From Aequorivita echinoideorum (GTDB lineage Bacteria; Bacteroidota; Bacteroidia; Flavobacteriales; Flavobacteriaceae): a DNA stretch of 64,000 nucleotides. This document shows, piece after piece, positions 1 to 64,000 of the stretch. Where the stretch lies: positions 310,001-374,000 of the forward strand of contig NZ_JAHCTB010000004.1 in the NCBI RefSeq assembly GCF_018476645.1, given 5' to 3'. Within the stretch, counting starts at the first letter, position 1, and each line of letters starts with the position of its first letter. The translations under genes were made by a program, and so were the position numbers. The notes under the pieces are model-generated. The model was not told where the DNA came from. It saw nothing but the letters and a program-made list of their open reading frames with translations, and did no database searches.

Positions 1-148
1 TTTGGCTGTTATCCTTTGAGCCATCGTTCACGAATAGAATTGATGTTTTTTTTGAAGCAATTTTAGTATAAGCCAGCAGTTCCTTTTCAACCCGATCCAG
101 GTTTTCCTCTTCATTATATACAGGTACGATGATGGTAAATTCGAACAT
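1..148 (-). CDS. Family 2 glycosyltransferase, N-terminal part only
   Basis: The first 49 codons of a minus-strand gene whose remainder lies beyond the window. The peptide starts MFEFTIIVPVYNEEENLDRV and continues to VNDGSKDNSQ. This is the GT-A nucleotide-sugar binding start of GT2 enzymes of the dolichyl-phosphate mannosyltransferase (DPM1/GtrB) type, with VPVYNEE and the DGS(x)D turn visible. The ATG is at 146-148. It is divergent from the epimerase at 327, and both would fit envelope or surface glycan synthesis. Acceptor and sugar cannot be told from this fragment. Confidence 0.85.
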   Translation of the reverse strand, partial: MFEFTIIVPVYNEEENLDRVEKELLAYTKIASKKTSILFVNDGSKDNSQ

Positions 149-326
149 TAATTTTTTTGAGAAGGTTTTTGCAAAAGTAATTTTTTTTAGGTTACGACTG
201 CATTAGTTGCGGTGTTTCTACTTTATTGGCTAAAGTAATATCCAATATTGCCAGTGTTTTGCGTAAAAAGGTTTTATTTTGCCGAGCTATTAAGTGGGAA
301 ACAGAAATTTCTGAAATAAATTTTAT

Positions 327-1268
327 ATGAAAATACTCCTCACCGGAGCGGCTGGATTTATAGGTTCGCATACTGCGGAAAGACTTTGCGCTATGGGCCA
401 TCAAGTAATTGGCGTCGATAATTTTTCTGAATATTATGATATTTCATTGAAAAAATTGAATGCAGAAGCATTAACCGATGCGGGCATAACCGTGATGGAA
501 ATGGACCTGCGCACCGCAAATCTTAAAGAAAAACTACAAAGCGACTTCGATATTATTTTTCATTTTGCGGCACATCCGGGGATTTCAGCAAATTCTACTT
601 TTGAGGATTATTTCAGCAATAATATTTTAGCCACGCAGCATTTGATTGAATATGCCGAAGGTTGTTCAAATAAACCCTTTTTCGTGAATATTGCCACTTC
701 TTCCATTTACGGTTTGGAGGCAACTTTTCCTGAAGACGTTCCGCCGAAACCAGCATCTTGGTACGGTGTTACAAAATTGGCGGCAGAGCAGTTGGTACTT
801 GCAAAAAGCCGCGAGAATAAAATAAAAGCAACATCTCTTAGGCTGTATTCGGTGTATGGTCCGCGTGAAAGACCGGATAAATTATACACAAGTTTGATTG
901 ATTGCGCCTTGAATGACAAGCCATTTCCGCTCTTTGATGGCAGCGAAAAACACCTGCGCAGTTTTACGTACGTGCAGGATATTGTGGATGGAATTGTAAG
1001 TGTTATTGGCAAAGAAGATTTGTGCAACGGTGAGATTTTCAATCTTGGAACGGAAGTAGAAAATACCACGGCACAGGGAATTGCCGCTGTTGAGGAAATT
1101 CTTCAGAAAAAAATTAAAACCGAAAACAAACCGCCACGTGCTGGCGATCAATCGCGAACCAAAGCGAATATTGACAAAGCAAGAAAATTATTGAATTATA
1201 ATCCTAAAACAACCTTAATGGAAGGTTTAGAAGCACAGGTTTTGTGGTTCAAGGAAAATTTTATGTGA
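327..1268 (+). CDS. NAD-dependent epimerase/dehydratase (UDP-glucuronate 4-epimerase type)
   Basis: A 313-residue extended short-chain dehydrogenase. The NAD-binding glycine motif GAAGFIG is at residues 7-13 and the catalytic Tyr146-x3-Lys150 pair lies in SWYGVTK. The preceding SSIYG supplies the active-site serine/threonine region. The C-terminal part (RAGDQSRTKANIDKARKLL) is typical of sugar-nucleotide 4-epimerases acting on UDP-GlcA or UDP-Glc. It lies next to a divergent GT2 glycosyltransferase, so a role in making a nucleotide sugar for surface polysaccharide is inferred. The substrate is not determined. Confidence 0.88.
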   Translation: MKILLTGAAGFIGSHTAERLCAMGHQVIGVDNFSEYYDISLKKLNAEALTDAGITVMEMDLRTANLKEKLQSDFDIIFHFAAHPGISANSTFEDYFSNNILATQHLIEYAEGCSNKPFFVNIATSSIYGLEATFPEDVPPKPASWYGVTKLAAEQLVLAKSRENKIKATSLRLYSVYGPRERPDKLYTSLIDCALNDKPFPLFDGSEKHLRSFTYVQDIVDGIVSVIGKEDLCNGEIFNLGTEVENTTAQGIAAVEEILQKKIKTENKPPRAGDQSRTKANIDKARKLLNYNPKTTLMEGLEAQVLWFKENFM

Positions 1269-1270
1269 GG

Positions 1271-2350
1271 TTATTTCAGCTTCAATAGTTTTTCCGCGGC
1301 TTCAAATGGAGTGGTTTTATTTTCGTGAAGCAATTTCAATTGTATTTCCATTTCCTTTTTGACGGAAGCGTTTGAATAAAAATCACTTTTCAGTCTTCCT
1401 TCAATGGTTTGCATCAACCAGAATTTATCCTGCTCCTTTCTTTTTTTCTCAAAGAATCCATTTTTTTTTGTAAGCTCAAAATAGTTGGCGATGGTATCCC
1501 AAATCTCTACAATTCCTTCGTTTTTTAGGGCACTTGCGAGAAGTGTTTTTGTTGTCCAATCGTTTTCTTTGGAAGGGTAGAGGTGGAGCGCACGATTAAA
1601 TTCTGTTTTTGCCAATTTTGCGGCTTTTAGATTTTCGCCATCTGCCTTGTTTATAACTATGGTATCTGCCATTTCCATAATTCCACGTTTTATTCCCTGC
1701 AATTCATCCCCCGCGCCGGCGAGTTTTAGAAGCAGAAAAAAATCTGTCATGGAATGTACGGCGGTTTCACTTTGTCCCACGCCCACCGTTTCAATAATAA
1801 TAACGTCAAATCCGGCAGCCTCACATAAAATAATGGTTTCGCGCGTTTTTCTAGCAACGCCTCCCAGTGTTTCACCACTGGCAGATGGCCGAATAAATGC
1901 ATTTTTTTCCTTTACCAATTCTTCCATTCGGGTTTTATCGCCCAAAATGCTGCCCTTGCTCAAACTGCTGCTGGGATCAACCGCGAGCACGGCAATTCTT
2001 TTTCCTTTTGAAATTAACTGCTTTCCGAAACTTTCAATAAAAGTACTCTTTCCCACCCCGGGAACCCCCGTTATTCCTATGCGAACAGATTTGTTTGCAT
2101 GCGGAAGGCATGACTCAATGATTTGTTTTGCCTGGTTTTGATGTTTTGCGGCAGTACTTTCAATAATAGTAATGGCGCGGCTGAGTGAAATTTCATCGTG
2201 GTTTAATATTCCGGCTATCAATTTTTCGGTGGACGGTAATTTCTTTCTGTTTGCCCGAAGCGCAGCCGCTGCATTTTTATTTAAAGTCTCGGGTGGATTT
2301 ATGCCTTCCTTTTCTTGAAGGAAACTCCTATTTTTTTTCTTTTTGGTCAC
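1271..2350 (-). CDS. meaB: Methylmalonyl-CoA mutase-associated GTPase MeaB
   Basis: A 359-residue G3E-family P-loop GTPase. Walker A GVPGVGKS is at residues 95-102, followed by VDPSSSLSKGSILGDKTRM and SGETLGGVARKTRE, which are hallmark MeaB/ArgK switch sequences. IIIETVGVGQSE is the Walker B region and NKADG the G4 motif. MeaB protects methylmalonyl-CoA mutase and gates transfer of adenosylcobalamin. The mutase subunits are not in this window, but the cobalamin adenosyltransferase is (11287-11859). The gene converges with the epimerase with only 2 bp between stops. Older databases label the family LAO/AO transport ATPase, which is misleading. Confidence 0.93.
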   Translation of the reverse strand: MTKKKKNRSFLQEKEGINPPETLNKNAAAALRANRKKLPSTEKLIAGILNHDEISLSRAITIIESTAAKHQNQAKQIIESCLPHANKSVRIGITGVPGVGKSTFIESFGKQLISKGKRIAVLAVDPSSSLSKGSILGDKTRMEELVKEKNAFIRPSASGETLGGVARKTRETIILCEAAGFDVIIIETVGVGQSETAVHSMTDFFLLLKLAGAGDELQGIKRGIMEMADTIVINKADGENLKAAKLAKTEFNRALHLYPSKENDWTTKTLLASALKNEGIVEIWDTIANYFELTKKNGFFEKKRKEQDKFWLMQTIEGRLKSDFYSNASVKKEMEIQLKLLHENKTTPFEAAEKLLKLK

Positions 2351-2445
2351 GAAGTGAATTTATGACAATTTTATGAATATGTTTTTTAAAAAGCCGCTTA
2401 TCGGTAGTATATTGAATTTCACTAAAATTAAAAAATAACAAGAAA

Positions 2446-2883
2446 ATGAAAAAATTATATGAAGCCAAAGCTACAGCCGTGGGCGGTAGGGAAGGACATG
2501 TTTCCACAGATGATGGAAAAATTGACTTGGAACTTTCAGTACCAAAAGGTTTGGGCGGAGATGGCGGAAGCGGCACAGATCCCGAACAACTTTTTGGAAG
2601 CGCATATGCGGCCTGCTTTGGCAGTGCACTGCACATGATTGCCGATAAAAAGAAAGTCAAGCTAGGAGACGATTTCAGTGTTACGGCAACTATTGAAATT
2701 GGAAAAACAAAAGAGGATGAACTCCAGTTACGTGCAACGTTGGATTGCTATTTGCCCGGAGTAGATATTGAAACTGGCGAAGATTTAATAAATAAAGCCC
2801 ACGAAGTTTGCCCATACTCTAGAGCAACTAGGGATAATATTACTGTCACGTTAAATCTTCTTGTAGACGAAGAAGAAGAATAA
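2446..2883 (+). CDS. ohr: Organic hydroperoxide resistance protein, OsmC/Ohr family
   Basis: A 145-residue OsmC/Ohr peroxidase that reduces organic hydroperoxides through a reactive cysteine pair. Cys57 lies in AYAACFGSAL and Cys122 in HEVCPYSRATR, both in the positions conserved in Ohr. The N-terminal LYEAKATAVGGREGHV and DPEQLFGSAYAAC are Ohr signatures. The length is normal for the family. No OhrR regulator is adjacent. The gene stands alone, divergent from meaB, and ends in a strong bidirectional terminator. Confidence 0.93.
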   Translation: MKKLYEAKATAVGGREGHVSTDDGKIDLELSVPKGLGGDGGSGTDPEQLFGSAYAACFGSALHMIADKKKVKLGDDFSVTATIEIGKTKEDELQLRATLDCYLPGVDIETGEDLINKAHEVCPYSRATRDNITVTLNLLVDEEEE

Positions 2884-2914
2884 AAATAAAAACCATTGGC
2901 TATAGTAGCAAATG

Positions 2915-2944
2915 AAAAACCCCGAATCCAATTTCGGGGTTTTT
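2915..2944. terminator. Bidirectional terminator between ohr and the DUF2383-like gene
   Basis: A perfect 12-bp inverted repeat: AAAAACCCCGAA at 2915-2926 pairs with 2933-2944 across a 6-nt loop. A/T runs on both sides mean it can end transcription from both convergent genes. Confidence 0.85.
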
Positions 2945-2946
2945 CT

Positions 2947-3480
2947 TTACATAGCTTTTAAGTTTATAATTTTTCCGCCATCGCCGTCCTTGCCATCATC
3001 CTTTCCATCATTTTTTGGCGTTTCATCCTTGAACGGACTTTTTTTAGGCTGCTGTTGGGCTTGCTTGATGTACCACTCTAATTGGTACTTATGCTTTTCC
3101 AAAATTTCCAATATACCATCTGGCAACTCCTTGCGCTCCAGCAATTCCTCATATCTTTTAATATTATTGCGATCACGGCTCACACAGGAATTGATGATTG
3201 CCTGAGCATCAAAATGCTCAAGTGCTTCCTTCACTTCTTGCCAGGTTCTATCCAGATTTCCTTTTGTAGAATCTTGTTTTAGTGGCTCGATGTCCCTTGA
3301 GTGAAGTTCGTTGGAAATGTCGTGGCTCATTCTGTTTCGCTCCACCGCCATATAATTGAGGAAGCGTTTTAAATCTGTAGTTTGTGCATCAAGCGCGGCA
3401 TTGTAATAGAGCTTTTCTGCTTCAAAACACGCCACGAGGAGGCGGTTCAATTTATCAAAATCTGCGTATTTCTTTTTCAT
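2947..3480 (-). CDS. DUF2383/PA2169-like four-helix-bundle protein
   Basis: About 177 residues, mostly helical, ferritin-like in pattern. It starts MKKKYADFDKLNRLLVACFEAEKLYYNAA and continues LKRFLNYMAVERNRMSHDISNEL. This matches the small PA2169/DUF2383 helical family, whose function is unknown. The charged tail is low complexity and rich in Lys, Asp and Gly (KDDGKDGDGGK). The ATG at 3478-3480 is preferred over an upstream in-frame TTG at 3498, because the family alignment begins at MKKKY. It converges with ohr through a shared terminator. Confidence 0.65.
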   Translation of the reverse strand: MKKKYADFDKLNRLLVACFEAEKLYYNAALDAQTTDLKRFLNYMAVERNRMSHDISNELHSRDIEPLKQDSTKGNLDRTWQEVKEALEHFDAQAIINSCVSRDRNNIKRYEELLERKELPDGILEILEKHKYQLEWYIKQAQQQPKKSPFKDETPKNDGKDDGKDGDGGKIINLKAM

Positions 3481-3624
3481 ATTGTACAATTTAATCAAAA
3501 TTACTATAAATATGGTGTATTGAAAATTCTAATTCTCAAATGTTTCCCAAAATTTTCAACATATTTGCAACATCTACATTTTTGTTTCGTCATTTAAGAG
3601 AACAGCAACCAAAAACCATCAAGA

Positions 3625-4173
3625 TTGTCTTCTGAATTATTACTTGTTGAGCAATGTAAGCAACAAAACCGCAAAGCACAAATGGCGCTTTATGGTCAAT
3701 ATTGCAACGGCATGTTCATTATCGCCCAACGGTATTTAAAGGATACCGCGGCGGCGGAAGACGCAATGCAGGAAGCCTTTGTAAAGGCTTTTCAAAAACT
3801 GAGCCAATTTAAAGGGGACGTCACCTTTGGGGCTTGGTTAAAAAGAATAGTTATCAATACGTGCCTGGATGTAATTAAAGCACGGAAGATGGAACTCCAG
3901 TCATTGAATGAGGAAGTATTCACGCTTACCGAAGTGGACAATGACTGGTCTGTGGAAGATGAAACAACGGTATCTGAGGTTTTAAAAGCCATTGAGGAAT
4001 TACCTGAAAATTACCGAATTGCCACAAAACTTTTCTTATTGGAAGGGTATGACCATCAAGAGATTTCAGAAATAATGAATGTTTCTGAAAATGCATCGCG
4101 AACATACGTACACCGCGGAAAATTGAAATTGAAGGAAAAATTAAAACACTTGCGCTATGGCACAGGATATTAG
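3625..4173 (+). CDS. ECF-type RNA polymerase sigma factor
   Basis: A 182-residue sigma-70 family factor of the extracytoplasmic function class. Region 2 (MALYGQYCNGMFIIAQRYLKDTAAAEDAMQEAFVKAF) and region 4 (EVLKAIEELPENYRIATKLFLLEGYDHQEISEIMNVSENASRTYVHRGKLKLKEKL) are both complete. No ATG precedes region 2, so the start is taken as TTG at 3625; a start further in would cut region 2. Its 3' end overlaps the next gene by 17 bp, giving a sigma / membrane regulator / secreted protein operon. Direct autoregulation is likely but no promoter was confirmed. Confidence 0.92.
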   Translation: MSSELLLVEQCKQQNRKAQMALYGQYCNGMFIIAQRYLKDTAAAEDAMQEAFVKAFQKLSQFKGDVTFGAWLKRIVINTCLDVIKARKMELQSLNEEVFTLTEVDNDWSVEDETTVSEVLKAIEELPENYRIATKLFLLEGYDHQEISEIMNVSENASRTYVHRGKLKLKEKLKHLRYGTGY

Positions 4174-4771
4174 GGAATTATTGAAAAACCACAAGCCGGA
4201 AGCTAAAAAGCTTTCTGTTGGGCACGAAGCGCGGTTTCTGCAAAAACTCGAGGCTTCTTTTCCCAAAGAAAAAATGGAAAGTAAGAAAAGCACTTTTTCT
4301 TGGCTGAAAGTTGCTTCAGTTGCCATCATTCTTTTGGCCGTGGGATTTTTTGGATATCAAGAATTGGTGTCTCCAAAATCACAAAATATTTCAACGGAAG
4401 AAATTGTGAATACAGACCCACAAAGTCCAAAGGTGGCCGAAAAGCCACAGATGACGCTCGCAGATATTTCACCCGATTTGAAAAAAGTGGAAGAATATTA
4501 CAAAACCGGCATCAATGTTCAGTTGGCTTCACTTAAAATTACCAAGGAAAATAAAGATTTGGTAGATGGCTATATGCAGCGCCTAGCCGAACTGGACAAA
4601 GAATATACGGCCCTAAATACGGAACTCACCAGAGTGGGCCCAACGGAATCTACCGTAACTGCATTGATCGATAATTTGAAACTTCGTTTGGATTTGCTGT
4701 TCAAATTGAAAAACAAATTAAAAGAACTAAAAAATCAAAACAATGAACAATTCGAGACTATTCAATCGTAA
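4157..4771 (+). CDS. Putative membrane-bound anti-sigma factor
   Basis: A 204-residue protein. The cytoplasmic N-terminal part (about 1-47) contains KLSVGHEARFLQKLEASFP, a short motif common in Bacteroidota anti-sigma-like proteins that follow ECF genes. One membrane helix (VASVAIILLAVGFFGYQEL) lies near 51-70. The C-terminal part is periplasmic and coiled coil (LADISPDLKKVEEYYKTGI..., ending in Lys/Leu heptads). It overlaps the sigma gene by 17 bp and the next gene by 29 bp. Position, topology and motif support an anti-sigma role for the upstream factor. No known anti-sigma domain such as a ZAS zinc motif is visible. Confidence 0.7.
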   Translation: MAQDIRELLKNHKPEAKKLSVGHEARFLQKLEASFPKEKMESKKSTFSWLKVASVAIILLAVGFFGYQELVSPKSQNISTEEIVNTDPQSPKVAEKPQMTLADISPDLKKVEEYYKTGINVQLASLKITKENKDLVDGYMQRLAELDKEYTALNTELTRVGPTESTVTALIDNLKLRLDLLFKLKNKLKELKNQNNEQFETIQS

Positions 4772-6173
4772 CGCCGTAATAGGCCTGTTATTGGCGTATT
4801 CAACCCTTGGCTTTGCCCAGAAAAATTATGTGGAGAGCTTCAACGTTTCCGAGAATGTTGAGGTAGAGGTAAATACTTCATATACGAATGTAATTTTTGA
4901 AACCTGGAACAAGGATAGGGTTGAAGTGGAAGCTTTTATTGAAGGAAGTAAACTTTCAGAAGAGGAAAAGCAGCGCTTAATGAAAAACTGGAATCTGGAT
5001 ATTACGGGCAACAGTAAAAAAATCACGATAAATTCCAACGCCGGAAATGATTTGTATGCCGCAAGCCCGATGCCGCCCATGCCACCTATGGATTTTATAG
5101 GCCCATTGATGGAAAATATGGTCATGCCTATGCTCAATAATTTTCAAGTGCCGCCATTGCCGCCAGAGGTTATGCAAAATGTTGGAAATATTCAGTTTGA
5201 TTATGAAGAATTCCAAAAGGATGAAGAAGGATATATGAAAAAATTTGAAGCGCAAATGGATAAGAAATTCGGAAAAAACTTCGAAAAGAAAATGGAGGCG
5301 TGGGGCAAAAATTTCGAAACATCCTTTGACGAAAAAAAGGCCGATAGTATTGGCGAGGCCTACGGAAAAAAAATGGAGGCGTGGGGTGAGGCCTACGGTA
5401 AAAAAATGGAAGCGTGGGGCGAACAATACGGAAAGCAGATGGAAGCTTGGGCAGAAAATTTTTCGAAACAATTTGATGGCGAAGGAGATAATTACAGTAA
5501 AAAAGTAATCACCAGCCCAAATGGAAAAACGGTAATTATGAACGGAAGTAAAACCTATAATTCAACAGAAGGAAAATCAAATAAAACGATTATAATACGT
5601 CTTCCGAAAAATTCAAAAACCGCTATAAACGTTCGGCACGGCGAACTTAAAATGGCAGACGCCAATAATGTTCGGGCAACGCTTAATTATTCTGCATTTA
5701 CTGCAAATAGTATTGATGGGGGGCAGACCCTCATCAATGCTTCGTATGCGCCTGTAGCCGTAAATAACTGGAAAAAGGGAACATTGAATGTAAAATACGT
5801 TGATGATTGCACTATTTTAACTGCTGAAAAAATAAATATGCACGCCAATTCCAGTGATGTGAAAATTGGAACAGTAGGCAAGGAAGCATTGCTTTCGGGT
5901 TCTTTTGGCGATTTGAAAATAGATAGAATTTCAGACAATTTTGAAACGTTGGACATCCAATTGGAAAACACAGATGCGATAATCAAAATTCCGGCGGTGG
6001 CATTTTCATTTTATTTCAATGGAAAAAAATCCACATTGAAATATCCAAAAACGCTTCAATTGAAAGAAACGAAATCGTCTGATCGCGCCTTGGTAAAGGG
6101 CTATAATCTTTCAAACGGTTCAAATAAAACACTTACCCTTAACGCTACCTACAGTAATGTTTCACTTCAATAA
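4743..6173 (+). CDS. Secreted DUF4097-like adhesin/beta-helix protein with 11-residue repeats
   Basis: A 476-residue exported protein. The signal peptide ends near LGFAQKN (about residue 25). A short beta domain follows (VEVNTSYTNVIFETWNKDRVEVEAFIEG), then a Pro/Met-rich stretch, then a helical region with tandem GEAYGKKMEAW repeats (residues about 204-236). The C-terminal half is made of short beta strands with Asn turns, resembling the DUF4097 putative-adhesin fold. As the last gene of the sigma/anti-sigma operon it is a likely effector or sensor of the envelope response. The exact function is unknown. Confidence 0.65.
   Translation: MNNSRLFNRNAVIGLLLAYSTLGFAQKNYVESFNVSENVEVEVNTSYTNVIFETWNKDRVEVEAFIEGSKLSEEEKQRLMKNWNLDITGNSKKITINSNAGNDLYAASPMPPMPPMDFIGPLMENMVMPMLNNFQVPPLPPEVMQNVGNIQFDYEEFQKDEEGYMKKFEAQMDKKFGKNFEKKMEAWGKNFETSFDEKKADSIGEAYGKKMEAWGEAYGKKMEAWGEQYGKQMEAWAENFSKQFDGEGDNYSKKVITSPNGKTVIMNGSKTYNSTEGKSNKTIIIRLPKNSKTAINVRHGELKMADANNVRATLNYSAFTANSIDGGQTLINASYAPVAVNNWKKGTLNVKYVDDCTILTAEKINMHANSSDVKIGTVGKEALLSGSFGDLKIDRISDNFETLDIQLENTDAIIKIPAVAFSFYFNGKKSTLKYPKTLQLKETKSSDRALVKGYNLSNGSNKTLTLNATYSNVSLQ
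5352..5450 (+). repeat. 33-bp tandem repeat coding for an 11-residue helical repeat
   Basis: Three copies of 33 bp at 5352-5384, 5385-5417 and 5418-5450 encode GEAYGKKMEAW, GEAYGKKMEAW and GEQYGKQMEAW. Degenerate copies flank them, for example GKNFEKKMEAW at 5271-5303 and AENFSKQF after 5451. An 11-residue period is typical of amphipathic helices. Confidence 0.9.
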
Positions 6174-6207
6174 AAAACCCCAACCAAAAAGGTCAGGGTA
6201 TTTTTTC
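6173..6207 (+). terminator. Probable terminator of the ECF operon
   Basis: Directly after the stop codon, ACCC (6177-6180) pairs with GGGT (6196-6199). A second short ACC/GGT stem follows after a 2x2 internal loop. A run of six T residues closes the structure. Confidence 0.55.
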
Positions 6208-6246
6208 AATTTTACTAATTACTAATCGCCAATCAGCAATCACCAA

Positions 6247-6909
6247 TCACTTTCTGGTCAATAGAATTTCCATACTTTTATATTCACTGCCGTTGGGAGC
6301 TTGATTAAACATTTCCATCTTGCGGGTGTTTTCGTCCACTACAGTGTAGGTTTCGCGCATCTTCTTCTCCTTTCCGGTCATAGGATCAACGAATGTACCT
6401 TCAAAATTCGATGTCTTTCCTCCATCCTCACTCGTTCCGTTCATAATCATAATACCTGTGCCCATATTATCAATCCAGGTTGAAGTCCATTTTTTTGCCG
6501 CGTTGTCATACCCTATCGTTGATCTTCCTTCAAAAGGCATACCCATCATTTCTCCAGTGTAGACGGCTTCTTGATAGCGACCACCCAAGATCATTTTTAT
6601 GTTTGCCGTGCTGTTCGCTTTTTCCGGTGGCGCATCTGGGCCCATCCAAAAAGTCATTTCAGCATTCCAAGTGCCTTCCTCTTTTGCCAGCCATTGGTGC
6701 GGTTCGCCGGGTGTCATATAATTTTCCCACGCTTTCTGCATGGCAATTGAATCCATAGGTTCTTCCGCCATCTCTGGCGCTTCGGTGGCGGTAGTGTCTG
6801 CAACAACTACGTCGCTTTCGTTTTCCGTTGCCTTTTTGTTTTCATTATTACAGGAAACAAAACAAAGGGCAATTGCGGTGCAGGTAATAAAAAATTTTTT
6901 CATAATCAT
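6247..6909 (-). CDS. DUF1579-family lipoprotein
   Basis: A 220-residue lipoprotein. The signal sequence MIMKKFFITCTAIALCFVSC ends in a lipobox Cys, followed by an acidic, low-complexity linker (NENKKATENESDVVV...). The domain from about residue 70 (PGEPHQWLAKEEGTWNAEMTFWMGP) through GRYQEAVYTGEMMGMPFEGRSTIGYDNAAKKWTSTWIDNMGTGI is the lipocalin-like DUF1579 fold. Two ATGs (6909 and 6903) are possible and give almost the same protein. Function is unknown. Upstream lies the 21-bp repeat array, so any promoter sits in or beside it. Confidence 0.8.
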   Translation of the reverse strand: MIMKKFFITCTAIALCFVSCNNENKKATENESDVVVADTTATEAPEMAEEPMDSIAMQKAWENYMTPGEPHQWLAKEEGTWNAEMTFWMGPDAPPEKANSTANIKMILGGRYQEAVYTGEMMGMPFEGRSTIGYDNAAKKWTSTWIDNMGTGIMIMNGTSEDGGKTSNFEGTFVDPMTGKEKKMRETYTVVDENTRKMEMFNQAPNGSEYKSMEILLTRK

Positions 6910-6996
6910 TTGGTTTTAAGGGTTGAATAGTGAAACTAAATTATGAAAAAAAGGAGTACACTTCATAAAAATCTTATTTCTGAAGCCATTTAGGAT

Positions 6997-7206
6997 GCTC
7001 CAACTCCCAATTCGAATGCTCCAACTTTCATTTCGGAAGTTCCAATTCACAATACCGACGCTCCAACTCCCAATTCGGAAGTTCCAATTCACAATATCGA
7101 CGCTCCAATTCCCAATTCGGAAGCTCCAATTCGCATTTCGAATGCTCCAATTTCTATTCCATACACTCCAACTTCCATTTCAAAAGGTACAACTCACAAT
7201 TCAAAA
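6997..7206. repeat. Ten-copy 21-bp tandem repeat (three 7-bp subunits each)
   Basis: Ten units of exactly 21 bp run without interruption from 6997-7017 to 7186-7206. The first is GCTCCAACTCCCAATTCGAAT. Each unit splits into three related heptamers of the form NNTCCAA / CTCCCAA / TTCGGAA. Units 3-6 alternate in near-identical pairs. The array fills the space between the secA terminator and the lipoprotein promoter region. The plus strand is open across it from an ATG at 6995 and would encode a heptad peptide (MLQLPIR...), but no ribosome binding site is visible. Confidence 0.95.
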
Positions 7207-7241
7207 AAAAATCCCTTCACTAATTTGTGAAAGGATTTTTT
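7206..7241 (-). terminator. secA terminator
   Basis: A 15-bp stem with one mismatch (7206-7220 with 7227-7241) and a 6-nt loop. It is followed on the minus strand by a T run, 27 bp after the secA stop codon. Confidence 0.85.
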
Positions 7242-7267
7242 AAATCAATAACATATTCAACTACTAA

Positions 7268-10200
7268 CTACTCATCAACCAAAACCCAATCTCCCTTATC
7301 CAAAAGTGGAATGGCTTGCTTAAATTTCATTTCCTTATTTTCACCGCTCATCACATTTTTGATGGTCACCTTTTCGTTACGGTTAATCTTAGGGCGCTCG
7401 CGGGTAATGGTTTCCGTAACCTGCTGGCGCTGCGGTTGTGTATTCCCGGCCGCTCTAGCCTGCGCGCTGCGCTCATCCATATTGGGTATTTCCTCTTTTT
7501 GCTCGCTCAGTTTTTCTTTCTGTTTCACTTCCCGCGCTTCTTGGAAAGCCTGTTGGTTTTCCTGCGGAAGCTCTCCTTTAAATAAGAATGAAATTACATC
7601 TTTATTTACTTTCTCAATCATCGCTTTAAAAAGCTCAAACGCTTCAAACTTATAAATAAGCAATGGATCTTTCTGCTCATGTACGGCAAGCTGAACCGAT
7701 TGTTTCAACTCGTCCATTTTTCGCAAATGCGTTTTCCAGGCATCGTCAATAATGGCGAGGGTTATATTTTTTTCAAAATCGTTTACCAATTGTTTCCCTT
7801 CGGTTTCATAAGCTTTTTCCAAGTCCGTAGCTACGTTCAATGTTTTTACGCCATCAGTGAATGGTACCAGAATTCGCTTGTATCTATCTTTCTGAGTTTC
7901 GTAAACATTCTTGATTACCGGGAAGGCCATTTCAGCATTACGGGCCATTTTGTTTTGGTAGTGCTCGTAGGCGGCTTTGTATATTTTTCCGGCAATCTCG
8001 CGGGCATCCATTTTTGAAAATTCATTTTCTGAAATAGGGGAGCTCATCGAGAAAAAACGGATCAATTCAAATTCAAAATTTTTGTAATCCTGCGCCATTT
8101 TATTGCTTTCTGCAACCACTTCAGCAGTGTCATAAATCATGTTTGCAATGTCCACACGAAGCCTTGCACCAAATAATGCGTGGTATCTGCGTTTGTAAAC
8201 CACCTCGCGTTGCGCATTCATTACATCATCATATTCAAGCAATCTTTTACGGATACCAAAGTTGTTTTCCTCCACTTTTTTCTGCGCGCGCTCAATGGAT
8301 TTTGAAATCATACTATGCTGAATAACTTCGCCTTCCTTCAGGCCCATACGGTCCATCATTTTGGCAATACGCTCACTCCCGAAGAGGCGCATCAAGTTAT
8401 CTTCCAAAGACACATAAAACTGTGAGCTTCCCGGATCTCCCTGTCGGCCGCTACGACCGCGTAACTGTCTGTCCACGCGGCGGCTGTCGTGACGCTCCGT
8501 ACCCACAATGGCAAGTCCTCCCGCATCTTTTACTTCCTTGCTCAACTTAATATCCGTACCACGGCCCGCCATATTGGTAGCAATGGTCACAATTCCGCTT
8601 TTTCCGGCTTCGGCAACAATATCTGCCTCGCGTTTGTGCAATTTTGCGTTCAATACATTATGCGGAATGTTTTTGATACTCAACATCCGGCTCAATAACT
8701 CTGAAATTTCAACGGAAGTGGTACCAATAAGCACTGGTCTTCCTGCATGCGAGAGTGCGACAACTTCTTCCGCAACGGCGTTGTACTTTTCTCTTTTTGT
8801 TTTGTAGATTTTGTCCTCGCGGTCGTGGCGCGCAATGGGTCTGTTGGTTGGTATTTCAACAACATCCAGCTTGTAGATTTCCCAAAGTTCCCCTGCCTCA
8901 GTGACTGCTGTACCCGTCATCCCCGAAAGTTTGCGGTACATTCTAAAGTAATTTTGAAGTGTAACGGTAGCGAATGTTTGTGTGGCAGCTTCAATTTTCA
9001 CATTTTCCTTGGCCTCAATTGCTTGGTGAAGCCCATCGCTGTAACGGCGGCCGTCCATGATACGCCCAGTCTGCTCATCCACAATCATTACTTTATTTTC
9101 CATGACCACATACTGCGTGTCTTTTTCAAATAAAGTATATGCTTTCAGCAATTGATTCATCGTATGAATTCGCTCACTTTTAATGGCGAAATCACGGAAA
9201 AGCTCTTCTTTTTTGGCGATTTCTTCTTCTTTGGAAAGCCCTTTACCTTCAATCTGCGCAATAGCTGTTCCTATTTCTGGCATTACGAAGAAATCTGGGT
9301 CATTTTCACCGGAAAGGTAATTCACCCCTTTATCGGTAAGTTCTATCTGATTGTTTTTTTCATCGATAACAAAATAAAGCTCGGCGTCAACCTTCGGCAT
9401 TTCGCGGTTGTTGTCGCTCATATAATGGTTTTCCGTTTTCTGAAGAATTTGGCGAACGCCTTCTTCGGAAAGAAATTTTATAAGTGCTTTATTCTTTGGA
9501 AGTCCGCGATATACACGAAGCAATTGGAATCCGCCTTCTTTTTGATCACCATCCTTGATAAGTTTTTTCGCTTCAGAAAGAACACCTGTTAAATATCTCC
9601 GCTGCACTTCAACAATGTCGTGGATTTTCGGCTTCAATTCATTGAATTCGTGGCGGTCACCTTCAGGCACCGGACCAGAGATGATCAAGGGCGTACGCGC
9701 ATCATCAATCAATACCGAATCCACCTCATCCACAATGGCGTAATGGTGCGGGCGCTGTACAAGATCGTCTGGGGAATGTGCCATGTTATCGCGCAGATAA
9801 TCAAAACCAAACTCATTATTGGTTCCATAGGTAATATCTGCCATATATGCCTTTCTACGGGCCGCAGAATTGGGACGGTGATTGTCAATACAATCTACGC
9901 GCATTCCGTGGAACTCGAACAAAGGCGCCATCCAAGCGCTATCACGCTTTGCCAAATAATCATTCACCGTTACAAGGTGCACGCCGTTTCCGGCAAGGGC
10001 GTTGAGGTACATAGGCAAGGTGGCAACTAGGGTTTTACCTTCCCCAGTTTGCATTTCGGCAACTTTCCCTTCGTGAAGGGCGACACCACCAATCAGCTGA
10101 ACATCATAATGGAGCATATCCCACGTTACTTCTTTTCCGGCGGCATCCCAAGAGTTTTGCCAAATTGCTTTTTCCCCTTCAAGCGCAACGTATTCCTTTT

Positions 10201-10627
10201 CTGCGGAAATTTCACGGTCGTACGGATTTGCGGTAACGGTAAGGGTTTCATTTTCCTTGAAGCGTTTTGCGGTTTCCTTCATTACGGCGAAGGCTTCGGG
10301 AAGAATTTTTGTAAGTGTAGCTTTTTCAACCTCGTACCTATCGTCTTTTAGCTTATCGATCTGGTTGTAAAATTCTTCTTTTTTATTGATGTCCTGCTCT
10401 TCGTGTGATTGCTTCTCAAGACTATCAATCTGGTCCTGAATATCTTTTTGGGCGTCTTTTATTTCTTTTCTGAAAAAATCTGACTTGGCACGAAGTTCAT
10501 CGTGGGAAAGCTTTTGGAGCGCCTCTTCGTGTTTTTTTATTTCATTTACAAGAGGCTGGATCTGGCTGATATCCTTTTTTGATTTATCTCCTACGAAAAT
10601 TTTTAATACGTTATCTAATATTCCCAT
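7268..10627 (-). CDS. secA: Preprotein translocase ATPase SecA
   Basis: A 1119-residue motor ATPase that drives proteins through SecYEG. Walker A GEGKT is at residues 195-199, DEVD of Walker B sits in [19 protein letters not shown], and [26 protein letters not shown] is motif VI. The protein is longer than E. coli SecA (901 residues). Much of the excess is an N-terminal charged coiled insertion (about residues 50-150), as is usual in Bacteroidota. The C-terminus ends in [17 protein letters not shown] and lacks the Cys-rich zinc-binding SecB motif. The gene is single, with its own promoter and terminator. Confidence 0.98.
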
Positions 10628-10727
10628 GATTGTTTACTTTGTTAAGAGCGTTCTCTAAAACAGCCCTAATTATTTTTTGAATGCCGCTAAGCAACATTGA
10701 TTATAAACTTTGCAAAATGCCTGATTA

Positions 10728-10735
10728 CAAAAATA
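10728..10735 (-). promoter_or_regulatory. Possible secA promoter -7 box
   Basis: On the minus strand TATTTTTG fits the Bacteroidota -7 consensus TANNTTTG, about 100 nt before the secA ATG. No clear -33 TTG is seen at the expected distance, so the call is tentative. Confidence 0.35.
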
Positions 10736-10823
10736 CGATTCTAGGCTATTATTCGTAAATTATGAAATCTTCATTTTAAGTTGAAAATTTACATATATGG
10801 TAAATTATACTTTTTAAATAAAA

Positions 10824-10846
10824 AAAAGTCTCCCAAAGAGACTTTT
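10824..10846 (-). terminator. Terminator of the DUF2795 gene
   Basis: AAAAGTCTC (10824-10832) pairs perfectly with GAGACTTTT (10838-10846) around a 5-nt loop. The A run at 10821-10827 becomes a T tract on the minus strand. Confidence 0.8.
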
Positions 10847-10881
10847 AATTTTGATTTATTCTGATACCCAATTAATTGGGA

Positions 10882-11103
10882 TTAATATTCGTCCTCATTC
10901 CACAGATAGTCATCATCTGTTGGATAGTCTGCCCAAATTTCCTCAATAGAGTCATAAGAGTCTCCTTCATCCTCAATTGCCTGAAGGTTTTCCACTACTT
11001 CTAGCGGGGCACCGGTCCTGATCGCGTAATCTATCAACTCATCTTTTGAAGCCGGCCAGGGCGCATCACTTAAGTAGGATGCCAATTCTAATGTCCAGTA
11101 CAT
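10882..11103 (-). CDS. DUF2795 family protein
   Basis: A 73-residue acidic protein: MYWTLELASYLSDAPWPASKDELIDYAIRTGAP, then EVVENLQAIEDEGDSYDSIEEIWADYP. The WPASKDELIDYA and LEVVENLQ pattern is the DUF2795 domain, widespread and almost invariant in Bacteroidota. Its function is unknown; it may bind protein or nucleic acid. It is single, with its own terminator, and separated by about 180 bp from the adenosyltransferase gene upstream. Confidence 0.9.
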   Translation of the reverse strand: MYWTLELASYLSDAPWPASKDELIDYAIRTGAPLEVVENLQAIEDEGDSYDSIEEIWADYPTDDDYLWNEDEY

Positions 11104-11286
11104 AACACTTAGGTTTTAATTTTCTGCAAAAGTAATTTTTTAGATTAAAAAGTCAAGAAAAATCGTAATTATTTCTGCTATATTTTAAAGAACGTTCATT
11201 GGTTTAAATACTAACCTTAAAAAACCATTTTCTAAATTCTTTATGCAAAGAAAATTTCAATTGATTAAAGGCAGTTAAGCCGTTAG

Positions 11287-11859
11287 CTAAAGCTTTTGCG
11301 GAATCCATTGTATTTCCTCAGCTTGCTGGTCTTTTGACAATTTCCGTGCCAGCACAAATAGGTAATCAGACAATCTATTCAAATATTTTAAAACAGTGCT
11401 TTCAACGGGCTGTTCTTCATTTAACCGTGAAGTCCAGCGTTCTGAGCGACGGCAGATACAGCGTGCTACGTGACAATATGACACCACCGTATTACCGCCG
11501 GGCAAAATAAAATGTGTCATTTCTGGTAATGCATCATTCATCTTGTCCATTTCTGTCTCCAGTAATGTAATATCATCCTCCGTAATCTTCGGGATGTTTA
11601 AGCGCTCTTTTCCGTTTTTGAGAACGGCCTTTGCCGGATCTGTTGCCAAAATGGCTCCAAGTGTAAAAAGGCGATCCTGTATATGAACCAATATTTCCTT
11701 ACTGCGAGCGTCAATTTGTTGACTGCGGATCAATCCCAAATATGAATTTAATTCATCCACGGTTCCATAACTTTCAATACGGATGCTGTGTTTTGGAACG
11801 CGAGTTCCGCCAAAGAGGGCCGTAGTGCCAGCGTCGCCGGTTTTGGTATATATTTTCAT
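11287..11859 (-). CDS. ATP:cob(I)alamin adenosyltransferase, PduO/MMAB type
   Basis: A 190-residue enzyme that makes adenosylcobalamin from cob(I)alamin and ATP. The N-terminal KIYTKTGDAGTTALFGGTRVPK is the ATP-binding signature. SYGTVDELNSYLGL and HVARCICRRSERW (the arginine-rich active-site helix) complete the family pattern. Length is standard. It supplies the cofactor of methylmalonyl-CoA mutase, whose chaperone MeaB is encoded about 9 kb away. It has no close operon partner. Confidence 0.95.
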   Translation of the reverse strand: MKIYTKTGDAGTTALFGGTRVPKHSIRIESYGTVDELNSYLGLIRSQQIDARSKEILVHIQDRLFTLGAILATDPAKAVLKNGKERLNIPKITEDDITLLETEMDKMNDALPEMTHFILPGGNTVVSYCHVARCICRRSERWTSRLNEEQPVESTVLKYLNRLSDYLFVLARKLSKDQQAEEIQWIPQKL

Positions 11860-11983
11860 TGTTTTTAAAATTTTTAGGAATTATGGTAACGCAAATTTAC
11901 AAATAACGAAAAGAAACACCATGAATTGTCTACATTCGTACCGCTACACTACACTGAAACTGAACACTGCCCCTGTAAACTTT

Positions 11984-12130
11984 TTAGGGTTTTTCTCTCT
12001 CTCGTTCTTTTTTACGCTCATAATAGCTGCTTCGAAAATTTCGATTGCGGCGCTGGCGCTGGTTGGCTGCATTGCGCCTGTTCCAAAGAAAAATTGCGAA
12101 TAAAACGATTGCGATACCTAATAAAAACAT
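11984..12130 (-). CDS. 48-residue single-span membrane protein
   Basis: A short gene: ATG at 12128-12130, TAA at 11984-11986. The product begins MFLLGIAIVLFAIFLWNRRN, one clear membrane helix. A very basic, Gln/Arg-rich cytoplasmic tail follows (QRQRRNRNFRSSYYERKKEREREKP). The hydrophobic start, positive-inside tail and position in a gap between minus-strand genes argue for a real gene. No family was recognised. Confidence 0.5.
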   Translation of the reverse strand: MFLLGIAIVLFAIFLWNRRNAANQRQRRNRNFRSSYYERKKEREREKP

Positions 12131-12257
12131 TATGTAGTTTAAATGGATGAAATTTTTTTTCCAAAGATAGAACAGAGAAATGTAAAAGGTAAACCCATGA
12201 AATGAAAACTAAAAACTGGAAGTTAGGATTTACGAATTATTGAAATTGATTCACTGC

Positions 12258-12965
12258 TCACTGTGCGTGTCCACTGCCCACTTCTTTTTTTGTGTCACTT
12301 TCAACCACACCATCCCGAAGCCTTATAATCCTATGGGCGTGTTCGGCGATTTCTTCTTCGTGCGTGACAAGGATTACGGTATTTCCCGCGTGGTGAATTT
12401 CATCAAAAAGCTTCATAATTTCCACTGAAGTTTTTGAATCCAGATTTCCCGTAGGTTCATCGGCTAAAATGATGGACGGTTTGTTGACCAAAGCTCTGCC
12501 AACCGCCACACGTTGCCGCTGTCCGCCAGAAAGTTGATTTGGCTTGTGGTCCATTCTATCGGCAAGTCCCACATTTGTTAAAACTTCTTTGGCGCGCTCC
12601 GTTCTTTCCGCTTTTGAAGCACCCGCGTAAATCATGGGCAGCGCAACATTTTCCAAGGCGGTAGTACGGGGGAGAAGGTTAAAAGTTTGAAACACGAAGC
12701 CAATTTCTTTGTTTCTGATGTCCGCAAGCTCGTCATCCGTCATGTTGCTTACATCTTTTCCGTTAAGTTCGTAACTGCCGGATGTAGGCGTGTCAAGACA
12801 TCCCAAAAGATTCATGAGAGTAGATTTCCCGGAACCGGATGGCCCCATGAGCGCAACGTATTCGCCGCGCTCTATATCGAGGTCAATTCCTTTTAAAACT
12901 TTAACTATTTCATTTCCCAGAGGAAAATCGCGAGTAATGTTTCTGATTTTTATTACTAAACTCAT
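12258..12965 (-). CDS. ABC transporter ATP-binding protein, MacB/LolD type
   Basis: A 235-residue nucleotide-binding subunit. Walker [10 protein letters not shown] is near residue 41, the signature [33 protein letters not shown] carries Walker B, and the switch His is in ILVTHEEE. The DEPTGNLDS form groups it with MacB/LolD/FtsE-like ATPases that work with lipoprotein-release or mechanotransmission permeases. No permease is adjacent, so it may serve a distant FtsX/MacB-like partner. The last eight residues (VGSGHAQ region) are encoded by 7-bp periodic intergenic-type sequence and are probably an accidental tail. Confidence 0.9.
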
Positions 12966-13011
12966 TGGCTAATTCAATATGTTTTATAGGACGCAACTAT
13001 TTTAGTGTTGT

Positions 13012-13057
13012 TACAATCGAAATAAATAAAACTATAAATTCATTTATTTCGATTGTA
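13012..13057. repeat. Perfect 16-bp inverted repeat in a divergent intergenic region
   Basis: TACAATCGAAATAAAT at 13012-13027 is repeated in inverse orientation at 13042-13057 with a 14-nt loop. It lies between the start of the ABC ATPase gene (minus) and the PH-domain gene (plus). No T run follows on either strand, so it is not a typical terminator. It could be an operator or a folded 5' leader. Confidence 0.85.
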
Positions 13058-13166
13058 GCTCGTCTATTCCCATATTTGTTTATAACAAAGTTTTCTACAA
13101 TCCTCATATTTATTGTGGTGCAAATCTTTATAGTATTATATTTAAAAAATATAAAGAGACAAAAAA

Positions 13167-13544
13167 ATGAGCATTTTAGGAAAAATATTGGGCAATGCCA
13201 GCGAGGTGGCTCCGGAAAAGTTAAACGAAAAATACGCGCGCCTTCTAGTTAAAGACGAGACGGTAGAGCTGGGATTTACCTTGCTTCGCGATGTATTTAT
13301 GTTTACCAACAAAAGACTTATTTTAGTTGATGTTCAAGGATTAACGGGGAGCAAGGTGGAGTATAAAAGTATGCCCTACAAGAATATTTCAAGATTTTCC
13401 CTTGAAACGGCAGGAACATTTGATCTGGACGCAGAATTGAAAATTTGGATTTCTAGCGAGGACACTCCAACTGTAAGTAAAAAATTCAATAAAAGTATTG
13501 ATGTCTATGCGGTCCAAAGGTATTTAGCCTCTAAAGTTATGTAG
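13167..13544 (+). CDS. PH domain-containing protein (bPH_1/DUF1696, YvbH-like)
   Basis: A 125-residue protein made of one bacterial pleckstrin-homology domain. MSILGKILGNASEV is followed by ETVELGFTLLRDVFMFTNKRLILVDVQGLTGSKVEYKSMPYKNISRFSLETAGTFDLDAELKIWI, which matches the bPH_1 family closely, including FTNKRLILVD. The family forms ring-like oligomers in structures of homologues; its cellular role is unclear. The gene is monocistronic or leads into the DUF4251 gene 41 bp downstream. Confidence 0.88.
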   Translation: MSILGKILGNASEVAPEKLNEKYARLLVKDETVELGFTLLRDVFMFTNKRLILVDVQGLTGSKVEYKSMPYKNISRFSLETAGTFDLDAELKIWISSEDTPTVSKKFNKSIDVYAVQRYLASKVM

Positions 13545-13585
13545 TCTGCTTGGCATAATAAATGTATTTAAATTCCAAAAAAATT

Positions 13586-14080
13586 ATGAAAAAATATCTT
13601 TTTATTATCAGCTGCATTTTGACATTTGGAAATATGTGGTCGCAAGAAAGTGATTCCGAAAAAAATCTGAGTGTACAAAATAATATAGAATCCGTAATCA
13701 ATTCAGATAAATTTCAATTTATTGGTTTCACAGCACTTCCCATGGGTTGGGCTCCGGTAGATCTGGGTTCAAATATTAATTCAATAGTTTTTTCTGAAGA
13801 ATTGATTGTGAGCAATATGCCTTACTATGGTAGGGGGTGGGCCGGCGGTGGGTTCTCCAATGACAGAGGCGTGGTATTCACTGGTGCTCCATCAGAATAT
13901 AATCTTGAAAAAACCAGCAAAGGTTATGAGCTTATTGCTAAAGTGGAAGCAAATGATGAAATTTTCACTATTTCACTTTCAGTTTCAAGAAATGGCAATG
14001 CAATGCTAACTATCAATAGTAGAAACCGAACCAGCATTACCTACCAAGGGCAGATTTCAAAAGTGAAAAAGGACGATTGA
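13586..14080 (+). CDS. DUF4251 family exported protein
   Basis: About 164 residues. The signal peptide MKKYLFIISCILTFGNMWSQ is followed by IESVINSDKFQFIGFTALPMGW and LIVSNMPYYGRGW, then NDEIFTISLSVSRNGNAMLTINSRNRTSITYQGQI, the features of DUF4251. The family is Bacteroidota specific and of unknown function. The ATG at 13586 is preferred to the one at 13562 because it begins a clean signal peptide. Its stop overlaps the next start by 4 bp, so the two genes are translationally coupled. Confidence 0.8.
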   Translation: MKKYLFIISCILTFGNMWSQESDSEKNLSVQNNIESVINSDKFQFIGFTALPMGWAPVDLGSNINSIVFSEELIVSNMPYYGRGWAGGGFSNDRGVVFTGAPSEYNLEKTSKGYELIAKVEANDEIFTISLSVSRNGNAMLTINSRNRTSITYQGQISKVKKDD

Positions 14081-14619
14081 TTGACGAAGAACATCCAATT
14101 TTATCCCAAATAGCGCTGGGCGGTGGTTGCCATTGGTGTACCGAAGCTGTTTTTCAATCATTGATTGGCGTACAAAGCGTTTCACAGGGCTTTGTGGCTT
14201 CTACGGGCGAAAATGAAAACTTTTCCGAAGCGATTTTAATTTCTTTCAAGAGTAAAGAAATTTCTTTGGAAACTCTTATTGAAATCCATTTACATACCCA
14301 TAAGAGCACAGTAAATCACAGGATGCGCAAAAAATATCGGTCTGCCATCTATTATTTTTCTGAAGTTCAGAAGACTGAATGTATTTCTATTCTGAAAAAA
14401 CTTCAAAATAGCTTTGATGACACGCTAATTACACAAATCTTACCTTTTCACCAGTTTCAATCTTCCCGTGAGGAACTTCTCAACTATTATTATTCTGATG
14501 TAAATCGTCCATTTTGCCAAAAATATATAAAGCCTAAGCTGCAATTGTTGCTAGATAAGTTTTCAGAAAATGTTTCATTTAGAACGAATGAGAAAAATCC
14601 AAATAAACTTCCTTTTTAA
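14077..14619 (+). CDS. msrA: Divergent peptide-methionine (S)-S-oxide reductase (MsrA-like)
   Basis: 180 residues. The active-site region ALGGGCHWCTEAVFQSLIGV (Cys18, Cys21) fits MsrA, but the usual Phe of GCFWC is His. The second conserved block reads HTHKSTVNHRMRKKYRSAIYYF instead of the usual NRQGxDxGxQYRSxIF, so the substrate pocket is altered. Cys18 aligns with the catalytic cysteine. The only plausible start is TTG at 14077, overlapping the stop of the DUF4251 gene (TTGA). It probably reduces oxidised methionine, but substrate range is uncertain. Confidence 0.75.
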   Translation: MIDEEHPILSQIALGGGCHWCTEAVFQSLIGVQSVSQGFVASTGENENFSEAILISFKSKEISLETLIEIHLHTHKSTVNHRMRKKYRSAIYYFSEVQKTECISILKKLQNSFDDTLITQILPFHQFQSSREELLNYYYSDVNRPFCQKYIKPKLQLLLDKFSENVSFRTNEKNPNKLPF

Positions 14620-14769
14620 AAATTCTTTGATTTTTACTTGAAAAAATCACTATATTTATTCCTAATCTCCTCTCTTACAGAACCTAAACTCTTTAATTTA
14701 TTTTTTACCGTGTTCAATTAAAGGTTTTGGTTTGCTGCATTTCTTTTTTAACTAACTAAAAAATTAAAT

Positions 14770-15990
14770 ATGGGAACAATTTATTTGGGAAGCTGCGATG
14801 CTGGCAGCTATCCCGCAGACCGAAAACAATTTTTAGCTTCTTATCACAAGGATGGGATTTTAGTGAATAAGGTTTCATTTCGCGATGATGATAGAACTAC
14901 ATGGCGATCTTTCAGACAGGAAAATGAAAGGAAAGTAGCTGAGCTTCAAACATTTTTATTCAAAGCAGGATTTATGCCAAGGGGCGTCGTAGATGGAGTC
15001 TTTGATTATGTTACACAGGCCGCTGCCAGATTGTTTCAGGAATATGTGCGGACCGTGGATCCACACGGTGATAAAATAATGGTTCCGGATGGAGTTGTAG
15101 GCAACATGACGATGAAACATGTTAACCGCTGGAAGGCTTCGGGGCTAATTTCAGATTGGGGAAAGGCCAGTGCTGCCAATCCTTCTGAAGAATATAGAAA
15201 TTGGATGAACTTGCTCAAAAAATCGAAAGAATATTACAAAAATAATCCGGGCCCTGTAATGAAGCATGTAAATTCACTTTCCAAAACTTATGCTACTTTA
15301 AAAGTCTCTGATTGGAATTTTGATTCTAATGAAATACATTTAATTGGTATTCGCCGAAAACAGGATGTAAGTGTGAACACACGGCAAAATGATGATCTAT
15401 TTATCCTGTTAATTAATGGAATGGTGTTTAAATTTTGGGGATCAACTGATCCTAGTTCCAGTATGGCGGGCAGAAAGGACGAACCATTTTTAGTGGAAGG
15501 ACAGCATAAATATCGATTTGGTTGGCATAAAATTTCAGATGAAAATAAAATATACCGAGCCCTAAAACCTTATGATTACAATGGCGTGATGGTGCTTCGT
15601 GACTGGAACAACGACAACGCAATGACCCCAGCAGACCTTAATAAACCCAATAGTATTCAAGTGAATAAAAGCATAAATATACACTGGTCTGGTATTGGTA
15701 CTTCAAATTTTTCGGCAGGGTGCCAGGTTATTGCCGCAAAAAGCTACATAAACCATAAGGATGAAGCAGTTGATTGTTCAAAATTTGCTTCGCGAAGCTA
15801 TAGCGAGTTGACAAGTACCGCAAAGAAAACGAAGGGAGCGTATAATGTGTTGGCAGATTTAATTGTCTGTTTTTCAAAAGCTGGCACCAACCATATTTAT
15901 TACACCCTTGGACGGGAAGAATCCATGAATCTTGACGCAAACTTCGGTGTGGATTACGTAAATAAAGCACTTCAAAAAATGAATCCATAA
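14770..15990 (+). CDS. Peptidoglycan-binding domain protein with a C-terminal hydrolase-like domain
   Basis: 406 residues without a signal peptide. Residues about 55-110 (KVAELQTFLFKAGFMPRGVVDGVFDYVTQAAARLFQEYV) form a PG_binding_1 domain. The C-terminal part contains NKSINIHWSGIGTSNFSAGCQVIAAKSYINH, where a His-Trp and a Ser-x-Gly-Cys motif resemble cell-wall amidase or L,D-transpeptidase-like active sites. Lack of an export signal recalls endolysin-like or effector-like proteins. No phage genes are near. The enzyme activity is inferred from motifs only. Confidence 0.65.
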   Translation: MGTIYLGSCDAGSYPADRKQFLASYHKDGILVNKVSFRDDDRTTWRSFRQENERKVAELQTFLFKAGFMPRGVVDGVFDYVTQAAARLFQEYVRTVDPHGDKIMVPDGVVGNMTMKHVNRWKASGLISDWGKASAANPSEEYRNWMNLLKKSKEYYKNNPGPVMKHVNSLSKTYATLKVSDWNFDSNEIHLIGIRRKQDVSVNTRQNDDLFILLINGMVFKFWGSTDPSSSMAGRKDEPFLVEGQHKYRFGWHKISDENKIYRALKPYDYNGVMVLRDWNNDNAMTPADLNKPNSIQVNKSINIHWSGIGTSNFSAGCQVIAAKSYINHKDEAVDCSKFASRSYSELTSTAKKTKGAYNVLADLIVCFSKAGTNHIYYTLGREESMNLDANFGVDYVNKALQKMNP

Positions 15991-16103
15991 CGTTTTTTAT
16001 ATTTTCTGAATAAACCCGGTTTTTGATTTCAATTGTTTTCCCGAAGCAGAAACTTCGCTTTTGCTTGTTTTTAAAACCTTACTTTTACGGCAAATAAACA
16101 GCG

Positions 16104-17453
16104 ATGGAATCTTTTAGCGAATTCAATATAAGCAAGCAACTTTACAATGCAGTAACCGATTTGGGTTTTGAACGGCCAACACCCATTCAGGAGCAATCTT
16201 TTTCGGTACTTATGTCTGGAGCTGATGTGGTGGGAATAGCGCAGACCGGAACGGGAAAAACATTAGCTTATATGCTTCCCGTGCTTCAAAATTTGCCCTT
16301 TTCAAAAGAAATCCATCCGCGTGTTTTGGTTCTCGTGCCCACGCGTGAGCTTGTACTGCAAGTGGTGGAGGAAATTGAGAAATTTTCAAAATATATGACG
16401 GTACGCACTATTGGCGTATATGGTGGCACCAATATCAATAGGCAAAAAGAAGCAGTGGCCAAAGGTGCGGATATTATCGTTGCAACGCCCGGCAGATTGT
16501 ATGATCTTGTGGTGAGCCGCGCGCTTCAACTTAAATCGGTTAAAAAAATGATAATCGATGAAGTGGACGTTATGCTGGACTTGGGATTTCGTTTTCAGCT
16601 TACCAATATTTTAGAACTACTTCCCAAAAAACGGCAGAATATTATGTTTTCTGCCACGATGACCGAAGAGGTAAATACGTTCATTCACGATTTTTTTATC
16701 ACTCCCACAACGGTATCGGTTGCCGTAAGTGGTACGCCTCTGGAAAATATTTCACAATCGGCCTACAAAGTTCCAAACTTTTATACCAAAGTAAACCTGC
16801 TTATCCATTTACTTCAGAAGGAACAAGAATTTTTAAAAGTGCTTGTTTTTGTGCCAAATAAGAAAAGTGCCGATTTGGTTTTTGAAATTTTGGATGATAT
16901 CTTCGGAAATGAAATTGCCGTTATCCATTCAAACAAAACACAGAATTACCGTATCCGTTCCATTGAAAATTTCAATGCCCAAAAAACGCGCGTGCTTGTT
17001 ACTACAGATGTTATGTCCCGAGGACTGGATCTGGATGCCATTACGCACGTTATCAATTTTGACGTACCTGCATTTCCCGAAAACTACATGCACCGTATTG
17101 GCCGAACGGGTAGGGCAGCACAGGAGGGGACTGCTATTTTGTTTTATTCCGAAAAAGAAATGGAATCAAAAGAACGCATCGAAAGATTGATGGGCCAGCA
17201 AATTGAAGAAGTTCCATTTCCTGCGGAAGTGGAAATTTCAAAAAAGCTTTCTGCGGAAGAACAGCCTCAAATCGTAGAAACAAATAACCCAAATGCGCGT
17301 GATGAGGATGCCGGGGAAGCTTTTCACGAAAAAAAGGAAAAAAACAAAAAGGAGAATCTTGGCGGTTCATACAAAAGGATAATTAAACAGAAGTACAAAA
17401 AACCCAAAACCAGAGGGGACAAAAACTACAACAAACGCAAAAGGGGCAAGTAG
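16104..17453 (+). CDS. DEAD-box ATP-dependent RNA helicase
   Basis: 449 residues with all core motifs: Q motif (FERPTPIQEQSF), motif I AQTGTGKT (46-53), Ia PTRELVLQ, motif II DEVD (152-155), III SAT, V TDVMSRGLD and VI HRIGRTGR. Motif II has Val instead of the usual Ala. The C-terminal tail is very basic (KRIIKQKYKKPKTRGDKNYNKRKRGK) and probably binds RNA. The likely role is RNA remodelling in ribosome assembly, decay or cold response; the exact subfamily cannot be assigned. Confidence 0.95.
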   Translation: MESFSEFNISKQLYNAVTDLGFERPTPIQEQSFSVLMSGADVVGIAQTGTGKTLAYMLPVLQNLPFSKEIHPRVLVLVPTRELVLQVVEEIEKFSKYMTVRTIGVYGGTNINRQKEAVAKGADIIVATPGRLYDLVVSRALQLKSVKKMIIDEVDVMLDLGFRFQLTNILELLPKKRQNIMFSATMTEEVNTFIHDFFITPTTVSVAVSGTPLENISQSAYKVPNFYTKVNLLIHLLQKEQEFLKVLVFVPNKKSADLVFEILDDIFGNEIAVIHSNKTQNYRIRSIENFNAQKTRVLVTTDVMSRGLDLDAITHVINFDVPAFPENYMHRIGRTGRAAQEGTAILFYSEKEMESKERIERLMGQQIEEVPFPAEVEISKKLSAEEQPQIVETNNPNARDEDAGEAFHEKKEKNKKENLGGSYKRIIKQKYKKPKTRGDKNYNKRKRGK

Positions 17454-17547
17454 TATCCGCATCATAAATACACGCATAAACTATTCTTATCATATATCAA
17501 TGGTCTAAACGTGATGAACACGTAATTTTACATTTCAAAAAAAAATT

Positions 17548-18645
17548 ATGGAAAATGAGCAACCCCTATTACAACCTTATTCCAAAAACGGTTTAAGCCT
17601 AAAAAACCGAGTAGTTATGGCACCTATGACGCGAAGTCGTGCCGATAACCCAGAAAATGCCCCCCAAGAAGGACTTCACGATATTTATTATGCACAGCGT
17701 GCTTCCGCTGGACTTATAATTACTGAGGGTTCCCAAGTTTCAAAAGATGCGGTGGGTTACGTGAACACCCCCGGAATATATAGTGAGGCACAGGTGGAAG
17801 GATGGAAAAAAGTGACCCAAAGTGTTCATAATTCGGGAGGAAAAATTTTTATTCAGCTATGGCACGTAGGAAGAATGTCGCATCCCGATTTTCACGATGG
17901 CAATTTGCCATTGGCGCCATCTGCCATTAATCCAAATTCAAAATCGTACACGCCCGAAGGTTTTAAGGAAACGGTCACTCCAAAGGAAATGACGATTGAG
18001 GATATTAAAAAAACAATATCAGATTTCAAAAATGCTGCGGAAAATGCGATGAAGGCGGGGTTTGATGGCGTTGAAATCCATTCATCAAACGGGTATCTTT
18101 TCCATCAATTTTTCAATGGCACTTCAAATAAAAGAAGTGATGGCTACGGCGGAAGTATTGAAAATAGGGCTCGATTCTTTTTTGAAGTGCTTGACGCCAT
18201 TAAGCAAGTTGTGCCTGAAAATAAAATAGGTGCACGCTTTAATCCATCACTGCATGGAACCTTCGGAATGAAGATGGATGCGGAAACTATACCTACTTTT
18301 GATTATATCATTTCAAAATTAAATAACTACAATTTGGCTTACATTCATTTAAGCGAACCTTTTACGGATGTATCAAATGTTGAATTTGCAGTTTCAAATA
18401 TTGCCGAACATTACAGACCCATTTATAATGGCACCCTAATGATAAATACTAATTTTGACCAAAAAAAGGGTAATGCAATTTTGGAAAATGGACTGGCGGA
18501 TTTGGTAGCTTTTGGGAAACCTTACATTTCAAATCCAGACTTGGTAGAGCGGTTTGACAAAAATAAACCAATGGCAGAGTGGGACGAGGACACTTTTTAT
18601 ACTACCGGAAAAAAGGGTTATACAGATTATCCCAAAGTTGAATAA
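17548..18645 (+). CDS. NADH:flavin oxidoreductase, old yellow enzyme family (alkene reductase)
   Basis: A 365-residue TIM-barrel FMN enzyme. Landmarks are VVMAPMTRSRADNPENAPQ near the start, IQLWHVGRMSHPD, GFDGVEIHSSNGYLFHQFF (His/Asn that bind the substrate), RSDGYGGSIENRARF and LADLVAFGKPYISNPDLVERF. These place it with NemA/OYE alkene reductases that reduce activated C=C bonds using NAD(P)H. It is a single gene, 95 bp after the helicase, ending in a strong terminator. The physiological substrate is unknown. Confidence 0.94.
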   Translation: MENEQPLLQPYSKNGLSLKNRVVMAPMTRSRADNPENAPQEGLHDIYYAQRASAGLIITEGSQVSKDAVGYVNTPGIYSEAQVEGWKKVTQSVHNSGGKIFIQLWHVGRMSHPDFHDGNLPLAPSAINPNSKSYTPEGFKETVTPKEMTIEDIKKTISDFKNAAENAMKAGFDGVEIHSSNGYLFHQFFNGTSNKRSDGYGGSIENRARFFFEVLDAIKQVVPENKIGARFNPSLHGTFGMKMDAETIPTFDYIISKLNNYNLAYIHLSEPFTDVSNVEFAVSNIAEHYRPIYNGTLMINTNFDQKKGNAILENGLADLVAFGKPYISNPDLVERFDKNKPMAEWDEDTFYTTGKKGYTDYPKVE

Positions 18646-18651
18646 TAATGA

Positions 18652-18683
18652 AAATCTGCCGGAAAAATTCTTCCGGCAGATTT
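18652..18683 (+). terminator. Strong terminator after the old yellow enzyme gene
   Basis: A 13-bp perfect stem (18652-18664 with 18671-18683) containing TCTGCCGGAA, with a 6-nt loop and a TTT tail, 7 bp after the stop codon. Confidence 0.85.
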
Positions 18684-18719
18684 ATTAAAGCAATACCTTC
18701 ACGCCCTAATTTATAATAT

Positions 18720-19640
18720 ATGAGCGTCCCCAAAAATACAACACTTGTAATTCTGGCATTTTTCGCTATTTATGTAATCTGGGGCTCTACTTATTTGCTG
18801 AACAAAATTGCGGTAGCCCAACTTGACCCTTTTATGCTTGCTTCGGTACGATTTAGTTGTGCGGGAATTCTTATTTTTCTTATTTCTATACTTATGGGGA
18901 AAAGTTTACGGATAACGAAAAGACAATTTTTGAACACCGTAATCGTGGGATTTTTATTCCTGTCATTTGGAAACGGACTTGTAGTTTGGGCGTTAAAATT
19001 TGTGGACAGTGGATTTACTGCGTTGGAAATTTCGGCACAGCCTCTGGTAGTACTCATATTGATGTATTTTCTTCAAGGAAAAAAAATTAAACCCATGTCT
19101 CTTGTAGGTGTTGGATTGGGAATTGTTGGAATATTTTTATTGGTAGGGCAGAAGGAGATTATCGCAAAAGAAGGATCGCTTATAGGAATGCTTATGATAT
19201 TTGCCTGCATGCTTAGTTGGGCCTTTGGGAGCATATTTGTGGGGAAGGCTGACTTACCTAAAAACTTTTTCGTAAATACGGGATACCAAATGTTTACGGC
19301 TGGAATAACACTCGCTATAGCCAGTTTCGCTTTTGGCGAAAAATGGATTGCACCGAAAGAGTGGGAGAGCGGGGTTCAAGTTTCGATGATTTTGTTGATT
19401 TTATTTGGGAGTATAATCGCTTTTACCTCATTCAATTATTTACTAAAAGTGGTTTCTCCAGATAAAGTTGCTACATCTACCTATGTGAATCCAATTATAG
19501 CACTGCTTTTAGGCTGGTATTTTCTGGATGAAGAAATAACAATACAGTCCCTTATTGCAGCGGCTATTTTATTAACAGGCGTTTATTTCATTACAACCAC
19601 ACGATCTTCTATCGTGGTGAAACGATTTTCCGAAAAATAG
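18720..19640 (+). CDS. EamA/DMT-family permease
   Basis: A 306-residue membrane protein with about ten transmembrane helices in two EamA halves. It begins LVILAFFAIYVIWGSTYLLNKIAV, where the IWGSTY motif marks the RhaT/YedA drug-metabolite transporter group. The second half holds the ASTYVNPIIALLLGWYFLDEEIT signature. The family exports amino acids and other small metabolites; the substrate here is unknown. The gene stands alone after a terminator. Confidence 0.9.
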   Translation: MSVPKNTTLVILAFFAIYVIWGSTYLLNKIAVAQLDPFMLASVRFSCAGILIFLISILMGKSLRITKRQFLNTVIVGFLFLSFGNGLVVWALKFVDSGFTALEISAQPLVVLILMYFLQGKKIKPMSLVGVGLGIVGIFLLVGQKEIIAKEGSLIGMLMIFACMLSWAFGSIFVGKADLPKNFFVNTGYQMFTAGITLAIASFAFGEKWIAPKEWESGVQVSMILLILFGSIIAFTSFNYLLKVVSPDKVATSTYVNPIIALLLGWYFLDEEITIQSLIAAAILLTGVYFITTTRSSIVVKRFSEK

Positions 19641-19814
19641 AATCATTTCTTTTTTCAAGAAAGCTTTTCAGACAAATTTCAGACCTTTCAGTTTCAAATT
19701 TCGTTTCGTAATACAATTCTTACACATAATTGAATTATTCATATAAATTACCGTTAAAAGCACCATAACAATCGATTATCTTCAATAAAAACTTTTTTTT
19801 ATCGAAAAAAATTT

Positions 19815-19822
19815 TACATTTG
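19815..19822 (+). promoter_or_regulatory. Promoter -7 box of the secreted paralogue pair
   Basis: TACATTTG matches TANNTTTG exactly, 24 nt before the ATG at 19847. The in-frame upstream TTG at 19820 overlaps this box, which argues against the longer reading frame. Confidence 0.5.
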
Positions 19823-19846
19823 CTTCGAATTTTTATTTCACCCCAA

Positions 19847-20581
19847 ATGAAAAAAATCACCTACTCGTTCCCTGGAAAGGGAGTGTTCACTTTTGTGGCA
19901 CTTATACTATTCGTTTTTGTTTCTGCCACTGCCCAAGTGGGAATAGGCACAACCAATCCAGCTCCCGGAAGCGCTTTACAGATTGATAGTACCAATGGCG
20001 CATTGGTGCCACCACGAATGGACAATACACAGATGAATGCCATAATCAATCCACTAGAAGGTTCTATAGTTTACAACAGTACATTTTCAGCATTATTTAT
20101 GTTTTCCTCTGGCACTTGGAATAATATTACCCGTCCAGATCTCCCATCTATTGTAATGAGCAAAGATTGGGGTGCAAACAACGACAATAATCTGGTACAG
20201 ACTTCAACGAATACCTACTACAAATTTCCATTGGGACAGAGTGAGGTAGTTTCAAATGAGCCAACTTTCTTTACAGTAACCGGAAATGGAACAATACGCA
20301 TCAACCGTAAAGGAAACTATCTTATAACTGCCGGATTTTCGGTCAATGAGCTACCGGCAGGAAGCCATAAATATATTATAGGAGTTTACCGGGGAAGTAC
20401 GTTAATTGGATATTTGGTGCGCGGAAATGTGGTGATGCAAACTGATGATGAATTTGGAACAAGCGGTGTAATGATGTTACCTTTTGAAGCCAATCAGACA
20501 ATTAGCCTACAATACGTAATGAATAATGGTGGTGTGCCATTGGATGCAAGGTTTTTCAAAATAGGTATCGTAAAAATTTAA
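19847..20581 (+). CDS. Secreted protein with N-terminal QVGIGTTNP module (paralogue 1)
   Basis: About 244 residues. The signal peptide ends in VSATAQ, followed directly by VGIGTTNPAPGSALQIDSTNGALVPPRM, a module seen at the mature N-terminus of many flavobacterial surface proteins. The rest is predicted beta structure with a C1q/TNF-like look (GNYLITAGFSVNELPAGSHKYIIGVYRG). There is no type IX secretion signal at the C-terminus. The next gene is a paralogue 4 bp downstream. Function is unknown; a surface or extracellular structural role is likely. Confidence 0.7.
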   Translation: MKKITYSFPGKGVFTFVALILFVFVSATAQVGIGTTNPAPGSALQIDSTNGALVPPRMDNTQMNAIINPLEGSIVYNSTFSALFMFSSGTWNNITRPDLPSIVMSKDWGANNDNNLVQTSTNTYYKFPLGQSEVVSNEPTFFTVTGNGTIRINRKGNYLITAGFSVNELPAGSHKYIIGVYRGSTLIGYLVRGNVVMQTDDEFGTSGVMMLPFEANQTISLQYVMNNGGVPLDARFFKIGIVKI

Positions 20582-20585
20582 GGTC

Positions 20586-21293
20586 ATGAAAAATTGCATA
20601 CAACTTTTTATAGCCTTATTGATTTTGTTATTTGCATTTCCAAATTATGCCCAAGTGGGAATAAATACCACAGATCTTGCGGACGGTAGTGCGCTCCAAA
20701 TAGAAAGTACCACGGGTGCACTGGTAATGCCACGTGTAACCAATGCTCAAATGATGGCAATAACCGATGTTCTTGATGGTGCAATTCTGTATAACACAAC
20801 GGAAAACAAATGGTATATTCGCATTGATGGTATTTGGTCTCCTTATACGTATAACGATACTCCATCTATCATTTTAAATAAGGAGAACCAATCATTTGCG
20901 CAGACAACGACCCCGTTGCCAATACCTTTAAACAGCGCCAACGTTATTCAAAATTCACCGGGTTATTATGAGGTTTTGGGAACTAGTGCAACTCCGCAGG
21001 ATGCGACCATACGCATATTACGCGATGGACTTTATTTGGTCACGGCTGGCATGTCCACAACAAACCTACCTGCTGGACCAAAAAAATACCGTGTGATGTT
21101 ATATGTGAACGGAGCTTTAGCTTCGTTTTTAACAACGGGTAACGTAAACTTGAGCGCCTCAGATTTTTGGGGTACCAGTGGAAATTCGCCTGTTCTTCTT
21201 CAGGCAAATGATATTGTTGAAATAAAATACACTCTTGATGGTACCGGAACCATTAGTGGTAAATTTTTTAATATTGGAATCTCTAAATTGTAG
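20586..21293 (+). CDS. Secreted protein with N-terminal QVGINTTD module (paralogue 2)
   Basis: 235 residues, sharing plan and motifs with the gene just upstream. The signal peptide ends FPNYAQ, then VGINTTDLADGSALQIESTTGALVMPRVTNAQMMAI. The C-terminal beta domain has DGLYLVTAGMSTTNLPAGPKKYRVMLYVNGALASFLTTGNV, matching the block near the end of paralogue 1. The pair reads as a tandem duplication that has diverged, and it is translated from one transcript (4-bp gap, AAGG before the ATG). Function is unknown. Confidence 0.7.
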   Translation: MKNCIQLFIALLILLFAFPNYAQVGINTTDLADGSALQIESTTGALVMPRVTNAQMMAITDVLDGAILYNTTENKWYIRIDGIWSPYTYNDTPSIILNKENQSFAQTTTPLPIPLNSANVIQNSPGYYEVLGTSATPQDATIRILRDGLYLVTAGMSTTNLPAGPKKYRVMLYVNGALASFLTTGNVNLSASDFWGTSGNSPVLLQANDIVEIKYTLDGTGTISGKFFNIGISKL

Positions 21294-21486
21294 TTTGATT
21301 TGTGTATTCCTACTACGTAGAAATAATCATTGTTTCTAGTTAAACCTTTTTACTTTCAAATTTTCAAAAGACCCGATATATTCCTGAAAATTCATTAATT
21401 GTCTTTTGAACAGATTCTTTCTATATTTATAATTCCTTTAAAGGAATTTATCCCCGCCATTTATTCCAACCAAAAACAAAACAGTT

Positions 21487-22542
21487 ATGAACCTGTTTTT
21501 CAGCTATTCGCGAAAGCAAACAGAGGAAGTCGTGGACCTCGTTGATTTTTTGAGCATTTACCATACATGCTGGTTTGACTCAAAAATTGTGGCAGGAGCG
21601 GAGTGGTGGAAGGAAATTCTCTCCCAAATACGCAATTGCGATGTTTTCATTTTTGTGCTTAGCAATGACAGCAATAACTCCAAGGCGTGTTTGGCAGAAT
21701 TACAATATGCACAAAATCTGGGGCAATATATGGTTATTCTAAAGGTTGACGATTTAAAGGAAGCCTTTATTCCAGATTTTTTAAAAGGGAAAAATATTAC
21801 TTCTTATAAACCGGACGATAAAGCCAGGAAAAATGTTTTGGCACGTATCCTCAAGGGAATTGAGGATCGGGGAGACTTCAACGTGGTGTTAAATCTTGAC
21901 GCAAGGGAACCTGAGATTCCCTTTTCTGAATTAAGTTTAATTCACTCACAAATTAGAAAAGAAAATTCCATATCTGAAGCTGAGCAGGCGTCTTTGTTAT
22001 TTCGCATTGAAAAATTGATGGCAGCAAAGGATGTAGAAATAGAGGATATAAAAATCTTGATTTCAGATTTTCAAAATCGCAGCGATACCACGCGGATAAT
22101 TTTTGATAAATTGAATGCACTTTTACCCAGCACAAAGGAAAGAGCTCCAGAAATCCAGGATAGAATTTTGAATGATATTTTAAAGAATATTGCTACGTAT
22201 TCCGATGATGTTCAAATTCAAAAACGATTAGCAAACCAATATCATACACCCAATTTTTTATATGGCCGATGGCAGCGGATACGCACCGTACAAAATCTGC
22301 AGAATGTTCCCGTAACGCCAAATGAGGTTATTATTTTCAATAATAATTTTTCTTTTCAGGTTATTAGAAATAATATGCAGACCAATTTTGGAACATTTAT
22401 GTTTGATATGGATTATATATCAATCACGTTCATAAATGGTATGATAGATACTCGGAATTATCGCTGCTTTGCAAATGAACTCCACATAGTTCAGTATATG
22501 AACAATCTGCCATTTTTGATTGACTGTTATAAAAGGATTTGA
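21487..22542 (+). CDS. TIR-domain protein with C-terminal lipocalin-like region
   Basis: A 351-residue soluble protein. Residues 1-135 are a TIR domain: MNLFFSYSRKQTEEVVDLVDFL, CDVFIFVLSNDSNNSKACLAELQYA. Glu71 in LAEL aligns with the catalytic Glu of NAD-cleaving TIRs such as SARM1. A helical segment (about 160-250) follows. The last 90 residues are beta rich (FLYGRWQRIRTVQ ... NYRCFANELHIVQYMNNLPFLIDCYKRI) and resemble small lipocalin-like domains. Bacterial TIRs often act in anti-phage abortive infection, with the second domain sensing or binding a signal. It converges with another TIR gene. Confidence 0.78.
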   Translation: MNLFFSYSRKQTEEVVDLVDFLSIYHTCWFDSKIVAGAEWWKEILSQIRNCDVFIFVLSNDSNNSKACLAELQYAQNLGQYMVILKVDDLKEAFIPDFLKGKNITSYKPDDKARKNVLARILKGIEDRGDFNVVLNLDAREPEIPFSELSLIHSQIRKENSISEAEQASLLFRIEKLMAAKDVEIEDIKILISDFQNRSDTTRIIFDKLNALLPSTKERAPEIQDRILNDILKNIATYSDDVQIQKRLANQYHTPNFLYGRWQRIRTVQNLQNVPVTPNEVIIFNNNFSFQVIRNNMQTNFGTFMFDMDYISITFINGMIDTRNYRCFANELHIVQYMNNLPFLIDCYKRI

Positions 22543-22601
22543 TAGAATCGAAAATAAAAGCAATCAAAAAGGAATAATAAAATCTTCAAAAATCATTTGA
22601 A

Positions 22602-22633
<32 letters not shown>

Positions 22634-22694
22634 GAAAATTTAATCTTTTTTATCGTATGCTCTTCTCCTCAAATTTTCTTTGTATTGTTTAGGA

Positions 22695-23663
22695 CTATTT
22701 AAACCTTACTCCCGCCCAAATGTTATTGTTCATATCTACCCAAACTTCCTGAACAAGCAATTTTTGCCCAGGCTGCACGTACCGTCCATTTTGAGCATAA
22801 TTTTTCCCTTCAAACAATTCCGCTCTGTAAATAGGTGTAATAATATCTTCAATTTGTGGCGGCGAATTGGCATCCCCGGCGTAAAACAAATATTTTGCGC
22901 AATGCATTTCCCCGCCCTTGGTTCCATACCAAACAGTTCCCTCATTTCCCATCAATCCATTAATTTCAGTATATGCAGCTTCATAATATTTTGCTGTTTT
23001 TCCATATTTATATAAATATGAAATATAATTATCCAAATTATGCTTATCATAAACTGTTTTCCAATCATTTTCCTCAGTTGAAACTTCTATCGGTTCCTCA
23101 TCAGTTGTGGTTTCTTCAGGCGGCGTAAAAATTAAAATGAGAACAAAAAGTAGAAAAATGGCTGAAACCCCACCAATAATGTATGGCTTAATCGATTTTG
23201 AATTTTTTCTGTTGCCTGAATCCGAAATTTGTTGCTTTGGCGGTTGAAATGTATTTTTTACCACATTGACTGAGGACTCATTCAAATTAATTCTCAAATC
23301 TTTTACCAATCGCTCAAAACCCAATTCGGGGCCCATAACCGTAAAATCTACAAACTGTTTTCGCGCCAACCGCATCGGCACATCGCAATCTTCAATTTTT
23401 ATGGGATTCACTGGTTTGTCCAGTCCTATGGCATACGAAATTTCATCCTTTACATTTTCAGATTCTACCGATGTTTTGGAGAGAATGAGTACCACGGCAT
23501 CCGCCCTTTTCAGCTCTTCCTCTATGGTATCGTCCCAATCGGTTCCCGTTCGTATATTTTTATCGAACCAAACTTCAAAGCCCTGTTTGCGCAAAGCTTC
23601 CACCAAGGTTGAAACATAGGCCGTATCCCGTCTAGAATAGCTTATAAAAATTTTTGCTGCCAT
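22695..23663 (-). CDS. Membrane-anchored TIR-domain protein
   Basis: 322 residues. The N-terminal TIR_2 domain (1-135) starts MAAKIFISYSRRDTAYVSTLVEALRKQGFEVWFDK; RADAVVLILSKTSVESENVKDEISYAIGLDKPVNPI includes Glu74 at the position of the TIR NADase catalytic residue. One transmembrane helix is near 165-185 (PYIIGGVSAIFLLFVLILIF). An acidic linker and an extracytoplasmic domain of about 120 residues (DNYISYLYKYGKTAKYYEAAYTEI ... WVDMNNNIWAGVRFK), SH3-like at its end, complete it. The topology suggests an envelope sensor wired to a cytoplasmic TIR effector. It lies tail to tail with the soluble TIR gene. Confidence 0.8.
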   Translation of the reverse strand: MAAKIFISYSRRDTAYVSTLVEALRKQGFEVWFDKNIRTGTDWDDTIEEELKRADAVVLILSKTSVESENVKDEISYAIGLDKPVNPIKIEDCDVPMRLARKQFVDFTVMGPELGFERLVKDLRINLNESSVNVVKNTFQPPKQQISDSGNRKNSKSIKPYIIGGVSAIFLLFVLILIFTPPEETTTDEEPIEVSTEENDWKTVYDKHNLDNYISYLYKYGKTAKYYEAAYTEINGLMGNEGTVWYGTKGGEMHCAKYLFYAGDANSPPQIEDIITPIYRAELFEGKNYAQNGRYVQPGQKLLVQEVWVDMNNNIWAGVRFK

Positions 23664-23840
23664 CTCAAAAAACGTTAGCGTTAATTGTAAGATGAATTTA
23701 GCTTAAAAAATTGATTCTTAGAAATTTAATTAATCAATTTTGCTGTACAAAAATTTTATTCAGAAGAAATTATTTGTCTCTATTCGAAAAATAACATCCC
23801 GAAACAAATAATAAGGACGTATAAATAGAAAATTAATGGC

Positions 23841-24065
23841 TTATTCTTTTACTATGTACGTCTTTTCAAAAATTTCGCGGTCACAGGCGTACACCTCCCC
23901 TGTAATGCCTATCATTAACCAATCTCCTTTTTTTCCTTTCATGAGACCTTCCATAGTCTCCACCTCAAAATCATCATCTATTTGAACGCATTTTATGGGA
24001 ATAGGCTTTTTTACGGCTTTTTTAAAATCTAATTCAGGAAGATTATCTTGGCTAAATTTCAACAT
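23841..24065 (-). CDS. Small PGDYG-like protein
   Basis: 74 residues from the ATG at 24063-24065; a GTG nine bases earlier is also possible. The core KPIPIKCVQIDDDFEVETMEGLMKGKKGDWLMIGITGEVYACDREIFEKTY fits the PGDYG pattern, a short domain seen in phage-related and bacterial proteins with no known activity. The gene is isolated, flanked by about 180-bp AT-rich gaps in which nothing else is visible. It may belong with the neighbouring TIR genes, but the sequence gives no direct sign of this. Confidence 0.6.
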   Translation of the reverse strand: MLKFSQDNLPELDFKKAVKKPIPIKCVQIDDDFEVETMEGLMKGKKGDWLMIGITGEVYACDREIFEKTYIVKE

Positions 24066-24263
24066 TGCTAACACTTTTAGATTTTCTGAAATATCAATTA
24101 TTTATTAGGATTTATAAAGTCTATTCCGTTTGAACTAAACAAAACGAAAAGGTTTTATTTCTTAAAAGTAAAACTAATCACCCAGAAATAAAACCCCTTA
24201 ATATGTAATCAAAATAGGAATCTTATATTATTCAACTTCCCTCCTATTAAAATATGCTTCAAC

Positions 24264-24467
24264 TTATTCTTCCTCAGAATCTATTTTTTCAAAAGCATCA
24301 GATATTTTTTTCTTATCCTCCTCCGCTTTTGCTTTTTTATCTTCGTCCAATTTCACTTTTCCGTTTCCGGCAATGTTGAGATCGTCTGGTTTTACAACCT
24401 TATTGAAATTGGATGAACGTTTGTAATCATCCTGAAAATCTGCGTATTTTTTTTCTTTTTTTTCCAT
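24264..24467 (-). CDS. Small charged hypothetical protein
   Basis: 67 residues, very rich in Lys, Glu and Asp (VKLDEDKKAKAEEDKKKISDAFEKIDSEEE), with no hydrophobic stretch. It starts 5 bp after the nitroreductase stop, so it is the second gene of that operon. Composition suggests a disordered, soluble protein. No family was recognised and it could be lineage specific. Confidence 0.55.
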   Translation of the reverse strand: MEKKEKKYADFQDDYKRSSNFNKVVKPDDLNIAGNGKVKLDEDKKAKAEEDKKKISDAFEKIDSEEE

Positions 24468-24472
24468 AGCCC

Positions 24473-25081
24473 TTAATTTTTATTTTGGAAATTTCCATTA
24501 AACGCAAATTCACTCTGTGGTTTTCGTTCACGTTTCTGCTTGTTTTCCTTTTCCTGCAAATCCTCAGGCAATACAGAAGCATCTCCTCCATAATAACCGA
24601 GAGCAATACCGGTTGCAACGTGAAAATCTTCAGGAATTTTAAATTCTTTTTGTGCCTTTTTGAAATCAATTCCGGCCATCTGGTGCGTAGCGATTCCCAT
24701 ACTGTGGGCTTGGGTATAAACGTTTGCCATAAAAAGGCCTAGGTCGTGCAAGGCGTGAAAATTCTCTTTGTCACCTTCCTTGGTTTTTTTGAAAGCACCT
24801 GCCATCAAAACCTGTGCATTATCTGCCCAACTTTGATTAAATTCATCCAGACAATTGTAAAGTCTGTCATACGTTTCAGTGCCTTTTATTCCCCAAATTA
24901 TTCTCCAGGGCTGAACATTGAAAGCGCTAGGTGCCCACCGGCCTGCTTCCAATAAAATTTTCACTTCTTTTTCTGTAATTTTTTTATCCGAAAAAGCACG
25001 CGGGCTCCATCTATTCTTTAAAATGTCAAGAATTTCGTGCTCTGGGTTTGTTTCTTTCAAGTGTTCTTGTTTTACGTTCAT
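24473..25081 (-). CDS. Nitroreductase family protein
   Basis: A 202-residue FMN-dependent NAD(P)H oxidoreductase. ILKNRWSPRAFSDKKITEKEVKILLEAGRWAPSAFNVQPWRIIWG is the N-terminal FMN-binding block (Arg, Ser-Ala-x-Asn-x-Gln-Pro-Trp). The second block HDLGLFMANVYTQAHSMGIATHQMAGID closes the active site, and ATGIALGYYGG is the last FMN contact. It reduces nitro compounds or quinones in homologues; the substrate here is unknown. It is the first gene of a two-gene operon, divergent from terC. Confidence 0.92.
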   Translation of the reverse strand: MNVKQEHLKETNPEHEILDILKNRWSPRAFSDKKITEKEVKILLEAGRWAPSAFNVQPWRIIWGIKGTETYDRLYNCLDEFNQSWADNAQVLMAGAFKKTKEGDKENFHALHDLGLFMANVYTQAHSMGIATHQMAGIDFKKAQKEFKIPEDFHVATGIALGYYGGDASVLPEDLQEKENKQKRERKPQSEFAFNGNFQNKN

Positions 25082-25221
25082 TTTTTTTAATTTTCAATTT
25101 ACTATGATTGGGTTAAACTAAAATCTTCTTTAAAAAAGTTTTAACGGTTCTTATGATTATTAACATTTTCCTGTAACCAATAAATCTATTTGCGCTTATT
25201 TTTGTTTGAAAATTTTAAAAT

Positions 25222-26181
25222 ATGGTCTGGGGAATATTTATAGCATTCATCATTTTATTTTTGGCGCTTGATCTTGGTGTGTTTAATAGAACGCCGCACG
25301 TAATAAAAACGAAGGAGGCTGCAATTTGGACAACCGTTTGGGTAAGCGTGGCGCTTGCATTTTCAGGAATTATCTATTGGCTTTTCAGCGCAGGACTCAT
25401 AGAAAATCCAACAAACCTCTCTCCAAATAATGCCGTCCTGAAATATATTACGGGATATTTAATTGAACTTTCATTAAGCATCGATAACGTTTTTGTGATA
25501 GCCGTAATTTTCTCTTCATTCGCGATTCCGGCAAAATTCCAGCACGAAGTTTTGTTCTGGGGAATTTTGGGAGCCATTATCTTTAGAGCTTTGATGATTT
25601 TGTTTGGTGTGGCGCTCATCAATAAATTTGATTGGATCGTATATGTTTTCGGGGCTTTCCTGTTAATCACAGCATACAGAATGCTCATGCACAAGGAAGA
25701 AGAATTTGATCCCAAGCATTCCAAAGTTTATAAATTCCTTAGAAAATTATTTCCATTGACAACTAAAATGGAAGGCGATAAGTTTTTTATCCGAAAAATG
25801 GGTGTTCGCGCTGCCACTCCCCTTTTCGTTGCATTAATAATTATTGAACTCACGGATATTCTTTTTGCGCTGGATAGCATTCCCGCTATTCTCGCTATAA
25901 CGGCTGATCCTTTTATTGTTTTTAGTTCAAACATACTTGCAATTCTTGGACTTCGATCCATGTATTTTTTGATTTCCAGAATGCTCCAGAAATTTAGGTA
26001 CATCAATTATAGCCTCGTTGCTATTTTGGCATTTGTTGGTTTAAAAATGATTTTTTCACACCATATAGAATTGCCGGAATGGCTTTCCTTGGCCGTTATT
26101 GCCGTTTGCCTTTCCGCGGGAATTATTGCATCCATGACAATTAAAGATTCTGATGAACCCAGCGGCCACTTGCCGCAATAG
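25222..26181 (+). CDS. TerC/Alx family integral membrane protein
   Basis: A 319-residue protein with about nine membrane helices. Typical blocks are AFIILFLALDLGVFNR, YLIELSLSIDNVFVIAVIFSSFAIP (acidic residues within helices, proposed to bind Mn), IELTDILFALDSIPAILAITADPFIVFSSNILAILGLRSMYFLI and a C-terminal HHIELPEWLSL. TerC/Alx proteins export manganese or take part in tellurite resistance, and some assist membrane protein metalation. No yybP-ykoY riboswitch is seen in the upstream 140 bp. Confidence 0.93.
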   Translation: MVWGIFIAFIILFLALDLGVFNRTPHVIKTKEAAIWTTVWVSVALAFSGIIYWLFSAGLIENPTNLSPNNAVLKYITGYLIELSLSIDNVFVIAVIFSSFAIPAKFQHEVLFWGILGAIIFRALMILFGVALINKFDWIVYVFGAFLLITAYRMLMHKEEEFDPKHSKVYKFLRKLFPLTTKMEGDKFFIRKMGVRAATPLFVALIIIELTDILFALDSIPAILAITADPFIVFSSNILAILGLRSMYFLISRMLQKFRYINYSLVAILAFVGLKMIFSHHIELPEWLSLAVIAVCLSAGIIASMTIKDSDEPSGHLPQ

Positions 26182-26262
26182 TTTCACAAAATCATATTAA
26201 AAGTTTGTACTGGATTTTGTGCTATTGTATCTTTAAAATTGATAATAAAAAAAACTTGATAT

Positions 26263-26568
26263 ATGAACATTAATTTTGAGTACCACGAAGTTTCGGCCAG
26301 TCCAAGACTGGAAGCCATGATCACCGAAAAGCTGAACAAGCTTGAAAATAAATATGATTTTATAGTTGGGGCAGACGTTTATTTCAAAAAAGAAAACACA
26401 AGCAATCCTGAAGAAGGAAAAATATGTAGCATTCGCATAAGTATGCCCGGACCTACCATCTTCGCTGAAAACTCAAATGCTTCTTTTGAAGCTGCCACGG
26501 CAAAGGCAATTAATGAAGTAAGTGCACAACTTCAAAAACGCAAGGAAAAAATGCAGACGCATCAATAA
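26263..26568 (+). CDS. hpf: Ribosome hibernation-promoting factor, short HPF/YfiA type
   Basis: 101 residues: MNINFEYHEVSASPRLEAMITEKLNKLENKYDFIVGADVYFKKENTSNPEEGKICSIRISMPGPTIFAEN, then FEAATAKAINEVSAQLQKRKEK. This is the beta-alpha-beta-beta-beta-alpha fold that binds the 30S decoding centre and silences idle ribosomes. It lacks the C-terminal dimerisation domain of long HPF. It ends in a strong terminator 20 bp downstream. Confidence 0.93.
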   Translation: MNINFEYHEVSASPRLEAMITEKLNKLENKYDFIVGADVYFKKENTSNPEEGKICSIRISMPGPTIFAENSNASFEAATAKAINEVSAQLQKRKEKMQTHQ

Positions 26569-26586
26569 TTTTCAATATAAAAATAT

Positions 26587-26612
26587 AATTCCCCCACTTA
26601 TTTGGGGGAATT
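26587..26612 (+). terminator. hpf terminator
   Basis: AATTCCCCCA (26587-26596) pairs with 26603-26612 around a 6-nt loop. The flanking A/T tracts extend the stem and provide a T tail. Confidence 0.85.
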
Positions 26613-26648
26613 TATATTTTTACCACACACTTTTTTTAAAATTAACAA

Positions 26649-27119
26649 ATGGACACTATGGGAGTTATAGCAAGGGATGATAAACAGCTAACGCTTATTT
26701 ACAGCAGCAATACCCGTGTGGGTACGCACACCTTGAGTTACTTAACAGGAATAGATGAAAAGTATTTGGCTATTGATATTGCTAAAACGAAAGTTTCTGA
26801 TACCCAGTGGGCAGAAATTGCGGATGCACTCGGTGTGAAAATTGGCGATTTGGTAGATAAGCGTGAATTGGACCTAAAAACGGAAGATACGTCTGAATTT
26901 GATTCAAATGATTGGTTGAAAATTATTCAGAATAACGATTTCGTGATTTCAAAACCTATAGCCATTAGAGGCCAACGCACGAAACAAATATCAAACCCTC
27001 CAGAAATTATGGAATTTTTTGATGTTGATTCCGCTGGATTGAAGAAGACCAATTACAATGAAGAACCCACCATTGAACGAACTACTGATAATGAAGATTT
27101 CATTGAAAAAGAGGATTAA
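26649..27119 (+). CDS. ArsC/Spx-family protein lacking the catalytic cysteine
   Basis: 156 residues with the arsenate reductase-like thioredoxin fold. LTLIYSSNTRVGTHTLSYL takes the place of the ArsC active-site loop (usually NPxCSKS), and the cysteine position is Val. KIIQNNDFVISKPIAIRGQRTKQISNPPEIMEFF matches the C-terminal ArsC block with the conserved Pro-Ile-x-x-x-Gly. Without Cys it cannot act as a classical arsenate reductase and may be a binding or regulatory protein. The C-terminal KED lies in the shared terminator. Confidence 0.72.
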   Translation: MDTMGVIARDDKQLTLIYSSNTRVGTHTLSYLTGIDEKYLAIDIAKTKVSDTQWAEIADALGVKIGDLVDKRELDLKTEDTSEFDSNDWLKIIQNNDFVISKPIAIRGQRTKQISNPPEIMEFFDVDSAGLKKTNYNEEPTIERTTDNEDFIEKED

Positions 27120-27133
27120 TCAATCCTCTTTTT
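27106..27133. terminator. Shared terminator encoding the C-termini of two convergent genes
   Basis: AAAAAGAGGATT (27106-27117) pairs perfectly with 27122-27133 around a 4-nt loop. The two stop codons (TAA at 27117-27119 plus strand, TGA at 27120-27122 minus strand) are in and beside the loop, and the stem codes for ...KED on both strands. Confidence 0.9.
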
Positions 27134-27488
27134 TTATAGTATCAATTGGCTGTACCGTTGTTTTCATTTCTTTATAAACCGTCATTTGCGGGCGGGTAAG
27201 GATGTTGTTCATCTCTCTTGTTTCCTCCATTTGAAGCGCTAAGAGCATATCCAGTTTTTCCTTTCCGGTATACTCCTTCTCAATTTTTTGTGCGCGAATC
27301 AAAAATTCCTCAACCTTCTTTTTAAATAGTAAACGTTGTTGCGTAGTCATTGCTAGTTGCTCGTTGTAGGATTCTGTGATGATTTCAGAATTTTCAGCGG
27401 CACTCGCATCTGAATTTTGAAAAAATTGATCTTGTGAAAACGCCGTAAATGAAATAAATGTAAAAATGAGGATTGTAATAAGTTTCAT
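27120..27488 (-). CDS. Small exported helical protein
   Basis: 122 residues. The signal peptide MKLITILIFTFISFTAFSQ is followed by a helical, charged mature part (QRLLFKKKVEEFLIRAQKIEKEYTGKEKLDMLLALQMEETREMNNILTRPQMTVYKEM). The LTRPQMTVYKEM segment recalls small periplasmic Spy-like helical proteins of Bacteroidota, but no family can be named with confidence. It converges with the ArsC-like gene with zero bases between stop codons. Confidence 0.6.
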   Translation of the reverse strand: MKLITILIFTFISFTAFSQDQFFQNSDASAAENSEIITESYNEQLAMTTQQRLLFKKKVEEFLIRAQKIEKEYTGKEKLDMLLALQMEETREMNNILTRPQMTVYKEMKTTVQPIDTIKKED

Positions 27489-27595
27489 GTCTTAAATATT
27501 TAAGGATTCACATCAAAATAATATTTAAACACCTTACATCAAATTATTTAACTTACTTTAACTGAATTAAAACTTTCGCTAACTGGATAAAAAAT

Positions 27596-27847
27596 TTATT
27601 TAGTAATTTTTTTCTTAATAATGGCGATCGTATCGTCCACGGTGCGTAACTTTTCCATATCCTCATTCTTGAATTCTACATCAAAAGCGTCTTCAATGTC
27701 CAAAACAATATCCACCAAATGTGCAGAATTGATATTGAGTTGCTTGGTAAGATCACTGTCTCTTTTAATTTCTGAAGCATTAACGTCTTCCGGCAAGTAC
27801 GTTTTTATAATAGGTTCAAGTTTTTGATAAATTTCCGCTGTAGTCAT
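27596..27847 (-). CDS. Dedicated acyl carrier protein of the type III PKS operon
   Basis: An 83-residue four-helix carrier. The phosphopantetheine site is Ser41 in LNINSAHLVDIVLDIEDAF, where the usual DSL is NSA. The sequence differs clearly from a housekeeping AcpP. As the last gene of the operon, 6 bp after the ketosynthase, it probably carries the growing acyl chain made by the neighbouring KS, FabZ-like and FabI-like enzymes and delivers it to the type III PKS. A holo-ACP synthase must come from elsewhere. Confidence 0.9.
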   Translation of the reverse strand: MTTAEIYQKLEPIIKTYLPEDVNASEIKRDSDLTKQLNINSAHLVDIVLDIEDAFDVEFKNEDMEKLRTVDDTIAIIKKKITK

Positions 27848-27853
27848 CTCGCT

Positions 27854-29134
27854 TTAAATTTTTTTAAAGATAGCACAAGCATTCACATCTCCAAATCCAA
27901 AACTTGCCTTTATAATAGTCCGTAATTCTTTTTGAATAGTTTGTTTAGGAATTTTTTCCGAAGAAATTAACCCTTCAATTCTCGGGTGGATTTTATCACA
28001 GTTTACATTTGGAAAAATATAATTGTCCTGTAATTGAAGTAACGCAGAAACTATTTCAATACTCCCGCTGGCGGCCAGACAGTGCCCAACCATTCCCTTT
28101 ATTGAATTTATATAGGGAAAATTATTTCCTTCCCTGCGCAATGCTTTGGTCCAATTTTCAATTTCGTCGGGATCTTTTATGGTAGCGGTTAAATGACCAT
28201 TTATATAATCAATCTCTTCCGCTTTCACCCGTGATTTGGCCAATGCATTGACAATGCATCTTTGAATTGCCGTACCGTTCGGAGCCGTCATCGTGCCGCC
28301 ATTTCGCTGGCCACCGCTATTTACTGAGCCTCCCAAAATTTCGGCATATATTTTAGCACCTCTATTTTTAGCGCTTTCAAGAGATTCCAAAAGATAGGCT
28401 CCAGCGCCACTTCCGGGTATGAATCCGCCAGCATCCTCACTCATAGGGCCGGGAACTTGCTCCGGTGCGTGGTTGTATTTGTAATTTGAAACTTTTATGG
28501 CGTCAAAACCGCCCCAAATGTAGGGACCGCTATCACTCGTGCTACCGCAAAGGATTTGTTTGGCATGCCCATTTTTTATGCGCTCATATCCTAAAAGAAG
28601 CGCTTCCGTGCCCGTAGCACAAGCGGAAGAATTAACCGTAACCAAATTACCGGCACCTATCAATCCGCCAAGATAGGCGCTCACACCGCTGGCCATTGTC
28701 TGTGAAACAGAAGTGCTCCCCAGTCTGCGTACGTTGCCCGCATCAATTTTATAAATGGATTCCCTGAATTTTTCAATGCCGCTGGTACCCGTCCCGAAAA
28801 TGATTCCCAAATCCCAAAGTGGTTCGCCATCATTATCTGCAATGGCAATCTTGGCATCCGCCAACGCATCCATTCCAGCGATAACGCCATATAATATTCC
28901 GCTGCTATTAAAATTTTTAAGCTGAAGTTCAGAAAAATAGGCGTGCTTTTTTTCTTCGGAAATTTCTGGTAGCGCGCCTAATTGGCAGGAAAAATTCAAT
29001 TTTTCGAGCTCGGGCCTAAACGTTATTCCTGATTGACCTTCTTTAAGGGAATTATTGAAATCGGTAAGATTTACACCAATGGGAGAAACAATTCCCAAAC
29101 CCGTTACCACTACTCTATTCTCCACTGTTTTCAT
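27854..29134 (-). CDS. Beta-ketoacyl-ACP synthase, FabF/FabB-like
   Basis: A 426-residue condensing enzyme. Cys172 sits in VNSSACATGTEAL. The first His is in INGHLTATIKDPDE (divergent from the usual NAHGTST) and the second in VGHCLAASGSIE, so the Cys-His-His triad is intact. VVTGLGIVSPIG opens the fold. It would elongate an acyl chain on the adjacent ACP. The 5' end overlaps the dehydratase gene by 20 bp, indicating translational coupling. The divergence around the first His marks it as a secondary-metabolism enzyme rather than FabF. Confidence 0.9.
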   Translation of the reverse strand: MKTVENRVVVTGLGIVSPIGVNLTDFNNSLKEGQSGITFRPELEKLNFSCQLGALPEISEEKKHAYFSELQLKNFNSSGILYGVIAGMDALADAKIAIADNDGEPLWDLGIIFGTGTSGIEKFRESIYKIDAGNVRRLGSTSVSQTMASGVSAYLGGLIGAGNLVTVNSSACATGTEALLLGYERIKNGHAKQILCGSTSDSGPYIWGGFDAIKVSNYKYNHAPEQVPGPMSEDAGGFIPGSGAGAYLLESLESAKNRGAKIYAEILGGSVNSGGQRNGGTMTAPNGTAIQRCIVNALAKSRVKAEEIDYINGHLTATIKDPDEIENWTKALRREGNNFPYINSIKGMVGHCLAASGSIEIVSALLQLQDNYIFPNVNCDKIHPRIEGLISSEKIPKQTIQKELRTIIKASFGFGDVNACAIFKKI

Positions 29135-29588
29135 TTAAAATCATTCCGCTTATGCTGCCTTTACACACAATCTCGTTCTTTGAATTTAGCATTTTAACCT
29201 TGCATTTCAATTTCTGAAATCTAAAATATTCCTTCTCTGAAAGTACTCGCACGGTCTCATCAGGATACACAGGTTTGTAAAAATCTATTTCAGAAGAACT
29301 TAACGCAATTTTTAAATTATCTGAAGCTTCAATATCCATCAAGTATATTCCCAAGCAGACAACGCCAATCTGCGCCATACATTCAGTTAAAATAACTCCT
29401 GGCGTGATCGGGTTATTTTTGAAATGTCCTTTATAAAAATAGGAATCGGCCGAAAATTTATAGATACCCTCTACCCCATTCTCATCGATTGCCAAAAGCG
29501 AATCAACAAACAAAAAGGGCTCTGTGTAAGGCAATTTTTCAAGTATATTCTCAAAATTTGGCATATCAACAGTTGCTTTCTCCTCCAT
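29115..29588 (-). CDS. 3-hydroxyacyl-ACP dehydratase, FabZ-like
   Basis: 157 residues, hot-dog fold. LPYTEPFLFVDSLLAID and YFYKGHFKNNPITPGVILTECMAQIGVVCLG carry the catalytic His55 and Glu69 of FabZ. The ATG at 29588 overlaps the reductase gene by 23 bp. A second ATG at 29564 starts directly after the reductase stop and would remove eight residues. Its job would be to dehydrate 3-hydroxyacyl chains on the operon's ACP. Confidence 0.88.
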   Translation of the reverse strand: MEEKATVDMPNFENILEKLPYTEPFLFVDSLLAIDENGVEGIYKFSADSYFYKGHFKNNPITPGVILTECMAQIGVVCLGIYLMDIEASDNLKIALSSSEIDFYKPVYPDETVRVLSEKEYFRFQKLKCKVKMLNSKNEIVCKGSISGMILNENSGE

Positions 29589-30360
29589 CCACTTTCAAAA
29601 TAGTACCGTTAATCCAGTCCGCTTCAGGTCTGCAAAGAAGATAAACCGCGTTTGCCACATCCTGTGGCGTGGTCAATCTATTAAATGGATTTCTGTTCAA
29701 GGCCATTTTTGCAAGATCATCACTTCCCGGAATTGCACGAAAAGCCGCAGTTTCAGTAGTTCCGGCCTGAATGCAATTGGTGTTTATTCCCTTGCTGGCA
29801 AATTCTATGGACATATTTCGCATAAGGGCTTCAAGCGCGGATTTTGCCGCTGAAACCGCAGCGTAACCTGGCCAAACACGATTGTTTCCTTCGCTAGTGA
29901 AAGCTAAATTTCGTGCATTTTCTGAAAAGATTTCATTTTCAATGAGCGCAGCAGTCCATTGGTACCAGCTTGTTCCCATGGCGTGGATTGTGATTTCCAA
30001 GTCCTGAATTTTCAATATTTCAGATGTCCCCGACATAGACTTCAAACTTCCTTTTGCGATGCTATGTAAAAGAATTTTTACGCTATTTTTCGGCAGCGCA
30101 GATATTATTTCTTCTATTACGTTTTCTTTTAAAGCATCTTTGTTGAACGTTTTTACGGTAACGCCAAAGCTTTCCATTAATTTAATTTCTTTTTCGAAAT
30201 TTGGCAGATTACTTTTTCTGTCGCGATGCACGATGCAGATATTCATTCCATTTTCCGCCAATTTTTTAGCAGATGCAAGACCCAACCCACTGCTTCCGCC
30301 AAGAATCAATGCATATTGATTTTGCCACGCTTCAGAAGAAATAAATTTTTGATTATCCAT
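29566..30360 (-). CDS. FabI-like short-chain reductase
   Basis: 264 residues. The NAD(P)-binding region LILGGSSGLGLASAKKLAENG is classical SDR, but LLHSIAKGSL and the spacing Tyr166-x6-Lys173 (in YAAVSAAK) are the enoyl-ACP reductase FabI pattern rather than the Tyr-x3-Lys of ketoreductases. TILKVDGG ends the fold. It would reduce the enoyl-ACP formed by the FabZ-like enzyme. It overlaps the type III PKS gene by one base (TAATG). The operon has no obvious ketoreductase of its own. Confidence 0.82.
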   Translation of the reverse strand: MDNQKFISSEAWQNQYALILGGSSGLGLASAKKLAENGMNICIVHRDRKSNLPNFEKEIKLMESFGVTVKTFNKDALKENVIEEIISALPKNSVKILLHSIAKGSLKSMSGTSEILKIQDLEITIHAMGTSWYQWTAALIENEIFSENARNLAFTSEGNNRVWPGYAAVSAAKSALEALMRNMSIEFASKGINTNCIQAGTTETAAFRAIPGSDDLAKMALNRNPFNRLTTPQDVANAVYLLCRPEADWINGTILKVDGGESNC

Positions 30361-31412
30361 TAAAATCGTAATAACACGCGTTGTGCAGAAAATCCTGGGC
30401 CAAAACTGAGCATAAGTCCTAAACTACCAATCGGAGGATTTTTATCCATAAATCTTTCCAAAACATATAGCACCGTTGCGCTGCTCATATTTCCGTATAG
30501 CCTCAAAACCTCTTTAGTATCATCAATATTTTTACCTAGCTGTCCAAAGAGGTCTTCTACGGTTTCCACAATTTTTCTACCGCCCGGATGAAAAATCAGG
30601 TGGTCAATATCTTCAATCTTGAGATTATTTTTTTTCAAAAAAGGATGAATGATGTTTGGAAAATGATCGGCAATTTTTTGCGGGACTTCTTTGTCCAAAA
30701 CCATTTGAAGTCCAGTATTTACCAAATTAAAACCCATCATTTGCGTGGCGTCATAAAAGTGGTACATTTCATTTGCAATAATTTCAGGCCCCCTATCTTC
30801 CTCATTTGAGGATAATAGAACACAAGCAGCACCATCTCCAAAAATCGCAGAGCTCACAATATTCACCATTGAGAAATCTGTTAACTGAAAAGTTGCGGTG
30901 GGCGCTTCCAGTGCAATTACAGCTGCGCGTTTTCCGGGATTGGCCCTTAAAAAATTTTCGGCATAAATAATTCCTGAAATTCCTGCAGCACAGCCCATCT
31001 CGGTCACCGGCAACCGGATAATGTCCTGTTTCATTTGCAACTCATTCACCAAAAATGCATCCACGCTTGGGATCATAATTCCTGTGCAACTTACGGTGAT
31101 AATAAAATCAACGTCCGTAGGTTTCCAATTTGCTTTAGAGAGAGCTTTTTCTAAACATTTACGTCCAAGTTTCTTCACTTCCCGACTGTAGATGGCATTG
31201 CGCTCCTCAAAACTGGTATTGGTAAAAACCTCAATGGGATCCATAATTGAATAGCGCTTGTCCACACCGGCGCTCTCAAAAATTTTAATGGCCTTTCGCT
31301 TAAATCGAGCCTCCTGCCCTTCCATCCATTGCTCGAAAAAAGGAATTATTTCTGAAGTGTTACGGCTGTAATCTGGTAGTTGCTTGGCAACATTTATAAT
31401 TTTTACGCTCAT
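30360..31412 (-). CDS. Type III polyketide synthase (chalcone/stilbene synthase family)
   Basis: A 350-residue ACP-independent condensing enzyme. The triad is complete: Cys141 in TEMGCAAGISG, His275 in IFHPGGRKIVE and Asn308 in YGNMSSATVLYVLE. The C-terminal GLMLSFGPGFSAQRVLLRF is the GFGPG loop. Such enzymes extend an acyl starter with malonyl-CoA and cyclise it to resorcinols, pyrones or quinone precursors. The surrounding ACP/KS/dehydratase/reductase set suggests a long or unusual acyl starter delivered in cis. The product is unknown. Confidence 0.94.
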   Translation of the reverse strand: MSVKIINVAKQLPDYSRNTSEIIPFFEQWMEGQEARFKRKAIKIFESAGVDKRYSIMDPIEVFTNTSFEERNAIYSREVKKLGRKCLEKALSKANWKPTDVDFIITVSCTGIMIPSVDAFLVNELQMKQDIIRLPVTEMGCAAGISGIIYAENFLRANPGKRAAVIALEAPTATFQLTDFSMVNIVSSAIFGDGAACVLLSSNEEDRGPEIIANEMYHFYDATQMMGFNLVNTGLQMVLDKEVPQKIADHFPNIIHPFLKKNNLKIEDIDHLIFHPGGRKIVETVEDLFGQLGKNIDDTKEVLRLYGNMSSATVLYVLERFMDKNPPIGSLGLMLSFGPGFSAQRVLLRF

Positions 31413-31416
31413 AAAA

Positions 31417-32139
31417 CTACGGATTCGTTTTTTTTATTATCCATTGATATCGAAAGGCCCAGCGCCATTTTATGCTGTTATGTTGACTATCTAATTTTGT
31501 TGAAATAAGTGCCAACTCTTGTTTTTTAAATCCTCGAGCAACGGAAACCAATCCGTCGTGTCTTGCAATTTTCGTTTTTAAAAACGGATTGCTTATTAAT
31601 TTAAATAATTGAAAGGCAATTCTGCTCCTTTGTAAATCATTTATTACTACACCGATACTTGTTTTATTAAGAATTTTCTTCAACAAAAATTCAATTTTTT
31701 CATTTCTGAAATGATGCAGAAATAAGGTACATAGCGCAATATCGCAATTTGGAATTAAATTCTCAGCAGAAAAAACATCCATTTTTTGATAAGAAATATT
31801 TGGGAATCCATCACTTTTTTTGCTCGCTTCAATCAAAATATTTGGATTAAAATCGATACCAATGAGATTGAAATTATATCCATTATGATGACCAAATTTT
31901 GCGCATTGTCGTAACATTTCACCATCACCGCAACCAAAATCTATGATTGTTATTTTATCCTTTTTGGAATAATTCTTCAAAAGAATTTCAATGCCATCAA
32001 GCGTTACTGAATTTCCCCCCAACCATCTATTTACACGTTTCAGATCGTTGAGCAATACTTTCATCTCATTACCTTGCAGATGAAAATCGTCCATAATTTC
32101 AGGCTGTTTCGATCTTTCTTTATTGCTGAAATATATCAT
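31417..32139 (-). CDS. Class I SAM-dependent methyltransferase
   Basis: 240 residues. The SAM-binding motif I is TIIDFGCGDGEMLRQC, with LIGIDFNPNILIEA (motif II) and CDIALCTLFLHHF (motif IV) following. It belongs to the methyltransferase domain 25/11 group, commonly found between an FAD oxidase and a type III PKS in bacterial operons. Its start overlaps the upstream gene by 4 bp (ATGA). A role in O- or C-methylation of the polyketide ring is inferred from context. Confidence 0.88.
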   Translation of the reverse strand: MIYFSNKERSKQPEIMDDFHLQGNEMKVLLNDLKRVNRWLGGNSVTLDGIEILLKNYSKKDKITIIDFGCGDGEMLRQCAKFGHHNGYNFNLIGIDFNPNILIEASKKSDGFPNISYQKMDVFSAENLIPNCDIALCTLFLHHFRNEKIEFLLKKILNKTSIGVVINDLQRSRIAFQLFKLISNPFLKTKIARHDGLVSVARGFKKQELALISTKLDSQHNSIKWRWAFRYQWIIKKTNP

Positions 32140-33260
32140 ATCGACTTTTTTCCGTGGGTATTTCTGATAATTGAAGTAAGCATTGTCGGAAATAATTTTG
32201 CCACCGCAAATCCAATTTTTAGCGAAACCGGGTTCAATAAAGCTCGTTGTATATATCGTCCGGTTTTCAATCTATTTTTGAAATATTGGTTCCAAGATAA
32301 TGCATATTGTTTTTCCAAACGTGCTCTATCCCAATTCTCTTTTTTTGATTTTAAATATAATTCAGAAAAAATCTTTGCGCCGTGAATTGCCATTGCCATT
32401 CCGTTTCCGCAGAGTGGATGTATCAACCCTGCGCTATCGCCAACCATAAAAATATGATTTTCTACAGGTTTTTTTGATTCAAATGAAATTTGGCTAATGG
32501 TCATTGGTCTATCAAATATCGGTTTTGCATTATTGAAGAATTGATTGAGATAGGGATTTTTTGAGAGACAATTTTTCTGAAAATTTGAAACATCCCCATG
32601 TTTTTTGAAAGATTTCAGCGTAGTCAAATAACACGCGTTTACAATAGTATCTTCAACCCTGCTCAATCCGCAATACCCGCCTTCAAAATTATGTAACGCT
32701 ACGCTATTAGTTAGAAAATCATAATCGAAGTGACCCTTTACCGCGAGCCAAGTTGCTGGAATTTCAAAAAAATCACGGTTGAGAAATGCATCTAAATTGG
32801 AACGCTTACCGAAGGCCCCCAAAACATAGTTAGATATGAATTTTTTTTTTGATTGTGTTATAACTTCAAAAGAATCGTTTTGAAAATTAATTTTTTCAAC
32901 CGTTTCAAATGCAACTTTTCCGTAATTTTTCAAAGTTCGGTAGATAAGATTATCAAAACTATACCTACTTATGCCAAAACCACCGAGCGGTAATTCACAT
33001 TTAAGGAGTCTGCCATTGACATCACTCATTTCAAAATTTGAAATTTTAGTTGCCCCCACAACAAATGGATCAATGCCCAACTGAGATAAATATGCCAAAA
33101 CCTCGTTGCTCACATATTCTCCGCAAACCTTGTGATGCGGATATGGATGTCTTTCTAATAAAAGCACATTGCAATTTTGTTTTGAAAGGTGCAATGCCGC
33201 TACCAATCCGGCAAGACCACCACCAACAATTATTATTTCATAATTTGTGCTCAATTCCAT
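32136..33260 (-). CDS. FAD-dependent monooxygenase / geranylgeranyl-reductase-like oxidoreductase
   Basis: 374 residues. The dinucleotide-binding motif IIVGGGLAGLVAALHLSKQNCNVLLLERHPYPHHKVCGEYVS and the second FAD motif FMVGDSAGLIHPLCGNGMAMAIHGAK place it in the GR2/PHBH-like flavoprotein family. It is the first gene of the type III PKS operon, and a hydroxylation of the phenolic product (as in srsC-type flavoproteins) is the simplest role. A reductase role on an isoprenoid-like chain is possible. Its ATG lies only 16 bp after the OmpA terminator. Confidence 0.85.
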   Translation of the reverse strand: MELSTNYEIIIVGGGLAGLVAALHLSKQNCNVLLLERHPYPHHKVCGEYVSNEVLAYLSQLGIDPFVVGATKISNFEMSDVNGRLLKCELPLGGFGISRYSFDNLIYRTLKNYGKVAFETVEKINFQNDSFEVITQSKKKFISNYVLGAFGKRSNLDAFLNRDFFEIPATWLAVKGHFDYDFLTNSVALHNFEGGYCGLSRVEDTIVNACYLTTLKSFKKHGDVSNFQKNCLSKNPYLNQFFNNAKPIFDRPMTISQISFESKKPVENHIFMVGDSAGLIHPLCGNGMAMAIHGAKIFSELYLKSKKENWDRARLEKQYALSWNQYFKNRLKTGRYIQRALLNPVSLKIGFAVAKLFPTMLTSIIRNTHGKKSI

Positions 33261-33276
33261 TTGTGTATAAAGCTAA

Positions 33277-33308
33277 AAAAATCCCGACCAATATGGAACG
33301 GGATTTTT
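33277..33308 (-). terminator. Terminator of the ompA-like gene, upstream of the PKS operon
   Basis: AAAAATCCCG (33277-33286) pairs with CGGGATTTTT (33299-33308) around a 12-nt loop. It ends transcripts from the minus-strand OmpA gene before the FAD monooxygenase start. Confidence 0.75.
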
Positions 33309-33335
33309 ATTATTTGGAGTAGCTTGATTATTTAA

Positions 33336-34043
33336 TTATTCGCCTGCTTGCTGTTGTGCCTCTTGTTTCATTTTTTCATTTGGTACAATGGCTAAGTTTA
33401 CACGGCGATTTTTTGCACGACCTTCAGCAGTTGAATTGTCGGCCACTGGAGCACTTTCACCGTACCAGTTAGTTGTAAAGCGACCAGAGCTTAGGCCTTT
33501 GGTTGTTACCAAATAATTAGTAACGGCCTGGGCTCTATTTTTGGAAAGTGTCATATTACTTTCATCAGCACCTACACTATCCGTATGACCAACTACTAAT
33601 ACATCTGTGTCTGGATATTCTTTCAATACATTCGCCAGTTTATCCAGTGTAGCTTGTGACGCTGAATTAATATTATACTTGGCAGTATCAAAATAAACAC
33701 CGCTATTTTCATCAAATGTCACCACGATTCCATCATCTACTCGTTCTACCTGTGCTCCAGGAATTTCAGTTTCAATTTTTTGTGCTTGCTTGTCCATTTT
33801 GTCACCGATTAGAACACCGGCTCCTCCACCAACTACGCCGCCAATTACGGCACCAAGCTCGCCATTACCACCCTTACCAACGTTGTTTCCAATGATGGCA
33901 CCAAGAATAGCTCCACCTGTAGCACCAATTACGGCACCTTTCTGTTTATTGTTAGCGTTTCTTGTAGCTTCACAGCTTCCAAAGCTTATAACCAAGGCGA
34001 TTGCAAAGGAAATTAAAGTCAATTTTTTTAAAAAAGTTTTCAT
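33336..34043 (-). CDS. OmpA-family lipoprotein with glycine zipper
   Basis: A 235-residue outer-membrane-associated lipoprotein. The signal sequence ends at the lipobox SFGSC. A glycine zipper (GAVIGATGGAILGAIIGNNVGKGGNGELGAVIGGVVGGGAG) spans about residues 36-80. The C-terminal OmpA domain (about 110-225) contains GHTDSVGADESNMTLSKNRAQAV and AEGRAKNRRVNLAI, which bind peptidoglycan. This form is abundant in Flavobacteria. It is single or co-transcribed with the lipocalin lipoprotein 24 bp upstream. Confidence 0.93.
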   Translation of the reverse strand: MKTFLKKLTLISFAIALVISFGSCEATRNANNKQKGAVIGATGGAILGAIIGNNVGKGGNGELGAVIGGVVGGGAGVLIGDKMDKQAQKIETEIPGAQVERVDDGIVVTFDENSGVYFDTAKYNINSASQATLDKLANVLKEYPDTDVLVVGHTDSVGADESNMTLSKNRAQAVTNYLVTTKGLSSGRFTTNWYGESAPVADNSTAEGRAKNRRVNLAIVPNEKMKQEAQQQAGE

Positions 34044-34067
34044 ATATCTTAATTTGAAGTTTAAAGT

Positions 34068-34547
34068 TTACTCTTGAATCTTAGAGAAATTCATATTGAT
34101 TTTAAAAGGTTTGCCCTCAAGACTAACCGTTTGCTCCCATTTCATGGAATTTTCATTAAGTTGAGCCAATTGAACACGGAAACCAACGTTGTCTGCAGAT
34201 TTTCCTTTTTCATTGGTTGGTTTGATTATAAAATCATATAGTCCAGAAGCAGGGTCGATTTCCACAATAGTAAATATGAAGTTTCTCTCACCTGTCGGGC
34301 AATTTCCATTTTCTATGGTGTATGTGGCGGTATTGTTATTCGGTATGAATCTCCAAGTACTACCCTCAAAACATTCTGCTGATGTATCGCTGAAAAGAGT
34401 AACATTAAATTTTCCTGAAGAACCGTAAGAAACATTGTCCAGTGACCAATATCCTTTAATGACTTTTCTGGATTCTTGCACAGTTTTCGGTGCTCCGCAA
34501 GAAAACGCTGTGACCGCAATAAGGGCCAGGATGAGGATTTTTTTCAT
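34068..34547 (-). CDS. Lipocalin-like lipoprotein
   Basis: 159 residues. MKKILILALIAVTAFSC is a lipoprotein signal with Cys17 as the acylation site. The mature part (VIKGYWSLDNVSYGSSGKFNVTLFSDTSAECFEGSTWRFIPNN...) has the beta-strand pattern of Bacteroidota lipocalin-like lipoproteins. It is found next to OmpA-type genes in related bacteria, and here it is 24 bp upstream of one. Ligand unknown. Confidence 0.78.
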   Translation of the reverse strand: MKKILILALIAVTAFSCGAPKTVQESRKVIKGYWSLDNVSYGSSGKFNVTLFSDTSAECFEGSTWRFIPNNNTATYTIENGNCPTGERNFIFTIVEIDPASGLYDFIIKPTNEKGKSADNVGFRVQLAQLNENSMKWEQTVSLEGKPFKINMNFSKIQE

Positions 34548-34591
34548 AATATTAAATAGTAATTTAGTTTGTAAAATAGGTTTGAGATTTT

Positions 34592-34753
34592 TTATCTTCT
34601 AAAAAGTCTAGATAGTAATGATAATACAAGAAGTACAATAAAAATGTAGAATATAATTTTAGCGATATCTGCAGCTCCCTCGGCGATTCCACCGAATCCA
34701 AATACTGCTGCAACTAAGGCAATTACTAGAAAAATAACGATCCAACGTAACAT
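34592..34753 (-). CDS. DUF1328 family small membrane protein
   Basis: A 53-residue protein from ATG 34751-34753 to TAA 34592-34594. It begins [20 protein letters not shown], continues [18 protein letters not shown] and ends [10 protein letters not shown]. Two hydrophobic spans with a GIA motif between them match DUF1328 (YtjA-like) proteins exactly. These are often stress-linked, but function is unknown. It lies 44 bp upstream of the lipocalin gene, probably in the same operon. Confidence 0.88.
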
Positions 34754-34850
34754 AATTTTAAGTTTTAGTGATTAGTATAGCACTAAAGTACTCAAGAATT
34801 TTAACGTTAAAATTTTCTTTATCTAAAGTTTAACAAGCAATGTTAATTTC

Positions 34851-36857
34851 TTAATAATCCAATAATTTTTTTAGGGAATCAATAAATTTTTTCTTCGGAA
34901 GATACTGGGATTCCAGGTTAGCCGCAAATGGAATTGGAGTTTCCAAACTGGCTACCCGGCTGACTGGGGCATCTAAATATTCAAAGCAATTCTCCATAAT
35001 TAATGAAGAAATATCTGACGCAATTCCACCAAAAAGTGAATCTTCCTGAAGTATAATTACCTTTCCAGTCTTCTTAACTGAATTGTAAATTGTCTCCACA
35101 TCAAGCGGGGCCAACGTTCTCAAATCAATTAAATCTGCCGAAATACTTTTATTTTCATCCAAAGCCTCTAAAGCCCAATGCACTCCGGCTCCGTATGTGA
35201 TAATCGAGACATCTTTTCCCTCCCTAATTATCGAAGCCTTTCCTAACGGAAGTGTGTAGTAATCTGTAGGAACATCTTGCCTAATACTTCTATACAAAGC
35301 CTTATGCTCAAAAAACATAACCGGATTTGGGTCCTCAATACTTGAGGCAAGCAATCCCTTTGCATCATATGGAAATGCAGGGTAAACAACTTTTAGACCG
35401 GGTGTATGGGTAAACCAAGCCTCATTGGTTTGGCTATGAAATGGGCCAGCGCCAACTCCAGCTCCGCATGGCATTCGAACTACTACGTCCGCCTTTTCGT
35501 TCCAGCGATAATGACTTTTTGCCAAATAATTAATGATTGGGTTGAAGCCTGAAGTAACAAAATCAGCAAATTGCATTTCAACCACTGCCTTAAATCCATT
35601 AATAGAAAGTCCCATGGCTGCCGAAACTATAGCCGATTCGCAGATTGGAGTATTGCGTACCCTTTCTTTCCCAAATTGGGCCACGAATCCTTCAGTAATT
35701 TTAAATACACCCCCGTACTCCGCCACATCTTGTCCCATGATTACAAGATTGTCGTGGCACTCCATAGATTGTTTCAACCCTTGCGAAATAGCATCAATCA
35801 ACCTAATATTTTCTTTTTCTGAATTTTCTTTAACTTCTTGATATTCAAATTTTTTAAAGACATCATTTAATTCTTCGGTTTCATTTGCTTCAATTTTTGG
35901 CTCACTGAAGGCTATATCAAGATTTTCATCAATCTCATTTTTAAATTCGGTTTTATATTGCTGAATTTCCGCTTCGGTAATAATATTTTCAGTTAACAAA
36001 TAATCTTCAAAATTTAAAAGCGGATCACGCATTCCCCACTCGTCAATTAAATCCTCGGGAACATATTTTGTTCCGCTTGCCTCCTCGTGACCGCGCATTC
36101 TAAATGTTTTGAACTCCAAAAGCACCGGACGCGGATTGCTACGCATACTGGCCACCAAATTTTTCACTTTTGAATATACTTCCAGAATATTATTTCCTTC
36201 AATAATGTGGGATTCCATTCCATACCCCTTTCCGCGATCCGCAAGATTTTCACAATTATATTGCTCATTTGTGGGCGTTGAAAGTCCGTAACCATTATTT
36301 TCAATGCAAAAAAGCACCGGCAATTTCCAAACCGAAGCCACATTTAAAGCTTCGTGTATATCACCCTCGCTCGTTCCACCCTCGCCAGTAAAAACAGCAC
36401 ATACTTGATTGTTTTTTTTCAATTTATTGGCCAATGCAATCCCATCGGCCACACCAAATTGCGGTCCCAAATGTGAAATCATCCCTACGATATGGAATTC
36501 CTGTGTTCCAAAATGAAAACTCCGGTCACGCCCTTTGGTAAAACCGTTTGCTTTCCCTTGCCACTGAGAAAAAAGCCGATACAGTGGGATTTCACGCATC
36601 GTAAAAACACCTAAGTTTCGATGCATGGGCAAAATGTATTCATCCTTTTCCAAAACTGCAGTAAGGCCTACTGATATTGCCTCCTGCCCTATTCCACTGA
36701 ACCATTTTGAGACTTTACCCTGCCGCAAAAGAATGAGCATTTTTTCCTCAATCATTCTCGGTTTCAACATACCGCGATAGAGCATTTTCAGTGTTTCATC
36801 ATCAATATCTTTTCGGTCGTACGGAAAATATATATGTGGAGAAGTTTCAGATTTCAT
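34851..36857 (-). CDS. 2-oxoacid dehydrogenase E1, fused alpha and beta subunits
   Basis: A 668-residue fusion. Residues 1-330 are E1 alpha with the thiamine diphosphate motif FTGEGGTSEGDIHEALNVASVWKLPVLFCIENN. Residues about 345-668 are E1 beta (ISQGLKQSMECHDNLVIMGQDVAEYGGVF... ending with the transketolase C-terminal domain RVASLETPIPFAANLE). It fits branched-chain 2-oxoacid dehydrogenase or the related acetoin/pyruvate type. No E2 or E3 gene is adjacent. The ATG at 36857 is the family start; an upstream open stretch to 37037 overlaps the neighbour's promoter and 5' end and is not coding. Confidence 0.93.
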   Translation of the reverse strand: MKSETSPHIYFPYDRKDIDDETLKMLYRGMLKPRMIEEKMLILLRQGKVSKWFSGIGQEAISVGLTAVLEKDEYILPMHRNLGVFTMREIPLYRLFSQWQGKANGFTKGRDRSFHFGTQEFHIVGMISHLGPQFGVADGIALANKLKKNNQVCAVFTGEGGTSEGDIHEALNVASVWKLPVLFCIENNGYGLSTPTNEQYNCENLADRGKGYGMESHIIEGNNILEVYSKVKNLVASMRSNPRPVLLEFKTFRMRGHEEASGTKYVPEDLIDEWGMRDPLLNFEDYLLTENIITEAEIQQYKTEFKNEIDENLDIAFSEPKIEANETEELNDVFKKFEYQEVKENSEKENIRLIDAISQGLKQSMECHDNLVIMGQDVAEYGGVFKITEGFVAQFGKERVRNTPICESAIVSAAMGLSINGFKAVVEMQFADFVTSGFNPIINYLAKSHYRWNEKADVVVRMPCGAGVGAGPFHSQTNEAWFTHTPGLKVVYPAFPYDAKGLLASSIEDPNPVMFFEHKALYRSIRQDVPTDYYTLPLGKASIIREGKDVSIITYGAGVHWALEALDENKSISADLIDLRTLAPLDVETIYNSVKKTGKVIILQEDSLFGGIASDISSLIMENCFEYLDAPVSRVASLETPIPFAANLESQYLPKKKFIDSLKKLLDY

Positions 36858-36951
36858 GGGTTTTATTTTGGTATTCAAAAGTAGAAAAAAAGCAAGCCTT
36901 TTGCAGAATTTCAAGTTTATTTTTCGCTTCGGAAAAAAGGGTTTTATGTGG

Positions 36952-36959
36952 TATCTTTG
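36952..36959 (+). promoter_or_regulatory. Promoter -7 box of the 2OG-Fe(II) oxygenase gene
   Basis: TATCTTTG fits TANNTTTG exactly, 19 nt before the ATG at 36979. No good -33 TTTG is visible at the ideal spacing. Confidence 0.5.
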
Positions 36960-36978
36960 TAGCCTAAAATAAAATGCT

Positions 36979-37929
36979 ATGAACAATATCCCAAGTGTGG
37001 ATCTGGCCGATTTCCTTTCAGATGATCCACAACGCAAGCAAAAATTTGTAAACGAAATTGGTAAAGCATACGAGGAAATTGGTTTTGTTTCCCTAAAAAA
37101 CCATTTTCTTAGCGATCAATTGGTTGATGAACTTTATAAAGAAATCAAGAATTTTTTTGATCTTCCCCTGGAAACAAAGAAAAAATATGAAATTGAAGGT
37201 CTAGGTGGCCAGCGTGGATATGTTTCGTTCGGAAAAGAGCACGCTAAAGGAAAGAAGGAAGGCGATTTAAAAGAATTTTGGCATTTTGGGCAGGAGCCTA
37301 CGGAAGATGCAAACCTTTCAGAAAAATATCCCAAAAATGTTCAAGTAAAGGAACTTCCAGATTTCAACCATACAGGCATGGAAGCCTACCGAATGCTTGA
37401 GAAAACCGGGATCTACGTGCTTCGGGCTCTGGCATTATATATAGGTCTCGATGAAAATTATTTTGATTATTGGGTTTCAAACGGAAACAGCATTTTGCGC
37501 CCTATCCACTACCCTCCCATTACTGAGGAGCCAAAAGGCGCAGTACGGGCAGGTGCTCACGGAGACATAAATTTGATTACACTTTTAATGGGTGCTTCAA
37601 CCGGCGGACTTCAAGTATTGCGGAAAGATGGCGAATGGATTGATGCCATCCCGCAGGAAGATGAGCTGGTTATAAATGTGGGAGATATGCTGGAAAGGCA
37701 CACAAACAACAAACTGCGCTCCACAATCCACCGAGTCGTAAATCCACCAAAGGAGGAATGGGGCAATCCGCGGTATTCGATCCCTTTCTTTATGCACCCA
37801 CGCGGCGATATGAAATTGAATTGTCTGGAAGAATGTATTGACGCCGATCATGAAAAAGCCTATGAGGATATCACTGCCGGCGATTTTTTACACCAACGTT
37901 TGGTAGAGATTGGACTTATAAAAAAATAG
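36979..37929 (+). CDS. Isopenicillin N synthase-like 2-oxoglutarate/Fe(II) oxygenase
   Basis: 316 residues. The N-terminal DIOX_N part (IPSVDLADFLSDDPQRKQKFVNEIGKAYEEIGFVSLKNH) and the double-stranded beta-helix core are complete. The iron ligands are His-x-Asp in AHGDINLITLL and His in STIHRVVNP, and the Arg-x-Ser oxoglutarate pair lies in RYSIPFFMHP. The family includes IPNS and plant dioxygenases, but the bacterial role of this close flavobacterial type is unknown. It is divergent from the E1 gene. Confidence 0.92.
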   Translation: MNNIPSVDLADFLSDDPQRKQKFVNEIGKAYEEIGFVSLKNHFLSDQLVDELYKEIKNFFDLPLETKKKYEIEGLGGQRGYVSFGKEHAKGKKEGDLKEFWHFGQEPTEDANLSEKYPKNVQVKELPDFNHTGMEAYRMLEKTGIYVLRALALYIGLDENYFDYWVSNGNSILRPIHYPPITEEPKGAVRAGAHGDINLITLLMGASTGGLQVLRKDGEWIDAIPQEDELVINVGDMLERHTNNKLRSTIHRVVNPPKEEWGNPRYSIPFFMHPRGDMKLNCLEECIDADHEKAYEDITAGDFLHQRLVEIGLIKK

Positions 37930-37974
37930 GCAGTACACTATAGCAATTTGCAGTTAACCATAGCATATTAAATT

Positions 37975-38304
37975 TTGAAATCTTTAGAAGACCAGCTAAA
38001 AAATCTTTTTCCCGACCACGAATCCGAACCGGAAGTTGAAAATAATGAACAACCAACTATTTGGCTACAGGAGGAACCGCTTCTTTGCAAATATGAAAAA
38101 CGAAAAGGAAAGCCCATCACCATTATTGAAGGTTATGCAGGCGCAGATTCCGATTTTAAAATTTTAGCGAAGGAAATAAAGCAATTGCTAAGTGTTGGTG
38201 GTAGTTTTAAAAATGAGCAGATAATAATTCAAGGGGATTATCGTGACAAAATTATGGCTTTTTTGAAGGAAAAAGGTTTTAAAGTGAAGCGCGTTGGAGG
38301 TTGA
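37975..38304 (+). CDS. SUI1/eIF1-like translation factor (YciH type)
   Basis: 109 residues. The C-terminal fold (CKYEKRKGKPITIIEGYAGADSDFKILAKEIKQLLSVGGSFKNEQIIIQGDYRDKIMAFLKEKGFKVKRVGG) is the SUI1 domain. Bacterial YciH is thought to act in translation initiation fidelity or stress. No ATG is available, so TTG at 37975 is taken as start. The N-terminal 30 residues are not conserved in type. Confidence 0.9.
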   Translation: MKSLEDQLKNLFPDHESEPEVENNEQPTIWLQEEPLLCKYEKRKGKPITIIEGYAGADSDFKILAKEIKQLLSVGGSFKNEQIIIQGDYRDKIMAFLKEKGFKVKRVGG

Positions 38305-38382
38305 AAATAGTTCCAGTTTTCAGTCTAAAAAAAATAAACATTTAAACCCATAAACTTATAAACCCTTTTCAAAACTTAAAAT

Positions 38383-39258
38383 TTGAAATCTAAAACCCTT
38401 TCTCCCAGCGAATTAATATTAAACCCAGACGGCAGTATTTACCACCTAAATTTATTGCCGGAACAACTTGCGGATACAATTATAACAGTGGGCGATCCGG
38501 ATCGGGTTGGTGCGGTTTCAAAGTATTTTGATACCATTGAATTTGAAGTTCAAAAAAGGGAATTCAAAACCCACACGGGAACAATAAATGGCAAACGTAT
38601 AAGTGTAATTTCCACAGGAATTGGCACCGATAATATTGATATTGTTTTCAATGAACTCGATGCTCTAAAAAATATCGATTTTAAAACCAGGACGGTTAAA
38701 AATGAATTGACCTCCCTTGAAATTATTCGCATCGGAACATCCGGCGCGATTCAACCGGAGATTGAGATTGATAGTTTTATGATTTCTGAAAAAGCGATTG
38801 GGTTTGACAGTTTGCTTCATTTTTATGGGGATATTTCTTTTTGCGAGGAAGCTTTTTCTGAAGCATTTATTTCACAAAGTAATTGGAATCCAAAAAAATC
38901 AAAACCGTACGTTGTTTCCGCAGATGAAAATCTTTTAGAAAAATTTTCTTCAGAAAAATTCATTAAGGGAATTACCGCTACCAATGTAGGATTTTATGGG
39001 CCACAGGGCAGAACGCTGCGCCTTTCGCTTGAAGATGAAACGATGAATGAAAAAATAAGGAATTTTCGCTTCCGCGGAAAAGCAATCACAAATTTGGAAA
39101 TGGAAACCTCCGGAATTTACGGAATGGCAAAATTGCTTGGGCACCGTGCCATTTCGCTGAATGCTATTTTGGCAAATAGAGCTAATGGCACATTCAGCAA
39201 AAACCCTGAAAAAACCATTGATTCATTAATAAAATCCACACTGGAAATAATTTCATAA
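38383..39258 (+). CDS. Nucleoside phosphorylase (uridine phosphorylase-like)
   Basis: 291 residues of the NP-1 family. TIITVGDPDRVGAVSKYF binds phosphate, SVISTGIGTDNIDIVFNEL and IIRIGTSGAIQPEIEIDSFMIS form the core, and NLEMETSGIYGMAKLLGHRAISLNAILANRANGTF is the conserved C-terminal block with Glu-Met-Glu. It splits purine or pyrimidine nucleosides with phosphate; the base is not certain. The start is TTG at 38383 within a TTGAAATCT repeat-like stretch, so it is approximate. The next gene begins directly after the stop. Confidence 0.88.
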   Translation: MKSKTLSPSELILNPDGSIYHLNLLPEQLADTIITVGDPDRVGAVSKYFDTIEFEVQKREFKTHTGTINGKRISVISTGIGTDNIDIVFNELDALKNIDFKTRTVKNELTSLEIIRIGTSGAIQPEIEIDSFMISEKAIGFDSLLHFYGDISFCEEAFSEAFISQSNWNPKKSKPYVVSADENLLEKFSSEKFIKGITATNVGFYGPQGRTLRLSLEDETMNEKIRNFRFRGKAITNLEMETSGIYGMAKLLGHRAISLNAILANRANGTFSKNPEKTIDSLIKSTLEIIS

Positions 39259-40125
39259 ATGAAAAATTTCATCATCGGCGGGGTGCCGGAACATTTCAAT
39301 TTGCCTTGGTACATCGCACTCCGCGATAAAAAATTCAATGAAAAAGGGATTAATCTCCGCTGGAAGGATTACGCTGGCGGAACCGGACAAATGAACCGCG
39401 CCCTTCGCGAAAAGGAAATTGATATGGCCGTAATCCTCACCGAAGGAATGGTTCGCGATATTATTAACGGTAACGAATCCAAAATTGTTCAAGTTTTTGT
39501 GAAATCGCCGTTGCTGTGGGGAATTCATGTGGCGGCAAATTCAGATTATCAAACGGTTGCAGATTTAAAAGGGACTGATGCAGCCATAAGCAGATACGGT
39601 TCGGGTTCGCATTTAATGGCCTTTGTAAATGCCGAAAATCTGGAATGGGATTTAAAAAACGATCTTAAATTTAAGGTAATACAAGATTTGGACGGAGCTT
39701 TAGAAGGTTTGCCAAAAGGAAATGGCGATTATTTTATGTGGGAAAAATTTATGACAAAACCCCACGTGGATAATGGAACATTTCGTTTGGTGGGCGAATC
39801 CCCTACTCCGTGGCCAAGTTTTGTAATCGCTGTAAGAAATGATATTTTGGAAAATGAATCTGAATGCGTGAAAACAATTTTGGAGATTATAAATGAGATT
39901 ACTTCAGACTTTAAAAATATTCAACATATTGACGAAATGATTTCAAGGCGGTACGGGATACAAATTGAAGATGTGCGCGAGTGGCTCTCCCTGACTGACT
40001 GGAGCGACCGACAATTGACATCAAAAGAACTGGAAAATATACAGCAAAAGCTTCTGGAATTGGATTTAATTAAAAATAAAGTACAGGAATCCAGCATTTT
40101 ATATAATTTCCAAAAAAAATCTTAA
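39259..40125 (+). CDS. Cytoplasmic substrate-binding-protein-like (NMT1/THI5 fold)
   Basis: 288 residues resembling NMT1/THI5 or ABC substrate-binding proteins, with no signal peptide. It starts MKNFIIGGVPEHFNLPWYIALRDKKFNEKGINLRWKDYAGGTGQMNRALREKEIDMAVILTEGMVRDII; AWDLKGTDAAISRYGSGSH-like and GESPTPWPSFVIAVRND blocks follow. Lack of an export signal and of permease genes, and the zero-base spacing to the nucleoside phosphorylase, suggest a cytoplasmic binding or biosynthetic role. THI5-like proteins bind pyrimidine precursors, which would fit the neighbour. Exact function unknown. Confidence 0.7.
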   Translation: MKNFIIGGVPEHFNLPWYIALRDKKFNEKGINLRWKDYAGGTGQMNRALREKEIDMAVILTEGMVRDIINGNESKIVQVFVKSPLLWGIHVAANSDYQTVADLKGTDAAISRYGSGSHLMAFVNAENLEWDLKNDLKFKVIQDLDGALEGLPKGNGDYFMWEKFMTKPHVDNGTFRLVGESPTPWPSFVIAVRNDILENESECVKTILEIINEITSDFKNIQHIDEMISRRYGIQIEDVREWLSLTDWSDRQLTSKELENIQQKLLELDLIKNKVQESSILYNFQKKS

Positions 40126-40180
40126 TTATTACGCAACCTCAACGCTACCCTTGCATCTTATAGACATAAAACCAATAGTT

Positions 40181-40288
40181 ATGACTACATTTTTAATCGT
40201 TTTGGGAGCGTTGTTGGTAACAAACTTTTTGTTATTGCAGTTTAGCTGCAACGATGCTACCGAACCCGAAGTACCGGAAGAAGAATAG
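40181..40288 (+). CDS. 35-residue small exported or membrane protein
   Basis: ATG at 40181, TAG at 40286-40288. The product begins MTTFLIVLGALLVTNFLLLQ and ends with a short acidic tail DATEPEVPEEE. One hydrophobic segment ends in FSC, a possible lipobox. The stop codon falls inside the stem of a strong terminator (40282-40314), which supports expression. No family was recognised. Confidence 0.5.
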   Translation: MTTFLIVLGALLVTNFLLLQFSCNDATEPEVPEEE

Positions 40289-40314
40289 AAAATCCCTCCC
40301 CATTTTTCTATTCT
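40282..40314 (+). terminator. Terminator overlapping the end of the small protein gene
   Basis: AGAATAGAAAA (40282-40292) pairs perfectly with TTTTCTATTCT (40304-40314) across an 11-nt loop, followed by TTTT. It probably also serves the convergent ung gene. Confidence 0.8.
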
Positions 40315-40324
40315 TTTTATTTTT

Positions 40325-40990
40325 TTACCATTCAATTGGCTTCTTGCCATTTTCCTCCAAATATTCATTCGCCTTACTGAAGTGTTTGTTGCCAAACCAA
40401 TACCCCCTATTTGCCGCTAGTGGTGAAGGATGTCCGCTTTCCAGAATTTTATGTTTTGAAGCATTTATTTTAGCGCCTTTCTTTTTTGCAGGGCCGCCCC
40501 AAAGCATAAAAACCAAACCGTTTTTTTCATCAGATAATTTTTCAATAACCGCATCGGTAAATTGTTCCCAACCTTTATTGTGGTGGCTCCCCGCTTGATG
40601 TGCGCGTACTGTCAGCGTAGAATTCAACAATAAAACACCCTGTTTTGCCCAACGCTCCAAGTTCCCGGAATTTGGGATTGGCGTTCCCAAATCGGTCCAT
40701 ATTTCCTCAAAGATATTTTTTAAAGACGGCGGGATTGCAACACGATCCGCCACAGAAAAACACAATCCATTGGCCTGACCCGGTCCGTGGTACGGATCCT
40801 GCCCTAATATCAAAACTTTCACATCTTCAAAAGGAGTATGGTTGAATGCTGAAAATATCTGCTTTCCCGGTGGAAAACATTTGGTAGATGTATATTCAGA
40901 TTTCACAAATTCCACTAAATTTTTGAAGTAGGGTTTTTCAAATTCATCTTTCAAAATAGCTTTCCAACCCGGCTCAATTGTTACTTGCAT
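40325..40990 (-). CDS. ung: Uracil-DNA glycosylase
   Basis: A 221-residue family 1 UDG that removes uracil from DNA. The water-activating loop LILGQDPYHGPGQANGLCFSV contains Asp65. The Leu/His loop is HPSPLAANRGYWFGNKHFSKANEYL near 187-211. The start is the ATG at 40988-40990 (MQVTIEPGW). Upstream in-frame codons overlap the mutS2 promoter and are not coding. Divergent from mutS2, giving a repair-gene pair. Confidence 0.97.
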   Translation of the reverse strand: MQVTIEPGWKAILKDEFEKPYFKNLVEFVKSEYTSTKCFPPGKQIFSAFNHTPFEDVKVLILGQDPYHGPGQANGLCFSVADRVAIPPSLKNIFEEIWTDLGTPIPNSGNLERWAKQGVLLLNSTLTVRAHQAGSHHNKGWEQFTDAVIEKLSDEKNGLVFMLWGGPAKKKGAKINASKHKILESGHPSPLAANRGYWFGNKHFSKANEYLEENGKKPIEW

Positions 40991-40996
40991 ATTGCT

Positions 40997-41004
40997 TACT
41001 TTTG
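40997..41004 (+). promoter_or_regulatory. mutS2 promoter -7 box
   Basis: TACTTTTG fits TANNTTTG. A TTG at 40978-40980 lies 16 bp upstream as a possible -33 element. The ATG is 35 nt downstream. Confidence 0.5.
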
Positions 41005-41039
41005 TATTCCTGAAAAGTAAAATTAACTGAAATAAACGG

Positions 41040-43199
41040 ATGCCCCGTATAGATAACAAAACTTTAGAAGATCTCGAATTTCCCTCGGTGCTCACGCAGG
41101 TTGCGCAGTTTTGTGTTACCGAACCAGGGCGTGAAAATGTACTTTCCATACAGCCATTCCACGAGTTTGATGAAATACTGCCCGAACTGGAACGCGTAAA
41201 GGAATTTACGGCTTCTTTTGATGGCGAAAATAAAATCCCTAATCACGGATTTGATCCTATTTTTAGGGAACTTCGCCTTTTGGAAATTGAAAACAGTACC
41301 TTAGAAATTTCGGGTTTTCGAAAAATTCTTACTATTTCCGAAACTACCCGCATCCTTCAAAAATTCTTTAAGAAATACGAGGAATTTTATTTTCATCTCA
41401 ACTCATTTTCTGAAGAAGTAAATTATACTTCACTTATTTCCGAGGAAATCAATAAAAAAATTGACAAATACGGCGAAATAAAAGATGAAGCTTCCAATGA
41501 ATTGGGAACCATCCGTCGCCGACTGAATTTGGTGAAGGGAAAAATCAACTCTTCATTTTCACGTGCGCTTTCACATTATTCACAGAGCGATTACTTGGAT
41601 GAAATTCGGGAATCGGTTGTGGAAAATAGGCGTGTACTTGCCGTAAAGGCGATGCACCGCAAAAAAGTCCGCGGTGCGGTTTTGGGGAGTTCAAAAACGG
41701 GTAGTATTGTTTACATTGAACCACAAGAAACGCTGGAATATGCTAACGAACTTAGTAATTTAATTTACGAAGAAGACGAGGAAATAAAGCGAATTTTAAA
41801 AGCATTGACCGAATTTATCCGGCCGCACAGCGAATTAATTTCCAGCTATCAGGAATATTTGATTGCGATGGATGTGCTGTACGCAAAGGCCAAATATGCA
41901 CTAAATATAAACGGAGTTTTGCCGATAATTTCTTCTGAGAAAAGAATTTCCTTACTAAAAGCATTTCACCCGCTGTTATTGGTTTCGAACAACAAAAGAA
42001 AAGAAAAAACTTTTCCGCAGAGCATTGAATTGGTTCCCGAAAAACGCATTATCGTGATTTCCGGTCCAAACGCCGGCGGAAAAAGTATTACGTTGAAAAC
42101 CGTTGGGCTTCTGCAGGTTATGCTTCAAAGCGGATTGCTCATCCCAGTAAATCCGCAGAGTGAGGTTTATTTTTTCAAAAGAATTCTTACCGATATTGGT
42201 GATAACCAATCCATCGAAAACCATTTAAGTACCTATAGTTATCGATTGAAAAAGATGAATCAATTTCTGAAAAAGTGCAACAAGAACACGCTTTTTCTCA
42301 TAGATGAATTTGGAACCGGAAGCGACCCGGAACTGGGCGGCGCTTTGGCGGAGACATTTTTGGAAGTGTTTTACGAGCGCGAAGCTTTTGGGATAATCAC
42401 AACACATTACACGAATTTAAAACTGTTGGCAAATGAGCTTCCGCACGCCATCAACGCGAATATGCAATTTGACAGTAAATCTTTGGAACCGTTATACCAA
42501 CTGCATTTGGGCGAAGCCGGAAGCAGCTATACTTTTGAGGTGGCGCAGAAAAATGGGATTCCGTATAGTTTGATCAATAAAGCGAAAAAGAAAATAGAGC
42601 GCGGCAAGGTTCGGTTTGACAAGACCATTGCGAACCTGCAACGCGAGCGCAGCAACCTTCGGAAAACTTCAGAATCCTTAAAATCTGAAGAACAAAAAGC
42701 ACGGATGGAGAGCAAACAACTGGAAGAAGTGAATGCGCGCGTTCAGGAAAAACTGGAAAGCTATCAGGAATTGTTTGATGCCAACCAAAAACTCATCAGT
42801 TTGGGTAAAAAGGTGGATATTCTTTCAGAAAAATATTTCAACAATCGCCAAAAAAAGCAATTGATCGATGAGCTGATGAAACTGGTGATGGTTGAAAACA
42901 GCAAAAGGAAAAAATTGGCCCCAAAAGTAAAAAAGGCAGTTAAAGCCAAAGAAAAAGAGGTAATCAAAGAGGTTGAGCAAAAGGTAGAAGTAATCCGCGA
43001 ACGAAAGAAAGAGGAAAAGGAGAAAGCAAAAAAACTTCCGCCACCAAAACCAAAAGTCGCATTAAAAATTGGAGATAGGGTTCGAATGATTGATGGCCGC
43101 GCGATTGGCACGATTGATACCATTGAAAAAAATAAAGCAATCGTAAACTACGGAATGTTTACTACTAATGTAAGTTTGGAAGAACTTGAGAAAGTATAG
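41040..43199 (+). CDS. MutS2-type ATPase without Smr domain
   Basis: 719 residues. The N-terminal clamp and core resemble MutS2. The P-loop region is ISGPNAGGKSITLKTVGLLQVM near residue 345, followed by FLIDEFGTGSDPELGGALAETFLE (Walker B) and TTHYTNLKLLA (switch). A long charged coiled coil (about 500-660) leads to a final KOW-like segment (LKIGDRVRMIDGRAIGTIDTIEKNKAIVNYG). The C-terminal Smr nuclease domain of standard MutS2 is missing. The family acts on branched DNA or collided ribosomes rather than in mismatch repair. Confidence 0.9.
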   Translation: MPRIDNKTLEDLEFPSVLTQVAQFCVTEPGRENVLSIQPFHEFDEILPELERVKEFTASFDGENKIPNHGFDPIFRELRLLEIENSTLEISGFRKILTISETTRILQKFFKKYEEFYFHLNSFSEEVNYTSLISEEINKKIDKYGEIKDEASNELGTIRRRLNLVKGKINSSFSRALSHYSQSDYLDEIRESVVENRRVLAVKAMHRKKVRGAVLGSSKTGSIVYIEPQETLEYANELSNLIYEEDEEIKRILKALTEFIRPHSELISSYQEYLIAMDVLYAKAKYALNINGVLPIISSEKRISLLKAFHPLLLVSNNKRKEKTFPQSIELVPEKRIIVISGPNAGGKSITLKTVGLLQVMLQSGLLIPVNPQSEVYFFKRILTDIGDNQSIENHLSTYSYRLKKMNQFLKKCNKNTLFLIDEFGTGSDPELGGALAETFLEVFYEREAFGIITTHYTNLKLLANELPHAINANMQFDSKSLEPLYQLHLGEAGSSYTFEVAQKNGIPYSLINKAKKKIERGKVRFDKTIANLQRERSNLRKTSESLKSEEQKARMESKQLEEVNARVQEKLESYQELFDANQKLISLGKKVDILSEKYFNNRQKKQLIDELMKLVMVENSKRKKLAPKVKKAVKAKEKEVIKEVEQKVEVIRERKKEEKEKAKKLPPPKPKVALKIGDRVRMIDGRAIGTIDTIEKNKAIVNYGMFTTNVSLEELEKV

Positions 43200-43293
43200 C
43201 CCCTCTGCCTCCGGCATCTCCCCGAAGGGAAGAAAGTATGAACCTAAATGTGCAAAAATACCGCTTGGCGACTTTGCGTCAAGATATTGAAAA

Positions 43294-43695
43294 ATGAAAG
43301 ATAATTACAAAATAATCCTCTTCGATGGTGTTTGCAACCTTTGCAACGGCGCTATTACTTTCATAATTAAACGAGATAAAAAGAACAGCTTCAAATTCGC
43401 CGCGCTTCAAAGCGAAATTGGGCAACAATTGATTTCAAAATTCAATATTGATACCCAAAAGGTGGATTCCATTATTTTGATTGACGGCGAAAAATACTAC
43501 GAAAAATCATCTGCGGCGCTTCATATTTCAAAAGAACTTTCCGGCGCCTATCCCCTCCTCTTTGGATTTATGGTGGTGCCAAAATTCATCAGAAATTCGG
43601 TGTATGATTACATTGCCAAAAACCGCTTCAAATGGTTTGGCAAAAAGGAAAGCTGTATGATCCCCACTGCAGAGTTGAAGGCTAAGTTTTTGTAA
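43294..43695 (+). CDS. DCC-family thiol-disulfide oxidoreductase
   Basis: 133 residues. IILFDGVCNLCNGAITFIIKRDKKNSFKFAALQSEIGQQL carries the DxxCxxC signature, and the rest (SAALHISKELSGAYPLLFGFMVVPKFIRNSVYDYIAKNRFKWFGKKESC) matches the DUF393/DCC domain. The family has a thioredoxin-like fold; its substrate is unknown. It is a single gene 95 bp after mutS2. Confidence 0.92.
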   Translation: MKDNYKIILFDGVCNLCNGAITFIIKRDKKNSFKFAALQSEIGQQLISKFNIDTQKVDSIILIDGEKYYEKSSAALHISKELSGAYPLLFGFMVVPKFIRNSVYDYIAKNRFKWFGKKESCMIPTAELKAKFL

Positions 43696-43698
43696 TCT

Positions 43699-44487
43699 TT
43701 AATTAATATTCTGCCCAGCATTTAAACTTTCTGGAGATGCGGTTGCGGGGGCAGACCACGTAAAATGGCTACATTGATTTCCTGTTCCTATTAATTGTAA
43801 AGAATTTCCCGTAGGAGTTAGGTCACTTTCCGAATATCCAATATCGATAGATGAAGCCCCCTGGGCTGGCCCATTGCTTGCTGAAAACGCACCTTCATAG
43901 CTTATAAATTGTAGAATTTGGTTATTGGAAGTTTTTACCAATGCTATTCCATCCGGCGACCCATTCTGGATGTTAGGTCTTGTAAAACCCAACGCGCCAT
44001 AACTATTGCTTTCATTGTCGATAATTCCAGATAACTGGAAAGAATCATAAGAAGTTCCATCGGCACCGTTATATAAAATTATTCTATAACCGTTTAAATC
44101 CAAACCCGCTGGACCAGCAATTTCAACAAATTCACCACTATCGGTACCAATGTTGTCATAATGAAATTCGTTTATCCAAGGTTCTATTGGAATTGAATTG
44201 AGACATTGTACACTTTCCCAATGGCTTCCATCCCACATTTGAAGACAACCAATAGATTTTACAAACACCATCAACCCAACATCCGCCGCGGTAACAGCGA
44301 TAGCATCCCGCGCCGAAACGTTGGGAACGCGCGGGGGCATAAAACCCAGATACGGACCGTTGCCATCAGTCTGGCTGCTTACCTCGAGCATCGCCGCCGC
44401 GCTGGGATTTGTGGTGCCTATACCCACTTGGGCAGAAAGGATACATACGGTAAGACCAAAAATTACGGAAAGGATAATATGCTTCAT
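43699..44487 (-). CDS. Secreted lamin-tail-domain protein with QVGIGTTNP module
   Basis: 262 residues. The signal peptide ends in CILSAQ, then VGIGTTNPSAAAMLEVSSQTDGNGPYLGFMPPRVPN, the same module as in the pair at 19847-21293. WDGSHWESV is a typical link. The C-terminal half (PWINEFHYDNIGTDSGEFVEIAGPAGLDLNGYRIILYNGADG) is a lamin tail (Ig-like) domain, used in secreted enzymes and surface proteins. No type IX sorting domain is seen. Role probably extracellular and structural. Confidence 0.8.
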   Translation of the reverse strand: MKHIILSVIFGLTVCILSAQVGIGTTNPSAAAMLEVSSQTDGNGPYLGFMPPRVPNVSARDAIAVTAADVGLMVFVKSIGCLQMWDGSHWESVQCLNSIPIEPWINEFHYDNIGTDSGEFVEIAGPAGLDLNGYRIILYNGADGTSYDSFQLSGIIDNESNSYGALGFTRPNIQNGSPDGIALVKTSNNQILQFISYEGAFSASNGPAQGASSIDIGYSESDLTPTGNSLQLIGTGNQCSHFTWSAPATASPESLNAGQNIN

Positions 44488-44888
44488 AGCTATAGATTTT
44501 AATCGTAGCTAAGCAGTTTTGAAAGTAGGTAGATTGGGTCTAACTATTTAAGGGGGAGTGCACTAAAGTAATGAACTTTTTGACACGCCCTACAATGCAC
44601 GCAACTAATTTTGAATACCAAAAGTAGGTTCGCCATGTAAATTGTGGATTATGGATGTATTAAGAATAGCATTCCAACACGTCCGGGACGTGTTTAGGTA
44701 CGTAAGTGGACGTATATTTATAGGTCTGGGACGTGTACAGATACGTGGGGTAACGTATAATTATACATAAGTGGACGTAATTTATACGTGTGGGATGTGT
44801 TTAGGTACGTCAAATGAAGTATAATAATGGGTCTCTGGATACCGTGGAAGGCTTTTTCAATAGCATTAATAGATTTGGCGACGTTTAT
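44488..44888. other. Non-coding island with palindrome and degenerate ACGT repeats
   Basis: No gene was found here. At 44676-44694 AACACGTCC and GGACGTGTT form a perfect inverted repeat with one central base. Related units (GGGACGTGTTTAGGTACGT at 44685 and, with one change, at 44792; a diverged copy at 44728; TAAGTGGACGTA twice, near 44703 and 44768) fill 44676-44830. The rest is AT-rich and featureless. Confidence 0.7.
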
Positions 44889-44999
44889 GTATATAGAAAG
44901 TTGCGTGTTTGCGTGCGAGGATTTTCCGAAGGAAAATCAGATGCTAGCAAACAAAGCAACTAACATTGGTTAAGGATAAAACTAGCAATTTTTATATAC
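44889..44999. repeat. 111-bp imperfect hairpin element
   Basis: Outer arms GTATATAGAAAGTTGC (44889-44904) and GCAATTTTTATATAC (44985-44999) pair with one gap. An inner perfect stem GATTTTCC / GGAAAATC (44920-44938, loop GAA) and a middle imperfect stem (GTTGCGTGTTTGCGTGC with GCTAGCAAACAAAGCAAC) complete a long hairpin. Its right end contains the stop codon of the flavodoxin-like gene. Confidence 0.75.
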
Positions 45000-45504
45000 G
45001 GTGTTGTGGTGCGTTTTTTTCTATATACTGCATAAATTCAAATATTTTTTCCGTTTCGATTTTATCTTGGAAAGTATGCAAGTTTGTTATATAATTCATT
45101 CCTAAATATTCAGCTGATTTTTTAAAAGGAAGCCAAAAATTGTCTTCTAAATTGTCTCCATTCGAGCAACTTATAACAGCCATATGTTTATTGCGTAATT
45201 TACGTCCAATATCCTTTTCTATTCGCAGTAAATCAGTCAGTCTATCAAAAAACACTTTCATAATTCCGCTCATTGAATACCAATAAACAGGCGTTGCAAA
45301 AATCAAAACATCGTAATTGTCAGTAATTCTTTTTATCAAGTCGATGTAATCATCATTTCTGTTTAAATGGTCATAGTCAAAATGAGAAATATTAAAATCA
45401 GTCAAATCAATTAAGTCCCAGCCAGATATCCGTATCAGTTCGTTAACGATTTTTTTTGTTTCACCATTCTTTCTTGAACTACCTAAAATTATTACTTTCT
45501 TCAA
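44992..45504 (-). CDS. Flavodoxin-fold NAD(P)H-dependent FMN reductase-like protein
   Basis: 170 residues. KKVIILGSSRKNGETKKIVNEL is the FMN-phosphate loop and YDVLIFATPVYWYSMSGIMKVFFDRLTDLL the second FMN contact, as in the NADPH-dependent FMN reductase/flavodoxin_2 family. The only start is TTG at 45504; an in-frame stop lies just upstream. A copy of TGTTGTGGTGC in inverse orientation lies at each end of the gene (45002-45012, 45526-45536), as if it were a moved cassette. Function is a quinone or flavin reductase at best guess. Confidence 0.78.
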   Translation of the reverse strand: MKKVIILGSSRKNGETKKIVNELIRISGWDLIDLTDFNISHFDYDHLNRNDDYIDLIKRITDNYDVLIFATPVYWYSMSGIMKVFFDRLTDLLRIEKDIGRKLRNKHMAVISCSNGDNLEDNFWLPFKKSAEYLGMNYITNLHTFQDKIETEKIFEFMQYIEKNAPQHRI

Positions 45505-45554
45505 TATTCAGTATTTTTCTCAAATGCACCACAACAAATAAATATTAAACAACC

Positions 45555-47000
45555 CTAAGACTCCACCCCAAAAGTCTCCGAGGGATCTTCCTTTTCATTA
45601 TAGCGTAGCATCCCTTCGCCATTGGCAATGATGGTAGATACCGTGGCATCTCCCGTTACGTTTACTACCGTTCTAAACATATCCAGTATTCTATCCACAG
45701 GAAAAATAATGGCAATCCAAGCCGGGTTTAACCCAACAGATTCCAGTACAATAATAAGCATCACCAAGCCCGCGCTGGGTACCGCCGCAGAACCAATGGA
45801 TGCCAGCGTGGCCGTAAGTACAATGGTAAGTTGCTGGCCCAGGGTTAAATCTATCATATGCAATTGTGCCAAAAACACCACGGCAACGGCCTGGTATAAA
45901 CACGTTCCGTCCATATTCACGGTAGCGCCTATGGGCAGTACAAAACTGGTAATCTTTTTATCCACGCCCAGATTTTCCTCCACACATTCCATAGTTACCG
46001 GGAGCGTGGCGGCACTACTCGAGGTAGAAAATGCGAGTGTCTGTGCGGGGCTCATCGCCTTAAAGAATCCCAGATACGGTATTTTTCTCACGAACAATTT
46101 TAAAATCAAGGGATAAATAATAAAGATCATCAGCATCAACCCCAAAAATACGGTAAGCGAATACCAGCTCAATCCTTTAAAAATTTCGTACACCTTGCCA
46201 ATGTCGTCTCCCGCCATTTTGCTAACAACGCCCGCCAATAGAGCGAACACAAAGAAGGGTGCGGCCTGCATAACCAAGTCTACCATTTTTAGAAAAACCT
46301 CCATCACACTATCCATAAAAACGGTGACAGGATGTGATTTTTCATTGGGGATAAACAAGAGGCAGACCCCAAAAAACAGCCCAAAAAAGATGATCTGCAA
46401 CATCAGCCCATTATCTGAAAGCGAATAGAAGAAATTCTCCGGCACCATATCTACAAGGGGTTGTAGCGGCGTGGCTTCCCGGGTCTGTTCTGCAGTCTTC
46501 ATCTTCTCTGAGACTGAGGCATCCTTCAATTCCCCTTTGGAAAGATCGGTAATTCGCTGTGCGCGCTCAAAAAATTCAGGTTCCTGCAAATAATTAATGC
46601 CATCCTTAATTTGGTAGCCCTCAGCGGCGGCCCAAACCTCGTAACTTATCCGGTTATCGATTCGGCTTTGCTCGTCCACCAGTTTTCCTGGTTTTATCAC
46701 ATTTACCAAGACCAATCCCAATCCAACCGCAAACAGCGTGGTAAGCAAATACGCGCCAAGGGTCTTCCCTCCCATTCTTCCCAAGCTGGACGGATCACCA
46801 ATATTTGCCACGCCACTAATAATGGAAACCAAAACCAGCGGAACGGCAATCAATTTCAGCAGATTGATAAAAATGGTTCCAAAGGGCGCAATCCAATTAA
46901 TGGTGAACTCACTCCAACCCAGCTGGCTGGAAAGTATGGCCCATACAATCCCCAAAATCAAACCGATAATTATTTTCCAGTGAAGTGCAAGTTTTTTCAT
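45555..47000 (-). CDS. Dicarboxylate/amino acid:cation symporter (DAACS)
   Basis: A 481-residue transporter of the GltP/DctA family. The serine-rich re-entrant loop is AFSTSSSAATLPVTMECVEENLG, and the transport-core motif is PIGATVNMDGTCLYQAVAVVFLAQ. The family uses Na+ or H+ to import glutamate, aspartate or C4-dicarboxylates. A larger loop than usual (about 120-185) lies between helices 3 and 4. The 3' end is 50 bp from the flavodoxin-like gene. Confidence 0.95.
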   Translation of the reverse strand: MKKLALHWKIIIGLILGIVWAILSSQLGWSEFTINWIAPFGTIFINLLKLIAVPLVLVSIISGVANIGDPSSLGRMGGKTLGAYLLTTLFAVGLGLVLVNVIKPGKLVDEQSRIDNRISYEVWAAAEGYQIKDGINYLQEPEFFERAQRITDLSKGELKDASVSEKMKTAEQTREATPLQPLVDMVPENFFYSLSDNGLMLQIIFFGLFFGVCLLFIPNEKSHPVTVFMDSVMEVFLKMVDLVMQAAPFFVFALLAGVVSKMAGDDIGKVYEIFKGLSWYSLTVFLGLMLMIFIIYPLILKLFVRKIPYLGFFKAMSPAQTLAFSTSSSAATLPVTMECVEENLGVDKKITSFVLPIGATVNMDGTCLYQAVAVVFLAQLHMIDLTLGQQLTIVLTATLASIGSAAVPSAGLVMLIIVLESVGLNPAWIAIIFPVDRILDMFRTVVNVTGDATVSTIIANGEGMLRYNEKEDPSETFGVES

Positions 47001-47091
47001 TTTTAGATTTTAGATTTTAGGTTTTAGATTTGAGAATTGAGATTTGAGATTTGAGAATTTAAATTTGAAATTTGTGATTTAGAATTTTGAA
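47001..47091. repeat. Degenerate 7-bp tandem repeat between aroC and the symporter gene
   Basis: Thirteen units of 7 bp follow one another: TTTTAGA, TTTTAGA, TTTTAGG, TTTTAGA, TTTGAGA, ATTGAGA, TTTGAGA and so on. The array runs over the aroC stop codon (47079-47081), so it encodes the last residues of AroC. Confidence 0.85.
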
Positions 47092-48143
47092 ACCTTACCT
47101 ATCAACCAATAGTCCGCTAAAACCAGCGCGGCCATAGCTTCAACAATCGGCACGGCACGCGGCACTACGCACGGGTCATGTCTTCCTTTCCCTTCTGCTT
47201 CGGCTTTTTTTCCTGCACTGTCTATGGTTTCTTGTTTCTGCATAATTGTAGCAACGGGTTTAAAGGCAACATTAAAATATATGGTTTCGCCATTACTTAT
47301 TCCGCCCTGAATTCCGCCGCTGTGGTTGGTTTTTGTGCTTCCATCTTCATTAAAAATATCGTTGTGCTCGCTGCCCTTCATTTTGGTGCCGGCAAAACCG
47401 CTTCCATATTCAAAACCTTTCACCGCATTAATGGAAAGCATCGCCATGCCCAGCGCTGCGTGCAGTTTGTCAAAAACGGGTTCGCCCAACCCAATCGGTA
47501 CATTTTCAATTACGCATGTTATTTTTCCACCTACGGTATCGCCCTCTTTTCGTATTTCCTTGATGAATTTTTCCATTTTTGAAGCCGTCTCGGCATCGGC
47601 GCACCGAACGGGATTTTTTTCTATTTCTGAAAAATCCAATTCAGAAAAATGTTTCTTCAATTCTATAGCTCCCACGGCTGAAACATAGGCCGTGATTTTT
47701 ACATCTTTCAACAATTGTTTTGCGATGGCGCCGCCCACAACACGGCAGGCGGTCTCACGCGCGGAAGAGCGTCCCCCACCACGATAATCACGCACTCCAT
47801 ACTTTTTATCGTAGGTAAAGTCGGCGTGTGAGGGGCGGTAAATATTTTTTATATGATTATAATCGGCACTTTTTTGGTTTATATTTTCTATAGTGAAGCC
47901 AATGGGCGTTCCGGTAGTTTTTCCTTCAAAAATGCCTGAAAGAAAGGTTACTTCATCTGCTTCCTTTCGCTGTGTAACAATTTTGGATTGGCCGGGTTTT
48001 CGGCGTTGCATTTCTGCATTTATTGCTTCAAAATCTAGTTGCAATCCTGCCGGGCAGCCCTCAAGTATTCCGCCAATGGCCGGCCCGTGGGATTCACCGA
48101 ATGTGGTAAGTTTAAAAATTTTTCCGAAGGAATTGCCTGCCAT
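47079..48143 (-). CDS. aroC: Chorismate synthase
   Basis: 354 residues. Makes chorismate from EPSP with reduced FMN, the last step of the shikimate pathway. Signatures are [59 protein letters not shown], and a C-terminal [17 protein letters not shown] block. Length is normal. No other aro genes are adjacent. The final VSKF residues come from the 7-bp repeat that follows. Confidence 0.97.
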
Positions 48144-48315
48144 TAGTGCGTTTTCAACAAATGTAAATGATTGCGCCGAAATTTTAAAATAAACCGCTGC
48201 CTTAATATTGCCGAAACAATTATTTGCAGAAATAACATTTTTTCCGAAATTCTATAACATTGGCGTAAAGTCAATTAAACCAATTTTATTGATTTTTGAA
48301 GCAAAACGAACAAAC

Positions 48316-49152
48316 TTGGGAAGAAAGGTTGAAGTTGTTGTAATTTCAGACATACATTTGGGAACGTACGGTTGCCACGCAAAGGAAGTCCTTAAATATT
48401 TAAATTCAGTAAAACCCAGAAATCTGGTGCTGAATGGCGATATAATCGATATTTGGCAATTCAGAAAAAGCTATTTCCCAAAATCCCATTTTTTGGTCAT
48501 TAAAAAAATCCTCGCCCTCGCCGCAAAAGGTACAAAGGTCTATTACATAACCGGAAACCACGATGAAAACCTTCGCAAATTTAGCGGGACGGCTATGGGC
48601 AATTTTCAGATTATAGATAAGCTTGTGCTTCATTTGGATGGAAAAAAAGCGTGGTTTTTTCACGGTGATGTTTTTGATGCCTCCATCCAGCACGCCAAAT
48701 GGATTGCAAAGTTAGGTGGCTGGGGTTACGATTTGTTGATTCTTTTGAACAGGCTTATCAATTATTTTTTGGTAAAAATGGGACGCGAAAAATATTCGCT
48801 ATCCAAAAAAATAAAGAACAGCGTAAAAAGCGCCGTAAAATTTATAGATAATTTTGAAAAAACCGCAACAGATTTGGCTATCGATAATGATTTTGACTAT
48901 GTGGTTTGTGGCCACATTCACCAGCCTTGCATCCGCAAAGTAAATAATGGCAAAGGCTCGTGCACCTATTTAAACAGCGGCGATTGGATTGAAAATCTTA
49001 CCGCGTTGGAATATCACGATGAGCAGTGGACGCTCTACTCCTACCAAGAGCGCAAGCATTTGCTGGTTACCCAAGAAAAGGAAGTTGCCATCGAGGAAGT
49101 TGATATGAAGGATATGATTGCAGCTATGCGCACGTTTAAGGTCCTACCCTAA
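48316..49152 (+). CDS. UDP-2,3-diacylglucosamine diphosphatase-like metallophosphoesterase
   Basis: About 278 residues. VEVVVISDIHLGTYGCHAKEVLKYL gives the Asp-x-His metal site, LVLNGDIIDIWQF the GD site, GNHDE the GNH site and VVCGHIHQPCI the GHxH site. The sequence fits LpxH-type calcineurin-like enzymes that remove UMP in lipid A synthesis. No in-frame ATG precedes the first motif; TTG at 48316 is the best start, with an alternative TTG at 48208. It ends with a 4-bp overlap against the next convergent gene. Confidence 0.85.
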   Translation: MGRKVEVVVISDIHLGTYGCHAKEVLKYLNSVKPRNLVLNGDIIDIWQFRKSYFPKSHFLVIKKILALAAKGTKVYYITGNHDENLRKFSGTAMGNFQIIDKLVLHLDGKKAWFFHGDVFDASIQHAKWIAKLGGWGYDLLILLNRLINYFLVKMGREKYSLSKKIKNSVKSAVKFIDNFEKTATDLAIDNDFDYVVCGHIHQPCIRKVNNGKGSCTYLNSGDWIENLTALEYHDEQWTLYSYQERKHLLVTQEKEVAIEEVDMKDMIAAMRTFKVLP

Positions 49153-52067
49153 CGTAAGGCATTTCGCAAAATAGTTACCGGATGCAAGGCTTCGCGCCCG
49201 GTTCCATCTTTTATCTGGTGCCTGCAGCTCGTCCCATTTGCGGCGATAATGGCAGTGGCACCCGATTTTCGGATTGTTGGAAAAAGTTTGAGTTCGCCAA
49301 TTTTCATACTTACCTCGTAATGTTGCTTTTCATACCCAAAACTCCCCGCCATCCCGCAGCAACCTGATGGAATGATGGTGGGCGTGTAGTTTCTGGGAAG
49401 GTTCAAAATATCAAAAGTCACTTTTTGGTTACTCAATGATTTTTGATGGCAATGGGAATGGATTTTAATGGTTTTTTCTTTGGAAGTGAACTGGGACGCG
49501 GTAATTACGCCTTTTTTAATTTCCGAAGCAAGAAATTCCTCTATCAGAAAAGTATTTTTTGAAATTTCTTCTGCAGATTTTCTATCGGTTGCCAATCGTA
49601 AATATTCATCCCGAAACGAAAGTATAGCCGAAGGTTCAATGCCCAAAAGCGGTACTTTTTCTGAAATTTTCTCCTTTAAATATGCTATATTGTTATCGGC
49701 TTCCCACTTTGCTTCCTCCAAAAAACCTTTTGAGATTAGTGCTCGGCCACTGTCCAAATGTGTTATGACTTCAATATTATAGCCTAATTTAGATAAAAGC
49801 ACAAAGGCATCGGCGGCAATTTCTGCTTCCAAATAATTACTGAATTCATCAACAAATAGCATCACTTTTTGTTGATTCTTATTTTTTTCAACTAATTGAT
49901 AATTATTATTTTGAATCAATTTATCAAAACTCTTACTCGAAATCTTGGGAAGCGATCTTTTGGGATGTACATTCCCTATGTTTTTTATAATTTTTGAAGA
50001 AATAGAATTCCTATAAAATGCATTGGTAAGCTTCGGAAATTTGGAAGTATACTTGTTTAATTTTGTGCTTTTTGCAAAAATTGTATCAGCCATTGAAACC
50101 CCATTAGTTCTATTATATTGATATAAAAACTCAGCTTTGGCAGTACTCATATCTACATTGCTTGGGCATTCGCTGGCGCAGGCTTTGCAACTAATGCACA
50201 AATCAAAAACATTTTTCAGTTGCTGAGAATTAAATTTATTTGTCTCCTCATTATTGGTAAGAACTTCGCGCAGCGCATTTGCCCTGCCGCGCGTGGTGTC
50301 TTTTTCATTTTTCGTGGCGTGATAACTTGGACACATCGCGCCAAGCGCTTCTGGCGGTTTCCGGCAATCGCCACTGCCATTGCATTTTTCAGCTAGGCGA
50401 AGAATCCCCTCAGAATCGGAAAAATCGAATATGGTATTTATTTCCGGTTCTTTTCGGCCGGCTTCGTACCGCAGGGATTGATCCATTTTAAAAGCATCCA
50501 CGATTTTCCCAGGATTAAAGATGTTTTCGGGATCAAAGGTGTTTTTGATTCGCTTTAAAAGTGAATAGTTTTTTTCGCCGATGAGCATCGGTATAAATTC
50601 AGCGCGCACAATCCCGTCGCCGTGTTCGCCAGAAAAAGATCCTCCGTATTTCTTGCAAAGTTTGGCAACTTCCGTGGTAATTTTTCTGAAATATTCCACA
50701 CCTTCTTTCTCCTTCAAATTTAAGATAGGTCGCAAATGAAGTTCTCCGGCTCCGGCGTGGGCATAATAGACCGCCTTTTGGTCAAAACGCGCCATCAATG
50801 CAGAAAATTCCTTGATGTAATTGGGCAAATCGTCCAGCGCAACCGCAGTATCCTCAATGCAAGCCACTGCCTTTTTATCGCCCACCATATTGCCTAAAAG
50901 ACCAAGCCCAGCCTTGCGCAATTCCAGCGACATTTCAATTTCTTCTCCTCTGAGAACAGGTTTGCTGTAACTTAAGCCTGAAATTTCCAGGGAATTCAAT
51001 AGCGCATCAATCTGTTTTTGAAGATCCGCTTCGCTGTGGCTTTTCAATTCCAGCAATAATAGGGCTTTGGGGTTTCCCTCTACAAAAAAGCGGTACGGCT
51101 CGTAGGTCTTGTTCTTTTTGGTACAATCCAAGATCACATCGTCCATCATTTCGCAAGTATGAAGATTGTGCTGCATTGCCACAATAACATCGTTTAGGCA
51201 GTTTTCCAGATTTTCATAATGTGCGGCAACAACTGCAGAAAAATTGGGTGGCAACGGATCGAGTTGGAGTGTAATTTCGGTGGTAAAAGCAAGCGTGCCC
51301 TCGCTTCCGCAGAGGAGTGAACACAAATTTATCTGCATTTCACTATCGGCAAAAACGGAATTATCCAGTAAGGCATCAACCGCATATCCGGTATTTCTCC
51401 TGTGAATTTCAGGTTTGGGGAATTCTTTCCAAATTTCTTTTCGAATTTCTTCAGAAGATAATTCAGCAAAAAGATTTTTATAGATTTTTCCTTCCAAAGA
51501 ATTCAATTCCATTTTATTTAAAAAATCTTCTTTTGAAAGTGGCTCGAAAAGTACTTCTTCACCATTTGATAGCAAGGTTTTCAACTTTAGAACCTTATCG
51601 CGCGTTACGCCATGTTGTATAGACGTGGTGCCGCTGCTATTATTGCCTACCATTCCACCAATCATACATCTATTTGAAGTTGATGTATTCGGGCCAAAAA
51701 ATAGATTATATTTCCGCAAAAATCTGTTGAGGTCGTCCCGAATTACACCCGGCTGCACCGTAACGGTCATTTGTTTTTTATCGAGCGAAATAATTTTGGT
51801 GAAATATTTTGAAACATCCACCACTATACCTTCGCCCACACATTGGCCAGCCAACGAAGTGCCCGCAGTTCGTGGAATAAGTGATGTTTTATTTTCTGAA
51901 GCAAAATGGATTAATTGTTTAATGCCATACTCAGTTTTGGGATATGCCACCGCAAGCGGAATTTTTTGATATACCGATGCATCCGTAGCGTACATCGCTG
52001 TGTGCAATGTATCGTAGTGGAATTCCCCGTCAAAAATACCTTTAAAATGTTGCAATAATTTTTCCAT
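49149..52067 (-). CDS. FAD-linked oxidase fused to Fe-S CCG domain (GlcD-GlcF fusion)
   Basis: 972 residues. The N-terminal FAD PCMH domain includes LIPRTAGTSLAGQCVGEGIVVDVSKYFTKI, followed by the FAD-oxidase C domain (SGEHGDGIVRAEFIPMLIGEKNY). From about 600 two 4Fe-4S motifs follow: CNGSGDCRKPPEALGAMCP and CISCKACASECP. The C-terminal CCG domain contains HSHCHQKSL and GCCGMAGSFG. This architecture suggests a membrane-peripheral D-lactate or glycolate dehydrogenase passing electrons to quinones. Exact substrate unknown. Confidence 0.92.
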   Translation of the reverse strand: MEKLLQHFKGIFDGEFHYDTLHTAMYATDASVYQKIPLAVAYPKTEYGIKQLIHFASENKTSLIPRTAGTSLAGQCVGEGIVVDVSKYFTKIISLDKKQMTVTVQPGVIRDDLNRFLRKYNLFFGPNTSTSNRCMIGGMVGNNSSGTTSIQHGVTRDKVLKLKTLLSNGEEVLFEPLSKEDFLNKMELNSLEGKIYKNLFAELSSEEIRKEIWKEFPKPEIHRRNTGYAVDALLDNSVFADSEMQINLCSLLCGSEGTLAFTTEITLQLDPLPPNFSAVVAAHYENLENCLNDVIVAMQHNLHTCEMMDDVILDCTKKNKTYEPYRFFVEGNPKALLLLELKSHSEADLQKQIDALLNSLEISGLSYSKPVLRGEEIEMSLELRKAGLGLLGNMVGDKKAVACIEDTAVALDDLPNYIKEFSALMARFDQKAVYYAHAGAGELHLRPILNLKEKEGVEYFRKITTEVAKLCKKYGGSFSGEHGDGIVRAEFIPMLIGEKNYSLLKRIKNTFDPENIFNPGKIVDAFKMDQSLRYEAGRKEPEINTIFDFSDSEGILRLAEKCNGSGDCRKPPEALGAMCPSYHATKNEKDTTRGRANALREVLTNNEETNKFNSQQLKNVFDLCISCKACASECPSNVDMSTAKAEFLYQYNRTNGVSMADTIFAKSTKLNKYTSKFPKLTNAFYRNSISSKIIKNIGNVHPKRSLPKISSKSFDKLIQNNNYQLVEKNKNQQKVMLFVDEFSNYLEAEIAADAFVLLSKLGYNIEVITHLDSGRALISKGFLEEAKWEADNNIAYLKEKISEKVPLLGIEPSAILSFRDEYLRLATDRKSAEEISKNTFLIEEFLASEIKKGVITASQFTSKEKTIKIHSHCHQKSLSNQKVTFDILNLPRNYTPTIIPSGCCGMAGSFGYEKQHYEVSMKIGELKLFPTIRKSGATAIIAANGTSCRHQIKDGTGREALHPVTILRNALR

Positions 52068-52207
52068 AGCAATATGTAAATGTAAAAAACCGAATCTATT
52101 TCTTTAACAAAAGTTTTTTAAAATCACTTCATTCGTTAGTATGCCTTTAACGCTGAGCGGCCAATAATAGTAATATTTTTACGCCATTAACAATTAACTT
52201 AAACTTT

Positions 52208-52708
52208 ATGAAAAAACTCATTTTGACTTTAGTTGCAATTGCTGGATTTACCGCTCATGGTTTTTCACAGGAAATTGCGAAAAATGCCATCGGTTTGCGA
52301 TTGGGTGATAGTGATGGTTTTGGTACTGAAATCAGTTATCAGCGCGCAGTAGGCTCTAATAACAATCGCTTGGAGTTTGATCTAGGCTGGCGCAGCAATA
52401 GAGATTTTGACGCTTACAAACTTACAGGCCTCTACCACTGGGTTTGGAACATTGACGGTGGTTTTAACTGGTATGCAGGTCCGGGTGCGGGAATTGCGCA
52501 GGTAGACTATGACAATGATTTTGATTTCCCCGGAAATGATTTTGACGGCAGCGAAACTTACGTTTTCCTAGCCGGAGATATAGGTATTGAATATAATTTT
52601 GATTTCCCGCTATTGATATCTTTGGATATTCGCCCAGAATTTGGGTTTGATAGATACGATGATGATTTAGATTTAGATATTGCCCTTGGGGTGCGTTATC
52701 AATTTTAA
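52208..52708 (+). CDS. Small outer-membrane beta-barrel protein
   Basis: 166 residues. The signal peptide ends in HGFSQ. The rest alternates strands with aromatic ends (NRLEFDLGWRSNRDFDAYKLTGLYHWVWNIDGGFNWYAGPGAGIAQVDY) and ends DLDIALGVRYQF, with the terminal Phe used for barrel assembly. An eight-stranded barrel is likely. Asp-rich loops may bind cations. No homologue function is known. It is monocistronic with its own terminator. Confidence 0.8.
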   Translation: MKKLILTLVAIAGFTAHGFSQEIAKNAIGLRLGDSDGFGTEISYQRAVGSNNNRLEFDLGWRSNRDFDAYKLTGLYHWVWNIDGGFNWYAGPGAGIAQVDYDNDFDFPGNDFDGSETYVFLAGDIGIEYNFDFPLLISLDIRPEFGFDRYDDDLDLDIALGVRYQF

Positions 52709-52728
52709 AAACATATAATTCAAATTGG

Positions 52729-52756
52729 AAAAGCCTTGCAGAATTGCAAGGCTTTT
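52729..52756. terminator. Terminator after the beta-barrel gene, also facing bshA
   Basis: AAAAGCCTTGCA (52729-52740) pairs with TGCAAGGCTTTT (52745-52756) around a GAAT loop, followed by a T tract. Confidence 0.85.
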
Positions 52757-52785
52757 TTTATTTAAATAAAATTAATTGGTTGATA

Positions 52786-53925
52786 TTAAATTTTTTCCTT
52801 CAGTGAATCAATTGCTTGGGAATATAATTTCTCATACAGCGGAACAATTTTTTTAGTATCAAAGACCCGTGCAGCTTCCACGGCTTGTTTTTTGAATTTC
52901 TTCAGAGTTTCATCTTCAGATAGAATTTTAAGTGCGTTTTCGGCCATTTCATCCACATTTCCAATGTCGCTTAAATATCCGCTGAAGCCCTCTTGGTTAA
53001 CTTCAGAGAGCCCTCCCGTGTTACTGGAAATCACCGGAACCCCGCTCGCCATAGCTTCTAACGCAGCAAGACCAAAACTCTCTTTTTCTGAAGGAAGCAA
53101 AAACAAATCGCTGAAGCACAGTATTTTATCCACTTCACTACTATTTCCCATAAACAATACTTTGTTTTGGATGCCTTTCTGCCGGCAAAGTTTTTCACAT
53201 TTTTCCTTTTCTGGCCCCTCACCCACCACTATTAGTTTTGCAGGGATTTTCTTCTGGATTCTATCAAATATTTCAATAACATCGGTCACGCGCTTCACTT
53301 TCCGAAGATTGCTCACGTGTGTAATGATTCGCTCCTCCTTTTCGGCCATCATTTCACGCTGACAGTCTGTGTAGGGTTTGTGGTATTTGGAAATATCAAT
53401 AAAATTTGGAACTACATGAATTTCTTTTTGAATATCAAACAAGCGCAATGTATCCTCCTTTAAACTCGTTGAAACAGAGGTTACAACATCACTTTTATTA
53501 ATGCTGAACGTCACCGCCGGTTTGTAAAATGGATGGTTGCCCACGAGCGTAATATCCGTTCCGTGAAGGGTTGTAACCATAGGTATATGAATATTTTCCT
53601 CCTCCAACATTTTTTTGGCCATATAGCCTGCGTATGCGTGGGGAATGGCATAATGTACGTGGAGCACATCTATTTGGTGGAGTTTTACCATATCTACGAG
53701 CTTACTCGAAAGCGCAAGTTCATAAGGCTGAAAATGAAAAAGTGGATACGTGGGAACTGAAACCTCGTGAAAGAAAATCTTACGCGAAAGAAGCTCAAGC
53801 TTTACAGGCTGTTTGTACGTAATAAAATGTACCTCGTGGCCATTTGCGGCAAGTGCAATCCCTAATTCCGTGGCCACAACCCCGCTTCCGCCGAAGGTTG
53901 GGTAACAAACTATTGCTATTTTCAT
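52786..53925 (-). CDS. bshA: N-acetyl-alpha-D-glucosaminyl L-malate synthase BshA
   Basis: 379 residues, GT4 family glycosyltransferase that joins GlcNAc from UDP-GlcNAc to L-malate, the first step of bacillithiol. KIAIVCYPTFGGSGVVATELGIALAANGHEVHFITYKQPV, HVHYAIPHAYAGYMAKKML and LLPSEKESFGLAALEAMASGVPVISSNTGGLSEV are the expected BshA blocks. Length is right. It lies 47 bp after the GH3-fusion gene on the same strand, probably in one transcript. BshB and BshC are not in the window. Confidence 0.95.
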   Translation of the reverse strand: MKIAIVCYPTFGGSGVVATELGIALAANGHEVHFITYKQPVKLELLSRKIFFHEVSVPTYPLFHFQPYELALSSKLVDMVKLHQIDVLHVHYAIPHAYAGYMAKKMLEEENIHIPMVTTLHGTDITLVGNHPFYKPAVTFSINKSDVVTSVSTSLKEDTLRLFDIQKEIHVVPNFIDISKYHKPYTDCQREMMAEKEERIITHVSNLRKVKRVTDVIEIFDRIQKKIPAKLIVVGEGPEKEKCEKLCRQKGIQNKVLFMGNSSEVDKILCFSDLFLLPSEKESFGLAALEAMASGVPVISSNTGGLSEVNQEGFSGYLSDIGNVDEMAENALKILSEDETLKKFKKQAVEAARVFDTKKIVPLYEKLYSQAIDSLKEKI

Positions 53926-53972
53926 TGTAAAATTTTCAAGTTCAAAGTTTCAGTTCTTCAAAAATTCTGAAA

Positions 53973-56885
53973 TCAATAATCAATGGCATCGTAAATTGCC
54001 TGTTGGATTTCGCTTCGTAAATCACTTCGAATCAATTTTCGATTTTCAGCATCCGGGAATGTTCTATTCGATAGAAATACATACACAATTTCCTCTTCTG
54101 GGTCTGCCCAAGCCAAGGTACCGGTAAAACCGCTGTGACCAAAGCTTTCCATAGAGACGCAACCACAAGTGGGACCAGAGGTTCCCAATTGGGGCTTATC
54201 AAAACCAACCCCGCGCCTAACGCCCTTGCCACAGAAATAACATTTGTTGAAATCATCCATTACCTCTGGCTTAAAATACCGTTTTCCTCCGTAAAAACCT
54301 TTCCAAAGATACATCTGCATAATCTTCGCTATATCATTGCTGTTACTGAACAAACCTGCGTGGCCACTTACCCCGCCCATCATCGCGGCACCTTGGTCGT
54401 GAACGTAACCGTGGACTTTTTGCTTTCTGAAAATATTGTCAACTTCTGTAGGCGGAATATTATCTTTTGAGAATTTTTCCAAAGGTTGGTATGTGGTATA
54501 ATTAGCTCCCAAGGATTCGTAAATGTTTTCTTGAACCACAATTTCCATGGGTTTTTGGAATTCCCGCTCAAAATATTGCTTTAAAATATAATACGGTAAA
54601 TCGCTGTATTTATATTCCAATTTTGAGTTAAGGTCGCTATCACGAATTATTTTATAGATAGAATCTTGGTAATCCCTTCGCATATAGATATTTTCAGCTA
54701 CCTGTACATTAAAATCCTTTCCGGGAATATCTGAATAATATTTGGGGGAAAGCGAACCTTTCTCGAGGGTTTTAGTATAAAATGGAATCCACGCCGGAAA
54801 TCGGGCATAGTGCGATAGCATATCTTTTAAAGTAATTTTCGCTTTGTTTGAAGTTTTATACTCCGGAAGCATTTCAGAAAGTTTGGTGTTTAAATCCAAT
54901 CGATCCTTATCTACCAGTTCCATTACAAGCGGAAGGCTCGCTAAAATTTTGGTAAGCGAGGCAACATCGTAAACATTGGTATCCGCAACTGGAATGGAAT
55001 TCTTGTATTCGTGATGCCCAAAAGTTTTATTGTAAATTACCTTTCCTTTTCTGGCAACCAAAATCTGCGCTCCGGGAAACATTCCATCTTTTATGCCCAT
55101 CATTGCAAGCGTGTCAATTTTATTCAATTTATGGCTGTTCATGCCCACGCTTTCTGGGGTTCCATATTGCAAACGCCGGAGGGATTTGGTTTGAAAACTG
55201 GTATGCAACGGAAAATCCCTACCCAAAGAAACCGGCAAAATACCCTTGGCCTCACGCGCTCCAAAAATAAGTTGGGCGGAGAGTTTTTGTGAAATCTCAC
55301 TGTTTTGGTAAGACATAACCACTCCTTCAAAATTTGCGGTGGTTTTTAAATCCAACATCGCGTATGGTCGCGCAAAGACATCAAGAATTACCGTGTTTGT
55401 CCTTGCAATTTCATAAAGCCAGACCAATTCATTTTCAGAAAAACTGAAGGGTTTCCAAGGGTTTTCGTTCGATTTATGAAAACCAACTATCACGTAATTG
55501 TATTCTTTTAAAGCTTGTACGTAACCGTCAAGACTATTTTCTTTTACCCAATCGATTGCACCATATTTTCGTAATTCAGCCAAGAAAGTTTCGCCGCTAT
55601 CATCTCCAAAATTTATATACGCAATCTTCTTTTTCTGAAGATCTTTTATGGGAAGTATTGCCCTATCGTTTTTTATTACCGTAAGTGCATTATCAAAGGC
55701 TTCTTCAGATAAGGCATCATCGTTAACTGTATTTAAATCATCAATCAAAAATGCTGTATCTACTGGTTTGTAATTGTTAAGACCCACTTTGTACTTGGCA
55801 TATAGAATTTTTTTCACCGAAGTAGACAGGCGCGCTTCGGTAATAACGCCTTCACGGTAGGCATTGATGATCAATTGGGCTGCTTTTGGGATATTTTCTG
55901 AAATAAGAAGTACATCATTCCCTGCGAGAAATGCAGCGAGATCTATCTCTCCCGGAGATTTAAAATTGGAAGCACCCTTCATATTGAGGGCATCCGTAAA
56001 AATAAGTCCATTGAAGCCCAATTCGCCTTTTAGGATATCTGTCACTACTTTTTTGGAAAGTGAAGAAGGCAAATTGAACTGTTCCTCAAGCGAAGGCACA
56101 TTTAAGTGGGCAACCATTACGCTGTTCAAACCTCCCTTTATTAACCTCTTATAAGGGTAAAGTTCAATGGTATCCAGTCTGCTTTTAGTGAAATCAACTG
56201 TTGGCAACGTTTTGTGGCTATCGCTTTCGGTATCACCATGTCCTGGAAAATGTTTGGCGCTGCCCAAGACTCCGGCACTCTGCATTCCTTTCATAAATGC
56301 CAACGCTTTTTCAGTCACGTTTTCGCGATCTTCACCAAAACTTCTGTTGCCAATTATGGGATTTTTGGGGTTTGTATTAATATCCACAACAGGAGCAAAA
56401 TTGATGTGGACTCCAAGCCTTTTGGACTGTTCCCCAATTCGCTTACCAATTTTTTCTACAATCTTATTATCCTTAATTGCACCCAAAGTCATATTCCATG
56501 GGAAAGCGTATGTGGAATCCAGCCGCATAGCCAAGCCCCATTCCGCATCCATCCCAATCATCAAAGGTACTTTTGAAGCGGCCTGAAAATCGTTATTAAT
56601 TTTTGCCTGCCGCAATGGTCCCCCTTTTGAAAAAATCACTCCTCCAATATAATTATTGGTGATATACCCCTTTATTTTTTCAATTTTCTCCGGCGGATCG
56701 CTTGAAAATAGATCGGCCATAAATAGCTGTCCCACTTTTTCCTCAAGTGAAAGACTTTCATAAATACTATCCACCCATTTTTTTTGGTTTTGATAATCCT
56801 TGCGGACAACAAGCGGATTTGTTTCTTGGGAAAAAGCAGAAACACTCAACAAAAACAATAGGCAACCCAACAGATTTTTCTTCAT
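53973..56885 (-). CDS. GH3 beta-N-acetylglucosaminidase fused to a serine beta-lactamase-like hydrolase
   Basis: About 970 residues with signal peptide (LLSVSAFSQ). Residues about 35-380 are NagZ-like GH3: KHFPGHGDTESDSHKTLP carries the Asp-His dyad and GLIFTDALNMKG the nucleophile Asp. A GH3 C domain (about 390-590) follows. Residues about 610-970 form a class C beta-lactamase-type fold with SLTK (Ser-x-x-Lys) and YSD in YKYSDLPYY. Cell-wall recycling or remodelling is likely. ATG at 56885 gives the cleaner signal peptide; 56903 is also in frame. Confidence 0.92.
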   Translation of the reverse strand: MKKNLLGCLLFLLSVSAFSQETNPLVVRKDYQNQKKWVDSIYESLSLEEKVGQLFMADLFSSDPPEKIEKIKGYITNNYIGGVIFSKGGPLRQAKINNDFQAASKVPLMIGMDAEWGLAMRLDSTYAFPWNMTLGAIKDNKIVEKIGKRIGEQSKRLGVHINFAPVVDINTNPKNPIIGNRSFGEDRENVTEKALAFMKGMQSAGVLGSAKHFPGHGDTESDSHKTLPTVDFTKSRLDTIELYPYKRLIKGGLNSVMVAHLNVPSLEEQFNLPSSLSKKVVTDILKGELGFNGLIFTDALNMKGASNFKSPGEIDLAAFLAGNDVLLISENIPKAAQLIINAYREGVITEARLSTSVKKILYAKYKVGLNNYKPVDTAFLIDDLNTVNDDALSEEAFDNALTVIKNDRAILPIKDLQKKKIAYINFGDDSGETFLAELRKYGAIDWVKENSLDGYVQALKEYNYVIVGFHKSNENPWKPFSFSENELVWLYEIARTNTVILDVFARPYAMLDLKTTANFEGVVMSYQNSEISQKLSAQLIFGAREAKGILPVSLGRDFPLHTSFQTKSLRRLQYGTPESVGMNSHKLNKIDTLAMMGIKDGMFPGAQILVARKGKVIYNKTFGHHEYKNSIPVADTNVYDVASLTKILASLPLVMELVDKDRLDLNTKLSEMLPEYKTSNKAKITLKDMLSHYARFPAWIPFYTKTLEKGSLSPKYYSDIPGKDFNVQVAENIYMRRDYQDSIYKIIRDSDLNSKLEYKYSDLPYYILKQYFEREFQKPMEIVVQENIYESLGANYTTYQPLEKFSKDNIPPTEVDNIFRKQKVHGYVHDQGAAMMGGVSGHAGLFSNSNDIAKIMQMYLWKGFYGGKRYFKPEVMDDFNKCYFCGKGVRRGVGFDKPQLGTSGPTCGCVSMESFGHSGFTGTLAWADPEEEIVYVFLSNRTFPDAENRKLIRSDLRSEIQQAIYDAIDY

Positions 56886-56906
56886 ACGTAAAAGTTTACT
56901 CATATG

Positions 56907-57392
56907 TTATGACAAAAATCTACTGTGCCAGCTTTCGCTAGCGGGTACTTCCCAATTTTCGAGGTATTCTGCTTTGCTATTTACGAGGTTGTTGAAAACA
57001 ATTGTATTTTTTGAGACCGAGCGATCTTTAGCCATTTTTCTGAAATCTGTCAATGGCTTATACGTAATGTAATCTCCCGAATAAAAAGTGACATTCATTT
57101 TATCCAGTAAATCTACATTGAATTTTTCCTGAAGGGATTGAATGAAGTGCACCGAAGCATCAATACTACATCCCGAAGCAGAAGCGTTAGCTTGATTAAG
57201 TCCAATAATTAAAAATCGATTGTACTTTATCTCAAATCCGGCTTCCAGTGCGGCACCGTGGGCTGTCCACTTTTCCAAGAATATTTCTGTTTCTTGAGTG
57301 ATGTTTGCAACTTCATCATCACTTAACTTGCGGTTTGCCTGATAGATCCAAATTCTTGAATCATCCGGCAGGTTTTTAAAATCTGTCAGCAT
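56907..57392 (-). CDS. Conserved flavobacterial protein of unknown function
   Basis: 161 residues: MLTDFKNLPDDSRIWIYQANRKLSDDEVANITQETEIFLEKWTAHGAALEAGFEIKYNRFLIIGLNQANASASGCSIDASVHFIQSLQEKF. The pattern WIYQANRxLs and GCSIDASVHFIQ is strongly conserved in Bacteroidota. Homologues are often labelled ABC transporter ATPase, but no Walker A, signature or Walker B motif is present. It lies 3 bp after the Fe-S gene and 21 bp before the GH3 gene, suggesting the same transcript. Confidence 0.75.
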   Translation of the reverse strand: MLTDFKNLPDDSRIWIYQANRKLSDDEVANITQETEIFLEKWTAHGAALEAGFEIKYNRFLIIGLNQANASASGCSIDASVHFIQSLQEKFNVDLLDKMNVTFYSGDYITYKPLTDFRKMAKDRSVSKNTIVFNNLVNSKAEYLENWEVPASESWHSRFLS

Positions 57393-57395
57393 GTA

Positions 57396-58187
57396 TTATA
57401 AATCTTCTGCATTTGCAATCATTTCGGCAACGTCCATTACCTGAACCTCATCTTCCTTGTGTTTAGCTTTAACGCCATCTGTCATCATTGTATTGCAGAA
57501 TGGACACGCGGCTGCTATAATTTTTGGTTCAATTTCAAGTGCCTCTTCAGTTCTTTCAATATTTACATCCTTTTTTCCGGATTCGGGCTCCTTGAACATT
57601 TGGGCGCCGCCGGCACCGCAACAAAGTCCTCTGGTTTTGCATCGTTTCATTTCAACCAGTTCTACCTCAAGTTTTTGAAGCAAATCCCTAGGTGCTTCAT
57701 ACTCCCCATTTGCCCTTCCCAAATAGCAAGGATCATGGAATGTTATTCTCTTTCCTTTGAATTTTCCACCTTCCACACGTAGTCTTCCCCCCTCTAACAA
57801 GGATTTCAGGAATTGCGTGTGATGCACCACCTCATAATTTCCGCCGAGACCGGGATATTCATTTTTAATGGTGTTGAAGCAATGCGGACAGGCAGTAACA
57901 ATTTTTTTTACCTCATAACCATTCAAAACTTCAATATTTGTCATCGCCTGCATTTGAAAGGCAAACTCGTTGCCAGCTCGTTTGGCCGGATCGCCCGTAC
58001 AGCTTTCTTCGGTTCCCAAGACTGCAAAATCGATATTCGCTTTGTTAAGAATCTTTACAAAAGCCTTGGTGATTTTTTTTGCTCTATCGTCAAAACTCCC
58101 GGCACAGCCTACCCAAAACAAGATTTCAGGCTTCTTGCCTTCCGCCATATATTCGGCCATGGTTGGGACTTTTATTGTTTCGCTCAT
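57396..58187 (-). CDS. CCG-domain Fe-S protein (HdrB-like)
   Basis: 263 residues with two CCG-type cysteine clusters: LFWVGCAGSFDDRAKKI with EESCTGDPAKRAGNE and ACPHCFNTIKNEYPGLGG, then HDPCYLGRANGEYEAPR, TRGLCCGAGGAQMFKEP and AACPFCNTMMTDG. This is the heterodisulfide reductase subunit B type fold binding a non-cubane 4Fe-4S cluster. With the membrane Fe-S partner next to it (50 bp), it forms a two-gene electron-transfer unit, likely quinone-linked. The electron donor is not known. Confidence 0.88.
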   Translation of the reverse strand: MSETIKVPTMAEYMAEGKKPEILFWVGCAGSFDDRAKKITKAFVKILNKANIDFAVLGTEESCTGDPAKRAGNEFAFQMQAMTNIEVLNGYEVKKIVTACPHCFNTIKNEYPGLGGNYEVVHHTQFLKSLLEGGRLRVEGGKFKGKRITFHDPCYLGRANGEYEAPRDLLQKLEVELVEMKRCKTRGLCCGAGGAQMFKEPESGKKDVNIERTEEALEIEPKIIAAACPFCNTMMTDGVKAKHKEDEVQVMDVAEMIANAEDL

Positions 58188-58237
58188 AGCTTTATATTTT
58201 TTCTAACTCAAAATACACGTAGAATTTTGAAATCATT

Positions 58238-59569
58238 TTATTTTTCACCGGTCCAGTTCATCCTGTCCATTTGATTGTAAGGCCAGGGCGCACCATTGTT
58301 TTCAATATTCGTCATAGCAACGTTAAGTTCCATGGGTGCTGCAGATTGTTCCATAACAAGATATTGACGCATATCCATTATAATGCTCAACGGATCAATG
58401 CTCACAGGGCAAGCTTGAACGCAAGCATTGCAAGTAGTACAGGCCCAAAGCTCTTCCCTAGTAATATAATCGTCGAGCAATTGTTTGCCATCCGGCTTAA
58501 ATTCACCGTTTTTATTTATGTTTTCGCCAATTTCCTCGAGACGGTCACGGGTGTCCATCATAATTTTTCTGGGCGATAGTTTTTTACCTGTAATATTAGC
58601 CGGGCATTCGTCTGTACAACGTCCACATTCCGTACAGGTGTAGGAATTTAAAAGTTGGATTCGGTTCAAATCCATTACATCACTCGCGCCAAATTTTGCT
58701 GGAGTTTCGGCGGCACCCTCTGCGGGAGCGGCAAATGGATCTGCATTGGGATCCATCATCAGTTTCACTTCATTAGTAACGGATTCCAAATTTTTGAATT
58801 TTCCCTTGGGAACCACTTTTCCAAAATAAACATTGGGGAAAGCCAAAATTATATGTAGGTGCTTGGAGAAATATAAATAATTCAGAAAAACCAAAATCCC
58901 CAAGATATGAAGCCACCACGCAGCTCTTTCAATAATTATCAAAGTGCTTTCTGAAAGACCTTCAAAAAAAGGAACGATAAAATTACTCACAGGAAAAAAT
59001 CCTGCCTCCACATAATGTGCCGCTCCTATGGCCTGTAATTGTTGGTCAGCCGCGTTCATTGTTAAAAACAGAACCATCAAAACCATTTCAAAATACAGAA
59101 TGTAATTGGCATCATTTTTAGGCCAACCTTTCATTTCATTCGCCCAAAAACGTTTTAGCTTCTGAATATTCCTTCGTGTCCAAAATAAAATTACACCCAC
59201 GAGAACCAATAGGGCCAAAATTTCAAAAGAAGCAATCAGGAAATTATAAAGTCCCGCGGGAAGTACACTTGCAAAAATGCGATGGGTGCCGAAAATACCG
59301 TCAATAATAATTTCAAGTACTTCAATATTTATAATGATAAATCCGATATAAACGAATAAATGCAACAATCCCGGAATGGGCCTAACTACCATTTTGGATT
59401 GTCCAAGTGCAATGCGAACCACATTGGACCAACGTTCCGGTTGATGGTCTGAGGCATCTACCTCTTGCCCTAATTTAATATTGCGGATAATCTTGCGGAT
59501 GTTGAAGGTAAAGTATCCCACTCCCGCAGCCAGGGCGATAATAAAAAGAATGTTGGAAATGTACTGCAT
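58238..59569 (-). CDS. Membrane-bound 4Fe-4S electron transfer protein (HdrC/NarI-like)
   Basis: 443 residues. The N-terminal half has five to six transmembrane helices, including PGLLHLFVYIGFIIINIEVLEIII with a His as in NarI-type cytochrome b subunits. Residues about 310-400 hold two ferredoxin clusters: CTECGRCTDECPANITGKKLSP and CTTCNACVQACPVSIDPLSI. Partnered with the CCG protein, it would move electrons between quinones and a soluble donor (often ETF/acyl-CoA dehydrogenase). Only 3 bp separate it from mlaD upstream. Confidence 0.88.
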   Translation of the reverse strand: MQYISNILFIIALAAGVGYFTFNIRKIIRNIKLGQEVDASDHQPERWSNVVRIALGQSKMVVRPIPGLLHLFVYIGFIIINIEVLEIIIDGIFGTHRIFASVLPAGLYNFLIASFEILALLVLVGVILFWTRRNIQKLKRFWANEMKGWPKNDANYILYFEMVLMVLFLTMNAADQQLQAIGAAHYVEAGFFPVSNFIVPFFEGLSESTLIIIERAAWWLHILGILVFLNYLYFSKHLHIILAFPNVYFGKVVPKGKFKNLESVTNEVKLMMDPNADPFAAPAEGAAETPAKFGASDVMDLNRIQLLNSYTCTECGRCTDECPANITGKKLSPRKIMMDTRDRLEEIGENINKNGEFKPDGKQLLDDYITREELWACTTCNACVQACPVSIDPLSIIMDMRQYLVMEQSAAPMELNVAMTNIENNGAPWPYNQMDRMNWTGEK

Positions 59570-59572
59570 GCT

Positions 59573-60523
59573 TTATTGGTCTGGATTCTCGGGTTCTACA
59601 TATTCCTTCTGCTTCCTGCCGAAAACCGAAATATGTACATAACGCTTTGGATTCAATTTTATATCCTGAATTAACTGTTCCAATTGTCTGGAGGCTCCTT
59701 CTAAATTTTCATACATTTTATCATCCTTCAGCAATTTTCCCATAGAACCCTCGCCATTTTCCAAGCCATCAACAAGTCCATCCAGTTTAGAAACCACATC
59801 TTGAATATCGGTTACCAATTTGCCCGTATCCAACTGTGAAAGTGAATCTGAAAGCGTTGCGAAATTGGAAGCAGTTTTATCAAGATTCGTAAAGGTTCTA
59901 TCCAGCTTTTGGTTGTTTCTATCCAAAATTCCATTTAAGCTTTGCGATACGCCCGAAAGTGAGTTAAGGGTATTGTTCAAATTTGAAATGGCTTCCTTTA
60001 AATTCTCGCGGGTCCGCTCATCAACAATGTCTGTAAAGCTCAACAAAAGCGTATCTACGGTAGCCAGCGTATTATTTACCTTTTTCTCAAGTGGACCTAG
60101 CGCTTTTGTAACCGCGGTAAGCATACCATCCTCAACATCTCCTTGAAGGGTGTCGCCAGATTTGGCAATATCGTTTGCATCATACTCTGGATAGATTGCC
60201 AAGGCTTTTCCGCCAATAAGTCCGGTGCTGTAAATTTGTACTACACTGCTTCGGGAAAAATCGAAATCTTCTTCCACTGTAAATTCTACAACAAGTCCAC
60301 CCTGCTGGTTTTCAAAGGTTATATTCCGAATTTTACCCACCGAAAGACCATTAATGGTAACGGGAGCAGACTTGGAAAGACCCTCCACATTATCATACTT
60401 CACAAAATAGGTTCTGTTTTTTTCCAGCAAATTTGTACCCTTAAGATAACTATATCCAAATATGAGTAACAATATGGCGCCAATGGCGAGAATTCCGGTT
60501 TTTACTTCTTTTGACAGTCTCAA
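59573..60523 (-). CDS. MlaD/MCE domain protein
   Basis: 316 residues. An N-terminal membrane anchor (KTGILAIGAILLLIFGYSYLKG) is followed by the MCE domain (FVKYDNVEGLSKSAPVTINGLSVGKIRNITFENQQGGLVVEFTVEEDFDFSRSSVVQIYSTGLIGGKALAIYPEYD). A long coiled coil (about 130-270) follows. MCE proteins carry lipids between membranes with an MlaEF ABC transporter, which is not in this window. It lies 54 bp after the amidase gene. Confidence 0.93.
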   Translation of the reverse strand: MRLSKEVKTGILAIGAILLLIFGYSYLKGTNLLEKNRTYFVKYDNVEGLSKSAPVTINGLSVGKIRNITFENQQGGLVVEFTVEEDFDFSRSSVVQIYSTGLIGGKALAIYPEYDANDIAKSGDTLQGDVEDGMLTAVTKALGPLEKKVNNTLATVDTLLLSFTDIVDERTRENLKEAISNLNNTLNSLSGVSQSLNGILDRNNQKLDRTFTNLDKTASNFATLSDSLSQLDTGKLVTDIQDVVSKLDGLVDGLENGEGSMGKLLKDDKMYENLEGASRQLEQLIQDIKLNPKRYVHISVFGRKQKEYVEPENPDQ

Positions 60524-60577
60524 ATGCTTAAATTTAGATTACGTACAAATTTAGGTGATAAATATAAAGAAAGCGTA

Positions 60578-61696
60578 CTAATCGGCTTTAGATTTTAACA
60601 CTTCCGGTAGATTGACCTTTTTGCCGTCCTTAAAAGCCACAACATAGGCTGAATCATAGCCTTTCTGCTGTGCGAATGTTTTCATAAGCGTAATTTTGTT
60701 ATAGTCTGAAGTCTCCCCGTAGTAATATTTGAAAAGCCCATCCTCTTTGAGTCTGGAAATTTCCTTCAATCCCTTAAAATTGTTGGGCTTGGTATCAATT
60801 TTTTTTCCGCTTGCGGCAAGCTGCACTTTAAAAATAACCCCTTTAAAAATATTCTCCTCGGTTTTTTCAATAACCTTTTCTACTTCTTGTTCGGTTATTA
60901 CTGGGTTTCTTGCATCTTCAGTAGCCAGGGATATTTGTTTTTTATAGGAAAGAATTCCATTTGCTATTTCTTTTGCCATTTCATTGCGTCCTTTTTTGGA
61001 ATTTACATAAGGCCCTTCCTCGTTGTTTGTCAAGAAACCCAATTCCACCAAAACACTTGGCATATATGAACTGTGCAAAACCCAGAATGGCGCGGAGCGG
61101 ACACTTCTATCCTTTCTTTTTAGATTATTTACAATGTTATTCTGAATAAGTCCAGCCAACATAATACTTTGGTCAAGATATTCTTCTACCATAAGCGTGA
61201 AACCTATAAATGATTCAGGGGAATTTGGATTGAAACCTGCATATTTTTCCTGATAATTATCCTCCAAGAATATAACCTCGTTCTCCTTTTTTGCAGTTTC
61301 TAAGTTTTTACCAGATTTATCCACACCCATCACAAAGGTCCCTATGCCAGATGCCTGTGAGTTATGCGAATCACAATGAATGGAAACAAATATATCTGCG
61401 TCAACTTCATTTGCAATGGGGCCTCTACGGTAAAGGTCTATAAATACATCCGTTTTGCGTGTGTAAACAACCTTTATATCTTTGTGCGCCTCCAGTAATT
61501 TTCCTACTTGCAAGGTTACATCCAGCACTATATCCTTTTCGTAAAAACCATTTCCCCTATTCCCCGGGTCCTTTCCGCCGTGTCCTGCGTCCAGAACTAC
61601 AACAAATGGCTTTGTGGGTGAGTTGGTTTGAACTGTAAATCCAAAAACTGTGGCACTTAAAAGTAATACGAAAAAGGTTAAAAATCTCGTTGTCAT
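60578..61696 (-). CDS. N-acetylmuramoyl-L-alanine amidase (Amidase_3)
   Basis: 372 residues. The signal peptide is near 1-22 (FLTFFVLLLSATVFGFT). The catalytic domain begins FVVVLDAGHGGKDPGNRGNGFYEKDIVLDVTLQVG with the zinc-binding His and Glu; IFVSIHCDSHNSQASGIGTFVMG gives the second His, and VLVELGFLTNNEEG holds the catalytic Glu. A C-terminal SPOR-like part (about 290-372) ends the protein. Cleaves the stem peptide from peptidoglycan in division. Divergent from lptD. Confidence 0.94.
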   Translation of the reverse strand: MTTRFLTFFVLLLSATVFGFTVQTNSPTKPFVVVLDAGHGGKDPGNRGNGFYEKDIVLDVTLQVGKLLEAHKDIKVVYTRKTDVFIDLYRRGPIANEVDADIFVSIHCDSHNSQASGIGTFVMGVDKSGKNLETAKKENEVIFLEDNYQEKYAGFNPNSPESFIGFTLMVEEYLDQSIMLAGLIQNNIVNNLKRKDRSVRSAPFWVLHSSYMPSVLVELGFLTNNEEGPYVNSKKGRNEMAKEIANGILSYKKQISLATEDARNPVITEQEVEKVIEKTEENIFKGVIFKVQLAASGKKIDTKPNNFKGLKEISRLKEDGLFKYYYGETSDYNKITLMKTFAQQKGYDSAYVVAFKDGKKVNLPEVLKSKAD

Positions 61697-61825
61697 ACTA
61701 TGTAAACGATTAATCCGATTTGAAATTCTAAAAAAACTGTTTTAAAAAACGTACGCAAAAAAATATGTTTATTTTTGACCGTTTCAAATACTGAGCCAAA
61801 TCTACAAAATAATAGCATCGTAGCA

Positions 61826-64000
61826 TTGCACACATACAGGCATTACTTAACAATCTTCTTAACATTGCTGCTGTCCTGTAGTACCATGTTGCACGCCCAG
61901 GACATTCCGCCAAAAACACAGACAAACATCCCCCGAACCACCGTTGACGACACGCTTAACGTGGGAATTGACTCACTTACCCCACCCCTAAATGAAGTCG
62001 TGGTAGATACGGTAAAAACCGATACCATCCTCCCGCCAAAGGAAATGCTTACGGATATCGTGGAATATTATGGCGAAGATTATGTGTACCTAAACCGAAA
62101 GGAAAACAAGGTATATATGTACAACAAGGCCTACATTATCTATGGCGATATGCGTATAGATGCGGGTCTCATAATTCTTGATTATAATAAGAATGAAGTA
62201 TATGCCAAAGGAATAGACAGCGCGGGATTTTATAGCCAACGCCCCGTATTTGTCCAGGCCAATAACCGCGTGGAACCGGATTCCATTCGGTATAATTTTG
62301 ATAGCGAAAAGGCCCTGGTTTTCAATTCAAGGACAGAGCAGAATGGATTCAACGTTATTGCCGAAGTTACCAAGAAAGTAAATGACAGCGTTGTGTACCT
62401 CCGGAATGTGAAGTTTACCACTTCAAAAAATATTGATGATCCAGAATATTATTTCTATACCCGAAAAGCAAAGTTTGTTCCGAAAAAGAAAATCGTAACT
62501 GGGCTTACCAATATGTACATTGCAGATGTACCAACCCCAGTGGGCTTGCCGTTTGCCTATTTTCCCTTGACGGAGGATCGCTCTTCGGGATTTATAATTC
62601 CCACCTTTGGCGAAAACAGCAACCGTGGTTTCTTTTTTCAGAATGGAGGTTATTATTTTGCCATAAATGATTATTTGGATTTAAGCCTGCTGGGCGACTA
62701 TTACACAAACGGAAGCTATGGTCTCCGGGCAGAATCGGTTTACGCCGCGCGGTACAAATTCCGCGGAAGCGTTAGTATTCGGTACGAGAGTTTGGTAAAC
62801 AGTGAACGTGGTTTCCCAGATTTCAGCGAAAGCAACATTTATAACATCCGCTGGACGCATACACAGGATGCCAAGAGCAGCCCTAGTTCGCGCTTTTCGG
62901 CTTCTGTTAACTTAGGGAGCAGCACGTATTTTACGCAATCCATTAACCAGACCAATAATGCCAGTAGCTTGGTAAATACCTTAAGCTCTTCGGTTTCATA
63001 TTCAAAAACATTTGAAGGCGAACCGCAAGTGAACCTGAGCCTTGCCGCTACGCATCAACAAAATACGCAAACGCAGGCTATCAATATGTCCCTTCCCAAC
63101 GCAAACCTGAGTGTCTCGCGTATATTTCCGTTTGCTCCAAAGGATGGGGTAAAAAAGGGAATTATTCAGAATATAAATTTTCAGTACGATCTTACCGCAG
63201 AAAACCGAATCACAACATTTGATTCCCTTTTCTTTAAGCCTGAAATGTTCAACAGTGCACAGATTGGCGCACAGCACAGCATCCCCATTACCACAAATTT
63301 CAAAGTGCTAAAATACTTAAGTGCTTCTATGGGTACCAATTATAGGGAAACATGGGTATTAAAAACCATCCGGAGGGATTTTGACCAAGATCTTAACGAT
63401 GGTGCCGGTGGCGTGGTGGAAGATACCATCCCAGGCTTTGACAGTTACCGAACTTACAACTTCAATACGAGTTTGGGAACAACACTGTACGGAACTTTCA
63501 ATTTCAATAAGGAAAATAAAATACAGGCGTTGCGACACGTGGTTCGCCCGTCCATAAGCTATAACATCAATCCGGGTTTTGAGCGGTATTACGATGATTA
63601 TACCATTCCGGAAACTGCAGATGAAGCGGCAAATATGGATAGAATTGTCCAGTATTCACGTTTTGAGAACACTCTTTTCGGCGCGCCCGGGCGTGTCTAT
63701 TCCAGTAACATTGGCTTCGGTATCAGCAATACACTTGAGGCCAAGATACGCGATAGGGATACTATGGCCGCGGAACCAAAGAAGATTATCCTTCTCAATA
63801 ACCTCAATTTCACTTCGGCATATAACCTTGCCGGGGATTCGCTTCGCTTCAGTCCCGTTCGTTTTACGGGAGGGGTGCCCATTGTCCCGAGGCTCGACTT
63901 TAACTTCAGCGGAACGCTGGATCCGTATGCGCTGGATAACAACAATAACCGCATCGACATTTTTAACATCAACAATGGAGGTAGTCTTTTTAGGCTCACC
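61826..64000 (+). CDS. lptD: LPS-assembly protein LptD (partial, C-terminus beyond window)
   Basis: 725 codons visible without a stop; the gene runs off the end. A signal peptide (LTLLLSCSTMLHAQ) is followed by an OstA-like N-terminal domain (VYLNRKENKVYMYNKAYIIYGDMRIDAGLIILDYNKNEVYAKGIDSAG). The signature IADVPTPVGLPFAYFPLTEDRSSGFIIPTFGEN follows, then a beta-barrel rich in aromatic strands. This is the Bacteroidota form of LptD that inserts LPS into the outer membrane. Start is uncertain: TTG at 61826 or the ATG at 61886. Confidence 0.9.
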   Translation, partial: MHTYRHYLTIFLTLLLSCSTMLHAQDIPPKTQTNIPRTTVDDTLNVGIDSLTPPLNEVVVDTVKTDTILPPKEMLTDIVEYYGEDYVYLNRKENKVYMYNKAYIIYGDMRIDAGLIILDYNKNEVYAKGIDSAGFYSQRPVFVQANNRVEPDSIRYNFDSEKALVFNSRTEQNGFNVIAEVTKKVNDSVVYLRNVKFTTSKNIDDPEYYFYTRKAKFVPKKKIVTGLTNMYIADVPTPVGLPFAYFPLTEDRSSGFIIPTFGENSNRGFFFQNGGYYFAINDYLDLSLLGDYYTNGSYGLRAESVYAARYKFRGSVSIRYESLVNSERGFPDFSESNIYNIRWTHTQDAKSSPSSRFSASVNLGSSTYFTQSINQTNNASSLVNTLSSSVSYSKTFEGEPQVNLSLAATHQQNTQTQAINMSLPNANLSVSRIFPFAPKDGVKKGIIQNINFQYDLTAENRITTFDSLFFKPEMFNSAQIGAQHSIPITTNFKVLKYLSASMGTNYRETWVLKTIRRDFDQDLNDGAGGVVEDTIPGFDSYRTYNFNTSLGTTLYGTFNFNKENKIQALRHVVRPSISYNINPGFERYYDDYTIPETADEAANMDRIVQYSRFENTLFGAPGRVYSSNIGFGISNTLEAKIRDRDTMAAEPKKIILLNNLNFTSAYNLAGDSLRFSPVRFTGGVPIVPRLDFNFSGTLDPYALDNNNNRIDIFNINNGGSLFRLT

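Follow-up and report, generated by a model that had tools for sequence, protein, structure and literature searches.

Type III polyketide synthases (PKSs) usually borrow their starters from host metabolism, and to our knowledge few type III PKS operons carry an acyl supply of their own (ars and cyl). A PKS locus of Aequorivita echinoideorum, located in the 64,000-nucleotide stretch of DNA analysed here (the window), raises the question whether the fatty-acid genes next to the PKS gene make its starter. Seven ORFs were identified on the minus strand at 27596-33260, and their Pfam and NCBIfam assignments agree with the gene set and order given in a preliminary description of the locus. Read 5' to 3' on that strand, they encode a monooxygenase-like, FAD-dependent oxidoreductase of the UbiH/geranylgeranyl-reductase superfamily (first gene of the operon, 32136..33260), a PRK06202-like class I SAM methyltransferase (31417..32139), a chalcone/stilbene-synthase-type PKS (30360..31412), an SDR enoyl-ACP reductase of the FabL/FabI type (ER, 29566..30360), a FabA/FabZ-family 3-hydroxyacyl-ACP dehydratase of the FabZ type (DH, 29115..29588), a FabF-type ketosynthase (KS, 27854..29134) and a PP-binding acyl carrier protein (ACP, 27596..27847), so that the fatty-acid functions are divided over four individual proteins of 83-426 aa. 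The overlaps of 1-23 bp and gaps of 4-6 bp described previously were found at all six junctions, with overlaps of 4 bp (FAD enzyme/methyltransferase), 1 bp (PKS/ER), 23 bp (ER/DH) and 20 bp (DH/KS), and gaps of 4 bp (methyltransferase/PKS) and 6 bp (KS/ACP). Outside the coordinates covered by that description, a strong hairpin followed by a T-run, probably a terminator, separates the OmpA-like gene from the FAD gene (33277..33308, minus strand); the 80-nt stretch had a z of -4.24 and none of 200 shuffles folded equally well. This hairpin probably insulates the operon from the upstream OmpA-like gene, and we therefore infer that the operon probably has a transcription start of its own. A scan for sigma-70 promoters gave 23 hits compared to 21.8 expected, which is chance level.

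The active sites of the encoded enzymes were compared in aligned columns of full-length relatives. The PKS combines a chalcone/stilbene-synthase fold with the Cys141-His275-Asn308 triad, present in 139 of 139 sequences, and Tyr166-x6-Lys173 of the ER (88/88), His55/Glu69 of the DH (134/134) and Cys172-His314-His351 of the KS (126/126) were likewise invariant. The Tyr-Lys spacing of the ER is that of FabI/FabL and not Tyr-x3-Lys, and its best NCBIfam model was FabL, with a score under the cut-off of the model. The divergent motifs pointed out earlier in the ACP and KS are indeed there, but, judged by the alignments, they are conserved clade signatures rather than private oddities: in the NSA of the ACP (INSA phosphopantetheine site, Ser41) the residues recur in 131, 132 and 124 of 132 relatives, respectively, and in the NGHLTAT of the KS the His is found in all 126 relatives and the following Leu in 125. 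The phosphopantetheine Ser and the Cys-His-His of the KS are intact in the operon of the window, and the possibility that the unusual motifs reflect lost function was rejected, since the catalytic residues are invariant across the aligned relatives. For the methyltransferase, His142-His143 was invariant among 34 aligned sequences; its AlphaFold model (pLDDT 93.8) matched the folds of a mixture of C-, O- and other methyltransferases.

The complete set of seven genes was found in 81 of 140 distinct relatives, a recurrence of gene order and content that is far beyond chance. The methyltransferase and the FAD enzyme adjoining the PKS are conserved in relatives as well. Among 199 genomes of the family, the operon KS was present in 62 of the 63 genomes with this PKS and in none of the 136 without it, and roughly one in three of the Flavobacteriaceae genera sampled had the PKS paired with the fatty-acid module. 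Even in two genomes where the operon has been split, both parts were retained. Around 17 more distant type III PKSs we found no fatty-acid genes, and a homolog of the FAD enzyme (37-42% identity) adjoined three of them. Within the A. echinoideorum genome, the operon KS, ACP and DH show low identity to the other KS, ACP and DH genes, with KS and DH being about 30-32% identical to their best paralogues (KS 32% to the FabF of contig C11). A separate multi-KS, aryl-polyene-like cluster is located on contig C20; the KS there that is most similar to the operon KS shares 31% identity with it over the full length, and another matches it at 34% in one segment of 164 residues. The operon is hence not that cluster, which is a separate locus with a best KS of just 31% identity. 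Co-inheritance and low paralogue identity make it very likely that the fatty-acid module is a dedicated starter supply, as had been proposed, but the four-enzyme set is not uniform, since in 48 of the 140 distinct relatives the operon is complete except for the ER. The compact unit, in which separate fatty-acid genes stand beside those of a type III PKS and two tailoring enzymes, was borne out, and its content recurs in relatives.

We consider it probable, on the basis of these sequence comparisons, that the type III PKS receives an acyl-ACP starter from a type II fatty-acid module dedicated to it. Reasoning from the enzyme families, the ACP would be activated by a phosphopantetheinyl transferase (PPTase), here the one on contig C11, the sole PPTase detected in the A. 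echinoideorum genome, and in 62 relatives one encoded adjacent to the operon ACP. The KS would then elongate a host-started acyl chain on the ACP, with malonyl transfer and ketoreduction supplied by the host, because no acyltransferase or FabG-type reductase was found by Pfam and NCBIfam among the seven operon proteins. Each elongation cycle would be completed by the DH and, if present, the ER, after which the acyl group would move from the ACP to Cys141 of the PKS. Addition of malonyl units and cyclisation may give a resorcinol, pyrone or acylphloroglucinol-type ring, which would then be methylated by the methyltransferase and hydroxylated by the FAD enzyme, leading to a methylated phenolic, quinone or pyrone lipid.

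The nature of the transferred chain could differ from this. In a structure search the solved folds nearest to the PKS were Pks11 (alkylpyrone) and, second, CylI (resorcinol; 25% identity), the latter solved with a beta-ketoacyl-SNAC, and long-chain and other type III PKSs were not clearly separated by the structure searches. ArsC, sought because the ArsB Trp281/ArsC Gly284 position might tell a pyrone from a resorcinol product, was missing among the 60 PDB matches listed for either of two queries. Since CylI ranks this high and the operon has a KS without a FabG-type reductase, the PKS may, in a CylI-like manner, take a beta-ketoacyl-ACP from a final, unreduced KS round and finish the ring, instead of a saturated acyl-ACP. 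This is the strongest competing explanation, although an unlikely one: the DH is found in nearly all relatives and the ER in most, which speaks for reduction cycles on the module, and Pks11 outranks CylI, even if one last unreduced round is still compatible with retention of DH and ER.

A second explanation would be that the PKS is malonyl-primed in vivo, yielding phloroglucinol or a similar small ring, and that the fatty-acid genes acylate or decorate this ring or make a separate lipid. The type III PKS of Zobellia galactanivorans is claimed to produce phloroglucinol, which counts in favour of malonyl priming. For an Aequorivita strain, a PKS with 69% identity to that enzyme has been reported (PMC6139392). 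On the other hand, the co-inheritance of KS and PKS and their retention after the split suit a joint product better, and the two nearest solved folds use long acyl chains, so that we regard malonyl priming as improbable.

Thirdly, the module might build a polyene-type chain, the product being an aryl-polyene-like pigment joined to the ring. Aryl polyene and flexirubin clusters carry an AMP ligase and several KS genes, whereas the seven operon proteins include no AMP ligase and a single KS. The ER-less operons of 48 relatives speak for such a chain, as does the finding that none of the nine ER-less genomes searched had an ER copy elsewhere (E 1e-20), and the cluster of an Aequorivita strain has been labelled T3pks-arylpolyene (PMC6139392). 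However, the ER encoded by the operon of the window has its Tyr-x6-Lys site intact, and in strains without an ER the chain could be reduced by host FabI, which leaves a polyene pigment about as doubtful as malonyl priming. Finally, that the fatty-acid genes are housekeeping paralogues beside the PKS by chance has nothing in its favour except the commonness of the families involved, and was dismissed as scarcely credible given the order and content conserved in the 81 relatives, the KS/PKS co-inheritance and the fact that KS and DH share little identity with their paralogues.

Returning to the acyl-ACP starter, a wider proposal can be put forward more tentatively: that a self-contained relay from type II fatty-acid synthesis to a type III PKS, with its own ACP and in many relatives its own PPTase, leads to an undescribed class of Flavobacteriaceae lipids, in which the ER, by being present or repeatedly lost, might decide in the course of evolution whether one and the same ring carries a saturated or a polyene tail. 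Across 141 loci, one of which (L065) holds an unrelated PKS, 73 had an ER without the PPTase, 45 the PPTase without an ER, 17 both and six neither. A link between loss of the ER and the PPTase downstream was examined on a quick tree, which had stars on 21 of its 142 inner branches; only five independent pairs remained on supported branches, and the sign test gave a median p of 1. As yet, the opposition of ER and PPTase thus amounts to nothing beyond a clade effect.

Type III PKS clusters of Flavobacteriaceae, presumably including operons of this type, have already been catalogued by antiSMASH, accounting for 10.74% (PMC10734526) and 9% (PMC7440613) of clusters, and an Aequorivita strain is among those reported to have one (PMC6139392). 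The available portions of these reports give counts and labels and describe no KS-DH-ER-ACP module or product, and we found no description of a product or fatty-acid module for such clusters in the open-licence PubMed Central literature. Novelty may accordingly lie in the module and its chemistry, but not in the presence of the clusters. The operon is common in a family of wide distribution, and its functions lie on separate proteins, with ER-plus and ER-minus forms both occurring naturally. Gene deletion and reconstitution can therefore be used to study how the starter is supplied, how the carrier protein is recognised and how saturated the chain becomes. The operon may also point to what is made by the many type III PKS clusters of Flavobacteriaceae that have so far only been counted.

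The locus had initially been compared with Streptomyces srsABC, which encodes a PKS, a methyltransferase and a flavoprotein. The srsABC methyltransferase is of the isoprenylcysteine type, in contrast to the class I SAM-dependent enzyme of Aequorivita, and we know of no fatty-acid supply belonging to srsABC. Nearer counterparts are ars for the supply and planctomycete and cyanobacterial operons for the tailoring. In the available text on CylI (cylindrocyclophane), the chain is received from a carrier-protein pathway, as proposed for the Aequorivita PKS, but type I PKSs supply it. ArsA is a multidomain type I protein, whereas the Aequorivita operon has four individual proteins and additionally holds two tailoring enzymes. 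A planctomycete operon and cyanobacterial hidABC (hierridin) encode a methyltransferase, an oxidoreductase and a type III PKS that makes alkylresorcinols, the methyltransferase of Gimesia maris being a probable C-methyltransferase (PMC10896814). By kind of enzyme they resemble our operon, in which methyltransferase and FAD-type oxidoreductase genes also adjoin the PKS, but their gene order is different and the text available mentions no fatty-acid genes (PMC10896814). In the ars operon of Azotobacter vinelandii, a fatty-acid synthase is encoded together with the type III PKSs ArsB and ArsC, to which the ACP domain of ArsA passes acyl chains (PMC6274091). Gene content and spacing likewise place fatty-acid synthesis genes in one operon with the PKS in Aequorivita, and our best reading is that this operon would work like ars, using separate proteins instead.

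The seven minus-strand open reading frames placed at 27596-33260 by the preliminary description were recovered in an ORF listing of the window, encoding an FAD oxidoreductase (FAD, 374 aa), a class I methyltransferase (MT, 240 aa), a type III PKS (350 aa), an enoyl-ACP reductase (ER, 264 aa), a FabZ-type dehydratase (DH, 157 aa), a FabF-type ketosynthase (KS, 426 aa) and an ACP (83 aa), and the claimed tight junctions were confirmed (overlaps of 4, 1, 23 and 20 bp; gaps of 4 and 6 bp). Pfam and NCBIfam back the family placement of all seven proteins and, since most NCBIfam scores fall under the curated cut-offs, we regard these as divergent family members. In the reductase, the catalytic Tyr and Lys are spaced as in enoyl reductases (Tyr-x6-Lys) rather than as in ketoreductases (Tyr-x3-Lys), and FabL is the protein's top NCBIfam model. 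Neither a FabG-type ketoreductase nor a malonyl transferase was detected among the seven proteins by Pfam or NCBIfam, thus the host would have to supply both. An OmpA-like lipoprotein gene lies upstream of the FAD gene, and the intervening DNA contains a hairpin followed by a T-run (80-nt stretch, z -4.24; 0 of 200 shuffles equally good), a sequence feature that probably separates the lipoprotein gene unit from the operon. About 107 bp past the ACP gene, on the same strand, a gene at 27120-27488 (-) encodes a small secreted-looking protein with no Pfam or NCBIfam match; a gene similar by eye lies downstream in Aequorivita capsosiphonis (L122).

A PKS search of 199 Flavobacteriaceae genomes (E 1e-20) gave matches in 64, one of which (G072) carries a different PKS (34% identity), so that the operon-type PKS is present in 63, own genome included, at 58-100% identity. 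We gathered 146 regions, from 63 family genomes (own left out, G072 included), the best 80 of 396 named loci and three same-class genomes of other families; once duplicate PKS sequences were collapsed and the G072 locus dropped, these represent 140 distinct relatives. All seven genes occur in the same order in 81 of the 140, counting one locus (L057) whose ER match spans only 13% of the query. Another 48 are complete apart from ER, and the remaining 11 are incomplete, being cut by a contig end, split or short of a gene. The best 80 of 396 named loci comprise 33 complete operons, 41 in which ER is the one missing gene (mainly Flavobacterium and Polaribacter) and six otherwise partial ones; the complete ones include Aequorivita, which also provides the closest named relatives of the window PKS (at most 85% identity). 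In G150 (L249) the PKS and FAD matches are each spread over two adjoining pieces, reflecting decay or sequencing error. In 17 relatives (e.g., L060) the gene directly downstream of ACP (median 5 bp) encodes a conserved, membrane-like small protein (MKDFKAFVMQKLQVDKRLL..), possibly a further operon member.

Catalytic residues were counted in aligned full-length relatives after removal of truncated sequences, and were invariant: Cys141, His275 and Asn308 of the PKS (139/139), Cys172, His314 and His351 of KS (126/126), His55 and Glu69 of DH (134/134), Tyr166 and Lys173 of ER (88/88) and Ser41 of the ACP (132/132). The NSA motif of the ACP and the NGHLTAT motif of KS, previously taken as divergent, are indeed present, but are signatures of the clade (N in 131/132, A in 124/132, Leu after the KS His in 125/126).

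A search of the 199 family genomes with the operon KS (E 1e-80) gave matches in 62, all among the 63 PKS-bearing genomes, and in none of the 136 without the operon-type PKS. The sole PKS genome without a KS match, G138 (99% complete), holds FAD-MT-PKS-ER. The PKS loci of G190 and G144 likewise consist of FAD-MT-PKS-ER only, DH-KS-ACP being retained at a distance of about 354 kb in the former and on a separate contig in the latter. Co-occurrence gave p 2.5e-51 in Fisher's test, which treats these related genomes as independent, and we therefore give the split cases more weight. This co-inheritance, split cases included, is the strongest sign in the sequences that the fatty-acid module works for the PKS, in our best reading by supplying its acyl-ACP starter.

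The module is also distant from the other fatty-acid genes of the genome, which encodes additional ketosynthases (contigs C11 and C20), three ACPs and two FabZ/FabA-type matches besides those of the operon, and a single detected 4'-phosphopantetheinyl transferase (PPTase). The C11 ketosynthase, which adjoins an ACP and presumably serves as the main FabF, shares 32% identity with the operon KS, and the best C20 protein shares 31%. DH shares 30% identity over 99 residues with its closest paralogue, part of a 480-residue frame, presumably LpxC-FabZ; against other reductases, ER reaches at most 31% identity across the greater part of the protein (39% in one 41-residue segment), and the operon ACP had no BLAST match in the own-genome loci of other fatty-acid genes. 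On C20 (~495974-506758), four KS matches lie together with two ACPs, a FabA/FabZ-type match and an SDR in a cluster that resembles an aryl polyene/flexirubin cluster and is distinct from the operon. A PPTase gene follows ACP in 62 of 141 regions (median distance -3 bp; one called by Pfam, E 2.5e-12, the others placed in its group from BLAST and motif matches), and none follows it in the window.

Mapped on the PKS tree, presence or absence of ER requires 10 changes (141 rows) or nine (132 rows), with at least five changes on supported branches of the 141-row quick tree. No ER copy was found elsewhere in nine of nine ER-less genomes searched (E 1e-20), and the search recovered ER in three of three ER-bearing controls; one of these, G078 (L070), has an internal stop codon in ER, by decay or sequencing error. 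The absence of ER predicts unsaturated tails in some relatives, provided that host FabI does not reduce the chain. An apparent opposition between ER and PPTase disappeared after kinship correction. In five Polaribacter loci (L164, L177, L182, L183 and L187) another gene (MKYEVL..FYHIYNCGNNKE), which by eye looks like a REP-associated transposase, fills the place of ER between PKS and DH.

The operon also occurs, at 71-74% identity, in three same-class genomes of other families (complete in one, lacking ER in two), and their placement within the family's PKS tree suggests horizontal transfer. Copies in the MAGs L185 (named Spirosoma) and L167 (named Saprospiraceae), with 75-76% PKS identity, reflect transfer or mis-binning; an operon on a 7.0-Mb contig of genome G437 supports real transfer.

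Elsewhere in the window, two convergent genes at 21487-22542 (+) and 22695-23663 (-) encode N-terminal TIR domains (Pfam TIR_2, E 3e-16 and 8e-28). PADLOC gave only partial matches (ThsB, Argonaute-TIR and SAVED-TIR models), and a defence role is possible.

Type III PKSs of some kind were found in at least 177 of 395 genomes across the phylum (E 1e-15), with identities of at most 37% outside the window PKS clade among the matches listed. None of 17 distant PKS regions (L203-L219) contained relatives of KS, DH, ER or ACP; MT and FAD homologues occurred together in three (28-42%) and MT alone in one. An FAD monooxygenase and a methyltransferase adjoin a Sphingobium plasmid PKS, an isoprenylcysteine-type methyltransferase adjoins that of Phyllobacterium, and neither tailoring gene adjoins that of Rhizobium etli. 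These neighbourhoods indicate that the pairing of PKS and tailoring genes is more widespread, and that the fatty-acid module is probably an addition made by this clade. No description of the module or its product was found in the open-licence PubMed Central literature. Passages of two surveys give T3PKS as 10.74% of clusters in 2,680 genomes (PMC10734526) and 9% in another set (PMC7440613). A passage on an Antarctic Aequorivita sp. labels its cluster T3pks-arylpolyene and states, with data not shown, 69% identity of the PKS to the Zobellia galactanivorans enzyme (PMC6139392); at that value, the Zobellia enzyme would sit within the identity range of the window PKS clade. The parts of the operon are thus ordinary while their wiring is uncommon, making it a good subject for testing.
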